From assembly GCA_947466965.1 (NCBI GenBank), contig CANIFU010000016.1, positions 1-49,430 of the forward strand: a stretch of 49,430 nt of DNA. The letters are read 5' to 3'. The notes beneath the pieces are model-generated. The model had not been told where the DNA came from, made no database searches, and saw nothing but the letters and a program-made list of their open reading frames with translations. Origin of the DNA: Bacteroidota bacterium. Its GTDB lineage: Bacteria; Bacteroidota; Bacteroidia; 2-12-FULL-35-15. The position numbers and the translations under genes were made by a program. Position 1 is the first letter of the stretch, and each line of letters starts with the position of its first letter. Shown one piece after another: positions 1 through 49,430 of the stretch.

Positions 1-2
1 AT

Positions 3-491
3 AAAAGTAAAATACTACCTTCAGGAGAATTATTAATCGGTGGAAATGGTATCATGCTTAATTATTGGCAACCAGACGAAAAAAACAATCAAGCCCTAAT
101 CAAAGATGAACAGAATACCATTTGGTATAAAACAGGTGATCTCGTTGAAATTGATTCAGCTAATAATTTTATTTTCAAAGGCCGTATCGACAGAATGGTT
201 AAACGCAATGGGTACAGAATAGAATTACTGGAGATTGAACAAGCCTTACATCAACATCCTGAAATAATTGAAAATGCTGTAATTTCAGGCACTGATGAAG
301 AAAATGCGACTACTATTACGGCATTTGTCTGTTGTAAATCTGCCGATTGGGAATCGGTTATAAAAATGAAAGAATATTGCTCAAAAAACTTGCCTGTATA
401 CATGATTCCTAATAACTTTATATTCATAAAATCATTGCCCCAAACTGCAAGTAACAAAATCGATTACCAACAGCTAAAACAACTCATCTAA
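3..491 (+). CDS. Adenylating enzyme (NRPS-type/PltF-like), C-terminal part, cut by window edge
   Basis: The reading frame is open from base 3, so this is the C-terminal ~162 residues of a larger enzyme; the ATG at 54 is internal. Visible are the TGDL motif (A7), the A8 hinge GRIDRMVKRNGYRIEL and a final NKIDYQQL matching the A10 lysine motif of ANL-superfamily adenylating enzymes. These enzymes activate a carboxylic or amino acid as an acyl-AMP and load it on a carrier-protein thiol. The RMVK-x-x-GYRIEL form and the PVYMIP-x-x-F stretch resemble stand-alone prolyl-AMP ligases such as PltF/RedM (from memory). The substrate-binding residues lie outside the window, so the amino acid cannot be read. 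The stop codon overlaps the next start (TAATG), implying translational coupling with the dehydrogenase. The family call is firm; proline specificity is inferred from the neighbours. Confidence 0.85.
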   Translation, partial: KSKILPSGELLIGGNGIMLNYWQPDEKNNQALIKDEQNTIWYKTGDLVEIDSANNFIFKGRIDRMVKRNGYRIELLEIEQALHQHPEIIENAVISGTDEENATTITAFVCCKSADWESVIKMKEYCSKNLPVYMIPNNFIFIKSLPQTASNKIDYQQLKQLI

Positions 492-1639
492 TGGATTTTT
501 CCTTAAGCATCGAACAACAACTGATAAAACAAAATATAATTCAGTTTGCTCAGAATGAGTTAAATCAAAATATTATTGAACGTGATAAAATTTCTGAATT
601 CCCAAGAGAACTATGGAAAAAATGCGGATCACAAAAACTACAAGGATTAGCTGTTTCAGAAAAATTTGGAGGTGCCGGACTAAATGCTCAGTCGACAATT
701 ATTGCTCTTGAAGCACTTGGATATGGCTGTAAAGACGGTGGACTCAATTTCTCCATTTGCGCTCACTTATTAGCTTGCATCATTCCTATTTGGAAATATG
801 GAAGCGAAGAACAAAAGCAAAGATATTTACCGGATTTGTGTAATGGAACTAAAATTGCTGTAAACGCAATGACAGAAACAGAATCCGGATCGGATGTATT
901 CAATATTAAAACATCTGCAAAAAAATACAAAGACGGATACCTAATCAATGGTGTAAAAGCATTTAGTTCAAATGGTCCTGTAGCTGATAATATCCTTGTA
1001 TATGCCATAACGGATGAAAGCAAAGGATTTCATGGAGGAATTACCGCCTTCTTACTCAATAAAAATACAGCTGGTTTTAAGGTTGGACAACAATACGAAA
1101 AAATGGGATTGCGAACATGCACCATTTCTGAATTAATTTTTGAAAACGTTTTTATTCCAGAAAGTGATATTTTAGGTGGTATAGGCGCAGGGGCTCCCAT
1201 TTTCAACTATTCTATGGAATGGGAACGTATCGGTATTGCAGCCTGCCATGTTGGAACAATGGATCGTATTTTAGAAGAAACAATCGACTATGCTCAAAAA
1301 CGAAACATTGGACAACAAGCTATTGGAAAAAACCAAGCAGTTGCGCATCGCATTGCTTCCATGAAAACACAACTTGAAGCGTCTCGACTTTTAACCTACA
1401 AAGCCGCTTGGAATATCGACTCAAAAATAAATAATGCCATTGATGCCTCCATTACTAAACTTTTTGTGAGTGAAGTTGTTACTTCTGTTGCATACGAATC
1501 AATGCAAATATATGGAGGAAATGGCTATATGACAGCATTTGAGATCGAGCGAACCTTACGAGATGCAATAGGCAGCACTATTTATTCGGGAACAACGGAT
1601 ATTCAAAAAAATATAATTGCACGCTGGCTGGGTTTATAG
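491..1639 (+). CDS. Acyl-CoA dehydrogenase-family flavoprotein, possible prolyl-carrier-protein dehydrogenase
   Basis: This 382-residue protein has the full acyl-CoA dehydrogenase fold: N-terminal helical domain (MDFSLSIEQQ), middle beta domain with the FAD-contact stretch AMTETESGSD (~127-135), and C-terminal helical domain with YGGNGYMTAFEIER (~341-354). In short- and medium-chain enzymes the catalytic base sits in IYEGTSEIQ; here that Glu is Ser366 (IYSGTTDIQ). A Glu is instead present at 245 (WERIGIAA), the position used by isovaleryl-CoA dehydrogenase. Prolyl-S-PCP dehydrogenases (PltE/RedW/CloN3) are relatives that oxidise carrier-bound proline to pyrrole. Lying between an adenylating enzyme and a halogenase-like gene, this role fits, but an ordinary branched acyl-CoA dehydrogenase cannot be excluded. 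The start overlaps the upstream stop by one base. Confidence 0.88.
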   Translation: MDFSLSIEQQLIKQNIIQFAQNELNQNIIERDKISEFPRELWKKCGSQKLQGLAVSEKFGGAGLNAQSTIIALEALGYGCKDGGLNFSICAHLLACIIPIWKYGSEEQKQRYLPDLCNGTKIAVNAMTETESGSDVFNIKTSAKKYKDGYLINGVKAFSSNGPVADNILVYAITDESKGFHGGITAFLLNKNTAGFKVGQQYEKMGLRTCTISELIFENVFIPESDILGGIGAGAPIFNYSMEWERIGIAACHVGTMDRILEETIDYAQKRNIGQQAIGKNQAVAHRIASMKTQLEASRLLTYKAAWNIDSKINNAIDASITKLFVSEVVTSVAYESMQIYGGNGYMTAFEIERTLRDAIGSTIYSGTTDIQKNIIARWLGL

Positions 1640-1667
1640 TATTTAATTTTTTTCAAAACTCCGAAAT

Positions 1668-3065
1668 ATGAAATTGTACGATGTTATTATTATTGGTGGC
1701 GGACCTGCAGGTTCCACATCTGCGACTTTTTTAGCACAAAATGGACACAGTGTTTTGGTGCTTGAAAAAGAAAAATTCCCTAGAGAACATGTAGGTGAAT
1801 CACTGATTCCTACTTGTTATAAGATACTTGAAAAACACGGTCTGATTGAAGACTTAAAAAAAATCGCTACTCGAAAACCTGGTGTTAATTTTGTTGATAT
1901 TGACGGCAAAAAACATTCCTTGTGGTGTTTTAAAAATGTAATAAAAGATAAAAGTTATCTGTCCTTTCATGTGATCCGCTCCGCCTTCGATAAACTACTG
2001 CTAGACAATAGTAAAAAAAATGGAGCAACTGTTCTTGAAGAAACAATGGTTAAAAATGTAACCCTCGATTCACCGGATGGAATAGTTCAGGTAGACGTTA
2101 TGGATGTTGCAGGAAATAGAAAATCATTTCATTCGAAATTTATTATTGACGCAAGCGGCCAAAGTACTTTCTTGGGTAGTAAAATGGGAGTAAAAAAACC
2201 ATACAGCGACCTTGACAGGGTTGCAATGTTTTCACACTGGTCAAATACCAATTTCGATAACATTTTAAAAGAAGGAGCTATTAAAATCATCTATCTTGGA
2301 GGAGAAAAAAAAGGATGGGTATGGGTAATTCCCGTAAGTGCTGATCACTTAAGTATTGGTGTTGTCAGTAACAACAGTTTCATTAAACAAGAAAAACAAA
2401 AATTCACTGAAGGGAAAAGTGCTGATTGGAAAAAAGACCTTTACTTACAAGAACTTTTCAATTCACCTGCTGTAAAAAAATTATTAGATGGAGCAACTAT
2501 GAACCATCAGGTTCAATATATTGGAGATTACTCTTATTTCTGTGAAAAAAAATATGGGAGCAACTATGCAATGGTCGGAGACGCAGGTGCTTTCCTTGAC
2601 CCCATCTTTTCAAGCGGTATTTATGTAGGTATGCACAGTGCTGAATTAGTAACTAATGCAATTCATAAAAAGCTAACTGGTGGTGATGGTGATTCTGCAA
2701 TGGATGAGGCCTTTAAAGAGATAACAGGCGCAGTAAAATTACTTGAAAAATTCATCCGTTTGTTTTACACTCCGGATGCAGTAAACTTTGCCACTATTGG
2801 AAGACCTGAGGATATGCTTCATTTCGACAAATTTGAAATGGCTTATCAAATCTTTCACTATTTACTTGCTGGAGATTTTTTCCAAAACCATGAAAAATAC
2901 AGTGCTTTTATTGATATGGTGAAGGACGAAAAAACACTTATGAAATTTCAGCACTTGATCAACCATTCTAAAGAAACTAGACCTGAGAGTGTTTGTGGCG
3001 AATCATTTGAAGAAATGTACGGAGAGATGACCCACAAAATTGAATTTGATCCTAGTATCTTATAA
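1668..3065 (+). CDS. Flavin-dependent halogenase-like oxidoreductase (PltA/CndH type)
   Basis: This is a 465-residue FAD enzyme. An N-terminal dinucleotide fold (VIIIGGGPAGSTSA, ~7-20) is followed by FPREHVGESLIP (~37-48), WVWVIP (217-222) and GDAGAFLDPIFSSG (304-317). WVWVIP fits the W-x-W-x-I-P signature of flavin-dependent halogenases, and Lys70 in RKPGVNF sits where the family keeps the lysine thought to hold the hypohalous or chloramine intermediate. Length fits carrier-protein-dependent halogenases. Together with the upstream genes this suggests halogenation of a carrier-tethered aromatic such as pyrrole. Non-halogenating relatives (geranylgeranyl-reductase-like monooxygenases, flexirubin-cluster oxidoreductases) share much of this fold, so the activity is inferred. 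A strong terminator follows at 3090. Confidence 0.82.
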   Translation: MKLYDVIIIGGGPAGSTSATFLAQNGHSVLVLEKEKFPREHVGESLIPTCYKILEKHGLIEDLKKIATRKPGVNFVDIDGKKHSLWCFKNVIKDKSYLSFHVIRSAFDKLLLDNSKKNGATVLEETMVKNVTLDSPDGIVQVDVMDVAGNRKSFHSKFIIDASGQSTFLGSKMGVKKPYSDLDRVAMFSHWSNTNFDNILKEGAIKIIYLGGEKKGWVWVIPVSADHLSIGVVSNNSFIKQEKQKFTEGKSADWKKDLYLQELFNSPAVKKLLDGATMNHQVQYIGDYSYFCEKKYGSNYAMVGDAGAFLDPIFSSGIYVGMHSAELVTNAIHKKLTGGDGDSAMDEAFKEITGAVKLLEKFIRLFYTPDAVNFATIGRPEDMLHFDKFEMAYQIFHYLLAGDFFQNHEKYSAFIDMVKDEKTLMKFQHLINHSKETRPESVCGESFEEMYGEMTHKIEFDPSIL

Positions 3066-3089
3066 CAAGTATCTCATAACAACTAAAAT

Positions 3090-3124
3090 AAAAAAGCGAA
3101 CTGAAAAAATCAGTTCGCTTTTTT
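3090..3124. terminator. Bidirectional intrinsic terminator
   Basis: The arms (3090-3104 and 3110-3124) form a 15-bp perfect stem, AAGCGAACTGA pairing with TCAGTTCGCTT plus flanking A/T pairs, around a five-A loop. The A-run on the left and T-run on the right let it work in both directions. It lies between the convergent halogenase-like gene (+) and a small secreted-protein gene (-). Confidence 0.9.
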
Positions 3125-3157
3125 ATTGCCTCTCATATTATTGTGAAATATGTTCTA

Positions 3158-3550
3158 TTATTTTTTCTGAAAATGACCAACCAGTTCAGATGTTTTAATA
3201 TTTTCTCCATCTAAAACAACATTATTTAAACCAGCTGCAATTAATGCATTTTGAAAATACACGGATTTAAATTCTTTTCTTTTAAACGATACCAAAAACG
3301 TTGACTTACCATCAACTATTGGAGCAGCTGTAACTATAGCATTTGCACCTACAGATGCAGCCATTTTACTTCTAAGCGTTTCTACCTCAGCTGAAGTAGT
3401 AATTGCATCTACCTCAAACTTAAATTTAATACTTGTATTATCTTCTGTTCTTGAAGTTTTTTTGTTTATAATTACAGTTTGCTGAGCACTGATAGTGCTT
3501 ACAAAGAAAGAAAGAATGAATACAATTGAGGTTACTTTTAAATTTTTCAT
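3158..3550 (-). CDS. Small secreted protein with HMA-like (ferredoxin-like) fold, no CxxC
   Basis: The 130-residue product starts with a clear signal peptide (MKNLKVTSIVFILSFFVSTISA, cleaved before QQT). The remainder reads as beta-alpha-beta-beta-alpha-beta: FKFEVDAI, a helix SAEVETLRSKMAAS, strands ANAIVTAAPIV and KSTFLVSFKR, a helix VYFQNALIAAG, then NNVVLDG. That is the ferredoxin-like order of heavy-metal-associated domains, but the metal-binding CxxC is absent, so metal binding is not supported. Function unknown. The gene stands alone, convergent with the halogenase-like gene and sharing its terminator. The 275 bp upstream (3551-3825) is AT-rich with no other gene visible. Confidence 0.75.
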   Translation of the reverse strand: MKNLKVTSIVFILSFFVSTISAQQTVIINKKTSRTEDNTSIKFKFEVDAITTSAEVETLRSKMAASVGANAIVTAAPIVDGKSTFLVSFKRKEFKSVYFQNALIAAGLNNVVLDGENIKTSELVGHFQKK

Positions 3551-3825
3551 ATTAAAATGTTTTATTTGTTTATAGAATTTGTTAGTTAAAATAAAAAAAA
3601 TCTTTAAAAAAATGTAAGAGGTTAGTTTTTAAATATAAAAAAGTATTTAATAAGTCGAAAAAGAGTTACATCCTTTGCAAAAACATTCATTCATATACTT
3701 AAATTTGGAAATTCTTAACAAATGAAGAATTTTAATTTCGAAAATATATTTAGATACGTTTGAAATGGAAATGCATCTGATTTTTATTAATTTCCAAACA
3801 ATAAATCCGTTCAACTATTTACGAA

Positions 3826-6312
3826 TTATTTAACTCTTAATAACTGCAAATAACCATTATAGATATATTCTTTTCTATCCACCCCTTTTCCATTTATAAT
3901 GTAATAATAGGTACCATCGCTTGCAAGTGCACCATTTTTTGTTTCCCCATTCCAGCCTGCATTTACATCTGACCATTCATAGATTTCCAATCCCCAACGA
4001 TCAAAAATTGTTGCTTTAAATCCGGATAAATTTTCTGCGATAATCGGACGAAAAATATCATTTTCTCCATCACCATTTGGTGTAAAAATATTAGGAATGG
4101 TTAGCAAGGATATTTGGTCAACGTGAATCATCAAGGAAAAAGTATCCGTACATCCATTACTATTCATTGCAATCAAAGTAATTATATAATCTCCAAATGT
4201 ATTATATGTATTGGAAGGATTTAAAACGGAAGAAGATGTTCCATCACCTAAATTCCAAACATAAGAAACTGAACCCGAACTCCCGTTAGTAAAATCGACA
4301 ATAAGGGGCGCTAATCCGGATGTTGGTGAAGCAGTGAATAAAGCAACAGGTAAAATATCACCAGTTACAATTACATTATCTGTTGAAGTACATCCATTTG
4401 TAATATCGGTTACAGTAACGGTATAATTTCCTGGCTGACCAGCAGCTGCTGAAATTGTTGAAGCACCAGATACTATAGACCCTCCAGATGTTGTCCAACT
4501 ATACGTATAGTTTGCTCCTGAACTTGATCCACTTCCATCCAAATTGATGGTCGTCAACGAACAAGGAAGTAAAAGATCGGCACCTGCATTAGCGATTGGA
4601 GCCGTTGTATTTGTATTTACAGTTTCAATTGCCGTAGAAGTACATCCATTAGAAGGGTCTGTGATTGTTACGGTATAAGTACCCGAAGTATTAACTGTGG
4701 GTGAAGCTGAGGAGCCACCCGAAACAATTCCTGCTCCCGCCCAATTATATGTTACAGCACTTGTTGTGGAAGAAGCAGTTAAATTCAGACTTGTAACGAT
4801 ACATGTTAATGTTTGTGTTGCCCCAATACTAACATTTGGTGGACCAACATTGGGATTAATTATTACGTTTCCTGTTGAAGTACATCCATTCACAGGATTT
4901 GTTACGGTTAAAGTGTAAGTTCCAGCAACACTTACTGTTGCACCTGGAGTTGATGCACTAAAACCTCCCGGACCAGACCAATTATATGATACACCTGTTG
5001 TAACTGAAGTACCCATTAAATTTATGGTTAGTGGAACACACGTTAACGTTAAAGATGTTCCTGTTCCACCAATATCAGGAAGAGTAGTATTCGAAATAAT
5101 ATTTTGAGTGGAAGTAGATGTACATCCATTTGCAGGATCAGTAACAGTTACCGTATACGTTCCAGCTGTTGAAACACCTGTTGGATTTTGAACAGTTGAA
5201 GTAAAACCACCAGGCCCGGTCCAACTAAAACTTGTACCTGCTGTTGATGACAATCCACTTAAACTAACTGAAAGAGCAGTACACGTTAATGTTTGAACTG
5301 TTCCTGCTGAAGCGTTAGGAGGGGTAGTATTCGTAATAACAAGCTGAGTAGACGAAGTGGCACAACTAGACGAAGGATCAGTAACAGTTAATGTATATAA
5401 TCCAGCTACCGTTATTCCTGAAGGACTTGCAGAAGTTGAACTAAAACCACCCGGCCCAGACCAACTATATGTTACACCGGCTGTAGTTGAGCCACCGGTT
5501 AAATTAACAGCTGAAGTTGTACATGTTAAAGTCAATGAAGAACCAGTGCTAATATTCGGCAAACCTAAACTTGGGTTTACAATTTGAGTTGCCGTGGATG
5601 GGCAAGCCGGATTGGCGGGATCTATTACCGTAACGGTATACGTTCCGGCAGTTGTAGCTATGGGATTTTGTAAAGTAGAAGAAAATCCACCAGGGCCAGT
5701 CCAACTATATGTTACTCCTGCAGTAGTGGAGCTTCCACTAAGTGTAACGGAAGGCATGGCACATGTAAGTGTTTGGGGCGTTCCGGCAGATGCGTTTGGA
5801 GATGAACAAAGAATACTGCAGTCAGTTGTTCCTAATCCACCTGTTTGAGAAAAGGTAATTGTACCCGCTTGATTCGAATAATTGGTAAGTAAAAGTAAAT
5901 AAAACTCTCCCGTTGCAGCACCAACAATGTTGGCTGTTTCGGTTGCTGCTGTCGAATAACTGCAATCGATAGAAGAAGAACTTGGCAAAGCGGTACAACC
6001 TGCTGAAACAGATGTGAACGGCCCCCATAAGTCAAAATCAACATCAATACCTACTCCACTCGTATTAACTTGTGAAATAAAAATATCAATGTTCCCAGGA
6101 TCTGCAATTTGTAAATAATACCAGGCTGGATTTGGGGTGGTTAATAAACAATCCATTGTCCCCATATTTGGAATCCCTGTATTATTTGGGAAGGTATAGG
6201 TTGTTCCTGTACAAAAAGGATCGGCTAAACCACAATTTATTCCTTGACCAAAAGAAAAATTAGAACTATTAGCAAGAACAAAAAATAATAATAATTGGAG
6301 TAATTTTTTCAT
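3826..6312 (-). CDS. Ig/PKD-repeat surface protein with gliding-associated (T9SS type B) C-terminal domain
   Basis: An 828-residue secreted protein. It has a signal peptide (1-22, ending SFG-Q), an N-terminal Cys-containing domain (~23-170), six ~80-residue repeats (~172-655), a PKD domain (~655-735, ending in VWNLGDGTSS and TYNTFGDYIITL elements) and a C-terminal domain beginning IPNIFTPNGDGENDIFRP. That last motif, with FDRWG and W-x-G followed by DGTYYY, is the gliding motility-associated/T9SS type B sorting domain, which sends proteins across the outer membrane. Each repeat carries L-T-C near its start, Y-x-W-x-GPGGF in the middle, GTYT(V/L)TVTDP and a late Cys, so one disulfide per repeat is likely. 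It is an adhesin-like or matrix protein by architecture; its ligand is unknown. Confidence 0.9.
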   Translation of the reverse strand: MKKLLQLLLFFVLANSSNFSFGQGINCGLADPFCTGTTYTFPNNTGIPNMGTMDCLLTTPNPAWYYLQIADPGNIDIFISQVNTSGVGIDVDFDLWGPFTSVSAGCTALPSSSSIDCSYSTAATETANIVGAATGEFYLLLLTNYSNQAGTITFSQTGGLGTTDCSILCSSPNASAGTPQTLTCAMPSVTLSGSSTTAGVTYSWTGPGGFSSTLQNPIATTAGTYTVTVIDPANPACPSTATQIVNPSLGLPNISTGSSLTLTCTTSAVNLTGGSTTAGVTYSWSGPGGFSSTSASPSGITVAGLYTLTVTDPSSSCATSSTQLVITNTTPPNASAGTVQTLTCTALSVSLSGLSSTAGTSFSWTGPGGFTSTVQNPTGVSTAGTYTVTVTDPANGCTSTSTQNIISNTTLPDIGGTGTSLTLTCVPLTINLMGTSVTTGVSYNWSGPGGFSASTPGATVSVAGTYTLTVTNPVNGCTSTGNVIINPNVGPPNVSIGATQTLTCIVTSLNLTASSTTSAVTYNWAGAGIVSGGSSASPTVNTSGTYTVTITDPSNGCTSTAIETVNTNTTAPIANAGADLLLPCSLTTINLDGSGSSSGANYTYSWTTSGGSIVSGASTISAAAGQPGNYTVTVTDITNGCTSTDNVIVTGDILPVALFTASPTSGLAPLIVDFTNGSSGSVSYVWNLGDGTSSSVLNPSNTYNTFGDYIITLIAMNSNGCTDTFSLMIHVDQISLLTIPNIFTPNGDGENDIFRPIIAENLSGFKATIFDRWGLEIYEWSDVNAGWNGETKNGALASDGTYYYIINGKGVDRKEYIYNGYLQLLRVK
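4350..5799 (-). repeat. Six tandem ~240-bp coding repeats
   Basis: This interval encodes the six ~80-residue Ig-like repeats of the surface protein. The copies are recognisable in DNA as recurring segments for GGFSST, GTYTVTVTDP and GCTST. Repeats 1-4 keep the GPGGF motif; repeats 5 and 6 have diverged there. They are long and imperfect, so copy-number change by recombination is possible, and assembly from short reads could collapse them. Boundaries are approximate. Confidence 0.8.
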
Positions 6313-6520
6313 AGAATAAACGATTTGGAGTAATTTTTATAAGCTAAGATAGGAAAATAAATGAGAAACAACTGTTAAATTCTTTATTCAGATCGAATTT
6401 CAGAGAAATTAGTTGCATGATGAAATTTAAAATCGATATTAACTTTTCAACACTCCCTTAGAATTCGATTTGTAAACTTTAAATTTGACAACATTTTAAA
6501 TCCATTTGTCAAAACAACAT

Positions 6521-8959
6521 ATGCCTAAAAATTATTTAGATGAATTAAATGCTGTTCAGCGTGAAGCGGTTGAATGCACTGATGGTCCGGTTATGATCAT
6601 TGCAGGTGCCGGGTCTGGGAAAACACGAGTTTTGACATACAGAATAGCACATTTATTGAAAAAAGGAGCCGATCCTTTTCAAATCCTCTCTTTGACGTTT
6701 ACGAATAAAGCTGCCAAAGAAATGAAGGAACGGATTTCTAAAATTGTGGGAGCAAGCGAGGCGAAAAATATTTGGATGGGTACCTTTCACGCTGTTTTTG
6801 CCCGTTTATTAAGAAGTGAAGCCGAAAAAATAGGCTATCCTACCAACTTTACCATTTACGATACGGATGATGCTAAAAGTTTAATTAAGACGATTCTAAA
6901 GGAACAAGCCCTAGATGATAAAATTTATAAGCCGGGAGTGGTTTTATCAAGAATTTCTTCTGCAAAAAACAATCTGATATCAGCCCAATCATACATCAGC
7001 AATGCCCAAATTCAGGAGGAGGATCGACAGTCAGCTAAACCAAAAATGGGAATTGTATACGAAATATATCGCAACCGCTGTTTTAAAGCCGGAGCAATGG
7101 ATTTTGACGACCTTTTATTCAACACCAATATTCTCTTGCGTGATTTTCCTGCGGTTCTTCATAAATATCAACATAAATTCAAATATATTTTAGTGGATGA
7201 GTACCAGGATACAAATTTTTCGCAATATGTAATTGTAAAACAACTTGCTGCGGCTTTCCGAAATATTTGTGTTGTGGGAGATGATGCACAAAGTATATAT
7301 GCTTTCCGAGGGGCTACCATTCAAAACATTTTAAATTTCGAGAAAGATTATCCCGAGTTAAGGATATTTAAATTGGAGCAAAATTACCGTTCTACAAAAA
7401 CAATAGTTGGAGCTGCTAATTCTGTAATTGCAAAAAATAAAGATCAACTTAAAAAAAATGTTTTCACAGAAAATACAGAAGGAGAAATTATTAAAATTGT
7501 TAAAACAGAAAGTGATAACGCCGAGGGGAGCTTTGTTGCTAATTCTATTTTCGAAACAAAAATGAATGAGCAAGCTCACAATCGTGATTTTGCAATATTA
7601 TATAGAACCAATGCTCAATCTAGAGCAATGGAAGAAGCGTTACGCAGACAAAATATTTCCTATCGGATATATGGTGGTTTATCTTTTTATCAACGTAAAG
7701 AAATAAAAGACCTATTGGCGTATTATCGATTAAGCATCAACAACAATGATGAAGAAGCGCTAAAAAGAATTATCAATTATCCTGCTCGTGGAATTGGAGA
7801 TACAACTTTGGATAAAATAATTGTTGCCGCAAACGATCACAACATCAGTTTATGGAAAGTAATTGAACATATCAACGAATTTGAAATTGGATTAAATACC
7901 GGAGCAAAAACAAAAGTAGATGAATTTGCAATGATGATAAAAAGTTTTTCGGCCCAATTAAATTCACAAAACGCTTACGATCTCGGGCAGCATATTGCTA
8001 TTCATTCCGGAATTTTACGCGACCTGTATGCGGATAAATCTCCCGAAGGTGTTAGCAGACATGAAAACATTCAAGAATTATTAAACGGAATAAAAGAATT
8101 TACCGAGAGTGATATCGAAATTGTGATTGATGAAACTGAAAAAGAGAATCAAGTAGAAAGAGAAAAAAACAATATTGCAAATAAAGAAAATCAATCCATT
8201 GAAAACGTTTTATTATTTGCAGACGACACAGCAGTAAATATTGATGAAACAACTACCGATGCTGTTGGTCCGGCATTAAATTTATTCATGCAAGACATTG
8301 CTTTAATGACTGATGCGGATAAAAAGAATGAAACGGAAGAGGACAAAAACAAGGTAGTTCTCATGACGATTCATGCTGCAAAAGGATTAGAGTTCCCCTA
8401 TGTTTACATCGTTGGACTTGAAGAGAATTTATTCCCATCTCAAATGTCTCTAACCGACAGAGCCGATTTGGAGGAGGAAAGAAGATTGTTTTATGTCGCA
8501 TTAACGCGAGCAGAAAAAAAAGTAACCATCTCCTACTCTACTTCCAGATATCGTTGGGGAAATTTAAATTACAATGAACCCAGCCGTTTTATAGAAGAAT
8601 TGGATGCGAAATACATTCAATTACCGGCTGAAAACAATGGCCGTATGTTTGGCGATGAAGAAAATTCAGTAAAGCCTAAATTTACAAGCTCTAAACCTAA
8701 AGAAACGTTTGTTCAACGACCGGTAATCACCAAAAAACTAGTGAAAGTAAATAGTGCATCTAAAAATACATCTGACTTTGATACCGAAAGTTTACGAAAC
8801 CTACAAGTGGGTATGATGGTGCAACACGACAGATTTGGAAGTGGCAAAGTAATAACAATGGATGGTGATTTTCCAAACAACAAAGCAACAATATTTTTTG
8901 AAGGAATTGGACAAAAACAATTATTAATAAAATTTGCAAAGCTTAGAATTGTTGAGTAA
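6521..8959 (+). CDS. pcrA: UvrD/PcrA-family superfamily 1 DNA helicase
   Basis: An 812-residue 3'-5' helicase of the PcrA/UvrD family, acting in nucleotide-excision and replication-linked repair. All SF1A motifs are present: Walker A GAGSGKTR (~29-36), IA LTFTNKAAKEM, II VDEYQDTN (~224), III GDDAQSIYAFRGA, IV LEQNYRST, V TIHAAKGLEFPYVY and VI LFYVALTRAEKK (~660). The last ~55 residues (VGMMVQHDRFGSGKV) form the Tudor-like PcrA tail known to bind RNA polymerase. An acidic/Lys-rich linker (~530-600) precedes motif V. The ATG at 6521 is chosen over an in-frame TTG at 6506 because NYLDELNAVQREAV is the normal N-terminus. It is divergent from the surface-protein gene. Confidence 0.95.
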   Translation: MPKNYLDELNAVQREAVECTDGPVMIIAGAGSGKTRVLTYRIAHLLKKGADPFQILSLTFTNKAAKEMKERISKIVGASEAKNIWMGTFHAVFARLLRSEAEKIGYPTNFTIYDTDDAKSLIKTILKEQALDDKIYKPGVVLSRISSAKNNLISAQSYISNAQIQEEDRQSAKPKMGIVYEIYRNRCFKAGAMDFDDLLFNTNILLRDFPAVLHKYQHKFKYILVDEYQDTNFSQYVIVKQLAAAFRNICVVGDDAQSIYAFRGATIQNILNFEKDYPELRIFKLEQNYRSTKTIVGAANSVIAKNKDQLKKNVFTENTEGEIIKIVKTESDNAEGSFVANSIFETKMNEQAHNRDFAILYRTNAQSRAMEEALRRQNISYRIYGGLSFYQRKEIKDLLAYYRLSINNNDEEALKRIINYPARGIGDTTLDKIIVAANDHNISLWKVIEHINEFEIGLNTGAKTKVDEFAMMIKSFSAQLNSQNAYDLGQHIAIHSGILRDLYADKSPEGVSRHENIQELLNGIKEFTESDIEIVIDETEKENQVEREKNNIANKENQSIENVLLFADDTAVNIDETTTDAVGPALNLFMQDIALMTDADKKNETEEDKNKVVLMTIHAAKGLEFPYVYIVGLEENLFPSQMSLTDRADLEEERRLFYVALTRAEKKVTISYSTSRYRWGNLNYNEPSRFIEELDAKYIQLPAENNGRMFGDEENSVKPKFTSSKPKETFVQRPVITKKLVKVNSASKNTSDFDTESLRNLQVGMMVQHDRFGSGKVITMDGDFPNNKATIFFEGIGQKQLLIKFAKLRIVE

Positions 8960-9023
8960 CAGATACTATCTATTTCAATTTAAACAATTCTAATACAGTA
9001 ATGTTATAGTATAAATTAAAAAA

Positions 9024-9572
9024 ATGAAAAAACTCGTTTATCGATTGCTTTTACTTTTAAAAAATAAAGACATCAAAACAAGACCAAATTATACAGAAGC
9101 CTCTATGAATGCAAAAAAGTTTTACGACTTCAAAATAACAGCAATTGAAGGTAATGAAATTGATTTCTCTACCTACAAAGGAAAAAAAGTGATGATTGTA
9201 AATACGGCATCCGCATGTGGATTTACCCCACAATACGATGATTTACAGAAGCTGCATGAAACGCACGGAACCAAACTAACCATATTGGGATTTCCAGCAA
9301 ACAATTTCGGTGGACAAGAGCCGGGAACAAATGATGAAATTGGTGCCTTCTGCCGAAAAAACTTCGGTGTTACCTTTCAACTATTTCAAAAAGTTGATGT
9401 AAAAGAAAATGAGCTATTCAAATGGTTATGTGACAAGGAACAAAATGGATGGAATTCAGAAGCGCCAAATTGGAATTTTTTTAAATACCTGCTCAATGAA
9501 AATGGTGAATTAGTGAAATTTTACTCCTCCTCCGTTAACCCCATGAGCGATGAAATTGTGAAAATGTTATAA
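9024..9572 (+). CDS. Glutathione peroxidase-family (thioredoxin-dependent) peroxidase
   Basis: A 182-residue protein that reduces peroxides with a thiol cofactor. Family landmarks are the peroxidatic Cys65 in NTASACGFTPQY, Gln98 in FPANNFGGQEPG and Trp150-Asn151 in APNWNFFKYL. Cys110 (GAFCRKNFG) is the usual resolving cysteine of bacterial, thioredoxin-dependent members. The N-terminal 27 residues (MKKLVYRLLLLLKNKD) precede the usual start of this family; they may be a short membrane-associated leader, or the true start may be the ATG at 9105 (MNAKKFYDFK). It follows pcrA by 64 bp with no terminator seen, so cotranscription is possible. It runs to within one base of the convergent esterase gene. 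Confidence 0.9.
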   Translation: MKKLVYRLLLLLKNKDIKTRPNYTEASMNAKKFYDFKITAIEGNEIDFSTYKGKKVMIVNTASACGFTPQYDDLQKLHETHGTKLTILGFPANNFGGQEPGTNDEIGAFCRKNFGVTFQLFQKVDVKENELFKWLCDKEQNGWNSEAPNWNFFKYLLNENGELVKFYSSSVNPMSDEIVKML

Positions 9573-10682
9573 TTACATTTTCACCATTTTTTTTATACTT
9601 CTATTCTTATCAGAAATAATAACAACTGAATAAATACCTTTTGCTAAAGCAGAAATGTCAGTATTTTTTTGATGGCTTTCAAGAACTATTTTTCCGGTGA
9701 CATCAAAAAATCTAATAGCAGAAATGTTTTCACATTCAATATTTATAACTGTTGTAGCCGGATTAGGAAATAAATTAATTGAATTCAGATTTTCCAACTC
9801 TGTCATTCCAACAAACTGATTTAATTTATATTTTCTAAAAAACAACCAAATCTTCTCTGAAGCTTTAAAATCCTGATTTGTAACACCAATAATATAGGGG
9901 GATCCAGGCCAAGTATGTCCACCTCCGATAATTTTATATTTCTCAACCGTTGATCCCATATCACCGCCGATATAAACAGAATGTTCAGCAGTACATCCGT
10001 CAGTTAAACTAACATTTGGAACGGTTGATAAAACAGGAGTTGAATTGCAGTTATTATTTGTTACCCAATAAGAAACCAACGCATCAATACCCAGAGATCC
10101 AGAACCACCAGCATAAAGAACTGTTCCATCAGCATCACCACTAATCTGCATCACTGGTACTGGGCGATTTGGAAAACAATTCAATTGCTGAAATGAAGAC
10201 ATACTTCCTGTAACAGAAGCAACTGCAGCAATACGATTATTTAATTCACAGGCTAACGTATGACTCATATAGCCACCGTTGCTCATACCGCAGGAAAAAA
10301 CCATATCATGATCAATATTGTATTGTGTAAACAGTGTATCTATAAGATCAGAAATAAATGCAACATCATTCACAGCACCACCGAATCCGGCATTCCAATA
10401 GGGTTGTCCGCCCGACAATGTTCCGTTGGGATACACCATAATAACATTTGCAGTATCAGCAATGGGCATAAAGTTAGAATATGCTTGCTCTGCTATAGCA
10501 CTGGAAGTATAGCCATGCAAATCGAAAATCAAGGGACGTGCAGAAGTTCCGGTATAAGCTGCGGGAATATAAATACGGTAGTTGCGATAAATCCCACCAG
10601 ATACAATACTATCAATAATAGTCGTTTGCGCTGAAACAACTATTGTAAAGAAAATAAAAGAGGAAAGTAGTAGTTTTTTCAT
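9573..10682 (-). CDS. Secreted PHB-depolymerase/feruloyl-esterase-like hydrolase with T9SS type A tail
   Basis: A 369-residue protein with a signal peptide (MKKLLLSSFIFFTIVVSA) and an alpha/beta-hydrolase domain of the LpqC/PHB-depolymerase family. Putative catalytic residues are Ser134 in CGMSNGGY (GxSxG), Asp183 or Asp185 in ISGDADGT, and His256 in GGGHTWPG. LIFDLHGY supplies the oxyanion-hole HG. After residue ~300 comes a type A sorting domain (NLFPNPATT, DVTGKIV, LAKGIYSVVI, IKKMVKM), so it is exported by T9SS. The substrate is probably an ester in polyester or plant polymer, but this cannot be told from sequence. The stop is adjacent to the convergent peroxidase gene. The leader region upstream contains inverted repeats (10740-10800). 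Confidence 0.9.
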   Translation of the reverse strand: MKKLLLSSFIFFTIVVSAQTTIIDSIVSGGIYRNYRIYIPAAYTGTSARPLIFDLHGYTSSAIAEQAYSNFMPIADTANVIMVYPNGTLSGGQPYWNAGFGGAVNDVAFISDLIDTLFTQYNIDHDMVFSCGMSNGGYMSHTLACELNNRIAAVASVTGSMSSFQQLNCFPNRPVPVMQISGDADGTVLYAGGSGSLGIDALVSYWVTNNNCNSTPVLSTVPNVSLTDGCTAEHSVYIGGDMGSTVEKYKIIGGGHTWPGSPYIIGVTNQDFKASEKIWLFFRKYKLNQFVGMTELENLNSINLFPNPATTVINIECENISAIRFFDVTGKIVLESHQKNTDISALAKGIYSVVIISDKNRSIKKMVKM

Positions 10683-10825
10683 AAAGTAAATTTAGGGAAA
10701 ATTAATGAGACATTCAGAACGTCATTTAGAGTTCCGCATTTTCGCGTGACTCGAAATCTCATTTTAAATGAGCGGAGATTGCGTTGCTTCATATGCAACA
10801 ACGTCTATAAAACACAAGAGCGTTA
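10683..10825. other. Intergenic block with two inverted repeats, leader of the esterase gene
   Basis: No gene is visible here. The block contains a perfect palindrome CTCATTT-T-AAATGAG (10758-10772) and a second hairpin GTTGC/GCAAC (10783-10787 and 10795-10799). A 13-mer, GCGTGACTCGAAA (10744-10756), recurs at 19449-19461. The minus-strand translation near the esterase start (NDVLNVSLIFPKFTL) matches a string I recall from spurious small ORFs in other Bacteroidota, which suggests a widely shared noncoding sequence. That recollection is unverified. Confidence 0.4.
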
Positions 10826-10862
10826 AAACAAAAAAGCCGTTTCGATTTCTCAAAACGGCTCT
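10826..10862 (-). terminator. Intrinsic terminator of dnaN
   Basis: On the minus strand, AGCCGTTT and AAACGGCT (arms 10835-10842 and 10853-10860) form an 8-bp stem with a ten-base loop, followed by a T-rich run (GGCTTTTTTGTTTT). It lies 20-55 bp beyond the dnaN stop and would end the gldF-gldG-DUF4340-dnaN transcript. Confidence 0.85.
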
Positions 10863-10881
10863 ATATTTTTTACAAATTCGC

Positions 10882-12003
10882 TTAGCTGTTAAGCATAACA
10901 GGCATTACAAGCATTAAAATATCTTCACTCGGATTTTCTTTTTCGGTAGGTAATAAAATTCCCGCGCGATTGGGTGCACTCATTTCCAAATTAACATTTT
11001 CGCAATTTAAATTACTCAACATCTCAGCTAAAAACTTAGAATTAAAACCAATCTCCATATCTTCACCACCATATTGGCATGTTAATCTTTCACTTGCTTC
11101 ATTTGCGAAATCAAGATCTTCAGCAGATATACTTAATTCACTTCCTGCAATTTTCAAACGAACTTGGTGTGTTGTTTTATTTGAGAAGATAGAAACACGT
11201 TTAATCGAACTTAAAAAAGAAACACGATCAACGGTTAATTTATTGGGATTTTCTTTAGGTATAACCGCTTCATAATTAGGATACTTTCCATCGATCAAAC
11301 GACAAATCAAATTTGTATTTTCAAATGAGAAAAAAGCATTGGTATTGTTGTATTCAATCTTCACATTTCCGCTAACACTGGATAATGTATTCTTCAAAAG
11401 ATTCAATGGTTTTTTTGGGATGATGAAAGATGAAGCAGCTTGTGCTTTTGCGTCAGTTCTACGGTAACGCACCAACTTATGAGCATCTGTTGCAACAAAG
11501 GTGATACTATCAGTTGCTAATTGACAAAACACGCCCGACATCACCGGACGTAATTCATCATTACCTGTCGCAAAAATTGTTTTATTGATCGCAGAAGCTA
11601 AAACACTCGCATCAATATCTAGCGATGAGCCGGATTCCAGACTTGGTAATTTTGGAAACTCTTCACCGTTGTGACCCGTTAATTTGTACTTACCGTAATC
11701 GGAAATTATTTCTATTCCAAATTTTACATCATCAACAGAAAACGTTAGCGGCTGATCTGCGAATGTTTTCAAGGTATCCAAAAGCAATTTGGCTGGAACA
11801 GCTATACTTCCAGAATCTTTAGACTCAATGTTAATTGATGTTGTCATTGTTGTTTCCAGATCAGATGCTGAAATTTTCAACTGCCCTTTGTCTATTTCAA
11901 ATAGAAAATTATCTAAAATTGGCAATGCATTATTTGAGTTAAGCACACCACTGATGGCTTGTAATTGTTTTAATAAAGATGAACTGGAAACTATAAATTT
12001 CAT
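10882..12003 (-). CDS. dnaN: DNA polymerase III beta subunit (sliding clamp)
   Basis: A 373-residue protein with the three-domain clamp architecture. MKFIVSSSSLLKQLQAISGVL is the typical N-terminus, with the markers FLFEI, TVSINIESKDSG-type strands, AVPAKLLLDTLK, FVATDAHKLVR and the C-terminal LMPVMLNS that contributes to the client-binding pocket. It encircles DNA and tethers polymerase and repair proteins, including MutS (see the QLSFF motif of mutS in this window). The start is set at the ATG at 12003; an upstream in-frame start at 12039 would add twelve residues not seen in the family. A TATATTTG -7-like box lies on the minus strand at 12037-12044, without a matching TTG. The gene is downstream of gldF-gldG-DUF4340. 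Confidence 0.96.
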   Translation of the reverse strand: MKFIVSSSSLLKQLQAISGVLNSNNALPILDNFLFEIDKGQLKISASDLETTMTTSINIESKDSGSIAVPAKLLLDTLKTFADQPLTFSVDDVKFGIEIISDYGKYKLTGHNGEEFPKLPSLESGSSLDIDASVLASAINKTIFATGNDELRPVMSGVFCQLATDSITFVATDAHKLVRYRRTDAKAQAASSFIIPKKPLNLLKNTLSSVSGNVKIEYNNTNAFFSFENTNLICRLIDGKYPNYEAVIPKENPNKLTVDRVSFLSSIKRVSIFSNKTTHQVRLKIAGSELSISAEDLDFANEASERLTCQYGGEDMEIGFNSKFLAEMLSNLNCENVNLEMSAPNRAGILLPTEKENPSEDILMLVMPVMLNS

Positions 12004-12154
12004 ATCGAAATGGTTTAATAGGTTTTTTCTACTTAGCAAATATAAATATTAAAACAAAAAAAAAGCGGCATTTAAACTTTAGTTTCAACCGACTTTTTAA
12101 CAAAAAAACGGCCTGTTTCTAAGAAGCTAATACTATTTTAGCTCAAATGAACTG

Positions 12155-13231
12155 CTATATTTTAGGCTTATTCACCGGCAGATTAACAGGCTGAGTAGAC
12201 TGTACAGCTCCTTTCAGGAAATAATCAATGGAAGGCATAACTTTCCCGAACATATAGAATTGAACCATGACAAAATCGACTCCATTATTCATTAAAGCAT
12301 CCATGCGCTCCTCATCAAAAACAAGTAACTGACCCTCGGAATCATAGGATTCTTTTTTGGGTTTTCTGGCATAAAATTTAACCTTATTGGTTTTACCGCT
12401 CTTATCAGTAATCGTAAGAATGTTGATCGGTTTAGAATGCAGGACCGAATCGATCTGATTTTGTTTCAAATCCACTTCAAAACTTTCGAACGTAAGAATT
12501 TGAAAATAGGACAAATACTGTTTAACAGCCAGCGGATCTATGTTCGCAACTTGCTTATTATCCGAAAGCATTTTTATTTCGTATTCATTGTTCCCTTTAA
12601 CCGTTAGTTCATATCCGAATGAAGGATTATGAGGTACTTCCATCCTTACGGATTGAATATCATTCGGTTTGTATTGAAACATGGTACGGTCTCGCCATGC
12701 GCGCTCTTCCGTAAAATAACGGGTTGTTAAATAACCTTCAAATCCGGGAATATATGTTACAAAAGGACGTTCAGCGGTTTTCATTGTTTCAGGATCAATC
12801 ATAATCATATATGTTCCTTTCATATCTTTGGTTTCAGTTCCAACATAATATGCCTTTGTGAGTTCAGCATTCTGATATATTTCACACTTTACTGCTTTTC
12901 CAGCCAGTCGTTTCAAAACATTATCCTGAGCCCGCTTTCCAACGGGTTCTTTCACATCAATCCGATAAATTGTTTCAAGTAAAGTTTCCAGCGCATCCAT
13001 ACGAACGTTAAATTGTCCATTTACTTTCCATATCCCACTTTGATCACGTTCAAGTGTTAGTTCACGACCATTTTTATCCGCCAAAAATATTTTATTGATA
13101 GATGCAGTATCTTTGACTGCAAAATTTTTCATTTCAGCAATTAACGTTCCTTTACGATTATTGATAATGAACCAAAAAGAAAGTGAGGCCATTATTACTA
13201 CCAAAAGTAGTGTGATTCTGTTTTTACGCAT
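12155..13231 (-). CDS. DUF4340 protein, partner of the GldFG ABC system
   Basis: A 358-residue protein with one N-terminal membrane helix (ITLLLVVIMASLSFWFII) and a large periplasmic part containing KNFAVKDTASINKIFLADKNG, the pattern of DUF4340 proteins. These are commonly encoded beside GldG-like substrate-binding subunits, where they probably act in the envelope. The precise role is unknown. The start is the ATG at 13231, overlapping the gldG stop by one base (TAATG); a TTG two codons upstream is rejected. The 116 bp between this gene and dnaN is AT-rich with no other feature. Confidence 0.82.
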   Translation of the reverse strand: MRKNRITLLLVVIMASLSFWFIINNRKGTLIAEMKNFAVKDTASINKIFLADKNGRELTLERDQSGIWKVNGQFNVRMDALETLLETIYRIDVKEPVGKRAQDNVLKRLAGKAVKCEIYQNAELTKAYYVGTETKDMKGTYMIMIDPETMKTAERPFVTYIPGFEGYLTTRYFTEERAWRDRTMFQYKPNDIQSVRMEVPHNPSFGYELTVKGNNEYEIKMLSDNKQVANIDPLAVKQYLSYFQILTFESFEVDLKQNQIDSVLHSKPINILTITDKSGKTNKVKFYARKPKKESYDSEGQLLVFDEERMDALMNNGVDFVMVQFYMFGKVMPSIDYFLKGAVQSTQPVNLPVNKPKI

Positions 13232-14922
13232 TAGCAAGTGTATTTACGTTTACGTCTGATGTTGTATATGATTCCGAATACCAGCAATAGAAACAAAGGT
13301 AATGCGGTATTCACAAGCTGCCATTTCAATCGCTCATTTTTTAATTTCTTTTTATCCAGCAAACGCAGGCTTAACTCTCTTGCTCTAACGCCAATCAAGC
13401 CTGAATCGTCACACAGGTAATTCATACAATTCAATATGAAATTTTTATTGCCATACGTCTGATTTGTATATTTATCATAGCCTAAAGGCAATTTTTTTTG
13501 TGAACGGTAATCAATATCATTTCTAATTATATCTCCATCAGCAATAACAATCATTTTGGAAGCAACACCATTCTCAACAAAACCGATTGCCGAATCTTTT
13601 GCGATTTTGGGATCAAGATGATTTTTATATAAGGACTCAAATTGCCCTTCTAACAATACAGCAACATTTCTGTAAGGATTATTAAATTGTTTTTCGTCCT
13701 GTGGCATATTCACCATTCTTAAATCAACTCTAACTGGAGCAAGAATAGATTTTGAATATTTGGACGACTGAAGTAATATTGTTTTTTGAATACCTTTGGA
13801 TGCAACAGTATCAATACTGCTTGCAAAATCGACTTTAATCACATCTAAATTTTTTACAATTGGGTGATTTGCAACAGGCATTATCAATGGAGAAAAAATC
13901 CAGGGTTTCATTTGAATATTTGCAGGCTGTCCCCTCATGGCCACATTTACAGGAATTGCAGAAGATTGCATATCTGCGATCATGTCAGGATTTATTCTTA
14001 CGCCATATTTAAATAAGAGGTCTTCTAATCGTAAATTATAGGAAACAGCCAGTGTTCCTCCATTTTTACGCAAACTATCAGGGCTTGTGTATAAAGGATC
14101 AATTAACCAAAGTGACTTCCCACCTTTCATGACAAACTGATCAATAATGAACTTGTCTTTATCAGTAAATGAGGAGTCGGGTTTTGCGATTATAATCGCA
14201 TCGAAATTCTTCAATGCATTTAATTGCTGGTTGATGTTAACTCTTTTAACAACGTAAAATTCATTCAAGGCATCTGCAATATCTTGAACAGATAGCGTAT
14301 CCAATTCATCATGCCCTTCGATGAATGCGACTCTAGGTCTTACGGTGACACTCAAATTACGGATACAACTTGCAAATTCATATTCAAGTGATTGTATTGA
14401 ATTATTCAATTGTGCTTCCGAAGACCTTCCCATTTGGGTTTTCAACAACTGCCATGGCAGTTCGTGTCCTCGATAAGAAACGAGCGCGCCGGGAAAAAGA
14501 ATCTGTTGCGTTGTACCACTCTCCTCCTTTACCTCCAAATTTGTTGGCTCTAAACCTTTTTCATAAAGTTGCTTAAATACTTCGTTCTGTTGCTTTTTAT
14601 CAACATTTTCGGAAGGATTAATAAACTCGTATTCTATATTGTTATCAGAATAGGCTCTAAATTCGTCGAGCATCTCTTTCGTTTCATTGCGCAAACGTTT
14701 GAAGCCGGCTGGGAAATCACCTTCAAGATATACTTTAACAAAAACAACATCATCTAAATTTTTCAACAATTCTTTTGTTGCATCGGATAATGTATAGCGC
14801 TTTTCAGTTGTAAGATCAAAACGGTGAAAAACAAACGAACCAACATAATTAAACATTACCAGAAGGGCAATGACTAATACTAGTGCAACTATATCTCGTT
14901 TTTTATTTTTATTTTTCATCAA
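13231..14922 (-). CDS. gldG: Gliding motility-associated ABC transporter substrate-binding protein GldG
   Basis: A 563-residue protein with an N-terminal membrane helix (IVALVLVIALLVMFNYVGSFVF) followed by HRFDLTTEKRYTLSDATKELL, the hallmark of GldG. There is a long extracytoplasmic domain (YEFASCIRNLSVTVRPRVAFIEGHDE) and a C-terminal helix (LVNTALPLFLLLVFGIIYNI) ending in a basic tail. In Flavobacterium johnsoniae GldA, GldF and GldG form an ABC transporter associated with gliding. gldF lies immediately upstream; gldA is not in the window, as is common. Many non-gliding Bacteroidota keep GldFG, so motility does not follow from this gene alone. Confidence 0.92.
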   Translation of the reverse strand: MMKNKNKKRDIVALVLVIALLVMFNYVGSFVFHRFDLTTEKRYTLSDATKELLKNLDDVVFVKVYLEGDFPAGFKRLRNETKEMLDEFRAYSDNNIEYEFINPSENVDKKQQNEVFKQLYEKGLEPTNLEVKEESGTTQQILFPGALVSYRGHELPWQLLKTQMGRSSEAQLNNSIQSLEYEFASCIRNLSVTVRPRVAFIEGHDELDTLSVQDIADALNEFYVVKRVNINQQLNALKNFDAIIIAKPDSSFTDKDKFIIDQFVMKGGKSLWLIDPLYTSPDSLRKNGGTLAVSYNLRLEDLLFKYGVRINPDMIADMQSSAIPVNVAMRGQPANIQMKPWIFSPLIMPVANHPIVKNLDVIKVDFASSIDTVASKGIQKTILLQSSKYSKSILAPVRVDLRMVNMPQDEKQFNNPYRNVAVLLEGQFESLYKNHLDPKIAKDSAIGFVENGVASKMIVIADGDIIRNDIDYRSQKKLPLGYDKYTNQTYGNKNFILNCMNYLCDDSGLIGVRARELSLRLLDKKKLKNERLKWQLVNTALPLFLLLVFGIIYNIRRKRKYTC

Positions 14923-15008
14923 GAAATTTCGAATCTGAATGCGTTACCTTTCGGTCTATTATTAATTTATAAAATCATTTATTTAAACTGAATAGTTTAA
15001 AGTACAAA

Positions 15009-15758
15009 CTACCATTTTCTACTTTCTAAAACAGTTTTGGTACTAAATATAAATACCGCAATCAAGCTCAAAAAATAAATCACATCTCTGGTATCTACAA
15101 CACCACGGCTCATTGAAACATAATGACTGTTTATTCCTAATGACAAAATGATATTATCTATTTTTCCAAAAAGTGAAAAGGAACTGATAAAATCAAAGCC
15201 CGTATAGATAAAAAAGCAAAGAAAAAGGGCAACAATGAAAGATACTACCTGATTATCTGTAATTGCCGAGGCAAAAATACCAATCGCAACAAAAGCGGCA
15301 CCTAAAAACAAGAGACCGATGTATGAACCCCACATACCGCCAGTATCAATATTACCAACGGGGCTACCTAATTTATGAACAGTATAATAATAGATCAAAG
15401 TGGGAAGTAAGGAAAATAAAACGAGGAAAAATCCTGCAAAATATTTGGCAAGAATAATCTGAAGATCCGTCAAAGGGCGTGTCAACAATAATTCAATAGT
15501 GCCTGCTTTTTTTTCATCTGCAAAAGAGCGCATTGTTATGGCTGGGATCAAAAACAAAAACACCCAAGGAGAGATAATAAAAAGAGAATCAATATTTGAA
15601 TATCCGCTGTCTAGTACATTTAAATTATTGCTAGAACCGGAATCGGATTTTATCCACCACATAAACAAACTAATCAACAACAAAAAAACGCCAATAGCGA
15701 TGTAGCCAATGAGTGAACTTAAAAAACTTCGAATTTCCTTTTTTAGTAGTGTAAGCAT
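15009..15758 (-). CDS. gldF: Gliding motility-associated ABC transporter permease GldF
   Basis: A 249-residue ABC-2-type permease with about six membrane segments, for example SFLSSLIGYIAIGVFLLLIS, FIISPWVFLFLIPAITM, FFLVLFSLLPTLIYYYTV and VVSFIVALFLCFFIYTGF. MRSFADEKKAGTIELLLTRPLTDLQIILAKY is the conserved ABC-2 coupling-helix region; the segment FADEKKAGTIELLLTRP is typical. It is the first gene of the minus-strand run gldF-gldG-DUF4340-dnaN, with 86 bp to gldG. It should pair with a GldA ATPase encoded elsewhere. Confidence 0.93.
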   Translation of the reverse strand: MLTLLKKEIRSFLSSLIGYIAIGVFLLLISLFMWWIKSDSGSSNNLNVLDSGYSNIDSLFIISPWVFLFLIPAITMRSFADEKKAGTIELLLTRPLTDLQIILAKYFAGFFLVLFSLLPTLIYYYTVHKLGSPVGNIDTGGMWGSYIGLLFLGAAFVAIGIFASAITDNQVVSFIVALFLCFFIYTGFDFISSFSLFGKIDNIILSLGINSHYVSMSRGVVDTRDVIYFLSLIAVFIFSTKTVLESRKW

Positions 15759-15990
15759 AAGTGATTACAAAAATACTATTTAAATAGTATGGCGGGGATG
15801 TTTTACAACTGCTAATGTACAAATTATTTAACAATCGATCTTTGTAACTGTTAATAAATGCTAATCAAATTAGCACAATTATTTTTGGAAATCCCAATCC
15901 ATTCAAAAAAACATGTTGACTACTTCATTTCAATGTGAGGATAGAAGCGAAATCGGTTTTGAGAGAATTGCGATTCAGAACAAAAATATA

Positions 15991-16025
15991 AAAAAAATGT
16001 CCGACATGTAGCCGGACATTTTTTT
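15991..16025. terminator. Bidirectional intrinsic terminator
   Basis: The arms ATGTCCG (15997-16003) and CGGACAT (16013-16019) are extended by A/T pairs to 13 bp, with a nine-base loop. It lies just beyond the stop of the deoxynucleoside kinase gene (minus strand) and would isolate it from gldF. The 230 bp from 15759 to 15990 is AT-rich and shows no gene. Confidence 0.88.
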
Positions 16026-16039
16026 ATAATTATAGCTTA

Positions 16040-16666
16040 TTAAAACAACCCATTTATTTCGGCATCAATTTTATGAATGATTGATCCTAGATCTTCTGCG
16101 TTTTCAGAAAAGTTATTATTGTCAACATCAATAATCAACAACTTTGCACCAGGATGTTCTTGCTCGTAGGAAGTAATAAATGCTTCGTAACGTTCATTCA
16201 ATCGTTTTAAATAATCCAAACGAATTGCATTTTCGTAATCGCGGCCACGCTTCTGAATCTGATTCACCAATGTAGGAACAGATGCACGAAGATAAATCAA
16301 CAAATCAGGAGGAGCAATAAATGATTCCATCAATTTAAATAGCGCAAAATAATTTTCAAAATCGCGGGTGGTCATTAGTCCCATTGCATGAAGATTAGGT
16401 GCAAAAATATATGCATCTTCGTATATTGTTCTATCTTGAATAACTGTTTTTCCGCTGCTACGAATTTGTTGAACCTGACCAAATCGTGAATTCAAAAAGT
16501 ACACCTGTAAATTGAAGGACCAACGTTGCATTTCTTCGTAAAAATCATTTAAGTATGGATTATCATCCGCATCCTCAAAATGAGGTTGCCATTTATAATG
16601 TTTTGCTAAGAGAGTTGTGAGTGTAGTTTTACCAGCACCGATATTTCCTGCGATTGCTATATGCAT
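16040..16666 (-). CDS. Deoxynucleoside kinase
   Basis: A 208-residue P-loop kinase that phosphorylates deoxynucleosides for salvage. The P-loop is GNIGAGKT (7-14), the substrate/catalytic motif is DRTIYED (78-84, normally DRSIYED), and the lid arginines lie in KRGRDYE (~139-145). These match the bacterial deoxyadenosine/deoxyguanosine kinase family. Specificity for purine or pyrimidine deoxynucleosides cannot be assigned. It is a single-gene unit ended by the terminator at 15991. A diverged paralogue lies at 25240-25902. Confidence 0.92.
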   Translation of the reverse strand: MHIAIAGNIGAGKTTLTTLLAKHYKWQPHFEDADDNPYLNDFYEEMQRWSFNLQVYFLNSRFGQVQQIRSSGKTVIQDRTIYEDAYIFAPNLHAMGLMTTRDFENYFALFKLMESFIAPPDLLIYLRASVPTLVNQIQKRGRDYENAIRLDYLKRLNERYEAFITSYEQEHPGAKLLIIDVDNNNFSENAEDLGSIIHKIDAEINGLF

Positions 16667-16880
16667 AAGAAGTAGTAATATAATAATTTGAATAAACTTA
16701 AAAACCGAAACGAAAATACGAATTCTAAGATGCTGTGCAAGAAAAAAAATGAAAATTGTGAATAAGTTTTTAAGTAGAATAATTCAGTCTTTTTACTTAT
16801 TTGACGCTATACTTTAAGATAATCTCGAAATACGAATTTATATTGTCAGTAAATCCTTTTTAAGAATGGAGAAACGAATT

Positions 16881-17669
16881 CTATTCTGAACGGTATAGTT
16901 TAATTGAATTATTACTTTGAAGCATCAGTAAGCCCATTTCAAGTCTAAAATTGACAAACTCTTCTAGCGGCATCTCAAATTCTTTTTCTTCTGTTGTTTT
17001 GATATTATAGGCCTTAACATTCTTCCCATATCTGAAATATACCCAATCGGCAATAGGTTGAAACTGACTGGCATTTTTTAAGGGTATTGTTTTATAGTAT
17101 GTTCCATAAATATCAAAAATCAAAATGCCAGATTTGGGATTATTCAAATAAACCCTGTTATCATATTCCAAAATACCGTTCGGTTGTAATGTATCATTCA
17201 ACAATGTATTCAAATTGTTTGTCTGTTGAATTTTTTCGAAATTTCTATCCAGTCTGATCAAAGAAAAATTTTGCTGATCATAAATCCACAAACAATTGGT
17301 ATGCGATGAGCAGACCAATTGTGCTTGTTGAAAACCGATCTTATCAAAACTTACTGTTTCACCATTCGCACTTAAGGTATTATCCAAAAAAACAACTTGA
17401 AGGAAATCTTTATAAAAAACTAATATCCTAAGCATATTTGAAGCATCAACATAGGAAATATCACCTAAATTTTTGTTGCTGTATTTATAAAGTAACGTTC
17501 CTTTTTTATCGTATTTAAAAAGTTCGTTTGCATTTACTAAATATACGTTACCCTGATTATCGGCAGTAAAATAGTCGGATTTAGCTTCAATTGAAGTAAT
17601 GAGCGTATACTTACTTTGTGAAAAGCTGACAGATGAAATAACTAATAAAATAAAAAGTAGTGTTCTCAT
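16881..17669 (-). CDS. Secreted beta-propeller-like protein of unknown function
   Basis: A 262-residue product with a signal peptide (MRTLLFILLVISSVSFS). The rest alternates short strands with motifs such as YFTADNQGNVYLVNANELFKYD, LIRLDRNFEKIQ, ILIFDIYGTYYKTIPL and VKAYNIKT, suggesting an incomplete NHL/WD-like propeller. I do not recognise a named family. The ATG at 17669 is chosen because it begins a clean signal peptide; an upstream ATG at 17696 would bury it. It may be cotranscribed from the GH3-family gene 155 bp upstream. No terminator is visible in the 214 bp to the kinase gene. Confidence 0.7.
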   Translation of the reverse strand: MRTLLFILLVISSVSFSQSKYTLITSIEAKSDYFTADNQGNVYLVNANELFKYDKKGTLLYKYSNKNLGDISYVDASNMLRILVFYKDFLQVVFLDNTLSANGETVSFDKIGFQQAQLVCSSHTNCLWIYDQQNFSLIRLDRNFEKIQQTNNLNTLLNDTLQPNGILEYDNRVYLNNPKSGILIFDIYGTYYKTIPLKNASQFQPIADWVYFRYGKNVKAYNIKTTEEKEFEMPLEEFVNFRLEMGLLMLQSNNSIKLYRSE

Positions 17670-17824
17670 TTCAGCTCTAAGGTAACATTTATTCACATCG
17701 GGAACGAATGGTGTTGCAAAAAAATCGTGTTTTTAAAAAATCCTACTGGCCTCTTTTATAGGAGGGGAATTTTAACTTCTAGTATGTCGAGACGAACTCG
17801 TAATCCAACGTAAATAGAACTCAG

Positions 17825-19333
17825 CTACTCCTTAATCATAAAAATAATTTCTTCTACATATTTCCTGTCGTTACATAATCGCGGCACTTTATGCTGCCCG
17901 CCTAATTTATTTTTCGACGCTAACCATTTGTAAAACGTACCCTTCGGCAATGCTTTAACTATCGGTTGTTTTAATGCAATATTCTGATAGCGCTTTGCTT
18001 CATAATCGGAGTTAATAGATTTCAAGGCATTATCCAGTATTTCAGTAAAATATTCTATGGTGTTGGGAGGTGTATCAAACTCAACCAACCATTCATGCGC
18101 ACCATTTTCATTACCATTCATATATACTGGAGCTGCAGTATATTCGGCAATTCGTGCACCTGTTTTTTCACAAGCAATCGCTATGGCTTTATCCGCATTG
18201 TCAACAATTATTTCTTCGCCAAACGCATTCATAAAATGCTTTGTTCTTCCTGTTATTTTAAAACGAAAGGGATTTAAAGAAGTGAATTTTATTGTATCAC
18301 CCAATCGATACCTCCACAATCCGGCATTTGTTGAAATAACCATTTCATAATTCACATCTAACAGAACTTCATTTAGAGAAAGTGTTTCATCTGTATTCCT
18401 ATCTGTTGAAATAAATTCATAATAAATCCCATAATCCAACATCAACAGCAATTCCTCTGAATTATTCTGATCCTGAATCCCAAAAAAACCTTCTGTTGCA
18501 TTATACAACTCCAAATAATTGAGGTCGGGCTTATTGAATATTTTTTTGAACTGATCACGATACGGATTAAAATTTACACCGCCATGAAAATACACCTCCA
18601 AATTCGGCCACACTTCCGCAATATTTTTTTTTCCGGATTGATCCAATACTTTTTTCATAATCAGCAGCATCCAGGAAGGAACACCAGCCAAACTCACTAC
18701 ATTTTCATTAATGGTTGCCTTGGCGATCTTTTCTAGTTTTTCATCCCACTTATCCAAGAGCGCAATGGATAAATCGGGTGCCCGGAAAAACTCTGCCCAA
18801 ACAGGTAAATTATTTATCACAATTGCAGATAAATCACCATTTTGAGATGCATGTTTGCCAAACTGATCGGTAACTAAACTTCCCGCCAATGCTAAATTTT
18901 TTCCAGTAAACAAATGCGTATCCGGTTTAAGTGAGCAGTGAATCGCAATCATATCCCTTCCACCATTATAATGACAATCATTTAACGACTCTTCACTAAC
19001 AGGAATGTATTTACTTTTATCGTTTGTTGTTCCTGATGATTTTGCAAACCATTTAATATCGGAATGCCATAAAATATTCTGTTCGCCTCTTCGGACTCTA
19101 TCAATAAAGGGCTTCAACGATTCGTAATCTTGCAAGGGGACATTATTTTTAAAGTGTTCTAGACTGTAAATATTTTTAAAATCGTGGGCTTTTCCCCACT
19201 CCGAATCCTTTGCCGAATGTGTCAACTTCAATAGCCATTCATTCTGAACATCCTCTGGATATTTCATAAAAAGCTCTATCTGATGAATCCGTTTCTTCAT
19301 CCACCAGGAAGCTATTGAATTTAATAGAGGCAT
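17825..19333 (-). CDS. GH3-family acyl-acid-amide synthetase
   Basis: A 502-residue member of the GH3 (auxin-responsive promoter) branch of the ANL adenylating superfamily. The ATP-binding motif is KSSGTTNDKSKYIPVS; further landmarks are LYNATEGFFGIQ and WRYRLGDTIKF, and it ends in a C-terminal domain (NALKSINSDYEAKRYQNIAL). Plant GH3 enzymes join amino acids to acyl acids such as indole-acetate or jasmonate. Bacterial homologues are common in Bacteroidota, but their substrates are mostly unknown. It sits downstream of polX and a 41-codon ORF on the same strand, with only 12 bp to the latter. Confidence 0.9.
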   Translation of the reverse strand: MPLLNSIASWWMKKRIHQIELFMKYPEDVQNEWLLKLTHSAKDSEWGKAHDFKNIYSLEHFKNNVPLQDYESLKPFIDRVRRGEQNILWHSDIKWFAKSSGTTNDKSKYIPVSEESLNDCHYNGGRDMIAIHCSLKPDTHLFTGKNLALAGSLVTDQFGKHASQNGDLSAIVINNLPVWAEFFRAPDLSIALLDKWDEKLEKIAKATINENVVSLAGVPSWMLLIMKKVLDQSGKKNIAEVWPNLEVYFHGGVNFNPYRDQFKKIFNKPDLNYLELYNATEGFFGIQDQNNSEELLLMLDYGIYYEFISTDRNTDETLSLNEVLLDVNYEMVISTNAGLWRYRLGDTIKFTSLNPFRFKITGRTKHFMNAFGEEIIVDNADKAIAIACEKTGARIAEYTAAPVYMNGNENGAHEWLVEFDTPPNTIEYFTEILDNALKSINSDYEAKRYQNIALKQPIVKALPKGTFYKWLASKNKLGGQHKVPRLCNDRKYVEEIIFMIKE

Positions 19334-19345
19334 ATTCGGTTTAAA

Positions 19346-19471
19346 TTATAAATTGATTTTTTTAAAAACGTGATTACGATCGAAACGAATCTCTTTTAAT
19401 GTCTTTACAGCAGCCATCATCGCTGTGATTGAAATATCCTGGGAAAATGCGTGACTCGAAAACGATGACAT
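19346..19471 (-). CDS. Putative 41-residue small protein between polX and the GH3 gene
   Basis: An ATG at 19471, three bases after the polX stop, opens 41 codons ending in TAA at 19346, 12 bp before the GH3-family start. The product begins MSSFSSHAFSQDISITAMM and ends DRNHVFKKINL; it has no signal peptide, membrane segment or known motif. It fills the polX-GH3 gap almost exactly, on the coding strand, which favours a real gene. Against this, its 5' end shares a 13-mer (19449-19461) with the noncoding block at 10744-10756, so part may be a dispersed sequence or the remnant of a longer gene. Confidence 0.4.
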   Translation of the reverse strand: MSSFSSHAFSQDISITAMMAAVKTLKEIRFDRNHVFKKINL

Positions 19472-19474
19472 TAT

Positions 19475-21100
19475 TTACTTTCTACTATTAAAATACGATT
19501 CAATCGCTGCTAATGACAATGAGTTGAAGCACATCTCTTTCCACAACATCCCTTTTCGTGCAACACATGTTCCATAATACATATCGTGATAACCTGACTT
19601 TTCGTGCGCATCGGGGTTAATAGAAATTTTAACCCCTTTTTCCAAACAATAGGGAATCCATCTCCAGTCGATATCCAAACGGTAAGGGTGTGCATTTAAT
19701 TCGATAACAACACCGTTTGCGGCACATGCATCAATAACTTTTTTATGATCAATCGGGTATCCGGGGCGCGATAACAATAGCCTTCCAGTTGGGTGCCCTA
19801 AAATAGTGGTATAAGGATTTTCTATTGCTTTAAGTAGGCGAGCGGTTGCTTTTTCTTCGTTCATCTTTAAATTCGAATGTACCGATGCAACAATAAAATC
19901 AAATGACTTCAATACCTCTTCAGAATAATCAAGAGAGCCATCGTTTAAGATATCACTTTCTATTCCTTTAAAAATTTTAAAGGGCGCTAATTTTTTATTA
20001 AGTAAATCAATTTCGGCATGCTGCTCAAACACTCGATCGGGCTTTAATCCTTGCGCATAAAAGGCTGATTGAGAGTGATCACAAATTCCAAGATATTCGA
20101 ACCCGAGCTCCTTACAATACTCCGCCATTTCCTTTAATGAATTCATTCCATCACTGTAGGTACTATGATTATGAAGAATTCCTTTTAAATCAGAAAGGTC
20201 AATCAATACCGGTAGTTTTTTCTCTTTTGCAATTGCAATCTCACCCAAACCTTCACGCAGTTCGGGCTCAATGTATTGTAAACCGAGTGCATCATAAATA
20301 CGAGACTCTGCTTCATAAACATTGGCCGAATCGTTTATATCTTCGAAAGAAGATTTGAACCCAGCCAAACTCAAATGGGCATCCGTGGCAGTTGTTTCGA
20401 AGAGTTTAGAATAATAAAACTTTTCGGTACACGTGATTATATTTATTTTCACGTTCTGCACATTTTCGAATTCATCAATTGAAACTTCACCAGAAATAGC
20501 GATTAAAACCTCGATAAGATCAATTACTTCAACTTTTCGTCTCATTTGTCCTGTAAGAGAAACAAATTCTGTTTGATATTTATCTTTTAAAAATGCAACA
20601 AGGTCCAACGCAATTTTTTCAACAGAAGCAAAATGAAATTTGCCAATATTCAACTGAAAGAATTCAATTTGTTTTTTTACCTGCTCCTGTGTTTTAATTC
20701 CGAAACCATTTAGTGTTATCAACCTATTTTCATTACAAGCATATAGCAGTTCACCTATCCCTTCTATCTCTAATTCACGCCAAAGTTGTCCGACTTTTTT
20801 GGGCCCAATGCCTTTTATTTTTAACATTTCAATTACACCAACAGGTGTTTTTTCAACCATTTCGGTCAGCTCTTTTAAATTACCAGTTAATTGTAATTCA
20901 TTTATTTTTGCTGCAATTCCTTTTCCTATTCCATCTATCTTTTCTAATTCTTCTATCGACTTTCCCTGCAATTCAACATCTGTTTTATCCAATTTATAAG
21001 CAGCATTGGCAATCGATTTTATTTTAAACGGATTTACTTCGTGCAGCTCCATTAATTGGGCTGTTAGTTTAAGTGCTCGGGCGATTTCTTCGGTGGTCAT
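19475..21100 (-). CDS. PolX-like protein: HhH domain, degenerate polymerase X core, intact PHP phosphoesterase
   Basis: A 541-residue protein with PolX domain order: helix-hairpin-helix repeats (IDGIGKGIA ~55-63, IKGIGPKKV ~95-103), a polymerase X-type palm, and a C-terminal PHP domain. Bacterial PolX normally has GSxRRGxExxGDxDxL plus a third Asp in a later strand. Here the palm reads TGQMRRKVEVIDLIEV (183-198): Ser is Gln, the second Asp is Ile196, and the third position is Asn220 (VKINII), so polymerase activity is improbable. The PHP ligands appear complete: HNH (310-312), CDH (His342), GIESD (Glu381), SVHS (His408), GHPTGR (His436), NPDAH (497-499). A 3'-5' exonuclease or phosphoesterase role is likely. 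It is first in a run with the 41-codon ORF and the GH3-family gene. Confidence 0.85.
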   Translation of the reverse strand: MTTEEIARALKLTAQLMELHEVNPFKIKSIANAAYKLDKTDVELQGKSIEELEKIDGIGKGIAAKINELQLTGNLKELTEMVEKTPVGVIEMLKIKGIGPKKVGQLWRELEIEGIGELLYACNENRLITLNGFGIKTQEQVKKQIEFFQLNIGKFHFASVEKIALDLVAFLKDKYQTEFVSLTGQMRRKVEVIDLIEVLIAISGEVSIDEFENVQNVKINIITCTEKFYYSKLFETTATDAHLSLAGFKSSFEDINDSANVYEAESRIYDALGLQYIEPELREGLGEIAIAKEKKLPVLIDLSDLKGILHNHSTYSDGMNSLKEMAEYCKELGFEYLGICDHSQSAFYAQGLKPDRVFEQHAEIDLLNKKLAPFKIFKGIESDILNDGSLDYSEEVLKSFDFIVASVHSNLKMNEEKATARLLKAIENPYTTILGHPTGRLLLSRPGYPIDHKKVIDACAANGVVIELNAHPYRLDIDWRWIPYCLEKGVKISINPDAHEKSGYHDMYYGTCVARKGMLWKEMCFNSLSLAAIESYFNSRK

Positions 21101-21238
21101 TGAAAATTACAAATTGAAAAATTAATAATTGTAAGATTTAGAGGACGAATTTAACGTTTTTAATCAAAGTGAATAGGGAGTTTTGAGAAGGAAATAAAAG
21201 AAATTGTTGTTATCTTTACATTTCAATAACTAAACACG

Positions 21239-22840
21239 ATGCGTCTATCAAAATTTTTATTTTTATTACTTTTTACGATCACACTATCAAGTAATAATTT
21301 CGCCCAATTTGGCCCGTTGCCGCCATTTACAATTGAAATTGAACCGGTAATTACAGCACCGCTACCTGCATTACATTCGTTTGCATTTGCGCAATCCGGG
21401 AGTAAATGGTTAATTATTGGAGGACGAACCAATGGATTGCACGGTCTTAACAGCAGTGGTGGTTTTCCGGCTGAATATAAAAACGATGCGGTAATCGTAA
21501 TCGACACGAACACATGGGCATATTACACTGCTGATCTCAATCAACTTACCAAAGCAATAGCTGATCCGATGCGTTCATCCAACATGGAATACATTCAGGA
21601 AGGCAATTATTTATATATGGTTGGCGGATATGGATATGATAGTGTTGCAAGCATGTTTGTTAGCTTCCCAAAACTCACGGCGGTGCATGTTGATAATATG
21701 ATTAATGCAGTAATAAATGCGCAACCTATAGCTTCAACGATCAGACAAGTTGCAGATACCAATTTATCCATCAGTGGAGGTGAATTGGGAAAAATCGGGA
21801 ATGATTATTATTTGATATTCGGACATAATTTCGGAGGACGTTATTCAGATCCTCCTTCCCCACTTTTTACACAAACGTATAGCAACTGCATCAAAAAATT
21901 CAACCTCTCGGATGATGGAACAACGATAAATTTATCGGGCTTTAGCTACCAATTGGATACAAACAATTTTCATAGAAGAGATTTGAACAGTGCACCAATA
22001 ATTAATCCAGATAATTCTTTTGGAATTGGCATATATGGTGGTGCATTCCGTAAAGATTCCAATTTACCATACCGCGAACCGATTCGATTAAACACAGCAG
22101 CAACAAGCATTAATACGTATGAACAGATCATGAATCAATACACCTGCGCACTGATGCCGATATACGATTCTGTAACTCAAAAAATGTACACCACATTTTT
22201 TGGCGGTATTAGTTTGTTTAATTTCAATGATACAACTAGCTTATTAACGCGTGATATTGACGTCCCCTTTGTTGACGACATTAGCACGTTGTCGTGCAAC
22301 GCACTAGGAATATATGAAGAATGCCTTATGTCGACCAACCTTCCTTCCTTGTTAGGTTCAAACGCAAAATTTGTTCCCAACAAACATCTTTCAAGTTATG
22401 CAAATGACGTAATACGCCTCAGGGATTTACCCAACACAAAAAAACTGGCAGGATATATCTTCGGAGGCATACGTGCACAGCAAGGAAATTTCGGAAGCAG
22501 CAGCGCGAACGATACCGTATATAGAGTTTATATTACTCCGAATAATGTAAACATAACAGGAATAGAAGAACCAATAAATAACATTCAAAATACGCAATTG
22601 TATCCCAACCCATCCAATCAGATTTCGACTCTTTTATTTACATTGAAAGAAAACTCGCAGATTGTGATTTCATTATCGGATATCACTGGAAAAAAAGTAG
22701 TGGATATTACCAATGAAGAAATGCAAAAAGGAAATCAAAAAATAAATATCAACACCTCCATTCTTAGTGCAGGAATTTACATTTGTAAAATCAATAGCAA
22801 CTCTAGTGAACGAATACTGAAGTTGGTTGTGGGGAGATAA
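21239..22840 (+). CDS. Secreted kelch-like beta-propeller protein with T9SS type A sorting domain
   Basis: A 533-residue protein with a signal peptide (MRLSKFLFLLLFTITLSSNNFA). The body has kelch-type blades: GSKWLIIGGRTNGLHG, VIVIDTNTWAYYTADL, EGNYLYMVGGYGYDS, GNDYYLIFGHNFGG and LAGYIFGGIRA. From ~450 comes a type A sorting domain (QLYPNPSNQ, LSDITGKKV, LSAGIYICKI, RILKLVVGR). Such propellers act in binding or carbohydrate oxidation; no catalytic residues can be assigned. It is divergent from polX with a 138-bp gap and convergent with the dehydrogenase-like gene. Confidence 0.85.
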   Translation: MRLSKFLFLLLFTITLSSNNFAQFGPLPPFTIEIEPVITAPLPALHSFAFAQSGSKWLIIGGRTNGLHGLNSSGGFPAEYKNDAVIVIDTNTWAYYTADLNQLTKAIADPMRSSNMEYIQEGNYLYMVGGYGYDSVASMFVSFPKLTAVHVDNMINAVINAQPIASTIRQVADTNLSISGGELGKIGNDYYLIFGHNFGGRYSDPPSPLFTQTYSNCIKKFNLSDDGTTINLSGFSYQLDTNNFHRRDLNSAPIINPDNSFGIGIYGGAFRKDSNLPYREPIRLNTAATSINTYEQIMNQYTCALMPIYDSVTQKMYTTFFGGISLFNFNDTTSLLTRDIDVPFVDDISTLSCNALGIYEECLMSTNLPSLLGSNAKFVPNKHLSSYANDVIRLRDLPNTKKLAGYIFGGIRAQQGNFGSSSANDTVYRVYITPNNVNITGIEEPINNIQNTQLYPNPSNQISTLLFTLKENSQIVISLSDITGKKVVDITNEEMQKGNQKININTSILSAGIYICKINSNSSERILKLVVGR

Positions 22841-22910
22841 TGACACCTTGGCCGATGCTTTACATTCGAGTGCTAGTTCCAGTATTAAAATTTTGAGTAG
22901 TATTTAAAAA

Positions 22911-22943
22911 AAAAGCTCCCAAAATATTGGGAGCTTTTCTTTT
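22911..22943. terminator. Bidirectional intrinsic terminator
   Basis: A 10-bp stem, AAAAGCTCCC (22911-22920) with GGGAGCTTTT (22929-22938), encloses an eight-base loop. It has an A-run upstream and a T-run downstream, and lies between two convergent T9SS cargo genes. Confidence 0.9.
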
Positions 22944-22967
22944 TATAAAAAATATATTCGTTATTGC

Positions 22968-24497
22968 TTACTTCACAATCAACATTCTTTTTGTTTCAGA
23001 ATAAACAATTTTGTTTGACTGTGTTACAACCATTTTATAAAAATAACTTCCATTCGAAAAACGATTCATTCCAGATACTTCAACAGTATGCTTACCAGCT
23101 TGAACATCGGCGTTTAATACTGTTTTGATTTTCCTTCCGGTAACATCAAATAATTCAATAAAAACAGTAGAAGCATCGGAAACGGAATAATCAATCTGAG
23201 CATCACCTGTAGTTGGGTTCGGGTAATTTTGTCCGATTGAATTATTTATTATTTCAGATGAAGAAACACCTAGACCTGTAGGACAAATGCGCATTATATA
23301 ACCTGTACCGGAAGGCGTATAACCCCCTCTTAAAATATAAATACAACCGTCGGCACCTTGTTTCATCGCCAACAAACCTCCACCTACGCCAGTTGGAGCG
23401 TTATCAAACCAAGTAGTTCTGCTTGTAATAATGTCGTATGCAGGAGGATTCCCTAAAACACAATCATACACTCGTCCATAATCATTATCGGAAATCAACA
23501 TGTGATTATTGAATTCAGGCATTACAGTTCCGGAATAATATAAACAGCCCGTAACTGCAGGCAATGGACTTCCCCAAGTTGCTATCGGTGCAATAACACC
23601 GGGAGTAACGCAAGGCGAAGTGGTTGAACCATTCAAAAAATTTCCTTCACACGTATTCCATCCGTAATTTCCACCTTTGTGAACCACATTAAATTCATCC
23701 CAAGCATTCAAGCCATTTTCAGCAGAATACATGGTATCTGTTAAAGGACTGAAACACATTCCAAACATGTTTCTATTTCCATAAGTCCAAATACGGTCAT
23801 CATTTCCGGTTGCAGGATTACCATCATCATAAAATGGATTATCAGTTGGAATTGTTCCATCGGTATTAATGCGGAGAATTTTTCCATAAGGCTTATTCAA
23901 TTCATCCGCATAATTCAAAGCAGCACTTGCACCACTTTGGTTGTATGCAAGATCCCCTAACTGAATATATAATTTATCAGGCTGAGAAGGTCTGAAACGA
24001 ATGATGCCACCAAAGTGATTTCCAGGATAAGTACTTGCAGAGGTTGCATATTGAATCTTGAGGATCAACGTTGGGTTTGTACCAACATTTCCAACAGTCG
24101 TAAAACGGACAACTCTGATTTGCAGTTTTGTTTGAGCAGAATTACGATAATCATAATACGCATAAATGTATCCATTTACCGAAAAGTTCGGGTCCACTGC
24201 AATCCCTAATAAACCACGTTCAAAATCAGCATCAACAGAATCAGTTAGATCATAGTAAGTCCCCAAAGAAACACCCGAAGCGCTATAAATTCTGATCAAT
24301 GCACTTACGGCAGGGTAAGCTGTTCCACCTTTTTGTGTGGCAACATAACGACCGTCAGGTAACCAATCAAAATCGGTAGCATATGTAATTCCGGTCACAA
24401 CATTTGTGGAAGTATATGTTGCAGGTAAGGTTTGTGCATTTAACAGAAACAAGGCAACAATAAAAAAGGAAAGAGTAAGGAATATTTTTTTTGTCAT
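22968..24497 (-). CDS. Secreted PQQ-dependent sugar dehydrogenase-like protein with T9SS type A sorting domain
   Basis: A 509-residue protein: signal peptide (MTKKIFLTLSFFIVALFLLNA), then a six-bladed propeller of the glucose/sorbosone dehydrogenase family. Landmarks are WLPDGRYVATQKGG, ERGLLGIAVDPNF, NHFGGIIRF, YGKILRINTDGTIPTDNPF, IWTYGNRNMFGM and WDEFNVVHKGGNYGW. The C-terminal ~80 residues (NYPNPTTGDAQI, LFDVTGRKIKTV, GSYFYKMV) form a type A sorting domain. Family members oxidise aldose sugars with PQQ and calcium; many secreted Bacteroidota members are uncharacterised, so the substrate is open. No PQQ biosynthesis gene is in the window. Confidence 0.88.
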   Translation of the reverse strand: MTKKIFLTLSFFIVALFLLNAQTLPATYTSTNVVTGITYATDFDWLPDGRYVATQKGGTAYPAVSALIRIYSASGVSLGTYYDLTDSVDADFERGLLGIAVDPNFSVNGYIYAYYDYRNSAQTKLQIRVVRFTTVGNVGTNPTLILKIQYATSASTYPGNHFGGIIRFRPSQPDKLYIQLGDLAYNQSGASAALNYADELNKPYGKILRINTDGTIPTDNPFYDDGNPATGNDDRIWTYGNRNMFGMCFSPLTDTMYSAENGLNAWDEFNVVHKGGNYGWNTCEGNFLNGSTTSPCVTPGVIAPIATWGSPLPAVTGCLYYSGTVMPEFNNHMLISDNDYGRVYDCVLGNPPAYDIITSRTTWFDNAPTGVGGGLLAMKQGADGCIYILRGGYTPSGTGYIMRICPTGLGVSSSEIINNSIGQNYPNPTTGDAQIDYSVSDASTVFIELFDVTGRKIKTVLNADVQAGKHTVEVSGMNRFSNGSYFYKMVVTQSNKIVYSETKRMLIVK

Positions 24498-24658
24498 CGT
24501 TTAATTTTTTAAAGAATTTAATATTTAATTTTTTTACACTAAAGTATATTCATATCAAACAAAGGTAACAAAATTAATTGCCAAAAAATAGTGTATAAAA
24601 ATATTATTTGCACAAGCCCTATAAGACATCACTTAGTTTTTTTATATATTTGACAACG

Positions 24659-25144
24659 ATGAATACCTGTTATCTTTTACTGGGCGGAAACATAGGCGAT
24701 AGCGCACTAAAATTAAAGCAAGCAATTGCTTTGATTGAACAAAAGATTGGAGCAACGCTTAAAAAGTCAAGCGTTTTTAAAACTGCTGCCTGGGGCAATA
24801 AAGACCAAGCCGATTTTTACAACCAAGCGATTATTTTGGAAACATTAAACGCTCCGACTGAACTTCTCGCAAACATATTAAAAATTGAAGAGTTACTAGG
24901 AAGAACTCGAACAAACGACAGATGGCAAGAACGCACAATTGATATCGACATCCTGTTTTATAACAAGGAGATCATTGATCTACCTGATTTAAAAATCCCA
25001 CATCCCTATATACAAGAAAGAAAATTTGTTCTTGTTCCAATGAATGAGATTGCTGGTAATTTTGTTCATCCTATATTAAAAAAAACAATTGAAGAATTAT
25101 TAAATGAATGTGTTGACTCATGCGAAGTGCAGATCGAAAAGTAA
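24659..25144 (+). CDS. folK: 2-amino-4-hydroxy-6-hydroxymethyldihydropteridine pyrophosphokinase
   Basis: A 161-residue HPPK, which transfers pyrophosphate from ATP to 6-hydroxymethyl-dihydropterin in folate synthesis. Diagnostic pieces are LLLGGNIGD at the start, FKTAAWGNKDQADFYNQA, RWQERTIDIDILFY with the magnesium-binding D-x-D, and IPHPYIQERKFVLVPMNEIA. The ATG at 24659 is used; an upstream in-frame TTG at 24608 adds 17 atypical residues. A TATATTTG box at 24645-24652 looks like a -7 element and would place transcription start almost at the ATG, but no TTG box lies at the right distance. The deoxynucleoside kinase gene follows after 95 bp. Confidence 0.94.
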   Translation: MNTCYLLLGGNIGDSALKLKQAIALIEQKIGATLKKSSVFKTAAWGNKDQADFYNQAIILETLNAPTELLANILKIEELLGRTRTNDRWQERTIDIDILFYNKEIIDLPDLKIPHPYIQERKFVLVPMNEIAGNFVHPILKKTIEELLNECVDSCEVQIEK

Positions 25145-25239
25145 AAAGAAACCTTATTTTTTCACCAAAACAGAATCATAATAGTAGTTTATCAAAGCGA
25201 AATAAGAAGCCGTTTAACACAAATTAAATCAACAAATCC

Positions 25240-25902
25240 TTGAATAACGAATCACCATATAATTTCATTGTTATTGAAGGCAATATCGGAGCCGGAAAAA
25301 CGACACTCGCTACTAAATTGGCAGAGGATCAAAATGCACGATTGATATTGGAACAATTTGCAGACAATCCTTTCCTTCCAAAATTTTATGAAGATCCTGA
25401 AAAGCATGCGTTTCCATTAGAATTATCATTTCTGGCAGAACGATATCATCAATTAAAAAAGGAACTTTCCACTCAGGATATATTTAAACCCACAATTATT
25501 ACTGATTACTATTTTGTAAAATCACTCATCTTTGCAAAATCCAATTTAAAAGAAGACGAGTTTGGCTTATATACGAAGTTGTTTCATATTATCAATGATT
25601 CGCTGCCCAAACCAGATTTGTTTGTTTACCTGTTCCATGACATTGAACGCTTGCAGCAAAACATCCGCAAAAGAGGAAGAGCATACGAGCAAAAAATAGC
25701 AGACAGCTATTTAATCAAGATACAAGCAGCGTATTTCGATTTTTTCAAGCAACTGCCCGAACTCAGAATCCTTGTAATAGATGTAAATGAGGTAGATTAT
25801 GTAACGAATACCGAAGATTATGAATTAATGAAAAACCTCCTAAAAAAGCCTTACAATCAGGGTATAACACACATAAAGGCGACAAAAGGCGGAAACAAAT
25901 AA
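25240..25902 (+). CDS. Deoxynucleoside kinase-like protein, diverged paralogue
   Basis: A 220-residue P-loop kinase starting at a TTG (25240); no ATG lies near, and IVIEGNIGAGKTTLA (P-loop GNIGAGKT, 14-21) begins soon after. LILEQFADNPFLPKFYEDP and the lid KRGRAYE match the deoxynucleoside kinase family. The catalytic DRS/DRT-x-x-ED motif of the paralogue at 16040 is replaced by TDYYFVKS (88-95), so Arg is lost at the site that contacts the phosphates. Position after folK suggests the folK-linked kinase branch common in Bacteroidota. Whether it uses deoxynucleosides is uncertain. Confidence 0.85.
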   Translation: MNNESPYNFIVIEGNIGAGKTTLATKLAEDQNARLILEQFADNPFLPKFYEDPEKHAFPLELSFLAERYHQLKKELSTQDIFKPTIITDYYFVKSLIFAKSNLKEDEFGLYTKLFHIINDSLPKPDLFVYLFHDIERLQQNIRKRGRAYEQKIADSYLIKIQAAYFDFFKQLPELRILVIDVNEVDYVTNTEDYELMKNLLKKPYNQGITHIKATKGGNK

Positions 25903-26028
25903 GAAAAATCCACTATATAATTGCTTAAATCCTTTCATTAATTAAAAATTTAATTATTTTTGCACTATATAGTACAAGTTAAGAAACCCTATCATATATT
26001 TATAAAAACAGAACTAAAAACAATAATA

Positions 26029-27768
26029 ATGAAAAATCAATCTTTACAAACTTTAGGTTTAGCTGTTATCACAGCAGTAGCGTTGACCTCTTGTAGCGGA
26101 TTAGGTAAATTGGTTAAAAATGCCGATAAAATTACCTACAAAGTGACTCCTAACCCTATGGAAATGCATGGCGACAGTATGACAGTGACCATTACTGGTA
26201 CTTATCCAGCTAAAGTGTTCCCTAAAAAGGCTACCGTTACTACTATCCCAGTAATAAAATACAATGGTGGTGAAAAGGCGCTTAATCCGGTTGTGTTGAT
26301 TGGTGAAAGTGTTGAAGGAGCTGGAAAGAAAATAGCAAATAAAACAGGTGGAAGTTTCACATATACTTCTGATAAGATTGCTTACATGCCGGAGATGAAA
26401 GTTGCTACATTAGAGCTTAGAGCATCTGGACAAGTAAAGAAAAAAATAAAAGAACTTCCAGCAAAAAAAGTTGCTGACGGAACAGTAATCACTCCATTAT
26501 TGGTGAAAGCTGATGATAAAGCGATTGTTGGAAAAGATAATTTTCAAAAAGTAATTCCTCATTCTGAAACTACAAACATTTTCTTTGCAATGAACCAAGC
26601 TCAAGTTCGTGGATCAGAAATGACAAGTGCTGAAATGAAGGCATTCAAAGAATATGCAACAGCATCTTCTAAGAATCCGAACATTGCTTTCAAAAACATG
26701 AACGTTTCTGCTTATGCTTCTCCAGATGGTGAATTATCTCGTAACAGCGAATTAGCTGAAGACCGTGCTAAAGAAGCAACAAAGTCGATGATGAATATGT
26801 TTAAAGACAAAAAATCAAAAGTGGATACTGCTACTAAAGAAGCATTTTATACCAAAGTAACCACTGCTGAAGATTGGGATGGTTTCAAAAAAGCAATGGA
26901 AGCATCTTCTATCGCAGATAAAGAACTTATTTTACGTGTTTTAACAATGTATCCTGACTCAGATACACGTGAAAAAGAAATTAAAAATTTATCTAAAACG
27001 TATACTGAAGTTGCTGATAAAATTTTACCGAAATTACGCAGATCTGTTCTTACATTAAATGTAGATGTAAATAGCCGTACAGATGAGCAGATCTCTAAAT
27101 TAGCTGCTTCTGCTCCTGATAGTTTATCAGTAGAAGAAATTCTTTATGCTGCTACATTAACAACAGACATTAACACAAAATTAGATATTTACAAAAAAGC
27201 TGAAGCAAAATATGCATCTGATTGGAGAACATCTAATAACGTAGGCATGATCTACCTTATGCAAAACAAATTGAATGATGCAGCAGCTCAATTCAAAAAA
27301 GCAGATGGTTTATCAGCAAACAATGCAGTTGTTCAAAACAACTTAGGAATTGTTGCTCGCTGGAAAGGTGATCGTAATGCTGCAATGGAGCTATACAAAA
27401 AGGCTGGAGCTGCTGGTCCAGAAGTTGCTTATAACATGGGAATCGTTGAAATTCAAAATGGTAACTATGCATCTGCTGTTAGTAATTTTGGTTCAGAAAA
27501 TTCTTTTAACGCAGCATTAGCAAAATTATTAAATGGCAACACGGATGGAGCAATGTCAACAATTGACAATTCAAAATCAGATAAAGATGCAGCATTATCA
27601 TTTTACTTAAAAGCAATTGCTGGAGCTCGTCAAAGCAAAACTGATGTGCTAGCAAACAACTTGAAGGTAGCAATCGAAAAAGATGCTTCATTCAAGCAAA
27701 TGGCTAAGGATGATGCGGAATTTATTAAATTCCGCGACAATGCAGAATTTAAAGCGATGGTTAATTAA
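26029..27768 (+). CDS. OmpA-like/TPR lipoprotein
   Basis: A 579-residue lipoprotein: MKNQSLQTLGLAVITAVALTSC ends in a lipobox with Cys22. Next is a beta-rich N-terminal region (~25-170), then an OmpA-like segment (~180-340) with FFAMNQAQV, SAYASPDGELSRNSELAEDRAKEA and the inserted AEDWDGF...ILPKLRRS element typical of Bacteroidota OmpA-like proteins. TPR repeats follow (~365-510: NNVGMIYLMQNKLNDAAAQF, NNLGIVARWKGDRNAAMELY). It is probably outer-membrane anchored with peptidoglycan contact and a protein-binding TPR face. The ATG at 26029 is the start; an upstream in-frame start at 25960 would bury the lipoprotein signal. The codon bias (many GCT, AAA and TTA codons) and its own terminator suggest high expression. 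Confidence 0.83.
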   Translation: MKNQSLQTLGLAVITAVALTSCSGLGKLVKNADKITYKVTPNPMEMHGDSMTVTITGTYPAKVFPKKATVTTIPVIKYNGGEKALNPVVLIGESVEGAGKKIANKTGGSFTYTSDKIAYMPEMKVATLELRASGQVKKKIKELPAKKVADGTVITPLLVKADDKAIVGKDNFQKVIPHSETTNIFFAMNQAQVRGSEMTSAEMKAFKEYATASSKNPNIAFKNMNVSAYASPDGELSRNSELAEDRAKEATKSMMNMFKDKKSKVDTATKEAFYTKVTTAEDWDGFKKAMEASSIADKELILRVLTMYPDSDTREKEIKNLSKTYTEVADKILPKLRRSVLTLNVDVNSRTDEQISKLAASAPDSLSVEEILYAATLTTDINTKLDIYKKAEAKYASDWRTSNNVGMIYLMQNKLNDAAAQFKKADGLSANNAVVQNNLGIVARWKGDRNAAMELYKKAGAAGPEVAYNMGIVEIQNGNYASAVSNFGSENSFNAALAKLLNGNTDGAMSTIDNSKSDKDAALSFYLKAIAGARQSKTDVLANNLKVAIEKDASFKQMAKDDAEFIKFRDNAEFKAMVN

Positions 27769-27785
27769 TCTTTAAATTCCGATTA

Positions 27786-27820
27786 AAAAAACGCTCCACA
27801 AATTTGTGGAGCGTTTTTTG
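27786..27820 (+). terminator. Intrinsic terminator of the OmpA/TPR lipoprotein gene
   Basis: The arms 27786-27800 and 27805-27819 form a 15-bp stem (ACGCTCCACA with TGTGGAGCGT plus A/T pairs) around AATT, ending in six T. It begins 17 bp after the lipoprotein stop and separates it from the next same-strand gene. Confidence 0.92.
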
Positions 27821-27890
27821 TATAAAGATTTTTTTTAGTGAAGGAGCATTCAATAGAGCGAGCGGTTAATTTAAAGAAGGAACTTTAATA

Positions 27891-28538
27891 ATGAAAACAA
27901 AACGTTTCAAAAAATCAATTGTACAAATAACTCTTGTTGTTTTAGGATGTCTATTTTTTTTAGCATTTAAACCTGAGCATTCACACCCATTAATTAAATA
28001 TGTAGGTATGAATGATACAACGGAGAACTATTTATTATTAAAAGCACATGTCCGTAAATCACCCAAAACAACTACTCCTGACGCTAAGGAAGAAAACGTT
28101 TGGCTGGATAGCGCATTGATAACAATCTATCTCAACAAAATACGGTATTCAGAATTTTGGACCAGCAAAAAAGGAAAATCGACATTTAAATTACCACTCA
28201 ACAAAATCTACTTAATTGAAATATCAAAAAAAGGCTTTGTATCTAAATCTTTTGAAGTGAATACAAAAGTCCCATTTGGACAAAATGAGGTTTACTCTTT
28301 TGATTTCGACATTGATATTTTTGAAAAGGTAAATGGATTAGACGCTTCCGTTTTGGAAAAACCAATTGCTAAAGTAGCCTACAACATTATTGATGAACGT
28401 TTCGCTTATGATATCTCTTTTACAAATAAGATCAACTCCGAATTAAAAAAAATGTATCGTAACTATTACCTCTTACAGAAACAGGAATCCGACTCAATCG
28501 CAAAAACGAAAACGGATATAAAAGGGAAAGTGAATTAA
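27891..28538 (+). CDS. Exported protein with a carboxypeptidase-regulatory-like domain, unknown function
   Basis: A 215-residue protein. The N-terminal helix (SIVQITLVVLGCLFFLAF) after a basic stretch is a signal peptide or anchor. Residues ~50-130 alternate strands (ALITIYLNKIRYSEFWT, KSTFKLPLNKIYLIEISKKGF) in the pattern of a small prealbumin-like/carboxypeptidase regulatory domain. A conserved-looking tail follows: FDFDIDIFEKVNGLD, EKPIAKVAYN and FAYDISFTNKINSELKK. Similar proteins of unknown role are frequent in T9SS-bearing Bacteroidota (from memory). A purine-rich AAGAAGG lies 8-14 bp upstream of the ATG. It is convergent with the methyltransferase gene. Confidence 0.7.
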   Translation: MKTKRFKKSIVQITLVVLGCLFFLAFKPEHSHPLIKYVGMNDTTENYLLLKAHVRKSPKTTTPDAKEENVWLDSALITIYLNKIRYSEFWTSKKGKSTFKLPLNKIYLIEISKKGFVSKSFEVNTKVPFGQNEVYSFDFDIDIFEKVNGLDASVLEKPIAKVAYNIIDERFAYDISFTNKINSELKKMYRNYYLLQKQESDSIAKTKTDIKGKVN

Positions 28539-28540
28539 AT

Positions 28541-29077
28541 TTAGCTGCCTAACTTTAGTAAAAGATCCCACAATACAACACCTACACTCACAGAAATATT
28601 TAAGGAATGCTTTGTTCCTAGCTGAGGAATTTCAATAACATCCTTACTTGCATCAATAACTTCCTGATCAACTCCTTTTACCTCATTACCAAAGATAATT
28701 GCAATCTTCTGTATTTTATTTGGCATAAAATTATTGAGCATGATTGCTGATTCAGCTTGCTCAATAGCATAAACAGAATAGTTGTTTTCATTTAACGCTT
28801 TGATTGCATCTAACGTAGTGGTATAATATTTCCATGAAACACTTTCAGTTGCTCCTAAAGCGGTTTTTTGAATCTCTTTATTGGGAGGAGTTCCAGTAAT
28901 GCCGCATAAATAAACAGCCTCAACTAAAAAGGCATCTGCCGTTCTAAAAACAGAACCTACATTATTCAAACTACGAATATTATCGAGAACAATAATAATA
29001 GGTGTTTTGGACGATATTTTAAATTCCTCAACTGTTTTACGACCTAATTCTTCGTTCGCTAATTTTCTCATTTTCAT
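28541..29077 (-). CDS. TrmH/SpoU-family RNA 2'-O-methyltransferase
   Basis: A 178-residue SPOUT methyltransferase with all three family motifs: NNVGSVFRTADAF (motif 1, ~38-50), IIFGNEVKGV (motif 2) and IPQLGTKHSLNISVSVGVVLW (motif 3, knot and SAM binding). It methylates a ribose in tRNA or rRNA; the target cannot be decided because it lacks the extended C-terminus of TrmH proper. The ATG at 29077 follows the glycosyltransferase stop by one base, so the two genes form an operon. The start could also be Met3. Confidence 0.92.
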   Translation of the reverse strand: MKMRKLANEELGRKTVEEFKISSKTPIIIVLDNIRSLNNVGSVFRTADAFLVEAVYLCGITGTPPNKEIQKTALGATESVSWKYYTTTLDAIKALNENNYSVYAIEQAESAIMLNNFMPNKIQKIAIIFGNEVKGVDQEVIDASKDVIEIPQLGTKHSLNISVSVGVVLWDLLLKLGS

Positions 29078-29078
29078 A

Positions 29079-30515
29079 CTAATTCTTTAGTGAATATAAC
29101 ACAAAATCTTCATTTTCAAACAATGAAATCAAGTCCAGTTCTGGTTTAACAGCTGCAGAAGACAAAGCATGTTTATCCAAAATTAAATACTTACAACCGG
29201 CATCTTTAATTCCGGAAATAAAAGTGATATCCCTTAGTTGCTGCTCCGAAATATTCCATCCCTTGCGGTGAACAAAATACATAAGTTGTGGATTTTTATC
29301 TCCGTTAATGGCGATCAGATCCTCTTTTGAAATTACACGATCAGCAATACCTTCCAACGTTAATTTATATTGCTCTGAATTTTTAATTCTAAAATCGTGC
29401 TGTTGATTTAAAACGCCTTCCAAAACTATCAAACCTAATATACATATCTGCCATTTCCTGCTTTTAATTTCAACAATTGCAAAACCTGCAACAAAAGCCA
29501 TCACAGGAACATAAGGTATCACATAATAATTGTGGATAGAAAAAACGAAGCCCGTTTTTATTATAAATAAAATAAAAAAAAGAGATGAAATTATAAATAC
29601 GAAAAATGCTGAATGCTGCTTTCTTTTAATAATAAGAACTAAGCCGACAATAAAAAAAATAAATGCAGTAAAACTTTGTAATGCGCTAAAATAAAATTTC
29701 TCCAACGTGTGCGGTCCATATGCTATCAGCTCCTGGATTCCTTCCACAAATTGCCTCGGGAAATAAAGCTGAAAACCGAAGGTAGCAAGCAGGTAGGGAA
29801 CCCAATAAAAATACCAGGCATAAACTATAGAAAGAATAACCATGCCGGTCAAAACAATATTACGTTTCAAAAAAAATGCAAGCTGTTTGTCGAAAAGTGG
29901 AATAGCAAGTATGCTCAAAAGAAATAATGCTGGAATTTTACACAATACAGCCAATGTAGAAAATAAAAAGAAAGCGAAAAGATTCAACAAGCGCTTTTCA
30001 TATACATACAAAAAGCCATTAAAAACACCAATGATCATGAGTGATACGCAAAATGTGTCTGGCATAGATTTTCGAGAAAATGCAAACCAAATAGAAGACA
30101 ACAGTATCAGGGAAGAATAAAAAGCAAGTTCCTCTGAATAAAAACGTTTTAATAATTTATAAAAATAAAAAACACCAATAGATGAAACAATGAGATTAAT
30201 TAAACGACCGAACCAATGCGTATAACCAAAAAGTTCAGATAATAAATAAATGAGATAATTAAAAAAGGGAAATTCAGAAGCGATGATGCCCGTTTTGTTT
30301 CCATCCATATCAATACGCGGATACAGGATATTATTATCCACTTCCAGGAAATTTCGGGCGACCATATTTGTTAATGACTGACGCCAGCTATGGCCAATTT
30401 CCAAGGGAGCGTTTGTTATTCCATAGAGGCGCAAAATAAAAAACAACAATATCCAAAAACGAATATCGGATGCATATTTTTCTTTGAAAATAATAAGGGT
30501 ACTTTTTGCGCTCAT
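29079..30515 (-). CDS. Membrane glycosyltransferase of the GT39/ArnT-like (PMT) superfamily
   Basis: A 478-residue polytopic protein with ten or more hydrophobic segments. The first extracytoplasmic loop contains PLEIGHSWRQS, carrying the acidic residue typical of GT-C enzymes that use polyprenyl-phosphate sugars, and FPFFNYLIYLLSELFGYTHWFGRLINLI is a typical second segment. SRKSMPDTFCVSLM resembles the second loop of ArnT/PMT proteins. The acceptor (lipid A, glycan or protein) is unknown. A minus-strand TAGATTTG -7-like box lies at 30524-30531, just upstream of the ATG at 30515. It is divergent from mutS. Confidence 0.82.
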   Translation of the reverse strand: MSAKSTLIIFKEKYASDIRFWILLFFILRLYGITNAPLEIGHSWRQSLTNMVARNFLEVDNNILYPRIDMDGNKTGIIASEFPFFNYLIYLLSELFGYTHWFGRLINLIVSSIGVFYFYKLLKRFYSEELAFYSSLILLSSIWFAFSRKSMPDTFCVSLMIIGVFNGFLYVYEKRLLNLFAFFLFSTLAVLCKIPALFLLSILAIPLFDKQLAFFLKRNIVLTGMVILSIVYAWYFYWVPYLLATFGFQLYFPRQFVEGIQELIAYGPHTLEKFYFSALQSFTAFIFFIVGLVLIIKRKQHSAFFVFIISSLFFILFIIKTGFVFSIHNYYVIPYVPVMAFVAGFAIVEIKSRKWQICILGLIVLEGVLNQQHDFRIKNSEQYKLTLEGIADRVISKEDLIAINGDKNPQLMYFVHRKGWNISEQQLRDITFISGIKDAGCKYLILDKHALSSAAVKPELDLISLFENEDFVLYSLKN

Positions 30516-30601
30516 TTAGGAAGCAAATCTATAAAGAATTGCTCAAAAAGTGTTAAAAACTTTGTATTTAAGGTGTGTATAGGTTTTGTATTTTTACAAG
30601 G

Positions 30602-33307
30602 ATGGCAAAGAAAACAGCAAGCGTAAAAGATGGAAAAGCGGATTCGGAAACTCCGTTGATGAAGCAATACAATTCAATCAAGACAAAATACCCCGATGCA
30701 TTGTTGTTGTTTCGTGTAGGTGATTTTTACGAAACCTTTGGAAGTGATGCTGTAAAAGCGTCGAACATTTTAGGCATTGTACTTACGAAAAGAGCGAATG
30801 GGTATGCCTCTTTTATTGAATTGGCCGGATTTCCTCATCATTCACTCGACACATACCTGCCTAAATTAGTTCGTGCCGGACAGCGCGTTGCAATATGTGA
30901 TCAGCTCGAAGACCCAAAATTGACTAAAAATATTGTAAAAAGGGGCGTAACAGAATTGGTTACACCCGGGGTTTCATACAACGATAAAGTATTGGACCAC
31001 AAGAACAATAACTTTTTAGCCAGCGTATACCTCCACCCTACTTCTTCCCTTAAAAACAAAGAAACAGAAGCAGGTGTTGCATTTCTTGATGTATCTACCG
31101 GAGAATTTTTAGTAGCAGAAGGAACCTTAGAATACATCGATAAATTATTACAAAGTTTTAGACCAACTGAAGTTTTATTTCAAAAAAACAGTAAAAAATT
31201 ATTCATTGATACATTTGGAGATAAATTCTACAATTATGGATTAGAGGATTGGGCGTTTAGTTCGGAATTTGGAAACGAATTATTACTGAAACACTTTGGA
31301 ACAAAGTCGTTAAAAGGATTCGGAATAGAAGGCCTGCAACATGGAATTATAGCTGCAGGAGCTGCATTACATTATCTAGCAGAAACAGCGCACGACAAAG
31401 TAAAACACATCAGTACCATCTCTAGAATTGAAGAAGAAAAATACGTTTGGCTCGATCGTTTTACAATACGAAACCTGGAATTATTCGGTTCACACAACGA
31501 CAATGCAAAAACATTGATTGATGTTATTGACCAAACAATTTCACCAATGGGCTCCAGAATGCTGAAACGCTGGCTTGCTCTGCCCTTGAAGGACAAAGCA
31601 CCAATAGAAGAACGGTTAGATGTAGTAGATTATTTTTTATCCAAACACGAAGTTAGCGGCCACATTATTGAAAACATAGAATTGATTGGAGATCTGGAAC
31701 GGATTATTTCAAAGGTTGCAACGGCACGCATTTCACCAAAAGAGGTTGTTCAATTAAAACGTGCATTGAGCGCTATTGAGCCGATAAAAATTGCCTGTGA
31801 AAATTCTAAAAATAAATCTTTAGAAAAAATTGCAGAACAATTAAACCCATGCAAGCGAGTAATTGATCGTATAGAAAAAGAAATTACCGCAGATCCACCC
31901 TATTTAATTGCAAAAGGAAATGTAATTGCCGAAGGCGTAAATCCGGAATTGGACGACTTGCGAAACATCTCCTTTTCGGGGAAAGATTTTTTATTACAGA
32001 TCCAACAACGCGAAAGTGAAAACACAGGTATCACATCTTTAAAAGTAGGATTTAATAACGTTTATGGATATTACTTAGAAGTAACGAACACCCATAAAGA
32101 TAAAGTACCGGGAGATTGGATGCGGAAGCAAACACTTACAGGCGCTGAACGATATATAACACCTGAATTAAAAATATATGAGGAAAAGATATTGGGTGCT
32201 GAAGAAAAAATTCAGGAACTGGAGGTGAAATTATTTAATGAACTCGTACTTGAACTCATGGAATTTATTTCCGCGATTCAATTGAATGCATCGCTGATAG
32301 GACGCATTGATTGTCTTTTATCATTCGCAGCCATTGCACAAAAAAATAATTATGTTCGGCCTCACATTTTTGAAAATGATATAATCGATATTAAAAATGG
32401 AAGGCATCCAGTGATTGAAAAACAATTACCTGTCGGAGAAGATTACATTGCCAATGATGTTTATCTGGACAACAACACACAACAGATCATCATGATCACG
32501 GGTCCGAATATGAGTGGTAAATCAGCACTATTGAGACAAACAGCATTAATCGTTTTGTTAGCACAGATGGGGAGTTTTGTACCAGCGAAACATGCCAACT
32601 TAGGATTAGTAGATAAAATTTTCACCCGCGTAGGTGCTTCAGATAATATTTCTTCGGGTGAATCTACCTTTATGGTGGAGATGAATGAAACTGCGAGTAT
32701 TCTGAATAATCTTTCTAATAAAAGTCTGATACTGCTTGATGAAATTGGAAGGGGAACATCCACGTATGATGGCATATCCATTGCATGGGCTATTGCCGAA
32801 TACATCCATGAAAATAAGGGAGCAAAAGCAAAAACATTATTTGCAACACATTATCATGAATTAAATGAAATGACAAACACCTTACCACGAATAAAAAACT
32901 ACAATGTATCGGTAAAAGAAGTTGGAAACAAAATTCTTTTCATGCGAAAATTAGTTGCAGGAGGTAGTGCGCACAGTTTTGGAATTCAGGTAGCGAAGAT
33001 GGCAGGCATGCCCAAAAAAGTGCTCGACAGAGCGAATGAAGTATTGTTTCAATTGGAAAGCGAGAGAGATACAGGAAACGGAAAGCAAAAATCAAAAAAC
33101 AAAGATCAAGCTGCGTTTAATCCTGCAATAAATAATAAAGAAACAAACATTGAAAATGATGAAGGTATGCAATTAAGTTTCTTTCAACTGAATGACCCTG
33201 TTTTAGAAAATATAAAAGAGGAGCTTCAAAAAACAGATATTAATATATTAACTCCTGTAGAAGCATTAATGAAATTAAACGAGATCAAAAAGATGATTGG
33301 GGGATAA
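30602..33307 (+). CDS. mutS: DNA mismatch repair protein MutS
   Basis: A 901-residue MutS1. The mismatch-reading Phe-x-Glu lies in GDFYETFG (42-44), and the ATPase has [13 protein letters not shown] (Walker A, ~634), [14 protein letters not shown] (Walker B) and FATHYHEL. The C-terminal QLSFF (~857-861) matches the beta-clamp-binding motif, and dnaN is in the same window. The tail [16 protein letters not shown] is the usual tetramerisation helix. The ATG at 30602 is chosen; a GTG at 30575 adds nine unlike residues. It is a single-gene unit with an 86-bp divergent intergenic region. No obvious terminator was seen in the 65 bp to the TerB-like gene. Confidence 0.96.
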
Positions 33308-33372
33308 TTTATTAAAAGTATTTGAACTGAAGCAATAGACTCCATTTCTTTTTAAACGGATTCTAAGGTTTC

Positions 33373-33738
33373 TTATTCCCCTTCAAACTCAGATTCCCAA
33401 GCAAAAAACAATTCCTTTAGGTATTTATTTTCTTCGGAAGTAATTTTTTTATCTGCTTTCACGATTTTTGCTGCAAAATTTAAAAAAGCTGTCCGCTCCT
33501 GCGGGATCGAATCTTCATAAAAATCATTCATTGCATTATTAAAATGCATAAAGTAATCGTCTTGTGCCAAAGCACTTAAAACAGCCATTTCACTGTCTAA
33601 ATCAACACGAAAAGGGAAAGCCTCCTTTAGGTACTTGACCACCACTTTACCTTCAGCGGCATCAAATTCGCCATCCACCTGCGACAGAATCATGAGCATG
33701 TGATACCCTGCCATTACTTTATTCATTTTTGCCATCAT
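33373..33738 (-). CDS. TerB-like helical protein
   Basis: A 121-residue all-helical protein resembling the TerB/tellurite-resistance domain: a hydrophobic helix GYHMLMILSQVDGEFDAAEG, then KVVVKYLKEAF, and later LNFAAKIVKADKKITSEENKYLKELF. The two repeated D-G/D-K plus E-E segments (VDGEFDAAE and ADKKITSEE) are the acidic metal-binding turns of this fold. Function in Bacteroidota is unknown and tellurite resistance should not be assumed. It could start at Met1 or Met2. It is convergent with mutS. Confidence 0.78.
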   Translation of the reverse strand: MMAKMNKVMAGYHMLMILSQVDGEFDAAEGKVVVKYLKEAFPFRVDLDSEMAVLSALAQDDYFMHFNNAMNDFYEDSIPQERTAFLNFAAKIVKADKKITSEENKYLKELFFAWESEFEGE

Positions 33739-33828
33739 TCAAATTTTACTTCATAAATATACGTTTTATAGCAAAAAAGTCTATAAATAAATGAGAAATA
33801 AAAATAGATTGATTTTAGCTTAAAAATT

Positions 33829-33857
33829 TTGCAGAATTAAAAAAATACTTACTTTTG
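33829..33857 (+). promoter_or_regulatory. Bacteroidota-type promoter of tRNA-Gly
   Basis: TTG (33829-33831), 18 bp, then TACTTTTG (33850-33857), matching the Bacteroidota consensus TTG-N17-23-TAnnTTTG. The predicted start lies near 33861, giving a ~65-base leader before the tRNA. Confidence 0.75.
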
Positions 33858-33925
33858 CAATCCCAATAAAGAAACAGGGATTTTGCCGGCAAGTTCAATT
33901 TTCGGGAATTTAATTGACATAACAT

Positions 33926-33998
33926 GCGAAAGTAGCTCAGTTGGTAGAGCGCGACCTTGCCAAGGTCGAGGTCGCGGGTTCGAACCCCGTCTTTCGCT
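33926..33998 (+). tRNA. tRNA-Gly (anticodon GCC)
   Basis: A 73-base cloverleaf. The acceptor GCGAAAG pairs with CTTTCGC, and the discriminator base is T. The D-arm is AGCTCAGTTGGTAGAGC, the anticodon stem-loop ACCTT-GCC-AAGGT, and the T-arm GCGGGTTCGAACCCCGT. CCA is not encoded. It has its own promoter and is followed by a terminator at 34008. Confidence 0.96.
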
Positions 33999-34007
33999 CT
34001 AAAGGAA

Positions 34008-34039
34008 ACCCTCACCTTTTTCAGAGAGGGTATTTTTTT
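34008..34039 (+). terminator. Intrinsic terminator after tRNA-Gly
   Basis: ACCCTC (34008-34013) and GAGGGT (34026-34031) form a 6-bp stem, followed by A and a run of eight T. It would stop tRNA-Gly transcription before the tRNA-Leu fragment. Confidence 0.75.
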
Positions 34040-34150
34040 TGAATGCATCCGGTTCAACTACCTTGTCCGGAGAAGAAAAATCCCGAATAATATCGGGTTA
34101 ACTTAAACAGACAAATTTTGCAAAAACAAAATTTTGGTTTAAGTATGTTT

Positions 34151-34185
34151 GCCCAGGTGGTGGAATTGGTAGACACGCAGGACTT
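34151..34185 (+). pseudogene. 5' half of tRNA-Leu(UAA), truncated at the anticodon loop
   Basis: These 35 bases are identical to positions 36374-36408, the first 35 bases of the intact tRNA-Leu, from acceptor G1 through the anticodon-loop CTT. Beyond the loop the sequence (CAAAAGTTGAATGC) no longer pairs with the CAGGA stem, and no variable arm or T-arm follows, so it cannot fold as a tRNA. Flanks of the two copies differ on both sides. It marks the left boundary of the segment carrying hipBA and is best read as an attachment-site-like repeat or a disrupted second tRNA-Leu gene. Confidence 0.85.
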
Positions 34186-34324
34186 CAAAAGTTGAATGCA
34201 CAGTAACACTTCCCTATTTAAATTACATCCCACGACGATTTCCTAAAAAGTAGCGACAAATAAGGTAAGCCCTACCTCAAAAAAAACAGTACATAAGTTA
34301 GTAGAACTTAAAATGGAGAATTCT

Positions 34325-35617
34325 TTAAATGATGACCAATGTTTTTTCTATAGCTTCTTTCAATTTCCTATCAACCTTTACTTTAGTTGCATACCCTTTC
34401 CAGTTACCAACTACATCTCCAATTTGTTTAATAATACTTGGAGCTTTTTTTACATTCATTCTCTTTGCCACTTCCAGCAAATCAGTTTTCAAAATATTTT
34501 TTCTTTTGCCGTTAATACTTAAAGCATGTTGGTTTACCCATTCGCTTCCTGGCCTGTAAGCATGGCAAACATCATAAGCGGGAGATAAACTCCAATTGCC
34601 TTTCTTATCCATTATAAAAGCAAAGTTTTTGGTGTGGTCATCACAATTACGAGCCATCACATTAAACACCATTCTGCGGTAAAGCTGTTCAGCTTGCGGG
34701 TAGGGCAAACCAAGCATTCTCATGGTTTCAAAAAGTTGTTCGTAGCTGTATTGATTCACCTCATTAAAATCGTAATGCTGCATAGCGCAAAAACTTTGTA
34801 CATGCAGTTTATCTTTTCCATTTTTTCTATCAAACCTACGCGTCATAAAATGTGCTCTACCGTTTTCTTCGAATAATTTACATTCGGTCATTTGAATTCC
34901 AGCATCTTTAGCCATCAGATAGTACGCCATTTCAACACGGCCATATCCACTGGAAGAACCAAACTGCTTGTCAGTAACTCCATCAAATTTAATTAACCAA
35001 TGTGTAAATCCTTTCGGGGCATCCGCTTGTCCACTTCTTACTTCATATGTTTTAGTGTTGTACGCAATTATTGCCTTAGCTCTCGCTCCTCCTGCTGAAG
35101 AACCAATTTTTAAAATATCGAGCAAAGCTTTTTCTTCATTCGGTTTAAGTTTTGAACTAAAATCTTTTCTTCCTGAAAGTATTCCTTCTGCTATTTCAAT
35201 CAAATTACTTATTTCAATTTTGGAAGCCGTATTATTTGATTTTAGTATTGTAGGTTCAAATTCCAAAGCTCCCATACCTCTTTGACCAATAAAGCAGAGT
35301 ATTTCTACAGGATTTAAACTATCGGATGCTCTTCCTTGACGTGTAAGCCAAGTATTGATTAAAGCGTTACCATATTTGTCCGGTAATACATCCGCTAACA
35401 ATCCAGGCAAACCTTTAAATGTTTTTACATCTCTTAATTCGGAGAAAGTAAAAACTCTTCTTGCTGCACCTTCTATTGGCATTTTAATTGGCGCAAGGTT
35501 CAAGTTGTTTTTTAAAAAAGTCGCTTCATATTCAAATGAACCTAAACCCGTATCAGAGTTCCACGCAATGGCTCCTATACGTTGATGCCAAATATTTATA
35601 AAAGCTGTTGTAATCAT
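34325..35617 (-). CDS. hipA: HipA-family toxin kinase
   Basis: A 430-residue, full-length HipA (E. coli HipA is ~440). It has the N-terminal coupling subdomain (1-120: GLPGLLADVLPDKYGNALI), the P-loop-like GSSAGGARAK (172-181, holding the Ser used for autophosphorylation in the family), the catalytic loop NCDDHTKN (324-331) and the metal-binding SPAYDV (345-350). HipA kinases inactivate targets such as glutamyl-tRNA synthetase; the target here is unknown. Its start overlaps the hipB stop by one base (TAATG). All key residues are present, so the toxin is probably active. Confidence 0.93.
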   Translation of the reverse strand: MITTAFINIWHQRIGAIAWNSDTGLGSFEYEATFLKNNLNLAPIKMPIEGAARRVFTFSELRDVKTFKGLPGLLADVLPDKYGNALINTWLTRQGRASDSLNPVEILCFIGQRGMGALEFEPTILKSNNTASKIEISNLIEIAEGILSGRKDFSSKLKPNEEKALLDILKIGSSAGGARAKAIIAYNTKTYEVRSGQADAPKGFTHWLIKFDGVTDKQFGSSSGYGRVEMAYYLMAKDAGIQMTECKLFEENGRAHFMTRRFDRKNGKDKLHVQSFCAMQHYDFNEVNQYSYEQLFETMRMLGLPYPQAEQLYRRMVFNVMARNCDDHTKNFAFIMDKKGNWSLSPAYDVCHAYRPGSEWVNQHALSINGKRKNILKTDLLEVAKRMNVKKAPSIIKQIGDVVGNWKGYATKVKVDRKLKEAIEKTLVII

Positions 35618-35961
35618 TACCAGTTTGATTTAGTTTTTTTGCTTGTTTTTTTTGTTCTTGTTGCCCTCTTACGCTTTGCTTGTTCCATCTCAGCTAATTG
35701 TATAGGACTTAATTGTGGATTAATTTTAAATTGCTCCAGCATGTGCAACAAGTTTAATGCACGCAGTAACTGAATAAAAGTAATGATGCTTATACGTTTA
35801 CCTCTTTCGAACTCAATCAGCGTTAGCCTATTAATACCAGCTTGTTCGGCCACTTGGCTCTGAGTTTTATTTTGCTCTAAACGATGATGCTTAATGAATC
35901 CACCCAGATTAGCCACTATAGCATCATCACTCATTGCATTTATGTTAGTTTTTACTATCAT
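35617..35961 (-). CDS. hipB: HipB-like antitoxin, XRE-family DNA-binding protein
   Basis: A 114-residue protein with a helix-turn-helix at ~33-56 (TQSQVAEQAGINRLTLIEFERG) of the XRE/Cro type and a Lys/Arg-rich tail (KRKRATRTKKTSKKTKSNW). HipB proteins neutralise HipA and repress their own operon. Translation is coupled to hipA. The ATG at 35961 is used; Met10 (35934) is an alternative. An imperfect inverted repeat overlaps the start (35944-36000). Confidence 0.88.
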   Translation of the reverse strand: MIVKTNINAMSDDAIVANLGGFIKHHRLEQNKTQSQVAEQAGINRLTLIEFERGKRISIITFIQLLRALNLLHMLEQFKINPQLSPIQLAEMEQAKRKRATRTKKTSKKTKSNW

Positions 35962-36007
35962 TATAGTTTATATATCGACTTAATGTCAGTTATTACTAAC
36001 AAATATA
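35944..36007 (-). promoter_or_regulatory. Candidate hipBA operator and -7 box
   Basis: GTTAGTTTTTACTATC (35944-35959) and GTCAGTTATTACTAAC (35985-36000) are inverted copies agreeing at 11 of 16 positions. One covers the hipB start, and the other abuts a minus-strand TATATTTG (36000-36007) that fits the -7 element. Autoregulation by HipB at such sites is usual for the family. No TTG lies at the expected distance. Confidence 0.4.
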
Positions 36008-36214
36008 CAATATTTAATTGAATTTGTAACATTTTATAAGTTGAGGGCTGCTATTTCTTTTCTACCGATGTGCTTCAAATTTAAACCCGTTGTATTTTTT
36101 GACTTTTCAATTAAAATACCCGAAAAAGTAGTGTCACCTACCTTGAAAATCCGCCCTTGAACCCCTTACGTGTCAATAAAAATCGAATTTTTTAGACAAA
36201 ATTCCACAAACCAA

Positions 36215-36244
36215 TTGCATTAAACTTATTTTTTCTTACATTTG
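36215..36244 (+). promoter_or_regulatory. Bacteroidota-type promoter upstream of tRNA-Leu
   Basis: TTG (36215-36217), 19 bp, then TACATTTG (36237-36244). The predicted start is near 36248, leaving a ~125-base leader that contains a small hairpin (AAAGCC 36285-36290 with GGCTTT 36298-36303, followed by TGTTATTTT). It lies inside the interval between the two tRNA-Leu copies. Confidence 0.7.
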
Positions 36245-36373
36245 CATCGTTATAATTCTTTATTCGACTGTTTAATACATAAATAAAGCCTTTTAGGGGC
36301 TTTTGTTATTTTAAAAGGGATTAAGAAAAGGATTAAAAACATTGAGTTTTGCTACCATAAAACTCATTTTAAT

Positions 36374-36458
36374 GCCCAGGTGGTGGAATTGGTAGACACG
36401 CAGGACTTAAAATCCTGTGTCCATTGCGGACGTATCGGTTCAAGTCCGATCCCGGGTA
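36374..36458 (+). tRNA. tRNA-Leu (anticodon UAA)
   Basis: An 85-base class II tRNA. The D-arm is GTG...CAC, the anticodon stem CAGGA/TCCTG with loop CTTAAAA, the long variable arm GTCC-ATTGC-GGAC, and the T-arm ATCGG-TTCAAGT-CCGAT. The discriminator is A and CCA is not encoded. The acceptor GCCCAGG against CCCGGGT leaves an A5-C68 mismatch and a G1-U72 wobble; a G at position 5 would pair. The same A is in the fragment at 34151. Confidence 0.94.
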
Positions 36459-36462
36459 CTTA

Positions 36463-36499
36463 GAGAGACAAGCCTTACAGCTTGTCTCTCTTCTTTTTT
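36463..36499 (+). terminator. Intrinsic terminator after tRNA-Leu
   Basis: GAGAGACAAG (36463-36472) pairs perfectly with CTTGTCTCTC (36481-36490) around an eight-base loop, followed by TTCTTTTTT. The 118 bp to the tolC-like stop shows no convincing gene. Confidence 0.92.
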
Positions 36500-36617
36500 A
36501 GACACCTCATTTTTAGCATGGTTCAAACCTGGGGCAAACAAAAAAGAAGTGGATATAATTAGTTCTGAATGGAAAGATGATTTACCGCATCATAAAAATA
36601 CATCATCAGAAATTGAT

Positions 36618-37928
36618 CTATTTCAAAACCTTTCCACTTAATTTCATCAGCTGCGTTTCGGAAACTTTTGCACTATATCGTGCATCTGCTAAACGAGTAA
36701 GTGCCTCATCGTAGCTTTTCTGGATTTCTTTTAATTCGACAGACGTGCTCGAACCAATTCTAAAACGCTCCAAAGCGATGTCAACAGCTTCCTTTGTAAG
36801 TAAAGCATTATCTTCTTCAAGTTGCAGTACCTTTTGATCTTCCTGATATTTTTTAAAAGAAGAAAGCAATGCTTGTTCAAGTTGTAATTTTACAATTTTA
36901 TAAGCTAGATCGGCATTTTGGTATTGTAAGTGTGCATTTTTTATTTGATGACGCGTATTTAAACCATTGAAAATAGTCCAGCTTGCAGTAAGACCAAGAT
37001 TAAGTCCAAGATTTTGATTTAATAAGGAAAAACCAGCCTGATTCTCGTTTCGTGAAAATAAATAACTACTATTAAAATTAAATTTTGGATACCATTGAGA
37101 TTTTGTTTCTTTTAAAAGATGCTGTGTGAGATGAATAGAACGCTGGGCATATGTTAGTGCCGAATTATTATTTAGTAGCTCCATTTTTAATTCTTCAAAT
37201 TTCAATAGAAATTCAACAGGAATTATTTCTACAACATCAAATTCCGTTTCACTATTTCTTGCAAGCAATTGATTCAAATTTAATTTAAGATCTAAAAAAA
37301 ACGTTTTATGCCTATATAAATTTGATGTTTGAGCGTTCATGTCAATTTTAGCTTGCAAGACGTCAAGCTTTGAGCCCGAACCAATATTAAAACGCAGTTC
37401 TGCAATTTTTAAACGTTCTTCGGAAACTAAAATATTATCTGAAAGTCCTTTGATCAATTGCTTTTGTCGTACTACATTATAATAAGTAATAATTATTTGA
37501 GAGACCATATTTTCGATGGCAATTTTAGATGACAAAGCACCCATGGCATCCAGTTCTTTAAGACGATTATGGGCTGCAAACATTTTAAATCCATCAAAGA
37601 GCGTCCATGTTAAATAAATACCAGCATTCACATTGTTTGATTGCACGCCACTTTTATCTACAAGCAAGCCACTTGAAAACTCTTGTTTTGTAGCATTATT
37701 CGATAAACTTGTAGCTGCCTGAAGATCAATTTTGGGTAACATCCCGGCATTTCCAAGCGTATTGTTTGAAGAGGCAATTGACGCATTATTTTTTTCAATT
37801 GTAATGTCGTAATTTGATTTCAGTCCAATATCAATCGCCTGTTCCAAAGTCAATTGCTCCTGGGCAGTAAGAAGAGAATGTGAAAATAAAAACAAAAAAC
37901 AAATCAAAATAAACTTATTTAATTTCAT
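36618..37928 (-). CDS. TolC-family outer-membrane efflux protein
   Basis: A 436-residue protein with a signal peptide (MKLNKFILICFLFLFSHSLLTA) and the two-repeat helical architecture of TolC (LTLEQAIDIGLKSNYDI, LKVAELRFNIGSGSKLDVLQAKID-type segments and ALERFRIGSSTSVELKEIQKSYDEA). It forms the outer-membrane duct of a tripartite RND pump. It is the last gene of marR-mfp-rnd-tolC and its start overlaps the end of the RND gene by 14 bases. Confidence 0.93.
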   Translation of the reverse strand: MKLNKFILICFLFLFSHSLLTAQEQLTLEQAIDIGLKSNYDITIEKNNASIASSNNTLGNAGMLPKIDLQAATSLSNNATKQEFSSGLLVDKSGVQSNNVNAGIYLTWTLFDGFKMFAAHNRLKELDAMGALSSKIAIENMVSQIIITYYNVVRQKQLIKGLSDNILVSEERLKIAELRFNIGSGSKLDVLQAKIDMNAQTSNLYRHKTFFLDLKLNLNQLLARNSETEFDVVEIIPVEFLLKFEELKMELLNNNSALTYAQRSIHLTQHLLKETKSQWYPKFNFNSSYLFSRNENQAGFSLLNQNLGLNLGLTASWTIFNGLNTRHQIKNAHLQYQNADLAYKIVKLQLEQALLSSFKKYQEDQKVLQLEEDNALLTKEAVDIALERFRIGSSTSVELKEIQKSYDEALTRLADARYSAKVSETQLMKLSGKVLK

Positions 37929-40900
37929 GCTTACGCTCTTTAGAAAAATATGAATAAATAGCAGGAATCACATATAAAGTCAATACCAATGAAAATAAAA
38001 TCCCACCAACAATTACAACTCCCATTGCCGCTCTACTTTTTGCACCCGCACCTAATGATAAAGCAATTGGCATAGCACCCAATGCCGTTGCAATGCTAGT
38101 CATTAAGATAGGGCGAAGTCTTGCAGCAGAGGCTTCTTGAATGGCTTCTTTAACCGTTCGGCCTTGCTCCTTCAATTGATTTGCAAATTCAACAATTAAA
38201 ATTCCATTTTTAGTAACCAAACCAATCAACATGATGATACCAATCTGACTAAAAATATTTAATGTCTGATTAAAATACCACAAAGAAATCAGTGCACCAC
38301 ACAAAGCGAGTGGCACGGTTATCATGATAGTGAAGGGATCAATGAAACTTTCGAACTGAGCTGCTAAAACAAGATAAATAATTAGTAATGCAAGTATAAA
38401 TGCAAACATAACATTGGAAGAGCTTTCCTGAAAATCTCTAGAAGGTCCGGTAAGAGCCGTTGAAAAGGAATCATCTAGAACGCGTTTTGCAATAGCTTCC
38501 ATTTCTTTTATACCATCACCAATCGTTTTACCTCCTACTAATCCGGCAGAAACTGTTGCAGACTGATAACGGTTGTAATGATACAGTTGAGGCGGGCTGC
38601 TTTGTTCAACAATTGTTACAACATTATCGAGTTGAACCATTTCACCTTTATTATTTTTTGCATACATCGATTTCAAATCCAATGGCTCATCACGTTTTGA
38701 TCTTTCGAATTGACCAATAACCTGATATTGTTTCCCTTCCATATTAAAATAACTAAAACGCTGTCCGCTAAGAGCTAATTGTAATGTTTGGGCTATATCG
38801 CTAACAGAAATGCCCATTCCTTTTGCTTTTTCTCTATCAATTGTAATATTTAATTCCGGTTTATTGAATTTTAAATTCACATCTACCATCTGAAACACGT
38901 TGCTTTTATTTGCCTCCTCTAGAAATAAAGGCAATTTCTCTTTCAACTTTTGAAAACTAGGAGCCTGCAATACAAACTGAACAGGCAATCCACTTCTGGA
39001 GCCACCAGAAGAAATTGTTTGCTCCTGAATTACAAATGCTTTTGCTTCCGGAAATGCTTTCGTTGATTTAGAAATATAATCTGCAATTTGCTGTTGTGAT
39101 CGTTTCCGTTCATTTGGCTCTGTCAAAGCAAGACGAACAAAACCTGTATTTACAGCACCAGAACCACTAAAACCGGGAGCAGTAACAGTAAGGCAAATTC
39201 GTTTTTCCGTAATTGAATCATTTATAAAATCTGCAAATTTTTGCATATACGCATCGGTATATTCATAGGAAGCACCTTCAGGAGCAGTAATTGAAACTCG
39301 AAACCAGCTGCGATCTTCAAGTGGCGCTAATTCTGATTGAACAGCATTTCCTGCAAAATAGATGATCCCAAAACTTGCGACAATAATCCCAAATGCCATC
39401 CATCTCTTTTTCATAAAACGCGCAAGTGAGTTGTCATAACTATTGACCATTTTCACAAAAAAAGGCTCCGTCATTTCATAAAAACGACTCTTTTTAGGCT
39501 TCTTCCGAACCATATATGCATTAAGCATTGGAGTAAGCGTTAATGAAACGAATGCAGATATTAATACTGCTCCGGCTATTACAACACCAAATTCCCTGAA
39601 TAACCTCCCTACAAAACCTTCTAAAAATATGACAGGCATAAATACTGCAGCAAGTGTTATTGAAGTAGAAATAACTGCAAAAAATATTTCTTTAGATCCT
39701 TTATGCGCTGCTTCAATTGGATTCATTCCTCCTTCAATTTTTTTATATATATTTTCTGTAACAACAATTCCATCATCCACAACAAGTCCGGTAGCAAGAA
39801 CAATTGCAAGAAGTGTCAATACATTTATTGAATAATCCATGAGATACATAATAAAAAAAGCTCCAATCAATGAAACGGGAATATCAATTAAGGGACGAAA
39901 AGCGACCAGCCAATCTCTGAAGAATAAATAAATTATCAAGATTACCAAAACAATAGCAATGATCAATGTTTCCTTCACTTCCAAAATGGAACGCTTTACA
40001 AATTTTGTATTATCCAAGGCAATTCCAATATGAAAATCTTTCGGAAGATCTTTTTCAATTTGCGCCAAACGCTTATAAAATTCATCTGCAATAGCAACAT
40101 AATTTGCTCCCGGCTGAGGAACTAAGCCAAGCCCGATCATCGGCACACCGGAATTACGCAGAATTGTTTCTTCATTTTCAGGTCCGAGAACTGCAAGGCC
40201 TACATCTTTAAAACGAACAACTTTATTGCCATCCGAAAGAATGATCATATTGTTAAATGCAATTTCATCCTTCAGTTTTCCAACGGTTTTTACAGTGAGT
40301 TCGGTTGTATTGCCAGCAACTTTACCCGATGGCAATTCAACATTTTCTCGATCTAAAGCCAACTTCACATCAAGAGGTGTAAGTCCAAATGCAGCAAGTT
40401 TATCAGGATTCATCCACATACGCATTGCGTATTTCTTTTGTCCCCAAATCTGAATCGAACTTACTCCTGGTATTGTCTGCAAACGTTCTGCTATTACATT
40501 TTCTGCAAAAGCAGATAGTTCTAATTGATTTTTAGAATCACTTTGTATAGTCATTGACAAGATTGCATCCGAGTTTGCATCCGACTTTGTGACAGTTGGT
40601 AAACCATCAATATCCTGAGGCAATTGTCTTACTGCCTGAGAAACTTTATCCCTAACATCATTTGCTGCAGCTTCAATATTTGCATCCAAATTAAACTCAA
40701 CAGTGATTGTACTTGAACCTTGATTACTTGCCGAAGAAATTGTTCGTACACCTTCAATACCATTCAAAACTTTTTCTAATGGCTCAGTAATTTGAGATTC
40801 AATTACATCGGCATTTGCGCCTGCATAATTGGTTTTAACAGTAATGATAGGTGGGTCAATAGAAGGATATTCCCGAACGCCTAAATAATTATATCCGATA

Positions 40901-40977
40901 GCACCAAACAAAATAATAATGATTGACATTACTATTGCAAGTACAGGTCGGTTTATGCTTATAGATGATATGTTCAT
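37915..40977 (-). CDS. RND efflux permease (HAE1/AcrB-like)
   Basis: A 1020-residue inner-membrane drug/proton antiporter. The N-terminus ISINRPVLAIVMSIIIILFGAIG is the first membrane helix; REYPSIDPPIITV and GVRTISSASNQGSSTITVEF are porter-domain signatures. Transmembrane helix 4 carries GLVVDDGIVVTEN with the proton-relay pair Asp401-Asp402, and a later helix carries LVTKNGILIVEF with the matching Lys. Family length is 1000-1050, so it appears complete. It starts 8 bp after the adaptor gene and overlaps tolC. The substrate range is not predictable. Confidence 0.95.
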   Translation of the reverse strand: MNISSISINRPVLAIVMSIIIILFGAIGYNYLGVREYPSIDPPIITVKTNYAGANADVIESQITEPLEKVLNGIEGVRTISSASNQGSSTITVEFNLDANIEAAANDVRDKVSQAVRQLPQDIDGLPTVTKSDANSDAILSMTIQSDSKNQLELSAFAENVIAERLQTIPGVSSIQIWGQKKYAMRMWMNPDKLAAFGLTPLDVKLALDRENVELPSGKVAGNTTELTVKTVGKLKDEIAFNNMIILSDGNKVVRFKDVGLAVLGPENEETILRNSGVPMIGLGLVPQPGANYVAIADEFYKRLAQIEKDLPKDFHIGIALDNTKFVKRSILEVKETLIIAIVLVILIIYLFFRDWLVAFRPLIDIPVSLIGAFFIMYLMDYSINVLTLLAIVLATGLVVDDGIVVTENIYKKIEGGMNPIEAAHKGSKEIFFAVISTSITLAAVFMPVIFLEGFVGRLFREFGVVIAGAVLISAFVSLTLTPMLNAYMVRKKPKKSRFYEMTEPFFVKMVNSYDNSLARFMKKRWMAFGIIVASFGIIYFAGNAVQSELAPLEDRSWFRVSITAPEGASYEYTDAYMQKFADFINDSITEKRICLTVTAPGFSGSGAVNTGFVRLALTEPNERKRSQQQIADYISKSTKAFPEAKAFVIQEQTISSGGSRSGLPVQFVLQAPSFQKLKEKLPLFLEEANKSNVFQMVDVNLKFNKPELNITIDREKAKGMGISVSDIAQTLQLALSGQRFSYFNMEGKQYQVIGQFERSKRDEPLDLKSMYAKNNKGEMVQLDNVVTIVEQSSPPQLYHYNRYQSATVSAGLVGGKTIGDGIKEMEAIAKRVLDDSFSTALTGPSRDFQESSSNVMFAFILALLIIYLVLAAQFESFIDPFTIMITVPLALCGALISLWYFNQTLNIFSQIGIIMLIGLVTKNGILIVEFANQLKEQGRTVKEAIQEASAARLRPILMTSIATALGAMPIALSLGAGAKSRAAMGVVIVGGILFSLVLTLYVIPAIYSYFSKERKHEIK

Positions 40978-40985
40978 ACTTGCAT

Positions 40986-42053
40986 TTATTTTATTTCCGT
41001 TACATTTACAACAGCACCTGGTCTTAAGGTCATTATTCCTCGCACAATTACTGTATCTCCATCAACTAATCCATCTATGATCTGAATCTTCTGATCCGTT
41101 CGTAATCCCGTTATTACTTTTACTGGCTCCGCTTTACCATCTTTAATTTTATAAACTTTTTTACCTTTCAGATCCGGAATTATAGCTTCCGTTGGAATCA
41201 TCAATGCAGCATCTATATCATTCAAAGCCAATTGAACACGGGCAAAAGATCCCGGAAAAATATCACCTTTCAGATTCGGACAAATTGCTCTGACACGAAG
41301 CGTGCGTGTGAGCAGTTCTATTTTGGGTTCAATTGCAAAAACTTGGGCAAGTAGCGTTTGATTATTTCCTTCAATAGTAAAAGAAAGTTTATCCCCTTTT
41401 TTTACTATTGAAGCGTACTTTTCCGAAACAGAAAAATCAATTTTAACGGGATTGATCTGCTGGATGCTTGCAATAATTTGATTATTGGAAACAAAAGCCC
41501 CTTCGCTCACATTCTTCAATCCGATTATACCATCAAACGGTGCTTTGATTTCTGTTTTAGCAATTTGGGCAGCTGCAAAATCCAGATCGGCTTTGAGTAC
41601 ATTGTATTGATTCAGAACTCCGTCAAATTGCTCTTGACTAATTCCATAAATAGCTAGTAACTGTTTTTCACGTTGTAATTTCTGTTCAGACAACGTAAGC
41701 TGTAACTGCAATTTTTTAAAATTCGCTTGTAGGTCGGCATCATTTATTTTAACTAATAACTGCCCTCTAAAAACGCGACTTCCTTCTTCAAAATTAATCA
41801 AGATGATTTTCCCTGACATTTCGGGCTGTAAATTAACTTCTTCATTCGCGATTATTGTTCCGGAAGCGTACACTTCATTATTTAATTTTTCTGCTTTAAC
41901 AACAATGGCTGTAACATTACTCGGCATCGACTTAGCACCCGGCTTACCGTTTTTCTGATCAGTATGAGAAGTTTCGGTAGGAAAGTATAAATACTTAAGT
42001 GCTAAAAGTACAACAACAACCACTATTATTACAAGTAAATTTTTGATCTTCAT
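40986..42053 (-). CDS. RND periplasmic adaptor (membrane fusion protein)
   Basis: A 355-residue HlyD/AcrA-type adaptor. It has an N-terminal membrane helix (LLVIIVVVVVLLALKYLYF), lipoyl half-motifs (VNLQPEMSGKIILINFEEGSRVFRGQLLVKI and IKAPFDGIIGLKNVSEGAFV), an alpha-hairpin (QANFKKLQLQLTLSEQKLQ) and a beta-barrel/membrane-proximal domain (LMIPTEAIIPDLKGKKVYKI). It links permease and TolC. There is no lipobox, so it is anchored by the helix. It overlaps the marR stop by four bases (ATGA). Confidence 0.94.
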   Translation of the reverse strand: MKIKNLLVIIVVVVVLLALKYLYFPTETSHTDQKNGKPGAKSMPSNVTAIVVKAEKLNNEVYASGTIIANEEVNLQPEMSGKIILINFEEGSRVFRGQLLVKINDADLQANFKKLQLQLTLSEQKLQREKQLLAIYGISQEQFDGVLNQYNVLKADLDFAAAQIAKTEIKAPFDGIIGLKNVSEGAFVSNNQIIASIQQINPVKIDFSVSEKYASIVKKGDKLSFTIEGNNQTLLAQVFAIEPKIELLTRTLRVRAICPNLKGDIFPGSFARVQLALNDIDAALMIPTEAIIPDLKGKKVYKIKDGKAEPVKVITGLRTDQKIQIIDGLVDGDTVIVRGIMTLRPGAVVNVTEIK

Positions 42054-42544
42054 GTTCGTTTATTTTTTTTTAGTTGAATGTCTACTTCATTTGCAGGAAG
42101 CCGTTCAACATTCTTAAATATTTCAGTGATACAGGAATAAAATATTTCCTGATCCTTTTTTTTAATATTTTTAAATGCAATCGAATTCATTTCTTTAATA
42201 CCGTCGTAAATTTTAGGCATTATCTTTTTTGCTTTTTTTGTAAGATTTACAAAATGTTCTCTTCTGTCATCAGGATTAACAGAACGAGTAATCATTTTTT
42301 TAGCCACCAAGTAATCCAATATCCTTACCATCGACACTTTATCAAAACTTAGCAAGTCCGACAAATATTGTTGTGTGCAATTATGCGCTGTTTTATCAAT
42401 GGCTATCAATGTAGAAAAGTGTCTGTCGATTCCGGTGTGCTCCATTTTTTTACTTAATGCCCCAAAATAACTTTTGGTAATAGCGCCCATGAATTTACCC
42501 AGAGGCATGCATTGATTCACTTTTTTATTTTGATCATACAACAT
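42050..42544 (-). CDS. MarR-family regulator of the efflux operon
   Basis: A 164-residue winged-helix regulator. The recognition region TQQYLSDLLSFDKVSMVRILDYLVAKKMI is followed by the wing SVNPDDRREHFVNLTKKAK. It is the first gene of its own operon, so it most likely represses marR-mfp-rnd-tolC and is released by a ligand. The ATG at 42544 lies almost at the predicted transcription start, so the mRNA may be leaderless; otherwise Met13 (42508) is the start. A 35-bp palindrome overlaps the promoter. Confidence 0.92.
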   Translation of the reverse strand: MLYDQNKKVNQCMPLGKFMGAITKSYFGALSKKMEHTGIDRHFSTLIAIDKTAHNCTQQYLSDLLSFDKVSMVRILDYLVAKKMITRSVNPDDRREHFVNLTKKAKKIMPKIYDGIKEMNSIAFKNIKKKDQEIFYSCITEIFKNVERLPANEVDIQLKKNKRT

Positions 42545-42548
42545 GAGA

Positions 42549-42589
42549 CAAAAATAGTTAAAATTGTTAATTGTTTACAATGTTAACTA
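42549..42589 (-). promoter_or_regulatory. Promoter with overlapping palindromic operator of the marR-efflux operon
   Basis: On the minus strand TTG (42580-42578), 21 bp, TATTTTTG (42556-42549) fits the Bacteroidota consensus. Over it lies an inverted repeat, TAGTTAAAATTGT (42555-42567) with ACAATGTTAACTA (42577-42589), matching at 12 of 13 positions. A MarR dimer bound here would block polymerase, giving autorepression. Confidence 0.7.
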
Positions 42590-42635
42590 ATAATTAAACA
42601 ACAGCCCAGAGAAAATATTTAATAAAAAAGGAAAC

Positions 42636-45539
42636 TTATTTGATTGTAATTTCATCCACAAAGATAAAAGCATCGCCACCAGCACCCATATGCCATTCGG
42701 GAAGTTTCCCAAAATTATAGGCTTTCACTTTAATAAATCGAGCTTTAACTTGTTGATTGGACAGAACAAACTGTTTGATCTGAGTCAAATCCTCTTTCGG
42801 ACTGATTGTATGAGTTTCTGAGCCGATGAGTACAAACGTTTTATTGTCAGAAGAAGCATAAAATTCGACTTTTACAGGCATTAAAATCCAAGAACGGGAG
42901 TCTTGCAAAAAACCAACTTCGAAGGTGCTCAATTTTTTATTTTGTCCTAAATCGATCACAGCTTCAAAGTCCTGTGATTGGTATCCTTGCCACTCGCCTT
43001 TTCTCCAATTCAGATCTCCATGTAAACCATCAATGAGTCCTTCATCACCACCGGCAGTATATTGGGAATTGTATTTCGAATGAATATCAATTTTCCAATG
43101 ATTCGGGCGTTTAAAAAAACTACCGGAAATGGTATCACTCTTTTTAGATCCATTATCGGAATATGCATAAATCGTTCTTGAATCATTTATTACAAAAGGT
43201 TTTTCATATAATTGATAGCTCATTGGAGCATTTTCCATCGGTGATAAAGCATAATATGTATTTGCAGAAGAATTTATTTCAACCAAGGTATTGTCATCAA
43301 AAACTCTTGATTTTACTGCAATAGAAGGAACAGGCAATATTCGTTCTGCGGTCGACTTTTGAGGTGGTAAAGAATACTTAAAATCATCTTTGGCAGTGCT
43401 GCTCATCTCAAAAAACAAGTTACTACCCTCCATTATATCTGTGTATGCAATAAAATCTTCGGGATATTCATGATCATTTAAGGTCGTTGATTTGACATAG
43501 TAATTATCAATCGAATTGTTTTTTGAACTTATAGTAAAAATCTTACCATTCTCTAAATGAACTTTTGCAGAAGAAAATCCGGGAGTACCAATCATAAAAC
43601 TTCCAGCACCTGGAGTAACCTGATAAATTCCTAAAGCACTCAATACATACCATGCGCTCATCTGTCCGCAATCTTCATTACCAATCAATCCATCCGGCAA
43701 AGGTTTATAAAACTCCGTTAGGATTTGATGAATTCGGCTTTGTGTTTTAGAAGGCCGGCTTACAAAATTATATAAATAGGCCATGTGATGGCTGGGTTCG
43801 TTACCATGCGCATATTGCCCAATTAATCCTGTTATATCGACTTGTTCTCTTCCTGTAGTTTGGTTGGATGTAGTGAATAATTCATCTAATTTATTTTCAA
43901 ATTTTTGCTCTCCTCCCATTGCATTTATCAAACCGTAAATATCTTGAGGAACAAAAAAAGTATATTGCCAGGAGTTTCCTTCAGTAAAATTATTATTCAC
44001 CTCGCGGGGTTCAAATGGCGTTAACCAGCCTCCATTTTTCTTTGGTCGCATAAAACCTTTCTCCTTATCAAAAACATTTTTCCACGATTGTGAGCGTTTC
44101 ATAAAATAGGTGTAATCTGTTGGTCTATTTAAAATAGAAGCCATTTGTGCAATGCACCAATCATCATAAGCATATTCCAATGTTTTCGAAACACTTTCAT
44201 GTTCATCGTCCATTGCAATAAATCCATTTTGTTTATATGCTTTTAAACCCAAATGATCCAACATGGCACTGTGTTTACTTGCTTCAAAGGCTTGTTCATA
44301 ATCAAATCCTTTTATTCCTTTCAGCATTGCATCTGCTATTACACTCACAGCGTGATAACCAATCATACAATCGGTTTCATTACTTGCGAGCTCCCAAACA
44401 GGCAATCGCCCACCTTGATCATACTGAGCCAAAAACGTATTGATAAAATCAGCTGTTCGTTTCTGATCAATGATTGTATACAATGGATGCGCGGCACGAA
44501 AGGTATCCCATAAAGAGAAAACAGAATAATAGGTAAATCCATTCGCTTTATGAGTTTCCCCATCTCTACCTCTATACATCCCATCTACATCCATCGCCAC
44601 ATTCGGTTGTATCATGGTGTGATAGAGGGATGTATAAAATATTTTCAACTTTTCAGAATCATTGGATTGAACTTCTATTTTACTTAACGCTATATCCCAT
44701 GCAGCAGCTGCTGCTTTTTTTATTTTCTCGAAATCCCAATCCGGTAATTCTGCTTTCATATTTTTTTCAGCACCTTCATAACTAACAGGTGAAAGCGATA
44801 CCTTTACCATGATTACTTCGTCTTTTTTTATCTTGAAACCGAAGGACTGACAAGAACTATAATAAGTTCCGGCTGAACCTTTCATTTCTTTCCTTAGCGG
44901 GGTATTCTCTATAAAATCTTTTGAAAATTCTATTCTTGCAAAAAGTATTTGCTCTTTTGCCCACGCTTCGCTCTTCCTATAGACATTTAATGTTCTTGAG
45001 TTTGAAACAACAATCTGTCCGTCTAATAATTTATCACGGTGTTCCAAATCAAGAATGATGTTGACTTCTCCGTCTTTATTAAATGTATATTTATGAATAC
45101 CTACACGAGTGTTTGCCGTCAATTCCACATCAATGCTATCATCCTCTAATTTAACAGCATAAAATCCTGCACTTGACTTTTCATTTTTATGAGAAAATTT
45201 GGAGGCGTATTTCGTTCTATCATAGCTAGATGGACCCATCATTGGCATAAGCATAATATCGCCGAAATCACTGCATCCTGTGCCACTTAAATGTGTATGT
45301 GAAAAGCCATAGATAACCGAATCGCTGTAATGGTAACCACTACAACCATCCCAACTCCCATCAATACGTGTATCCGGAGAAAGCTGCACCATTCCAAAAG
45401 GAACAGTTGCTCCCGGAAAGGTATGACCATGACCTCCTGTTCCAATCATTGGATCGACATGCTTAGAATAGTTTTGTTGTGCTGAAAGCGAGCCTACAAA
45501 AAACAAAAAATGGATTGCTAAAAAAATATAATATTTCAT
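42636..45539 (-). CDS. GH92 alpha-mannosidase-like glycoside hydrolase with C-terminal F5/8 (discoidin) domain
   Basis: A 967-residue secreted protein: signal peptide (MKYYIFLAIHFLFFVGSLSA) and the GH92 start YSKHVDPMIGTGGHGHTFPGA-type region. Characteristic motifs are GYSHTHLSGTG-like GFSHTHLSGTG, NETDCMIGYHA, GNEPSHHMAYLYN and NEDCGQMSAWYVLSALG, which carry the calcium and acid/base residues. GH92 enzymes are calcium-dependent exo-alpha-mannosidases. The last ~130 residues (LDQSQDFEAVIDLGQNKKL-like, FYASSDNKTFVLIG) form a galactose-binding-like F5/8 type C domain. The ATG at 45539 is chosen because it begins the signal peptide, one base after the GH2 stop. The gene belongs to the cutC-GH2-GH92 operon. 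Confidence 0.92.
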   Translation of the reverse strand: MKYYIFLAIHFLFFVGSLSAQQNYSKHVDPMIGTGGHGHTFPGATVPFGMVQLSPDTRIDGSWDGCSGYHYSDSVIYGFSHTHLSGTGCSDFGDIMLMPMMGPSSYDRTKYASKFSHKNEKSSAGFYAVKLEDDSIDVELTANTRVGIHKYTFNKDGEVNIILDLEHRDKLLDGQIVVSNSRTLNVYRKSEAWAKEQILFARIEFSKDFIENTPLRKEMKGSAGTYYSSCQSFGFKIKKDEVIMVKVSLSPVSYEGAEKNMKAELPDWDFEKIKKAAAAAWDIALSKIEVQSNDSEKLKIFYTSLYHTMIQPNVAMDVDGMYRGRDGETHKANGFTYYSVFSLWDTFRAAHPLYTIIDQKRTADFINTFLAQYDQGGRLPVWELASNETDCMIGYHAVSVIADAMLKGIKGFDYEQAFEASKHSAMLDHLGLKAYKQNGFIAMDDEHESVSKTLEYAYDDWCIAQMASILNRPTDYTYFMKRSQSWKNVFDKEKGFMRPKKNGGWLTPFEPREVNNNFTEGNSWQYTFFVPQDIYGLINAMGGEQKFENKLDELFTTSNQTTGREQVDITGLIGQYAHGNEPSHHMAYLYNFVSRPSKTQSRIHQILTEFYKPLPDGLIGNEDCGQMSAWYVLSALGIYQVTPGAGSFMIGTPGFSSAKVHLENGKIFTISSKNNSIDNYYVKSTTLNDHEYPEDFIAYTDIMEGSNLFFEMSSTAKDDFKYSLPPQKSTAERILPVPSIAVKSRVFDDNTLVEINSSANTYYALSPMENAPMSYQLYEKPFVINDSRTIYAYSDNGSKKSDTISGSFFKRPNHWKIDIHSKYNSQYTAGGDEGLIDGLHGDLNWRKGEWQGYQSQDFEAVIDLGQNKKLSTFEVGFLQDSRSWILMPVKVEFYASSDNKTFVLIGSETHTISPKEDLTQIKQFVLSNQQVKARFIKVKAYNFGKLPEWHMGAGGDAFIFVDEITIK

Positions 45540-45540
45540 A

Positions 45541-48099
45541 TTAATACGTATCAACAAGTGATTTAACTATAACTTTATTTTCAAGATGATTTAATTTCAT
45601 CTGTTCAGGTATATAGATTATTTTTTTTTCTCCAGGTAAAAGATCAAAATAATTATCATTCAAGTTTACATCTTGTCCATTAAAAGTAATAAAAACATCT
45701 TTCATCAGCACGTCTGATGTGATACTAAAACATTGACCTTTACCACAAACATCTTCCCGAACAGTGAAATTAGGCTTATAAAGAACAAGCTCCTTTGGCT
45801 TAACAAAATAATGAACCGCAGTTACTTCTAAAATCGGATTATTGGATTGAATGATGGAGGATTTTAAAAATACTTTTTTAAAATCAATTCCAACAAAATT
45901 ATTTTTATTAAATCGGTACACTTTTTTTGACGTATTGGCATCTATTACAATTGGTAATTTCTCTGACCACAATACCTTACCGGTAAAGTCATACAATCCA
46001 ATTGATAAATCAGCCTTTAGCCCTTGCAGCAAATCAGAAACCACATACACAAAGCAGGAATCCTCCTGTTGATCGATTGTAATTATTACCTCTTTATATG
46101 AACGCTTGGCTTGATAGTGCGAAGCTTTCCAATGATTAAAATAATCCACAGAGCTCCATGAAGTAACTGGCCAACAATCATTCATCTGCCAATATAAGGT
46201 TCCCATACAATAGGGTCTAGCTCTTCGGTGCGCTTCAATGGCCATTTTCATTCCTTTTGATTGAAGGAGTTGTGAGACATAAATATAGTCTTCTATTTTT
46301 TTAGGAACACTATAATCTCGTTCCATATATGTATTAATCGTCTTATATCCTGTTGGATGTTTTTGATGCGCATTTATAATATCAGAGTCAATTGTATCAG
46401 TTGAATTGTGTTTGACAATTTTAGAATCAAAAGCACCAAATCTATAGAATGTATTCAAACTTGGCATTCCTTGAAATCCGTATTCGCTGACAAACCTGCC
46501 AATTTTTTTTTCGTAATTTTCAAAAGGTTCCATTCCCCACCATACTCCCCAATAATGTGAATCTCCTTGTTGCAAACTTTCTTTATGCCCCCAACCGATA
46601 CTCGGAGAAGAAGGCCAATAGGCTCTACTACCATCATGCATCGTCACTAAATCATTCATAAGATTATCAAATAAGGCGAAATTATTTTGTGCAATTTCAG
46701 TTGAATCTGTTGCTGAATAGTTAAATTGTTTTTGCCAGCCCCAATTTTTCCATCCTTCTTCCACTTCATTGTTTCCACACCACAAAGCAACACATGGATG
46801 ATTTCGCAAACGCTCGATTTGATAGATCACTTCTTGAGCAACATTGTTTACAAAATGATCGTCGCCAGGATACATGGCACATGCAAACATAAAATCCTGC
46901 CAAACCAATATTCCGTTTTTATCACAGGCATTGTAAAAGGCATCATCGGCGTATACGCCACCGCCCCAAACGCGTAACATGTTCATATTGGCATCTACAG
47001 CATTTTCAATAATTGTTTCGTACTTCTCTTTTTTTACACGAGGAAGGAAATTATCTTGTGGAATATAATTGGCGCCCTTCATAAAAACAGGAACACCATT
47101 TAATTTAAAATAAAAACTTTTTCCAATACTATCCTTATCTTGAATCAATTCGATGGTACGCAAGCCAATATCAATTAGTTTCCTATCAAGAAAACGAGAG
47201 TCATAAGAAAGACTTATTTCAAAATTGTATAATGTGGGAAAACCCAAACCATTGCTCCACCATCTCTGAGGATTTTTCACATTATAAAAAACAGAGTATC
47301 TATGAATTCCTTTTTTAAGCTTTAGTTTAGAAATGATCTGACCACTATAATCGATTTTATTTTCCTTCATTATTTCGAGGTAGGCATTTGCATCTAGATC
47401 ACTTTGTATCTCACAAACAAACTCCAATTCGGCAAGAGTATCTGATAAGGACTGTTGGATATACTTTATATTTAGAATCCGTGCGTCGCTCCAACTGAGC
47501 ATTGTCACATTTTTCCATATTCCACAGGTCACAAAACGAGGCCCCCAATCCCAACCATATTGATACTGCGCTTTTCTCGTAAATACTTTTTCATCGCCAG
47601 GTAAAGTGTAAGCAAGTTTTTTTGCTTCTGCTTTCCCTCTATTTACAGCAGATTCAAACACAACATGTAATTTATTTTTCCCTTTGTGCACATATTTTTT
47701 AATATCGGACTTCCAGCTCCGAAACATGTTATCAGCAATAAGAATAAGTGAATCGTTTACATAGACCTTAGCATAGGTGTCCAAGCCATCAAATTTCAAT
47801 TCAAGATGAGATTGCAACAATTCTGATTTCGAAACTATAAACGTAGTTTGATATTCCCAATCTTCATTTTCGATCCACTGCAACTCTTTTTCATTATCAG
47901 CATAAAATGGATCAGGTATAAGTTTATTATAAAACAGGTCGGTGTGAACTGTTCCGGGAACAACGGCTTTCAACCATTTTTTATCACTCGCCTTTTTGAA
48001 TTCCCATTTATTTTTTATGAATTTTTTTTCAAGCATCTGCGCAGGAAGCACAAAAGGGAAAATGATTACAAATAAATATTTTAACAAACGACACTTCAT
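45541..48099 (-). CDS. GH2 beta-mannosidase
   Basis: An 852-residue protein with a signal peptide (MKCRLLKYLFVIIFPFVLPA). The N-terminal sugar-binding domain has WLKAVVPGTVHTDLFYNKLIPDPFY, typical of beta-mannosidases, and the TIM barrel follows (MLRVWGGGVYADDAFYNACDKNGILVWQDFMFACAMYP region). The acid/base Glu is in WCGNNEVEEGW and the nucleophile Glu in RFVSEYGFQGMP. It removes terminal beta-mannose, as at the core of N-glycans or in manno-oligosaccharides. It overlaps cutC by four bases (ATGA) and is one base from the GH92 gene, which would remove alpha-mannose from the same glycans. Confidence 0.94.
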   Translation of the reverse strand: MKCRLLKYLFVIIFPFVLPAQMLEKKFIKNKWEFKKASDKKWLKAVVPGTVHTDLFYNKLIPDPFYADNEKELQWIENEDWEYQTTFIVSKSELLQSHLELKFDGLDTYAKVYVNDSLILIADNMFRSWKSDIKKYVHKGKNKLHVVFESAVNRGKAEAKKLAYTLPGDEKVFTRKAQYQYGWDWGPRFVTCGIWKNVTMLSWSDARILNIKYIQQSLSDTLAELEFVCEIQSDLDANAYLEIMKENKIDYSGQIISKLKLKKGIHRYSVFYNVKNPQRWWSNGLGFPTLYNFEISLSYDSRFLDRKLIDIGLRTIELIQDKDSIGKSFYFKLNGVPVFMKGANYIPQDNFLPRVKKEKYETIIENAVDANMNMLRVWGGGVYADDAFYNACDKNGILVWQDFMFACAMYPGDDHFVNNVAQEVIYQIERLRNHPCVALWCGNNEVEEGWKNWGWQKQFNYSATDSTEIAQNNFALFDNLMNDLVTMHDGSRAYWPSSPSIGWGHKESLQQGDSHYWGVWWGMEPFENYEKKIGRFVSEYGFQGMPSLNTFYRFGAFDSKIVKHNSTDTIDSDIINAHQKHPTGYKTINTYMERDYSVPKKIEDYIYVSQLLQSKGMKMAIEAHRRARPYCMGTLYWQMNDCWPVTSWSSVDYFNHWKASHYQAKRSYKEVIITIDQQEDSCFVYVVSDLLQGLKADLSIGLYDFTGKVLWSEKLPIVIDANTSKKVYRFNKNNFVGIDFKKVFLKSSIIQSNNPILEVTAVHYFVKPKELVLYKPNFTVREDVCGKGQCFSITSDVLMKDVFITFNGQDVNLNDNYFDLLPGEKKIIYIPEQMKLNHLENKVIVKSLVDTY

Positions 48100-48764
48100 G
48101 ATAATTTCACTTTAAGCAATTTCACTTCTTCCAAATCAGCTCTATCATTTTTTACAATTGCAGATGAATGATAATAAGGGGTTTCAACTTTCGACTTGAG
48201 CAATTCAAGATTTGATGAACGAACTCCACCTCCAGGCATTATTGTAATTCTATTATTCGACTGCTTTAGTAATTCTATTAAATTTTCAATTCCATCCATG
48301 GCAGCTTTTGTCAATCCGGATGTGAGTATTGTTTTAAAACCACACGCAATCACATCTTCTAAGTTCTGCTGTAAATTTTTAGAAACATCGAATGCTCTAT
48401 GAAAGCTACAAGGTAAAGGCTTTGCTAATTCAACTAATGCTTTGTTTTTATCAACAGCTACGCTTCCATCTTCATTTAAAATTCCAAACACAAATCCATC
48501 CGCCTTCATTTTTTTAAAATACAAGATATCCTTTTTCATTTGTTCAAACTCATTATCTGTATAAATAAAATTAATAGCACGTGGACGAATCATCACAAAA
48601 AGTGGAATGTGAATTAGTTTTCTGGCTGCTAAAAACGTTCCATAATTCGGAGTAATTCCTCCTGAAGAGAAGTCGTCACATAACTCTATTCTGTCGGCAC
48701 CACCTTGCTGGGCAATGAGTGCTGATTCTAAATTAAAACATGCTATTTCGAGTTTTGCGTTCAT
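48096..48764 (-). CDS. cutC: CutC-family protein
   Basis: A 222-residue TIM-barrel protein of the CutC family: LEIACFNLESALIAQQGGADRIELCDDFSSGGITPNYG at the N-terminus, then MIRPR, CSFHRAFD, TSGLTKAA and IMPGGGVR. The family was named for copper homeostasis, but in Bacteroidota it is often encoded among glycoside hydrolases, as here, so a sugar-related role is possible. It overlaps the beta-mannosidase gene by four bases and starts three bases after the DUF559 stop. Confidence 0.92.
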   Translation of the reverse strand: MNAKLEIACFNLESALIAQQGGADRIELCDDFSSGGITPNYGTFLAARKLIHIPLFVMIRPRAINFIYTDNEFEQMKKDILYFKKMKADGFVFGILNEDGSVAVDKNKALVELAKPLPCSFHRAFDVSKNLQQNLEDVIACGFKTILTSGLTKAAMDGIENLIELLKQSNNRITIMPGGGVRSSNLELLKSKVETPYYHSSAIVKNDRADLEEVKLLKVKLS

Positions 48765-48767
48765 TTT

Positions 48768-49241
48768 TTATTCCCCCTTGGAGAAGGGGGCTAGGGGGAT
48801 TGAGTTCGTTTCTTCTTTTGAGGCTATTATTGGTAATGTCACTTCTTGCTCTTCCCCCTTGGAGAAGGGGGCTAGGGGGATTGATTCATTTTCAATGAAT
48901 TCCTCAATATAAATATTCAATGCTCTTCTAACGTTTTCAAAATCGTGTTTTACATCATGCTCGGTAAACCTAATTACTTTATATCCTAGTTCATTTAATC
49001 TTTTATCTCTCTTAATATCGGTATCATATTTAAACTGATGAGAATATCCATCTACTTCTATAACAAGTTTTAAACTTCGTGAAATAAAATCTACAATAAA
49101 GTTTTCAATTGGATATTGACGATTGAATTGATAACCTGTCTGTTTCCTGCTTAACACATTTTTCCATAATAATATCTCACCGAAAGTAGAATTGTTTCTA
49201 TTTTCTCGAGCGAATGGTTTTAGTTCCTTATTATAAGTCAT
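48768..49241 (-). CDS. DUF559 (Vsr-like PD-(D/E)XK) nuclease with repeat-derived C-terminal tail
   Basis: A 157-residue protein. Residues 1-115 are a DUF559 domain related to Vsr and restriction-type nucleases: LWKNVLSRKQTGYQFNRQ, the catalytic Asp51 in FIVDF, Glu62-x-Asp64 in IEVDGYSH, and DKRLNELGYKVIRFTE. Residues 120-130 and 147-157 are two identical copies of SIPLAPFSKGE, encoded by two 33-bp hairpin repeats (48852-48884 and 48771-48803) read in frame; the second ends at the stop codon. The core is of normal family length, so the tail looks like an addition. It may be cotranscribed with cutC, but its flanking inverted repeats suggest a separately acquired unit. Confidence 0.85.
   Translation of the reverse strand: MTYNKELKPFARENRNNSTFGEILLWKNVLSRKQTGYQFNRQYPIENFIVDFISRSLKLVIEVDGYSHQFKYDTDIKRDKRLNELGYKVIRFTEHDVKHDFENVRRALNIYIEEFIENESIPLAPFSKGEEQEVTLPIIASKEETNSIPLAPFSKGE
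48771..48803 (+). repeat. 33-bp hairpin repeat, copy R1
   Basis: Begins TTCCCCCTTGGAGAAGGGGG and continues with CTAGGGGGATTGA. CCCCCTT and AAGGGGG form a perfect 7-bp stem with a GGAG loop. Identical to R2 (48852-48884) and inverted relative to R3 (49269-49300). It encodes the last 11 residues of the DUF559 protein on the minus strand. Confidence 0.92.
48852..48884 (+). repeat. 33-bp hairpin repeat, copy R2
   Basis: Identical over 33 bp to R1, 81 bp to its left, and in the same orientation. It encodes residues 120-130 of the DUF559 protein in the same frame as R1. Confidence 0.92.
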
Positions 49242-49264
49242 ATTTCTTTACAATTGTGATACCC

Positions 49265-49430
49265 AACATCAATCCCCCTGCCCCCTTCTCCAAGGGGGAA
49301 TTGTCCTTATTGAAATTTTACTTTACTAATAAAATTAAAAGCGCCAACATCAATCCCACTAACATCTTCTCCAAGGGGAAATTGTCCTTATTAAAATTTT
49401 ACTTTACTAATAAAATTAAAAGCGTCAACA
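49265..49430. repeat. 81-bp tandem repeat reaching the window edge
   Basis: Unit 1 (49265-49345) and unit 2 (49346-49426) are near-identical, and a third copy starts with AACA at 49427. Each unit is a hairpin-repeat copy (degenerate in unit 2) plus ~49 bp of AT-rich sequence ending AAAATTAAAAGCG. No gene is visible here. Confidence 0.85.
49269..49300 (-). repeat. Inverted copy of the hairpin repeat, R3
   Basis: On the minus strand this reads as R1 with TA deleted and one base inserted or shifted in the GGGGGCAGGGGG part. It lies 28 bp upstream of the DUF559 start, so the gene is flanked by inverted copies R1 and R3, a 530-bp unit (48771-49300). Confidence 0.88.

Follow-up and report, generated by a model that had tools for sequence, protein, structure and literature searches.

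Inverted three-block repeats flank DUF559 nuclease genes across bacterial phyla in a probable homing-type mobile element

Introduction

DUF559 is a large protein family that is still listed in Pfam as being of "unknown function". One DUF559 intein gene is counted among the EDxHD homing endonucleases (PMC9403480). In a methylase mutant of Caulobacter, the DUF559 protein VsrA sets off a DNA damage response, and this protein has been proposed to be a mismatch-repair enzyme (PMC12907096).

The closest described repeats are the BoxC, PIT or intrastrand triplex motif (TM_ECO), which Holder et al. (2015, PMC4666352) described for E. coli and for >260 bacterial genomes. Known since the 1990s, these repeats have also been linked with genome instability; the E. 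coli motif forms an intrastrand triplex in vitro, and the authors, who listed 23 copies in E. coli K-12, reported no mobility gene nearby (PMC4666352). In a second class, the REP sequences, the foot of each repeat carries the defining tetranucleotide GTAG (PMC3733652). Here, a DUF559 gene that lies between inverted repeats in a Bacteroidota bacterium is described and compared with these systems.

Results

Structure of the locus

The window, that is, the whole stretch of 49,430 nucleotides that was analysed (contig CANIFU010000016.1, 1-49,430, forward strand; assembly GCA_947466965.1), contained only one DUF559 gene, located between inverted repeat copies within short 81-bp tandem arrays. The features of the locus were as follows.

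48096..48764, minus strand: cutC, flanking host gene (PF03932)
48768..49241, minus strand: DUF559 nuclease gene (PD-(D/E)XK, Vsr / I-Bth0305I-like), open reading frame of 157 aa
48921-49226, minus strand: DUF559 domain of this gene (PF04480, E 1.3e-28)
48771..48803, plus strand: three-block repeat R1, TTCCCCCTTGGAGAAGGGGGCTAGGGGGATTGA, with its third block facing the gene
48852..48884, plus strand: three-block repeat R2, 81 bp from R1 and within the DUF559 frame
48771..48893, no strand assigned: downstream-side 81-bp (27-codon) tandem units, the spacer of which recurs on contigs C23, C71 and C104
49269..49300, minus strand: three-block repeat R3, inverted relative to R1 and R2, upstream of the DUF559 gene
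49350..49381, minus strand: degenerate repeat R4, belonging to the next 81-bp unit
49263..49424, no strand assigned: upstream-side tandem units, 2 x 81 bp and 91% alike, in an array that runs beyond the contig end

The repeat consisted of three blocks, CCCCC-TTGGAGAA-GGGGG-CTA-GGGGG-ATTGA (design C5-loop-G5-CTA-G5), and its inverted copies at 48770-48797 and 49274-49301 matched at 93% over 28 nt. An earlier note on this DNA had described R1 and R3 as inverted copies of a 32-33-bp palindrome that flank a single nuclease gene in a compact 530-bp unit at 48771-49300. The inverted layout around a DUF559 gene was confirmed; the repeat itself has a third block beyond the palindrome, and R2, R4 and the 81-bp periodicity had been missed, the copies numbering at least four. 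Furthermore, the contig terminates at 49430 within the right-hand (upstream) array, so the unit extends past 49300. Another contig of the same genome (C22), carrying the asparaginase gene that lies upstream in relatives, ended in the same array. R1 and R2 lay inside the DUF559 reading frame and encoded its repetitive C-terminus (...SIPLAPFSKGE), such that the C-terminal ~45 aa of the protein were repeat-encoded.

On the other side of the locus, at 42636-48764, GH92 glycosidase and GH2 beta-mannosidase-type genes preceded cutC on the same strand, an arrangement that suggests a small mannan-degradation cluster.

The DUF559 protein

Alignment of 40 DUF559 sequences revealed 14 invariant columns, which included the nuclease residues R15, E22, R41, Q42, D51, E62, D64, H68 and D75. 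The AlphaFold model of the window protein (pLDDT 84) was matched by Foldseek to 3HRL, to the I-Bth0305I homing endonuclease domain (3R3P, probability 1.0) and to Vsr; sequence profiles also matched 3HRL and 3R3P (hmmsearch 3R3P, E 6e-6). On the basis of the modelled fold and the conserved acidic and histidine residues E22, D51, E62, D64, H68 and D75 the protein appears to belong to the EDxHD (I-Bth0305I-type) nucleases. An anti-phage defence gene was also considered and was rejected, as PADLOC gave no match to a defence family.

Association of the repeat with DUF559 genes

PF04480 was detected in 31 of 36 related genomes, in up to 5 copies each and at many unrelated places, and 40 of these loci were retrieved. 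A further 80 loci from other taxa were obtained by a profile scan of genome contigs. Most of the genomes were metagenome-assembled or lacked names, and loci close to contig ends were incomplete.

Nearly all 40 family loci carried inverted three-block repeats on both sides within ~200 bp of the gene, and every DUF559 lineage bore its own version of the repeat. Strong hairpins occurred at 4.1/kb upstream and 3.6/kb downstream within 100 bp of DUF559, compared with about 0.1/kb at 1-3 kb. The three-block motif was present at 2.3-2.7/kb within 350 bp, at 0-0.15/kb beyond that distance and at 0.006/kb in control loci (155 kb); overall, the repeats were enriched about 20- to 400-fold beside DUF559. 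Both sides carried a motif at 60 loci, and at 54 of these the nearest pair was inverted (binomial 5e-11). Smith-Waterman comparison of the upstream flank with the reverse-complemented downstream flank gave median scores of 26 for the family and 20.5 for other taxa, whereas control windows scored 9-9.5; inverted flanking repeats exceeded the 99th percentile of control windows at 36/40 family loci and 59/78 loci from other taxa. The upstream and downstream copies of one locus resembled each other far more than they resembled those of other loci (median score 26 vs 11). Two arrangements were found, with the third block pointing either towards the gene, as in the window, or away from it, as in most embedded copies. 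The earlier note had set against its own proposal an outcome in which repeats show no excess near DUF559 genes and relatives carry the gene without them; the enrichment and the locus counts given above are the reverse of that outcome.

The same repeat design was present at DUF559 genes of Acidobacteriota, Nitrospirota, Planctomycetota, Myxococcota, Ignavibacteriota, Balneolota, Bacteroidota, Pseudomonadota (alphaproteobacteria such as Sphingopyxis indica) and Cyanobacteriota, and repeat-flanked DUF559 genes were carried on plasmids in Qipengyuania, Picosynechococcus and Sphingomonas. With the methods used, a repeat pair was not detected at 10-25% of DUF559 loci, and a clear pair was missing at L139, L170, L172, L197 and L203, among others. 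When 148 Bacteroidota genomes were searched with one generic pattern, repeat count and DUF559 presence were only weakly linked (Fisher p = 0.09), since this pattern catches one sub-type together with chance matches in GC-rich genomes; repeats still lay beside the DUF559 gene in several of these genomes (for example G068 and G181). The association that the earlier note proposed to look for in other Bacteroidota was evident at the level of family loci (36/40) and weak as a presence/absence relationship across the phylum.

In an iron-sulphur operon on a Sphingomonas parapaucimobilis plasmid (L268), sufB and sufC were separated by DUF559 with near-perfect inverted repeats. In several relatives (L065, L068, L064, L072), DUF559 genes of one lineage shared a conserved location, immediately preceding an rsmI-like gene that begins with MKLYIVPTPIGNLEDIT.

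Copies in the same genome and empty sites in relatives

In the genome from which the window derives (G000; 3.1 Mb, 128 contigs), the exact 18-mer of the palindrome core was found 13 times, with 12 near copies, and the reversed control pattern was not found. This genome carries one DUF559 gene, and 3 of the 13 exact copies flank it. Together, these counts, which the earlier note had asked for, rule out chance as the origin of the window layout. Arrays on C23, C71 and C104 contained, besides the repeat, the spacer found in the DUF559 3' arrays, so pieces of the window locus have been copied elsewhere in the genome; the C71 array adjoined a protein that ends like SecA.

Asparaginase and cutC are adjacent in many relatives, and in those free of the element the two genes abut or overlap. 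The site was empty in G003, G005, G031 and G035, the overlap in G003 being ATGA, and it was occupied in G028, G009 and G033, with arrays of different lengths. In G027 the gene was absent, and two inverted repeats were present together with the spacer of the array; the junction fell inside CCCCCTT, which is common to both palindromes. The intergenic region in G035 (L208) contained a different repeat-like sequence, TCGGCTTAGCTCGAAATGACAAAAGCATTGTCATTTCGACC..., at the DUF559-element site.

Modules in frame inside core genes

Stop-free repeat-DUF559-repeat modules were found in frame in metH, at site A in ten loci and at site B in one, and also in acs (four), leuS (three), ileS, metG (two), cinA and a paaZ-like gene. 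Pfam confirmed host domains on both sides of the embedded DUF559, and the embedded repeats were translated as PSLTLPxGEG... and ...PLPxGEGRGG. An intein was rejected as the carrier, as eight embedded proteins showed only host domains and DUF559 (Pfam, E <= 1e-10); the flanks between host and DUF559 were short translated repeats. The host gene at L044 was first taken for yebC and instead encoded a BadF/BcrAD-type ATPase-like protein, with a match under the curated cut-off.

Repeats were also translated in other contexts. At L031 and L034 a solo three-block repeat, translated NSPLLRRGAGGEAEW, lay in frame in metH and DUF559 was absent. In rumen Bacteroidales (L178, L181, L189, L192), a GNAT acetyltransferase carried DUF559 as an in-frame C-terminal fusion, the two being linked by a translated repeat, ATPPLKGAGGIK.

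The acs site was empty, with approximately four codons between FQY and VYW, in about 25 relatives, among which the window's own genome is counted. In G034 this site read CCCCTCC-TCC-GGTGGGG, which has a scar-like appearance. Clean empty sites, the comparison that the earlier note had proposed, were thus available both at the window's own locus and in acs.

Modules were replaced at shared sites. The metH flanks of G016 and G033 were 98/95% identical at the protein level, whereas their site-A DUF559s were 49% identical and belonged to different clades; in the DNA alignment the flanks were alike up to the outer repeat ends and the interior had diverged. For the modules in acs, DUF559 identity was 80% between G011 and G014 (hosts 69/78%) and 69% between G014 and G035 (hosts 77/92%), so that DUF559 relationships were discordant with those of the hosts. 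In a quick DUF559 tree built from few columns, the metH site-A label appeared in three places, and acs (99) and leuS (98) formed one group each. Replacement at shared sites and tree discordance fit horizontal, site-preferring movement as read from these alignments, and the empty sites and swapped modules bear out the earlier suggestion of a mobile unit. Co-conversion in acs was examined as proof of homing and was set aside; no tract was found, and the C-terminal half of Acs was more conserved in all genomes.

These insertions also bear on the possibility of a conventional terminal-inverted-repeat transposon with DUF559 as a cut-and-paste transposase. Such an element would account for the terminal inverted repeats and for MITE-like non-autonomous relatives of ~145 bp, and a possible 3-bp duplication (GAC) was seen in acs of G035. 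However, there was no clear or consistent target-site duplication in the acs empty-site comparisons or at dispersed inverted pairs, insertion was site-preferring and repeatedly in frame, and the ends occurred in two opposite arrangements. In addition, the protein has a PD-(D/E)XK homing/Vsr fold, not that of a DDE, HUH or recombinase transposase. A transposon of this type is considered highly improbable.

Dispersed copies

The repeat sub-type TCCCCTCTTGAGAGGGGNNAGGGGTGTGT was present in 111 copies in G013 and in 69 copies in G014, where a decayed DUF559 gene of the matching clade lay beside a repeat. Six further genomes with the matching clade had 9-27 copies; G003, G007 and G009, in which the matching DUF559 was absent, had 11-15, and the other 25 genomes had 0-3. 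Overall, the sub-type co-occurred with its DUF559 clade (hypergeometric 5e-6). Many of the G013 copies were inverted pairs of ~141-153 bp (about 145) with diverged AT-rich spacers.

The genomes that have repeats without a matching DUF559 raise the question of whether the repeats are an independent family, distributed by another spreader or by replication slippage, that merely serves as an insertion target into or next to which DUF559 homes. At many loci with the third block facing inward, including the window, the gene seems to be set between two separate repeat units, and there is a precedent in certain insertion sequences, which target REP sequences (PMC1525189). In contrast to what pre-existing targets would predict, the empty acs and cutC-locus sites were free of repeats before insertion, the copies at any one locus matched each other best and the repeat versions were clade-specific. 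An independent repeat family is therefore regarded as unlikely.

Relationship to BoxC repeats and E. coli ycjD

When read by eye, the window repeat, CCCCCTT-GGAG-AAGGGGG-CTA-GGGGGAT, fitted the order C-stem, loop, G-stem, short loop and second G-stem with one mismatch; relative to the stricter 9-nt E. coli consensus it was related and not identical. Repeats of the window type thus appear, by their sequence design, to be members of the known BoxC/intrastrand-triplex class. In E. coli, BoxC copy no. 9 (1351239-1351204, Table 1 of PMC4666352) lies 168 bp from ycjD (1351407-1351760), which is a DUF559 protein by NCBI naming. The window protein matched the YcjD family model below its cut-off. In E. 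coli genomes, a 58-bp query containing BoxC copy no. 9 matched at 19 places per genome (median). BoxC-type repeats were present on only one side of ycjD, and the locus looked stable. Literature joining DUF559 to BoxC/TM or REP-like repeats was not found in a search of non-subscription literature. The repeat-flanked DUF559 genes of many phyla, which behave like mobile units and can lie in frame in essential genes, suggest DUF559 as a partner for the "orphan" BoxC/triplex repeats that E. coli shares with many other bacteria.

The stable-looking ycjD locus would also suit an ordinary Vsr/VsrA-like DNA-repair nuclease of the host, with the hairpins acting as terminators or regulatory structures or representing scars of instability, and Caulobacter VsrA does work in a DNA-damage setting (PMC12907096). 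Against this explanation, hairpin pairs lay inside the metH, acs and ileS frames, among others, where terminators would be harmful, and the gene was patchy, located at unrelated loci and swapped at one site. Furthermore, PIT/BoxC elements had neither terminator nor promoter activity (PMC4666352). A host-repair role is accordingly judged very unlikely. Given that the repeats lie within coding sequence, terminator or regulatory hairpins were also rejected as the principal interpretation.

Discussion

A homing-type mobile element is supported jointly by the layout, the empty sites, the swapping at one site, the dispersed derivatives and the fold of the nuclease. In this element a DUF559 gene would be combined with inverted three-block repeats, the solo repeats, ~145-bp pairs and arrays would be non-autonomous derivatives and the nuclease would act on its own repeats. 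This explanation is considered quite probable. The Vsr / I-Bth0305I-like PD-(D/E)XK nuclease would recognise and cut the repeat, which may be extruded into a hairpin or triplex, or a matching target site, or both. Repair of the break by the host would then insert a copy of all or part of the element, in the manner of homing; we infer such repair-copying, rather than transposition, as the mode of movement. Since its ends are stop-free in the frame used, the unit could sit inside essential genes, and there it may persist because only exact loss would be tolerated. Solo copies would be mobilised in trans. The earlier proposal of a nuclease that cuts or spreads its own repeats would fit this scheme.

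The data connect BoxC/triplex repeats and DUF559 across many phyla and identify YcjD as a testable partner in the best-studied bacterium. They also reveal that nuclease modules without a splicing domain lie in frame inside metH, acs and tRNA-synthetase genes. If confirmed, these findings would add a second repeat-nuclease system alongside REP-RAYT and would account for one class of "insert domains" that are mis-annotated in core enzymes. The wider proposition is of a pan-bacterial class of selfish element, in which a Vsr/EDxHD nuclease would recognise triplex-forming repeats of its own, cut them and spread them, would reside splicing-free in essential genes and would be the unrecognised source of BoxC/TM repeats, in E. 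coli via YcjD, and of the associated genome instability. This proposition is put forward tentatively, its likelihood being judged to fall a little short of even.

Comparison with known systems

The BoxC/PIT/TM repeats share with the present repeats the three-block C-loop-G-loop-G design, the solo copies and the inverted pairs. They have been described without a mobility gene, whereas here the repeats flank a specific nuclease family and, in addition, lie in frame inside genes.

In the REP/RAYT systems (REPtron, REPIN), too, short palindromic repeats in inverted orientation enclose an enzyme gene that is present in one copy, and non-autonomous singles, arrays and inverted pairs of ~100-150 bp are dispersed; the ~145-bp inverted pairs of G013 are much like REPINs in form. 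The RAYT enzyme is an HUH tyrosine transposase, whereas here it is a PF04480 DUF559 protein with a PD-(D/E)XK fold, and the GTAG foot is absent from the window repeat. The three-block repeat and the in-frame insertion in core genes are further differences. On the features tested, the element shares the layout of REP/RAYT, lacks the HUH transposase and the GTAG foot, and lies outside that group; the likeness to REP/RAYT drawn in the earlier note thus applies to the layout and not to the protein or the type of repeat.

The EDxHD homing endonucleases (I-Bth0305I, PDB 3R3P) have a catalytic domain that is alike in sequence and fold, and they too are located at conserved sites of core genes and are swapped at one site. 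They differ in that the present element has no surrounding intron or intein and has its own inverted repeats, which are also dispersed non-autonomously.

Finally, Rickettsia palindromic elements (RPE) are palindromic DNA that is inserted in frame in protein-coding genes and translated. They are not known to have a nuclease partner, and their sequence is different. The trait shared with the present element, palindromic DNA translated within genes, is a likeness by description.
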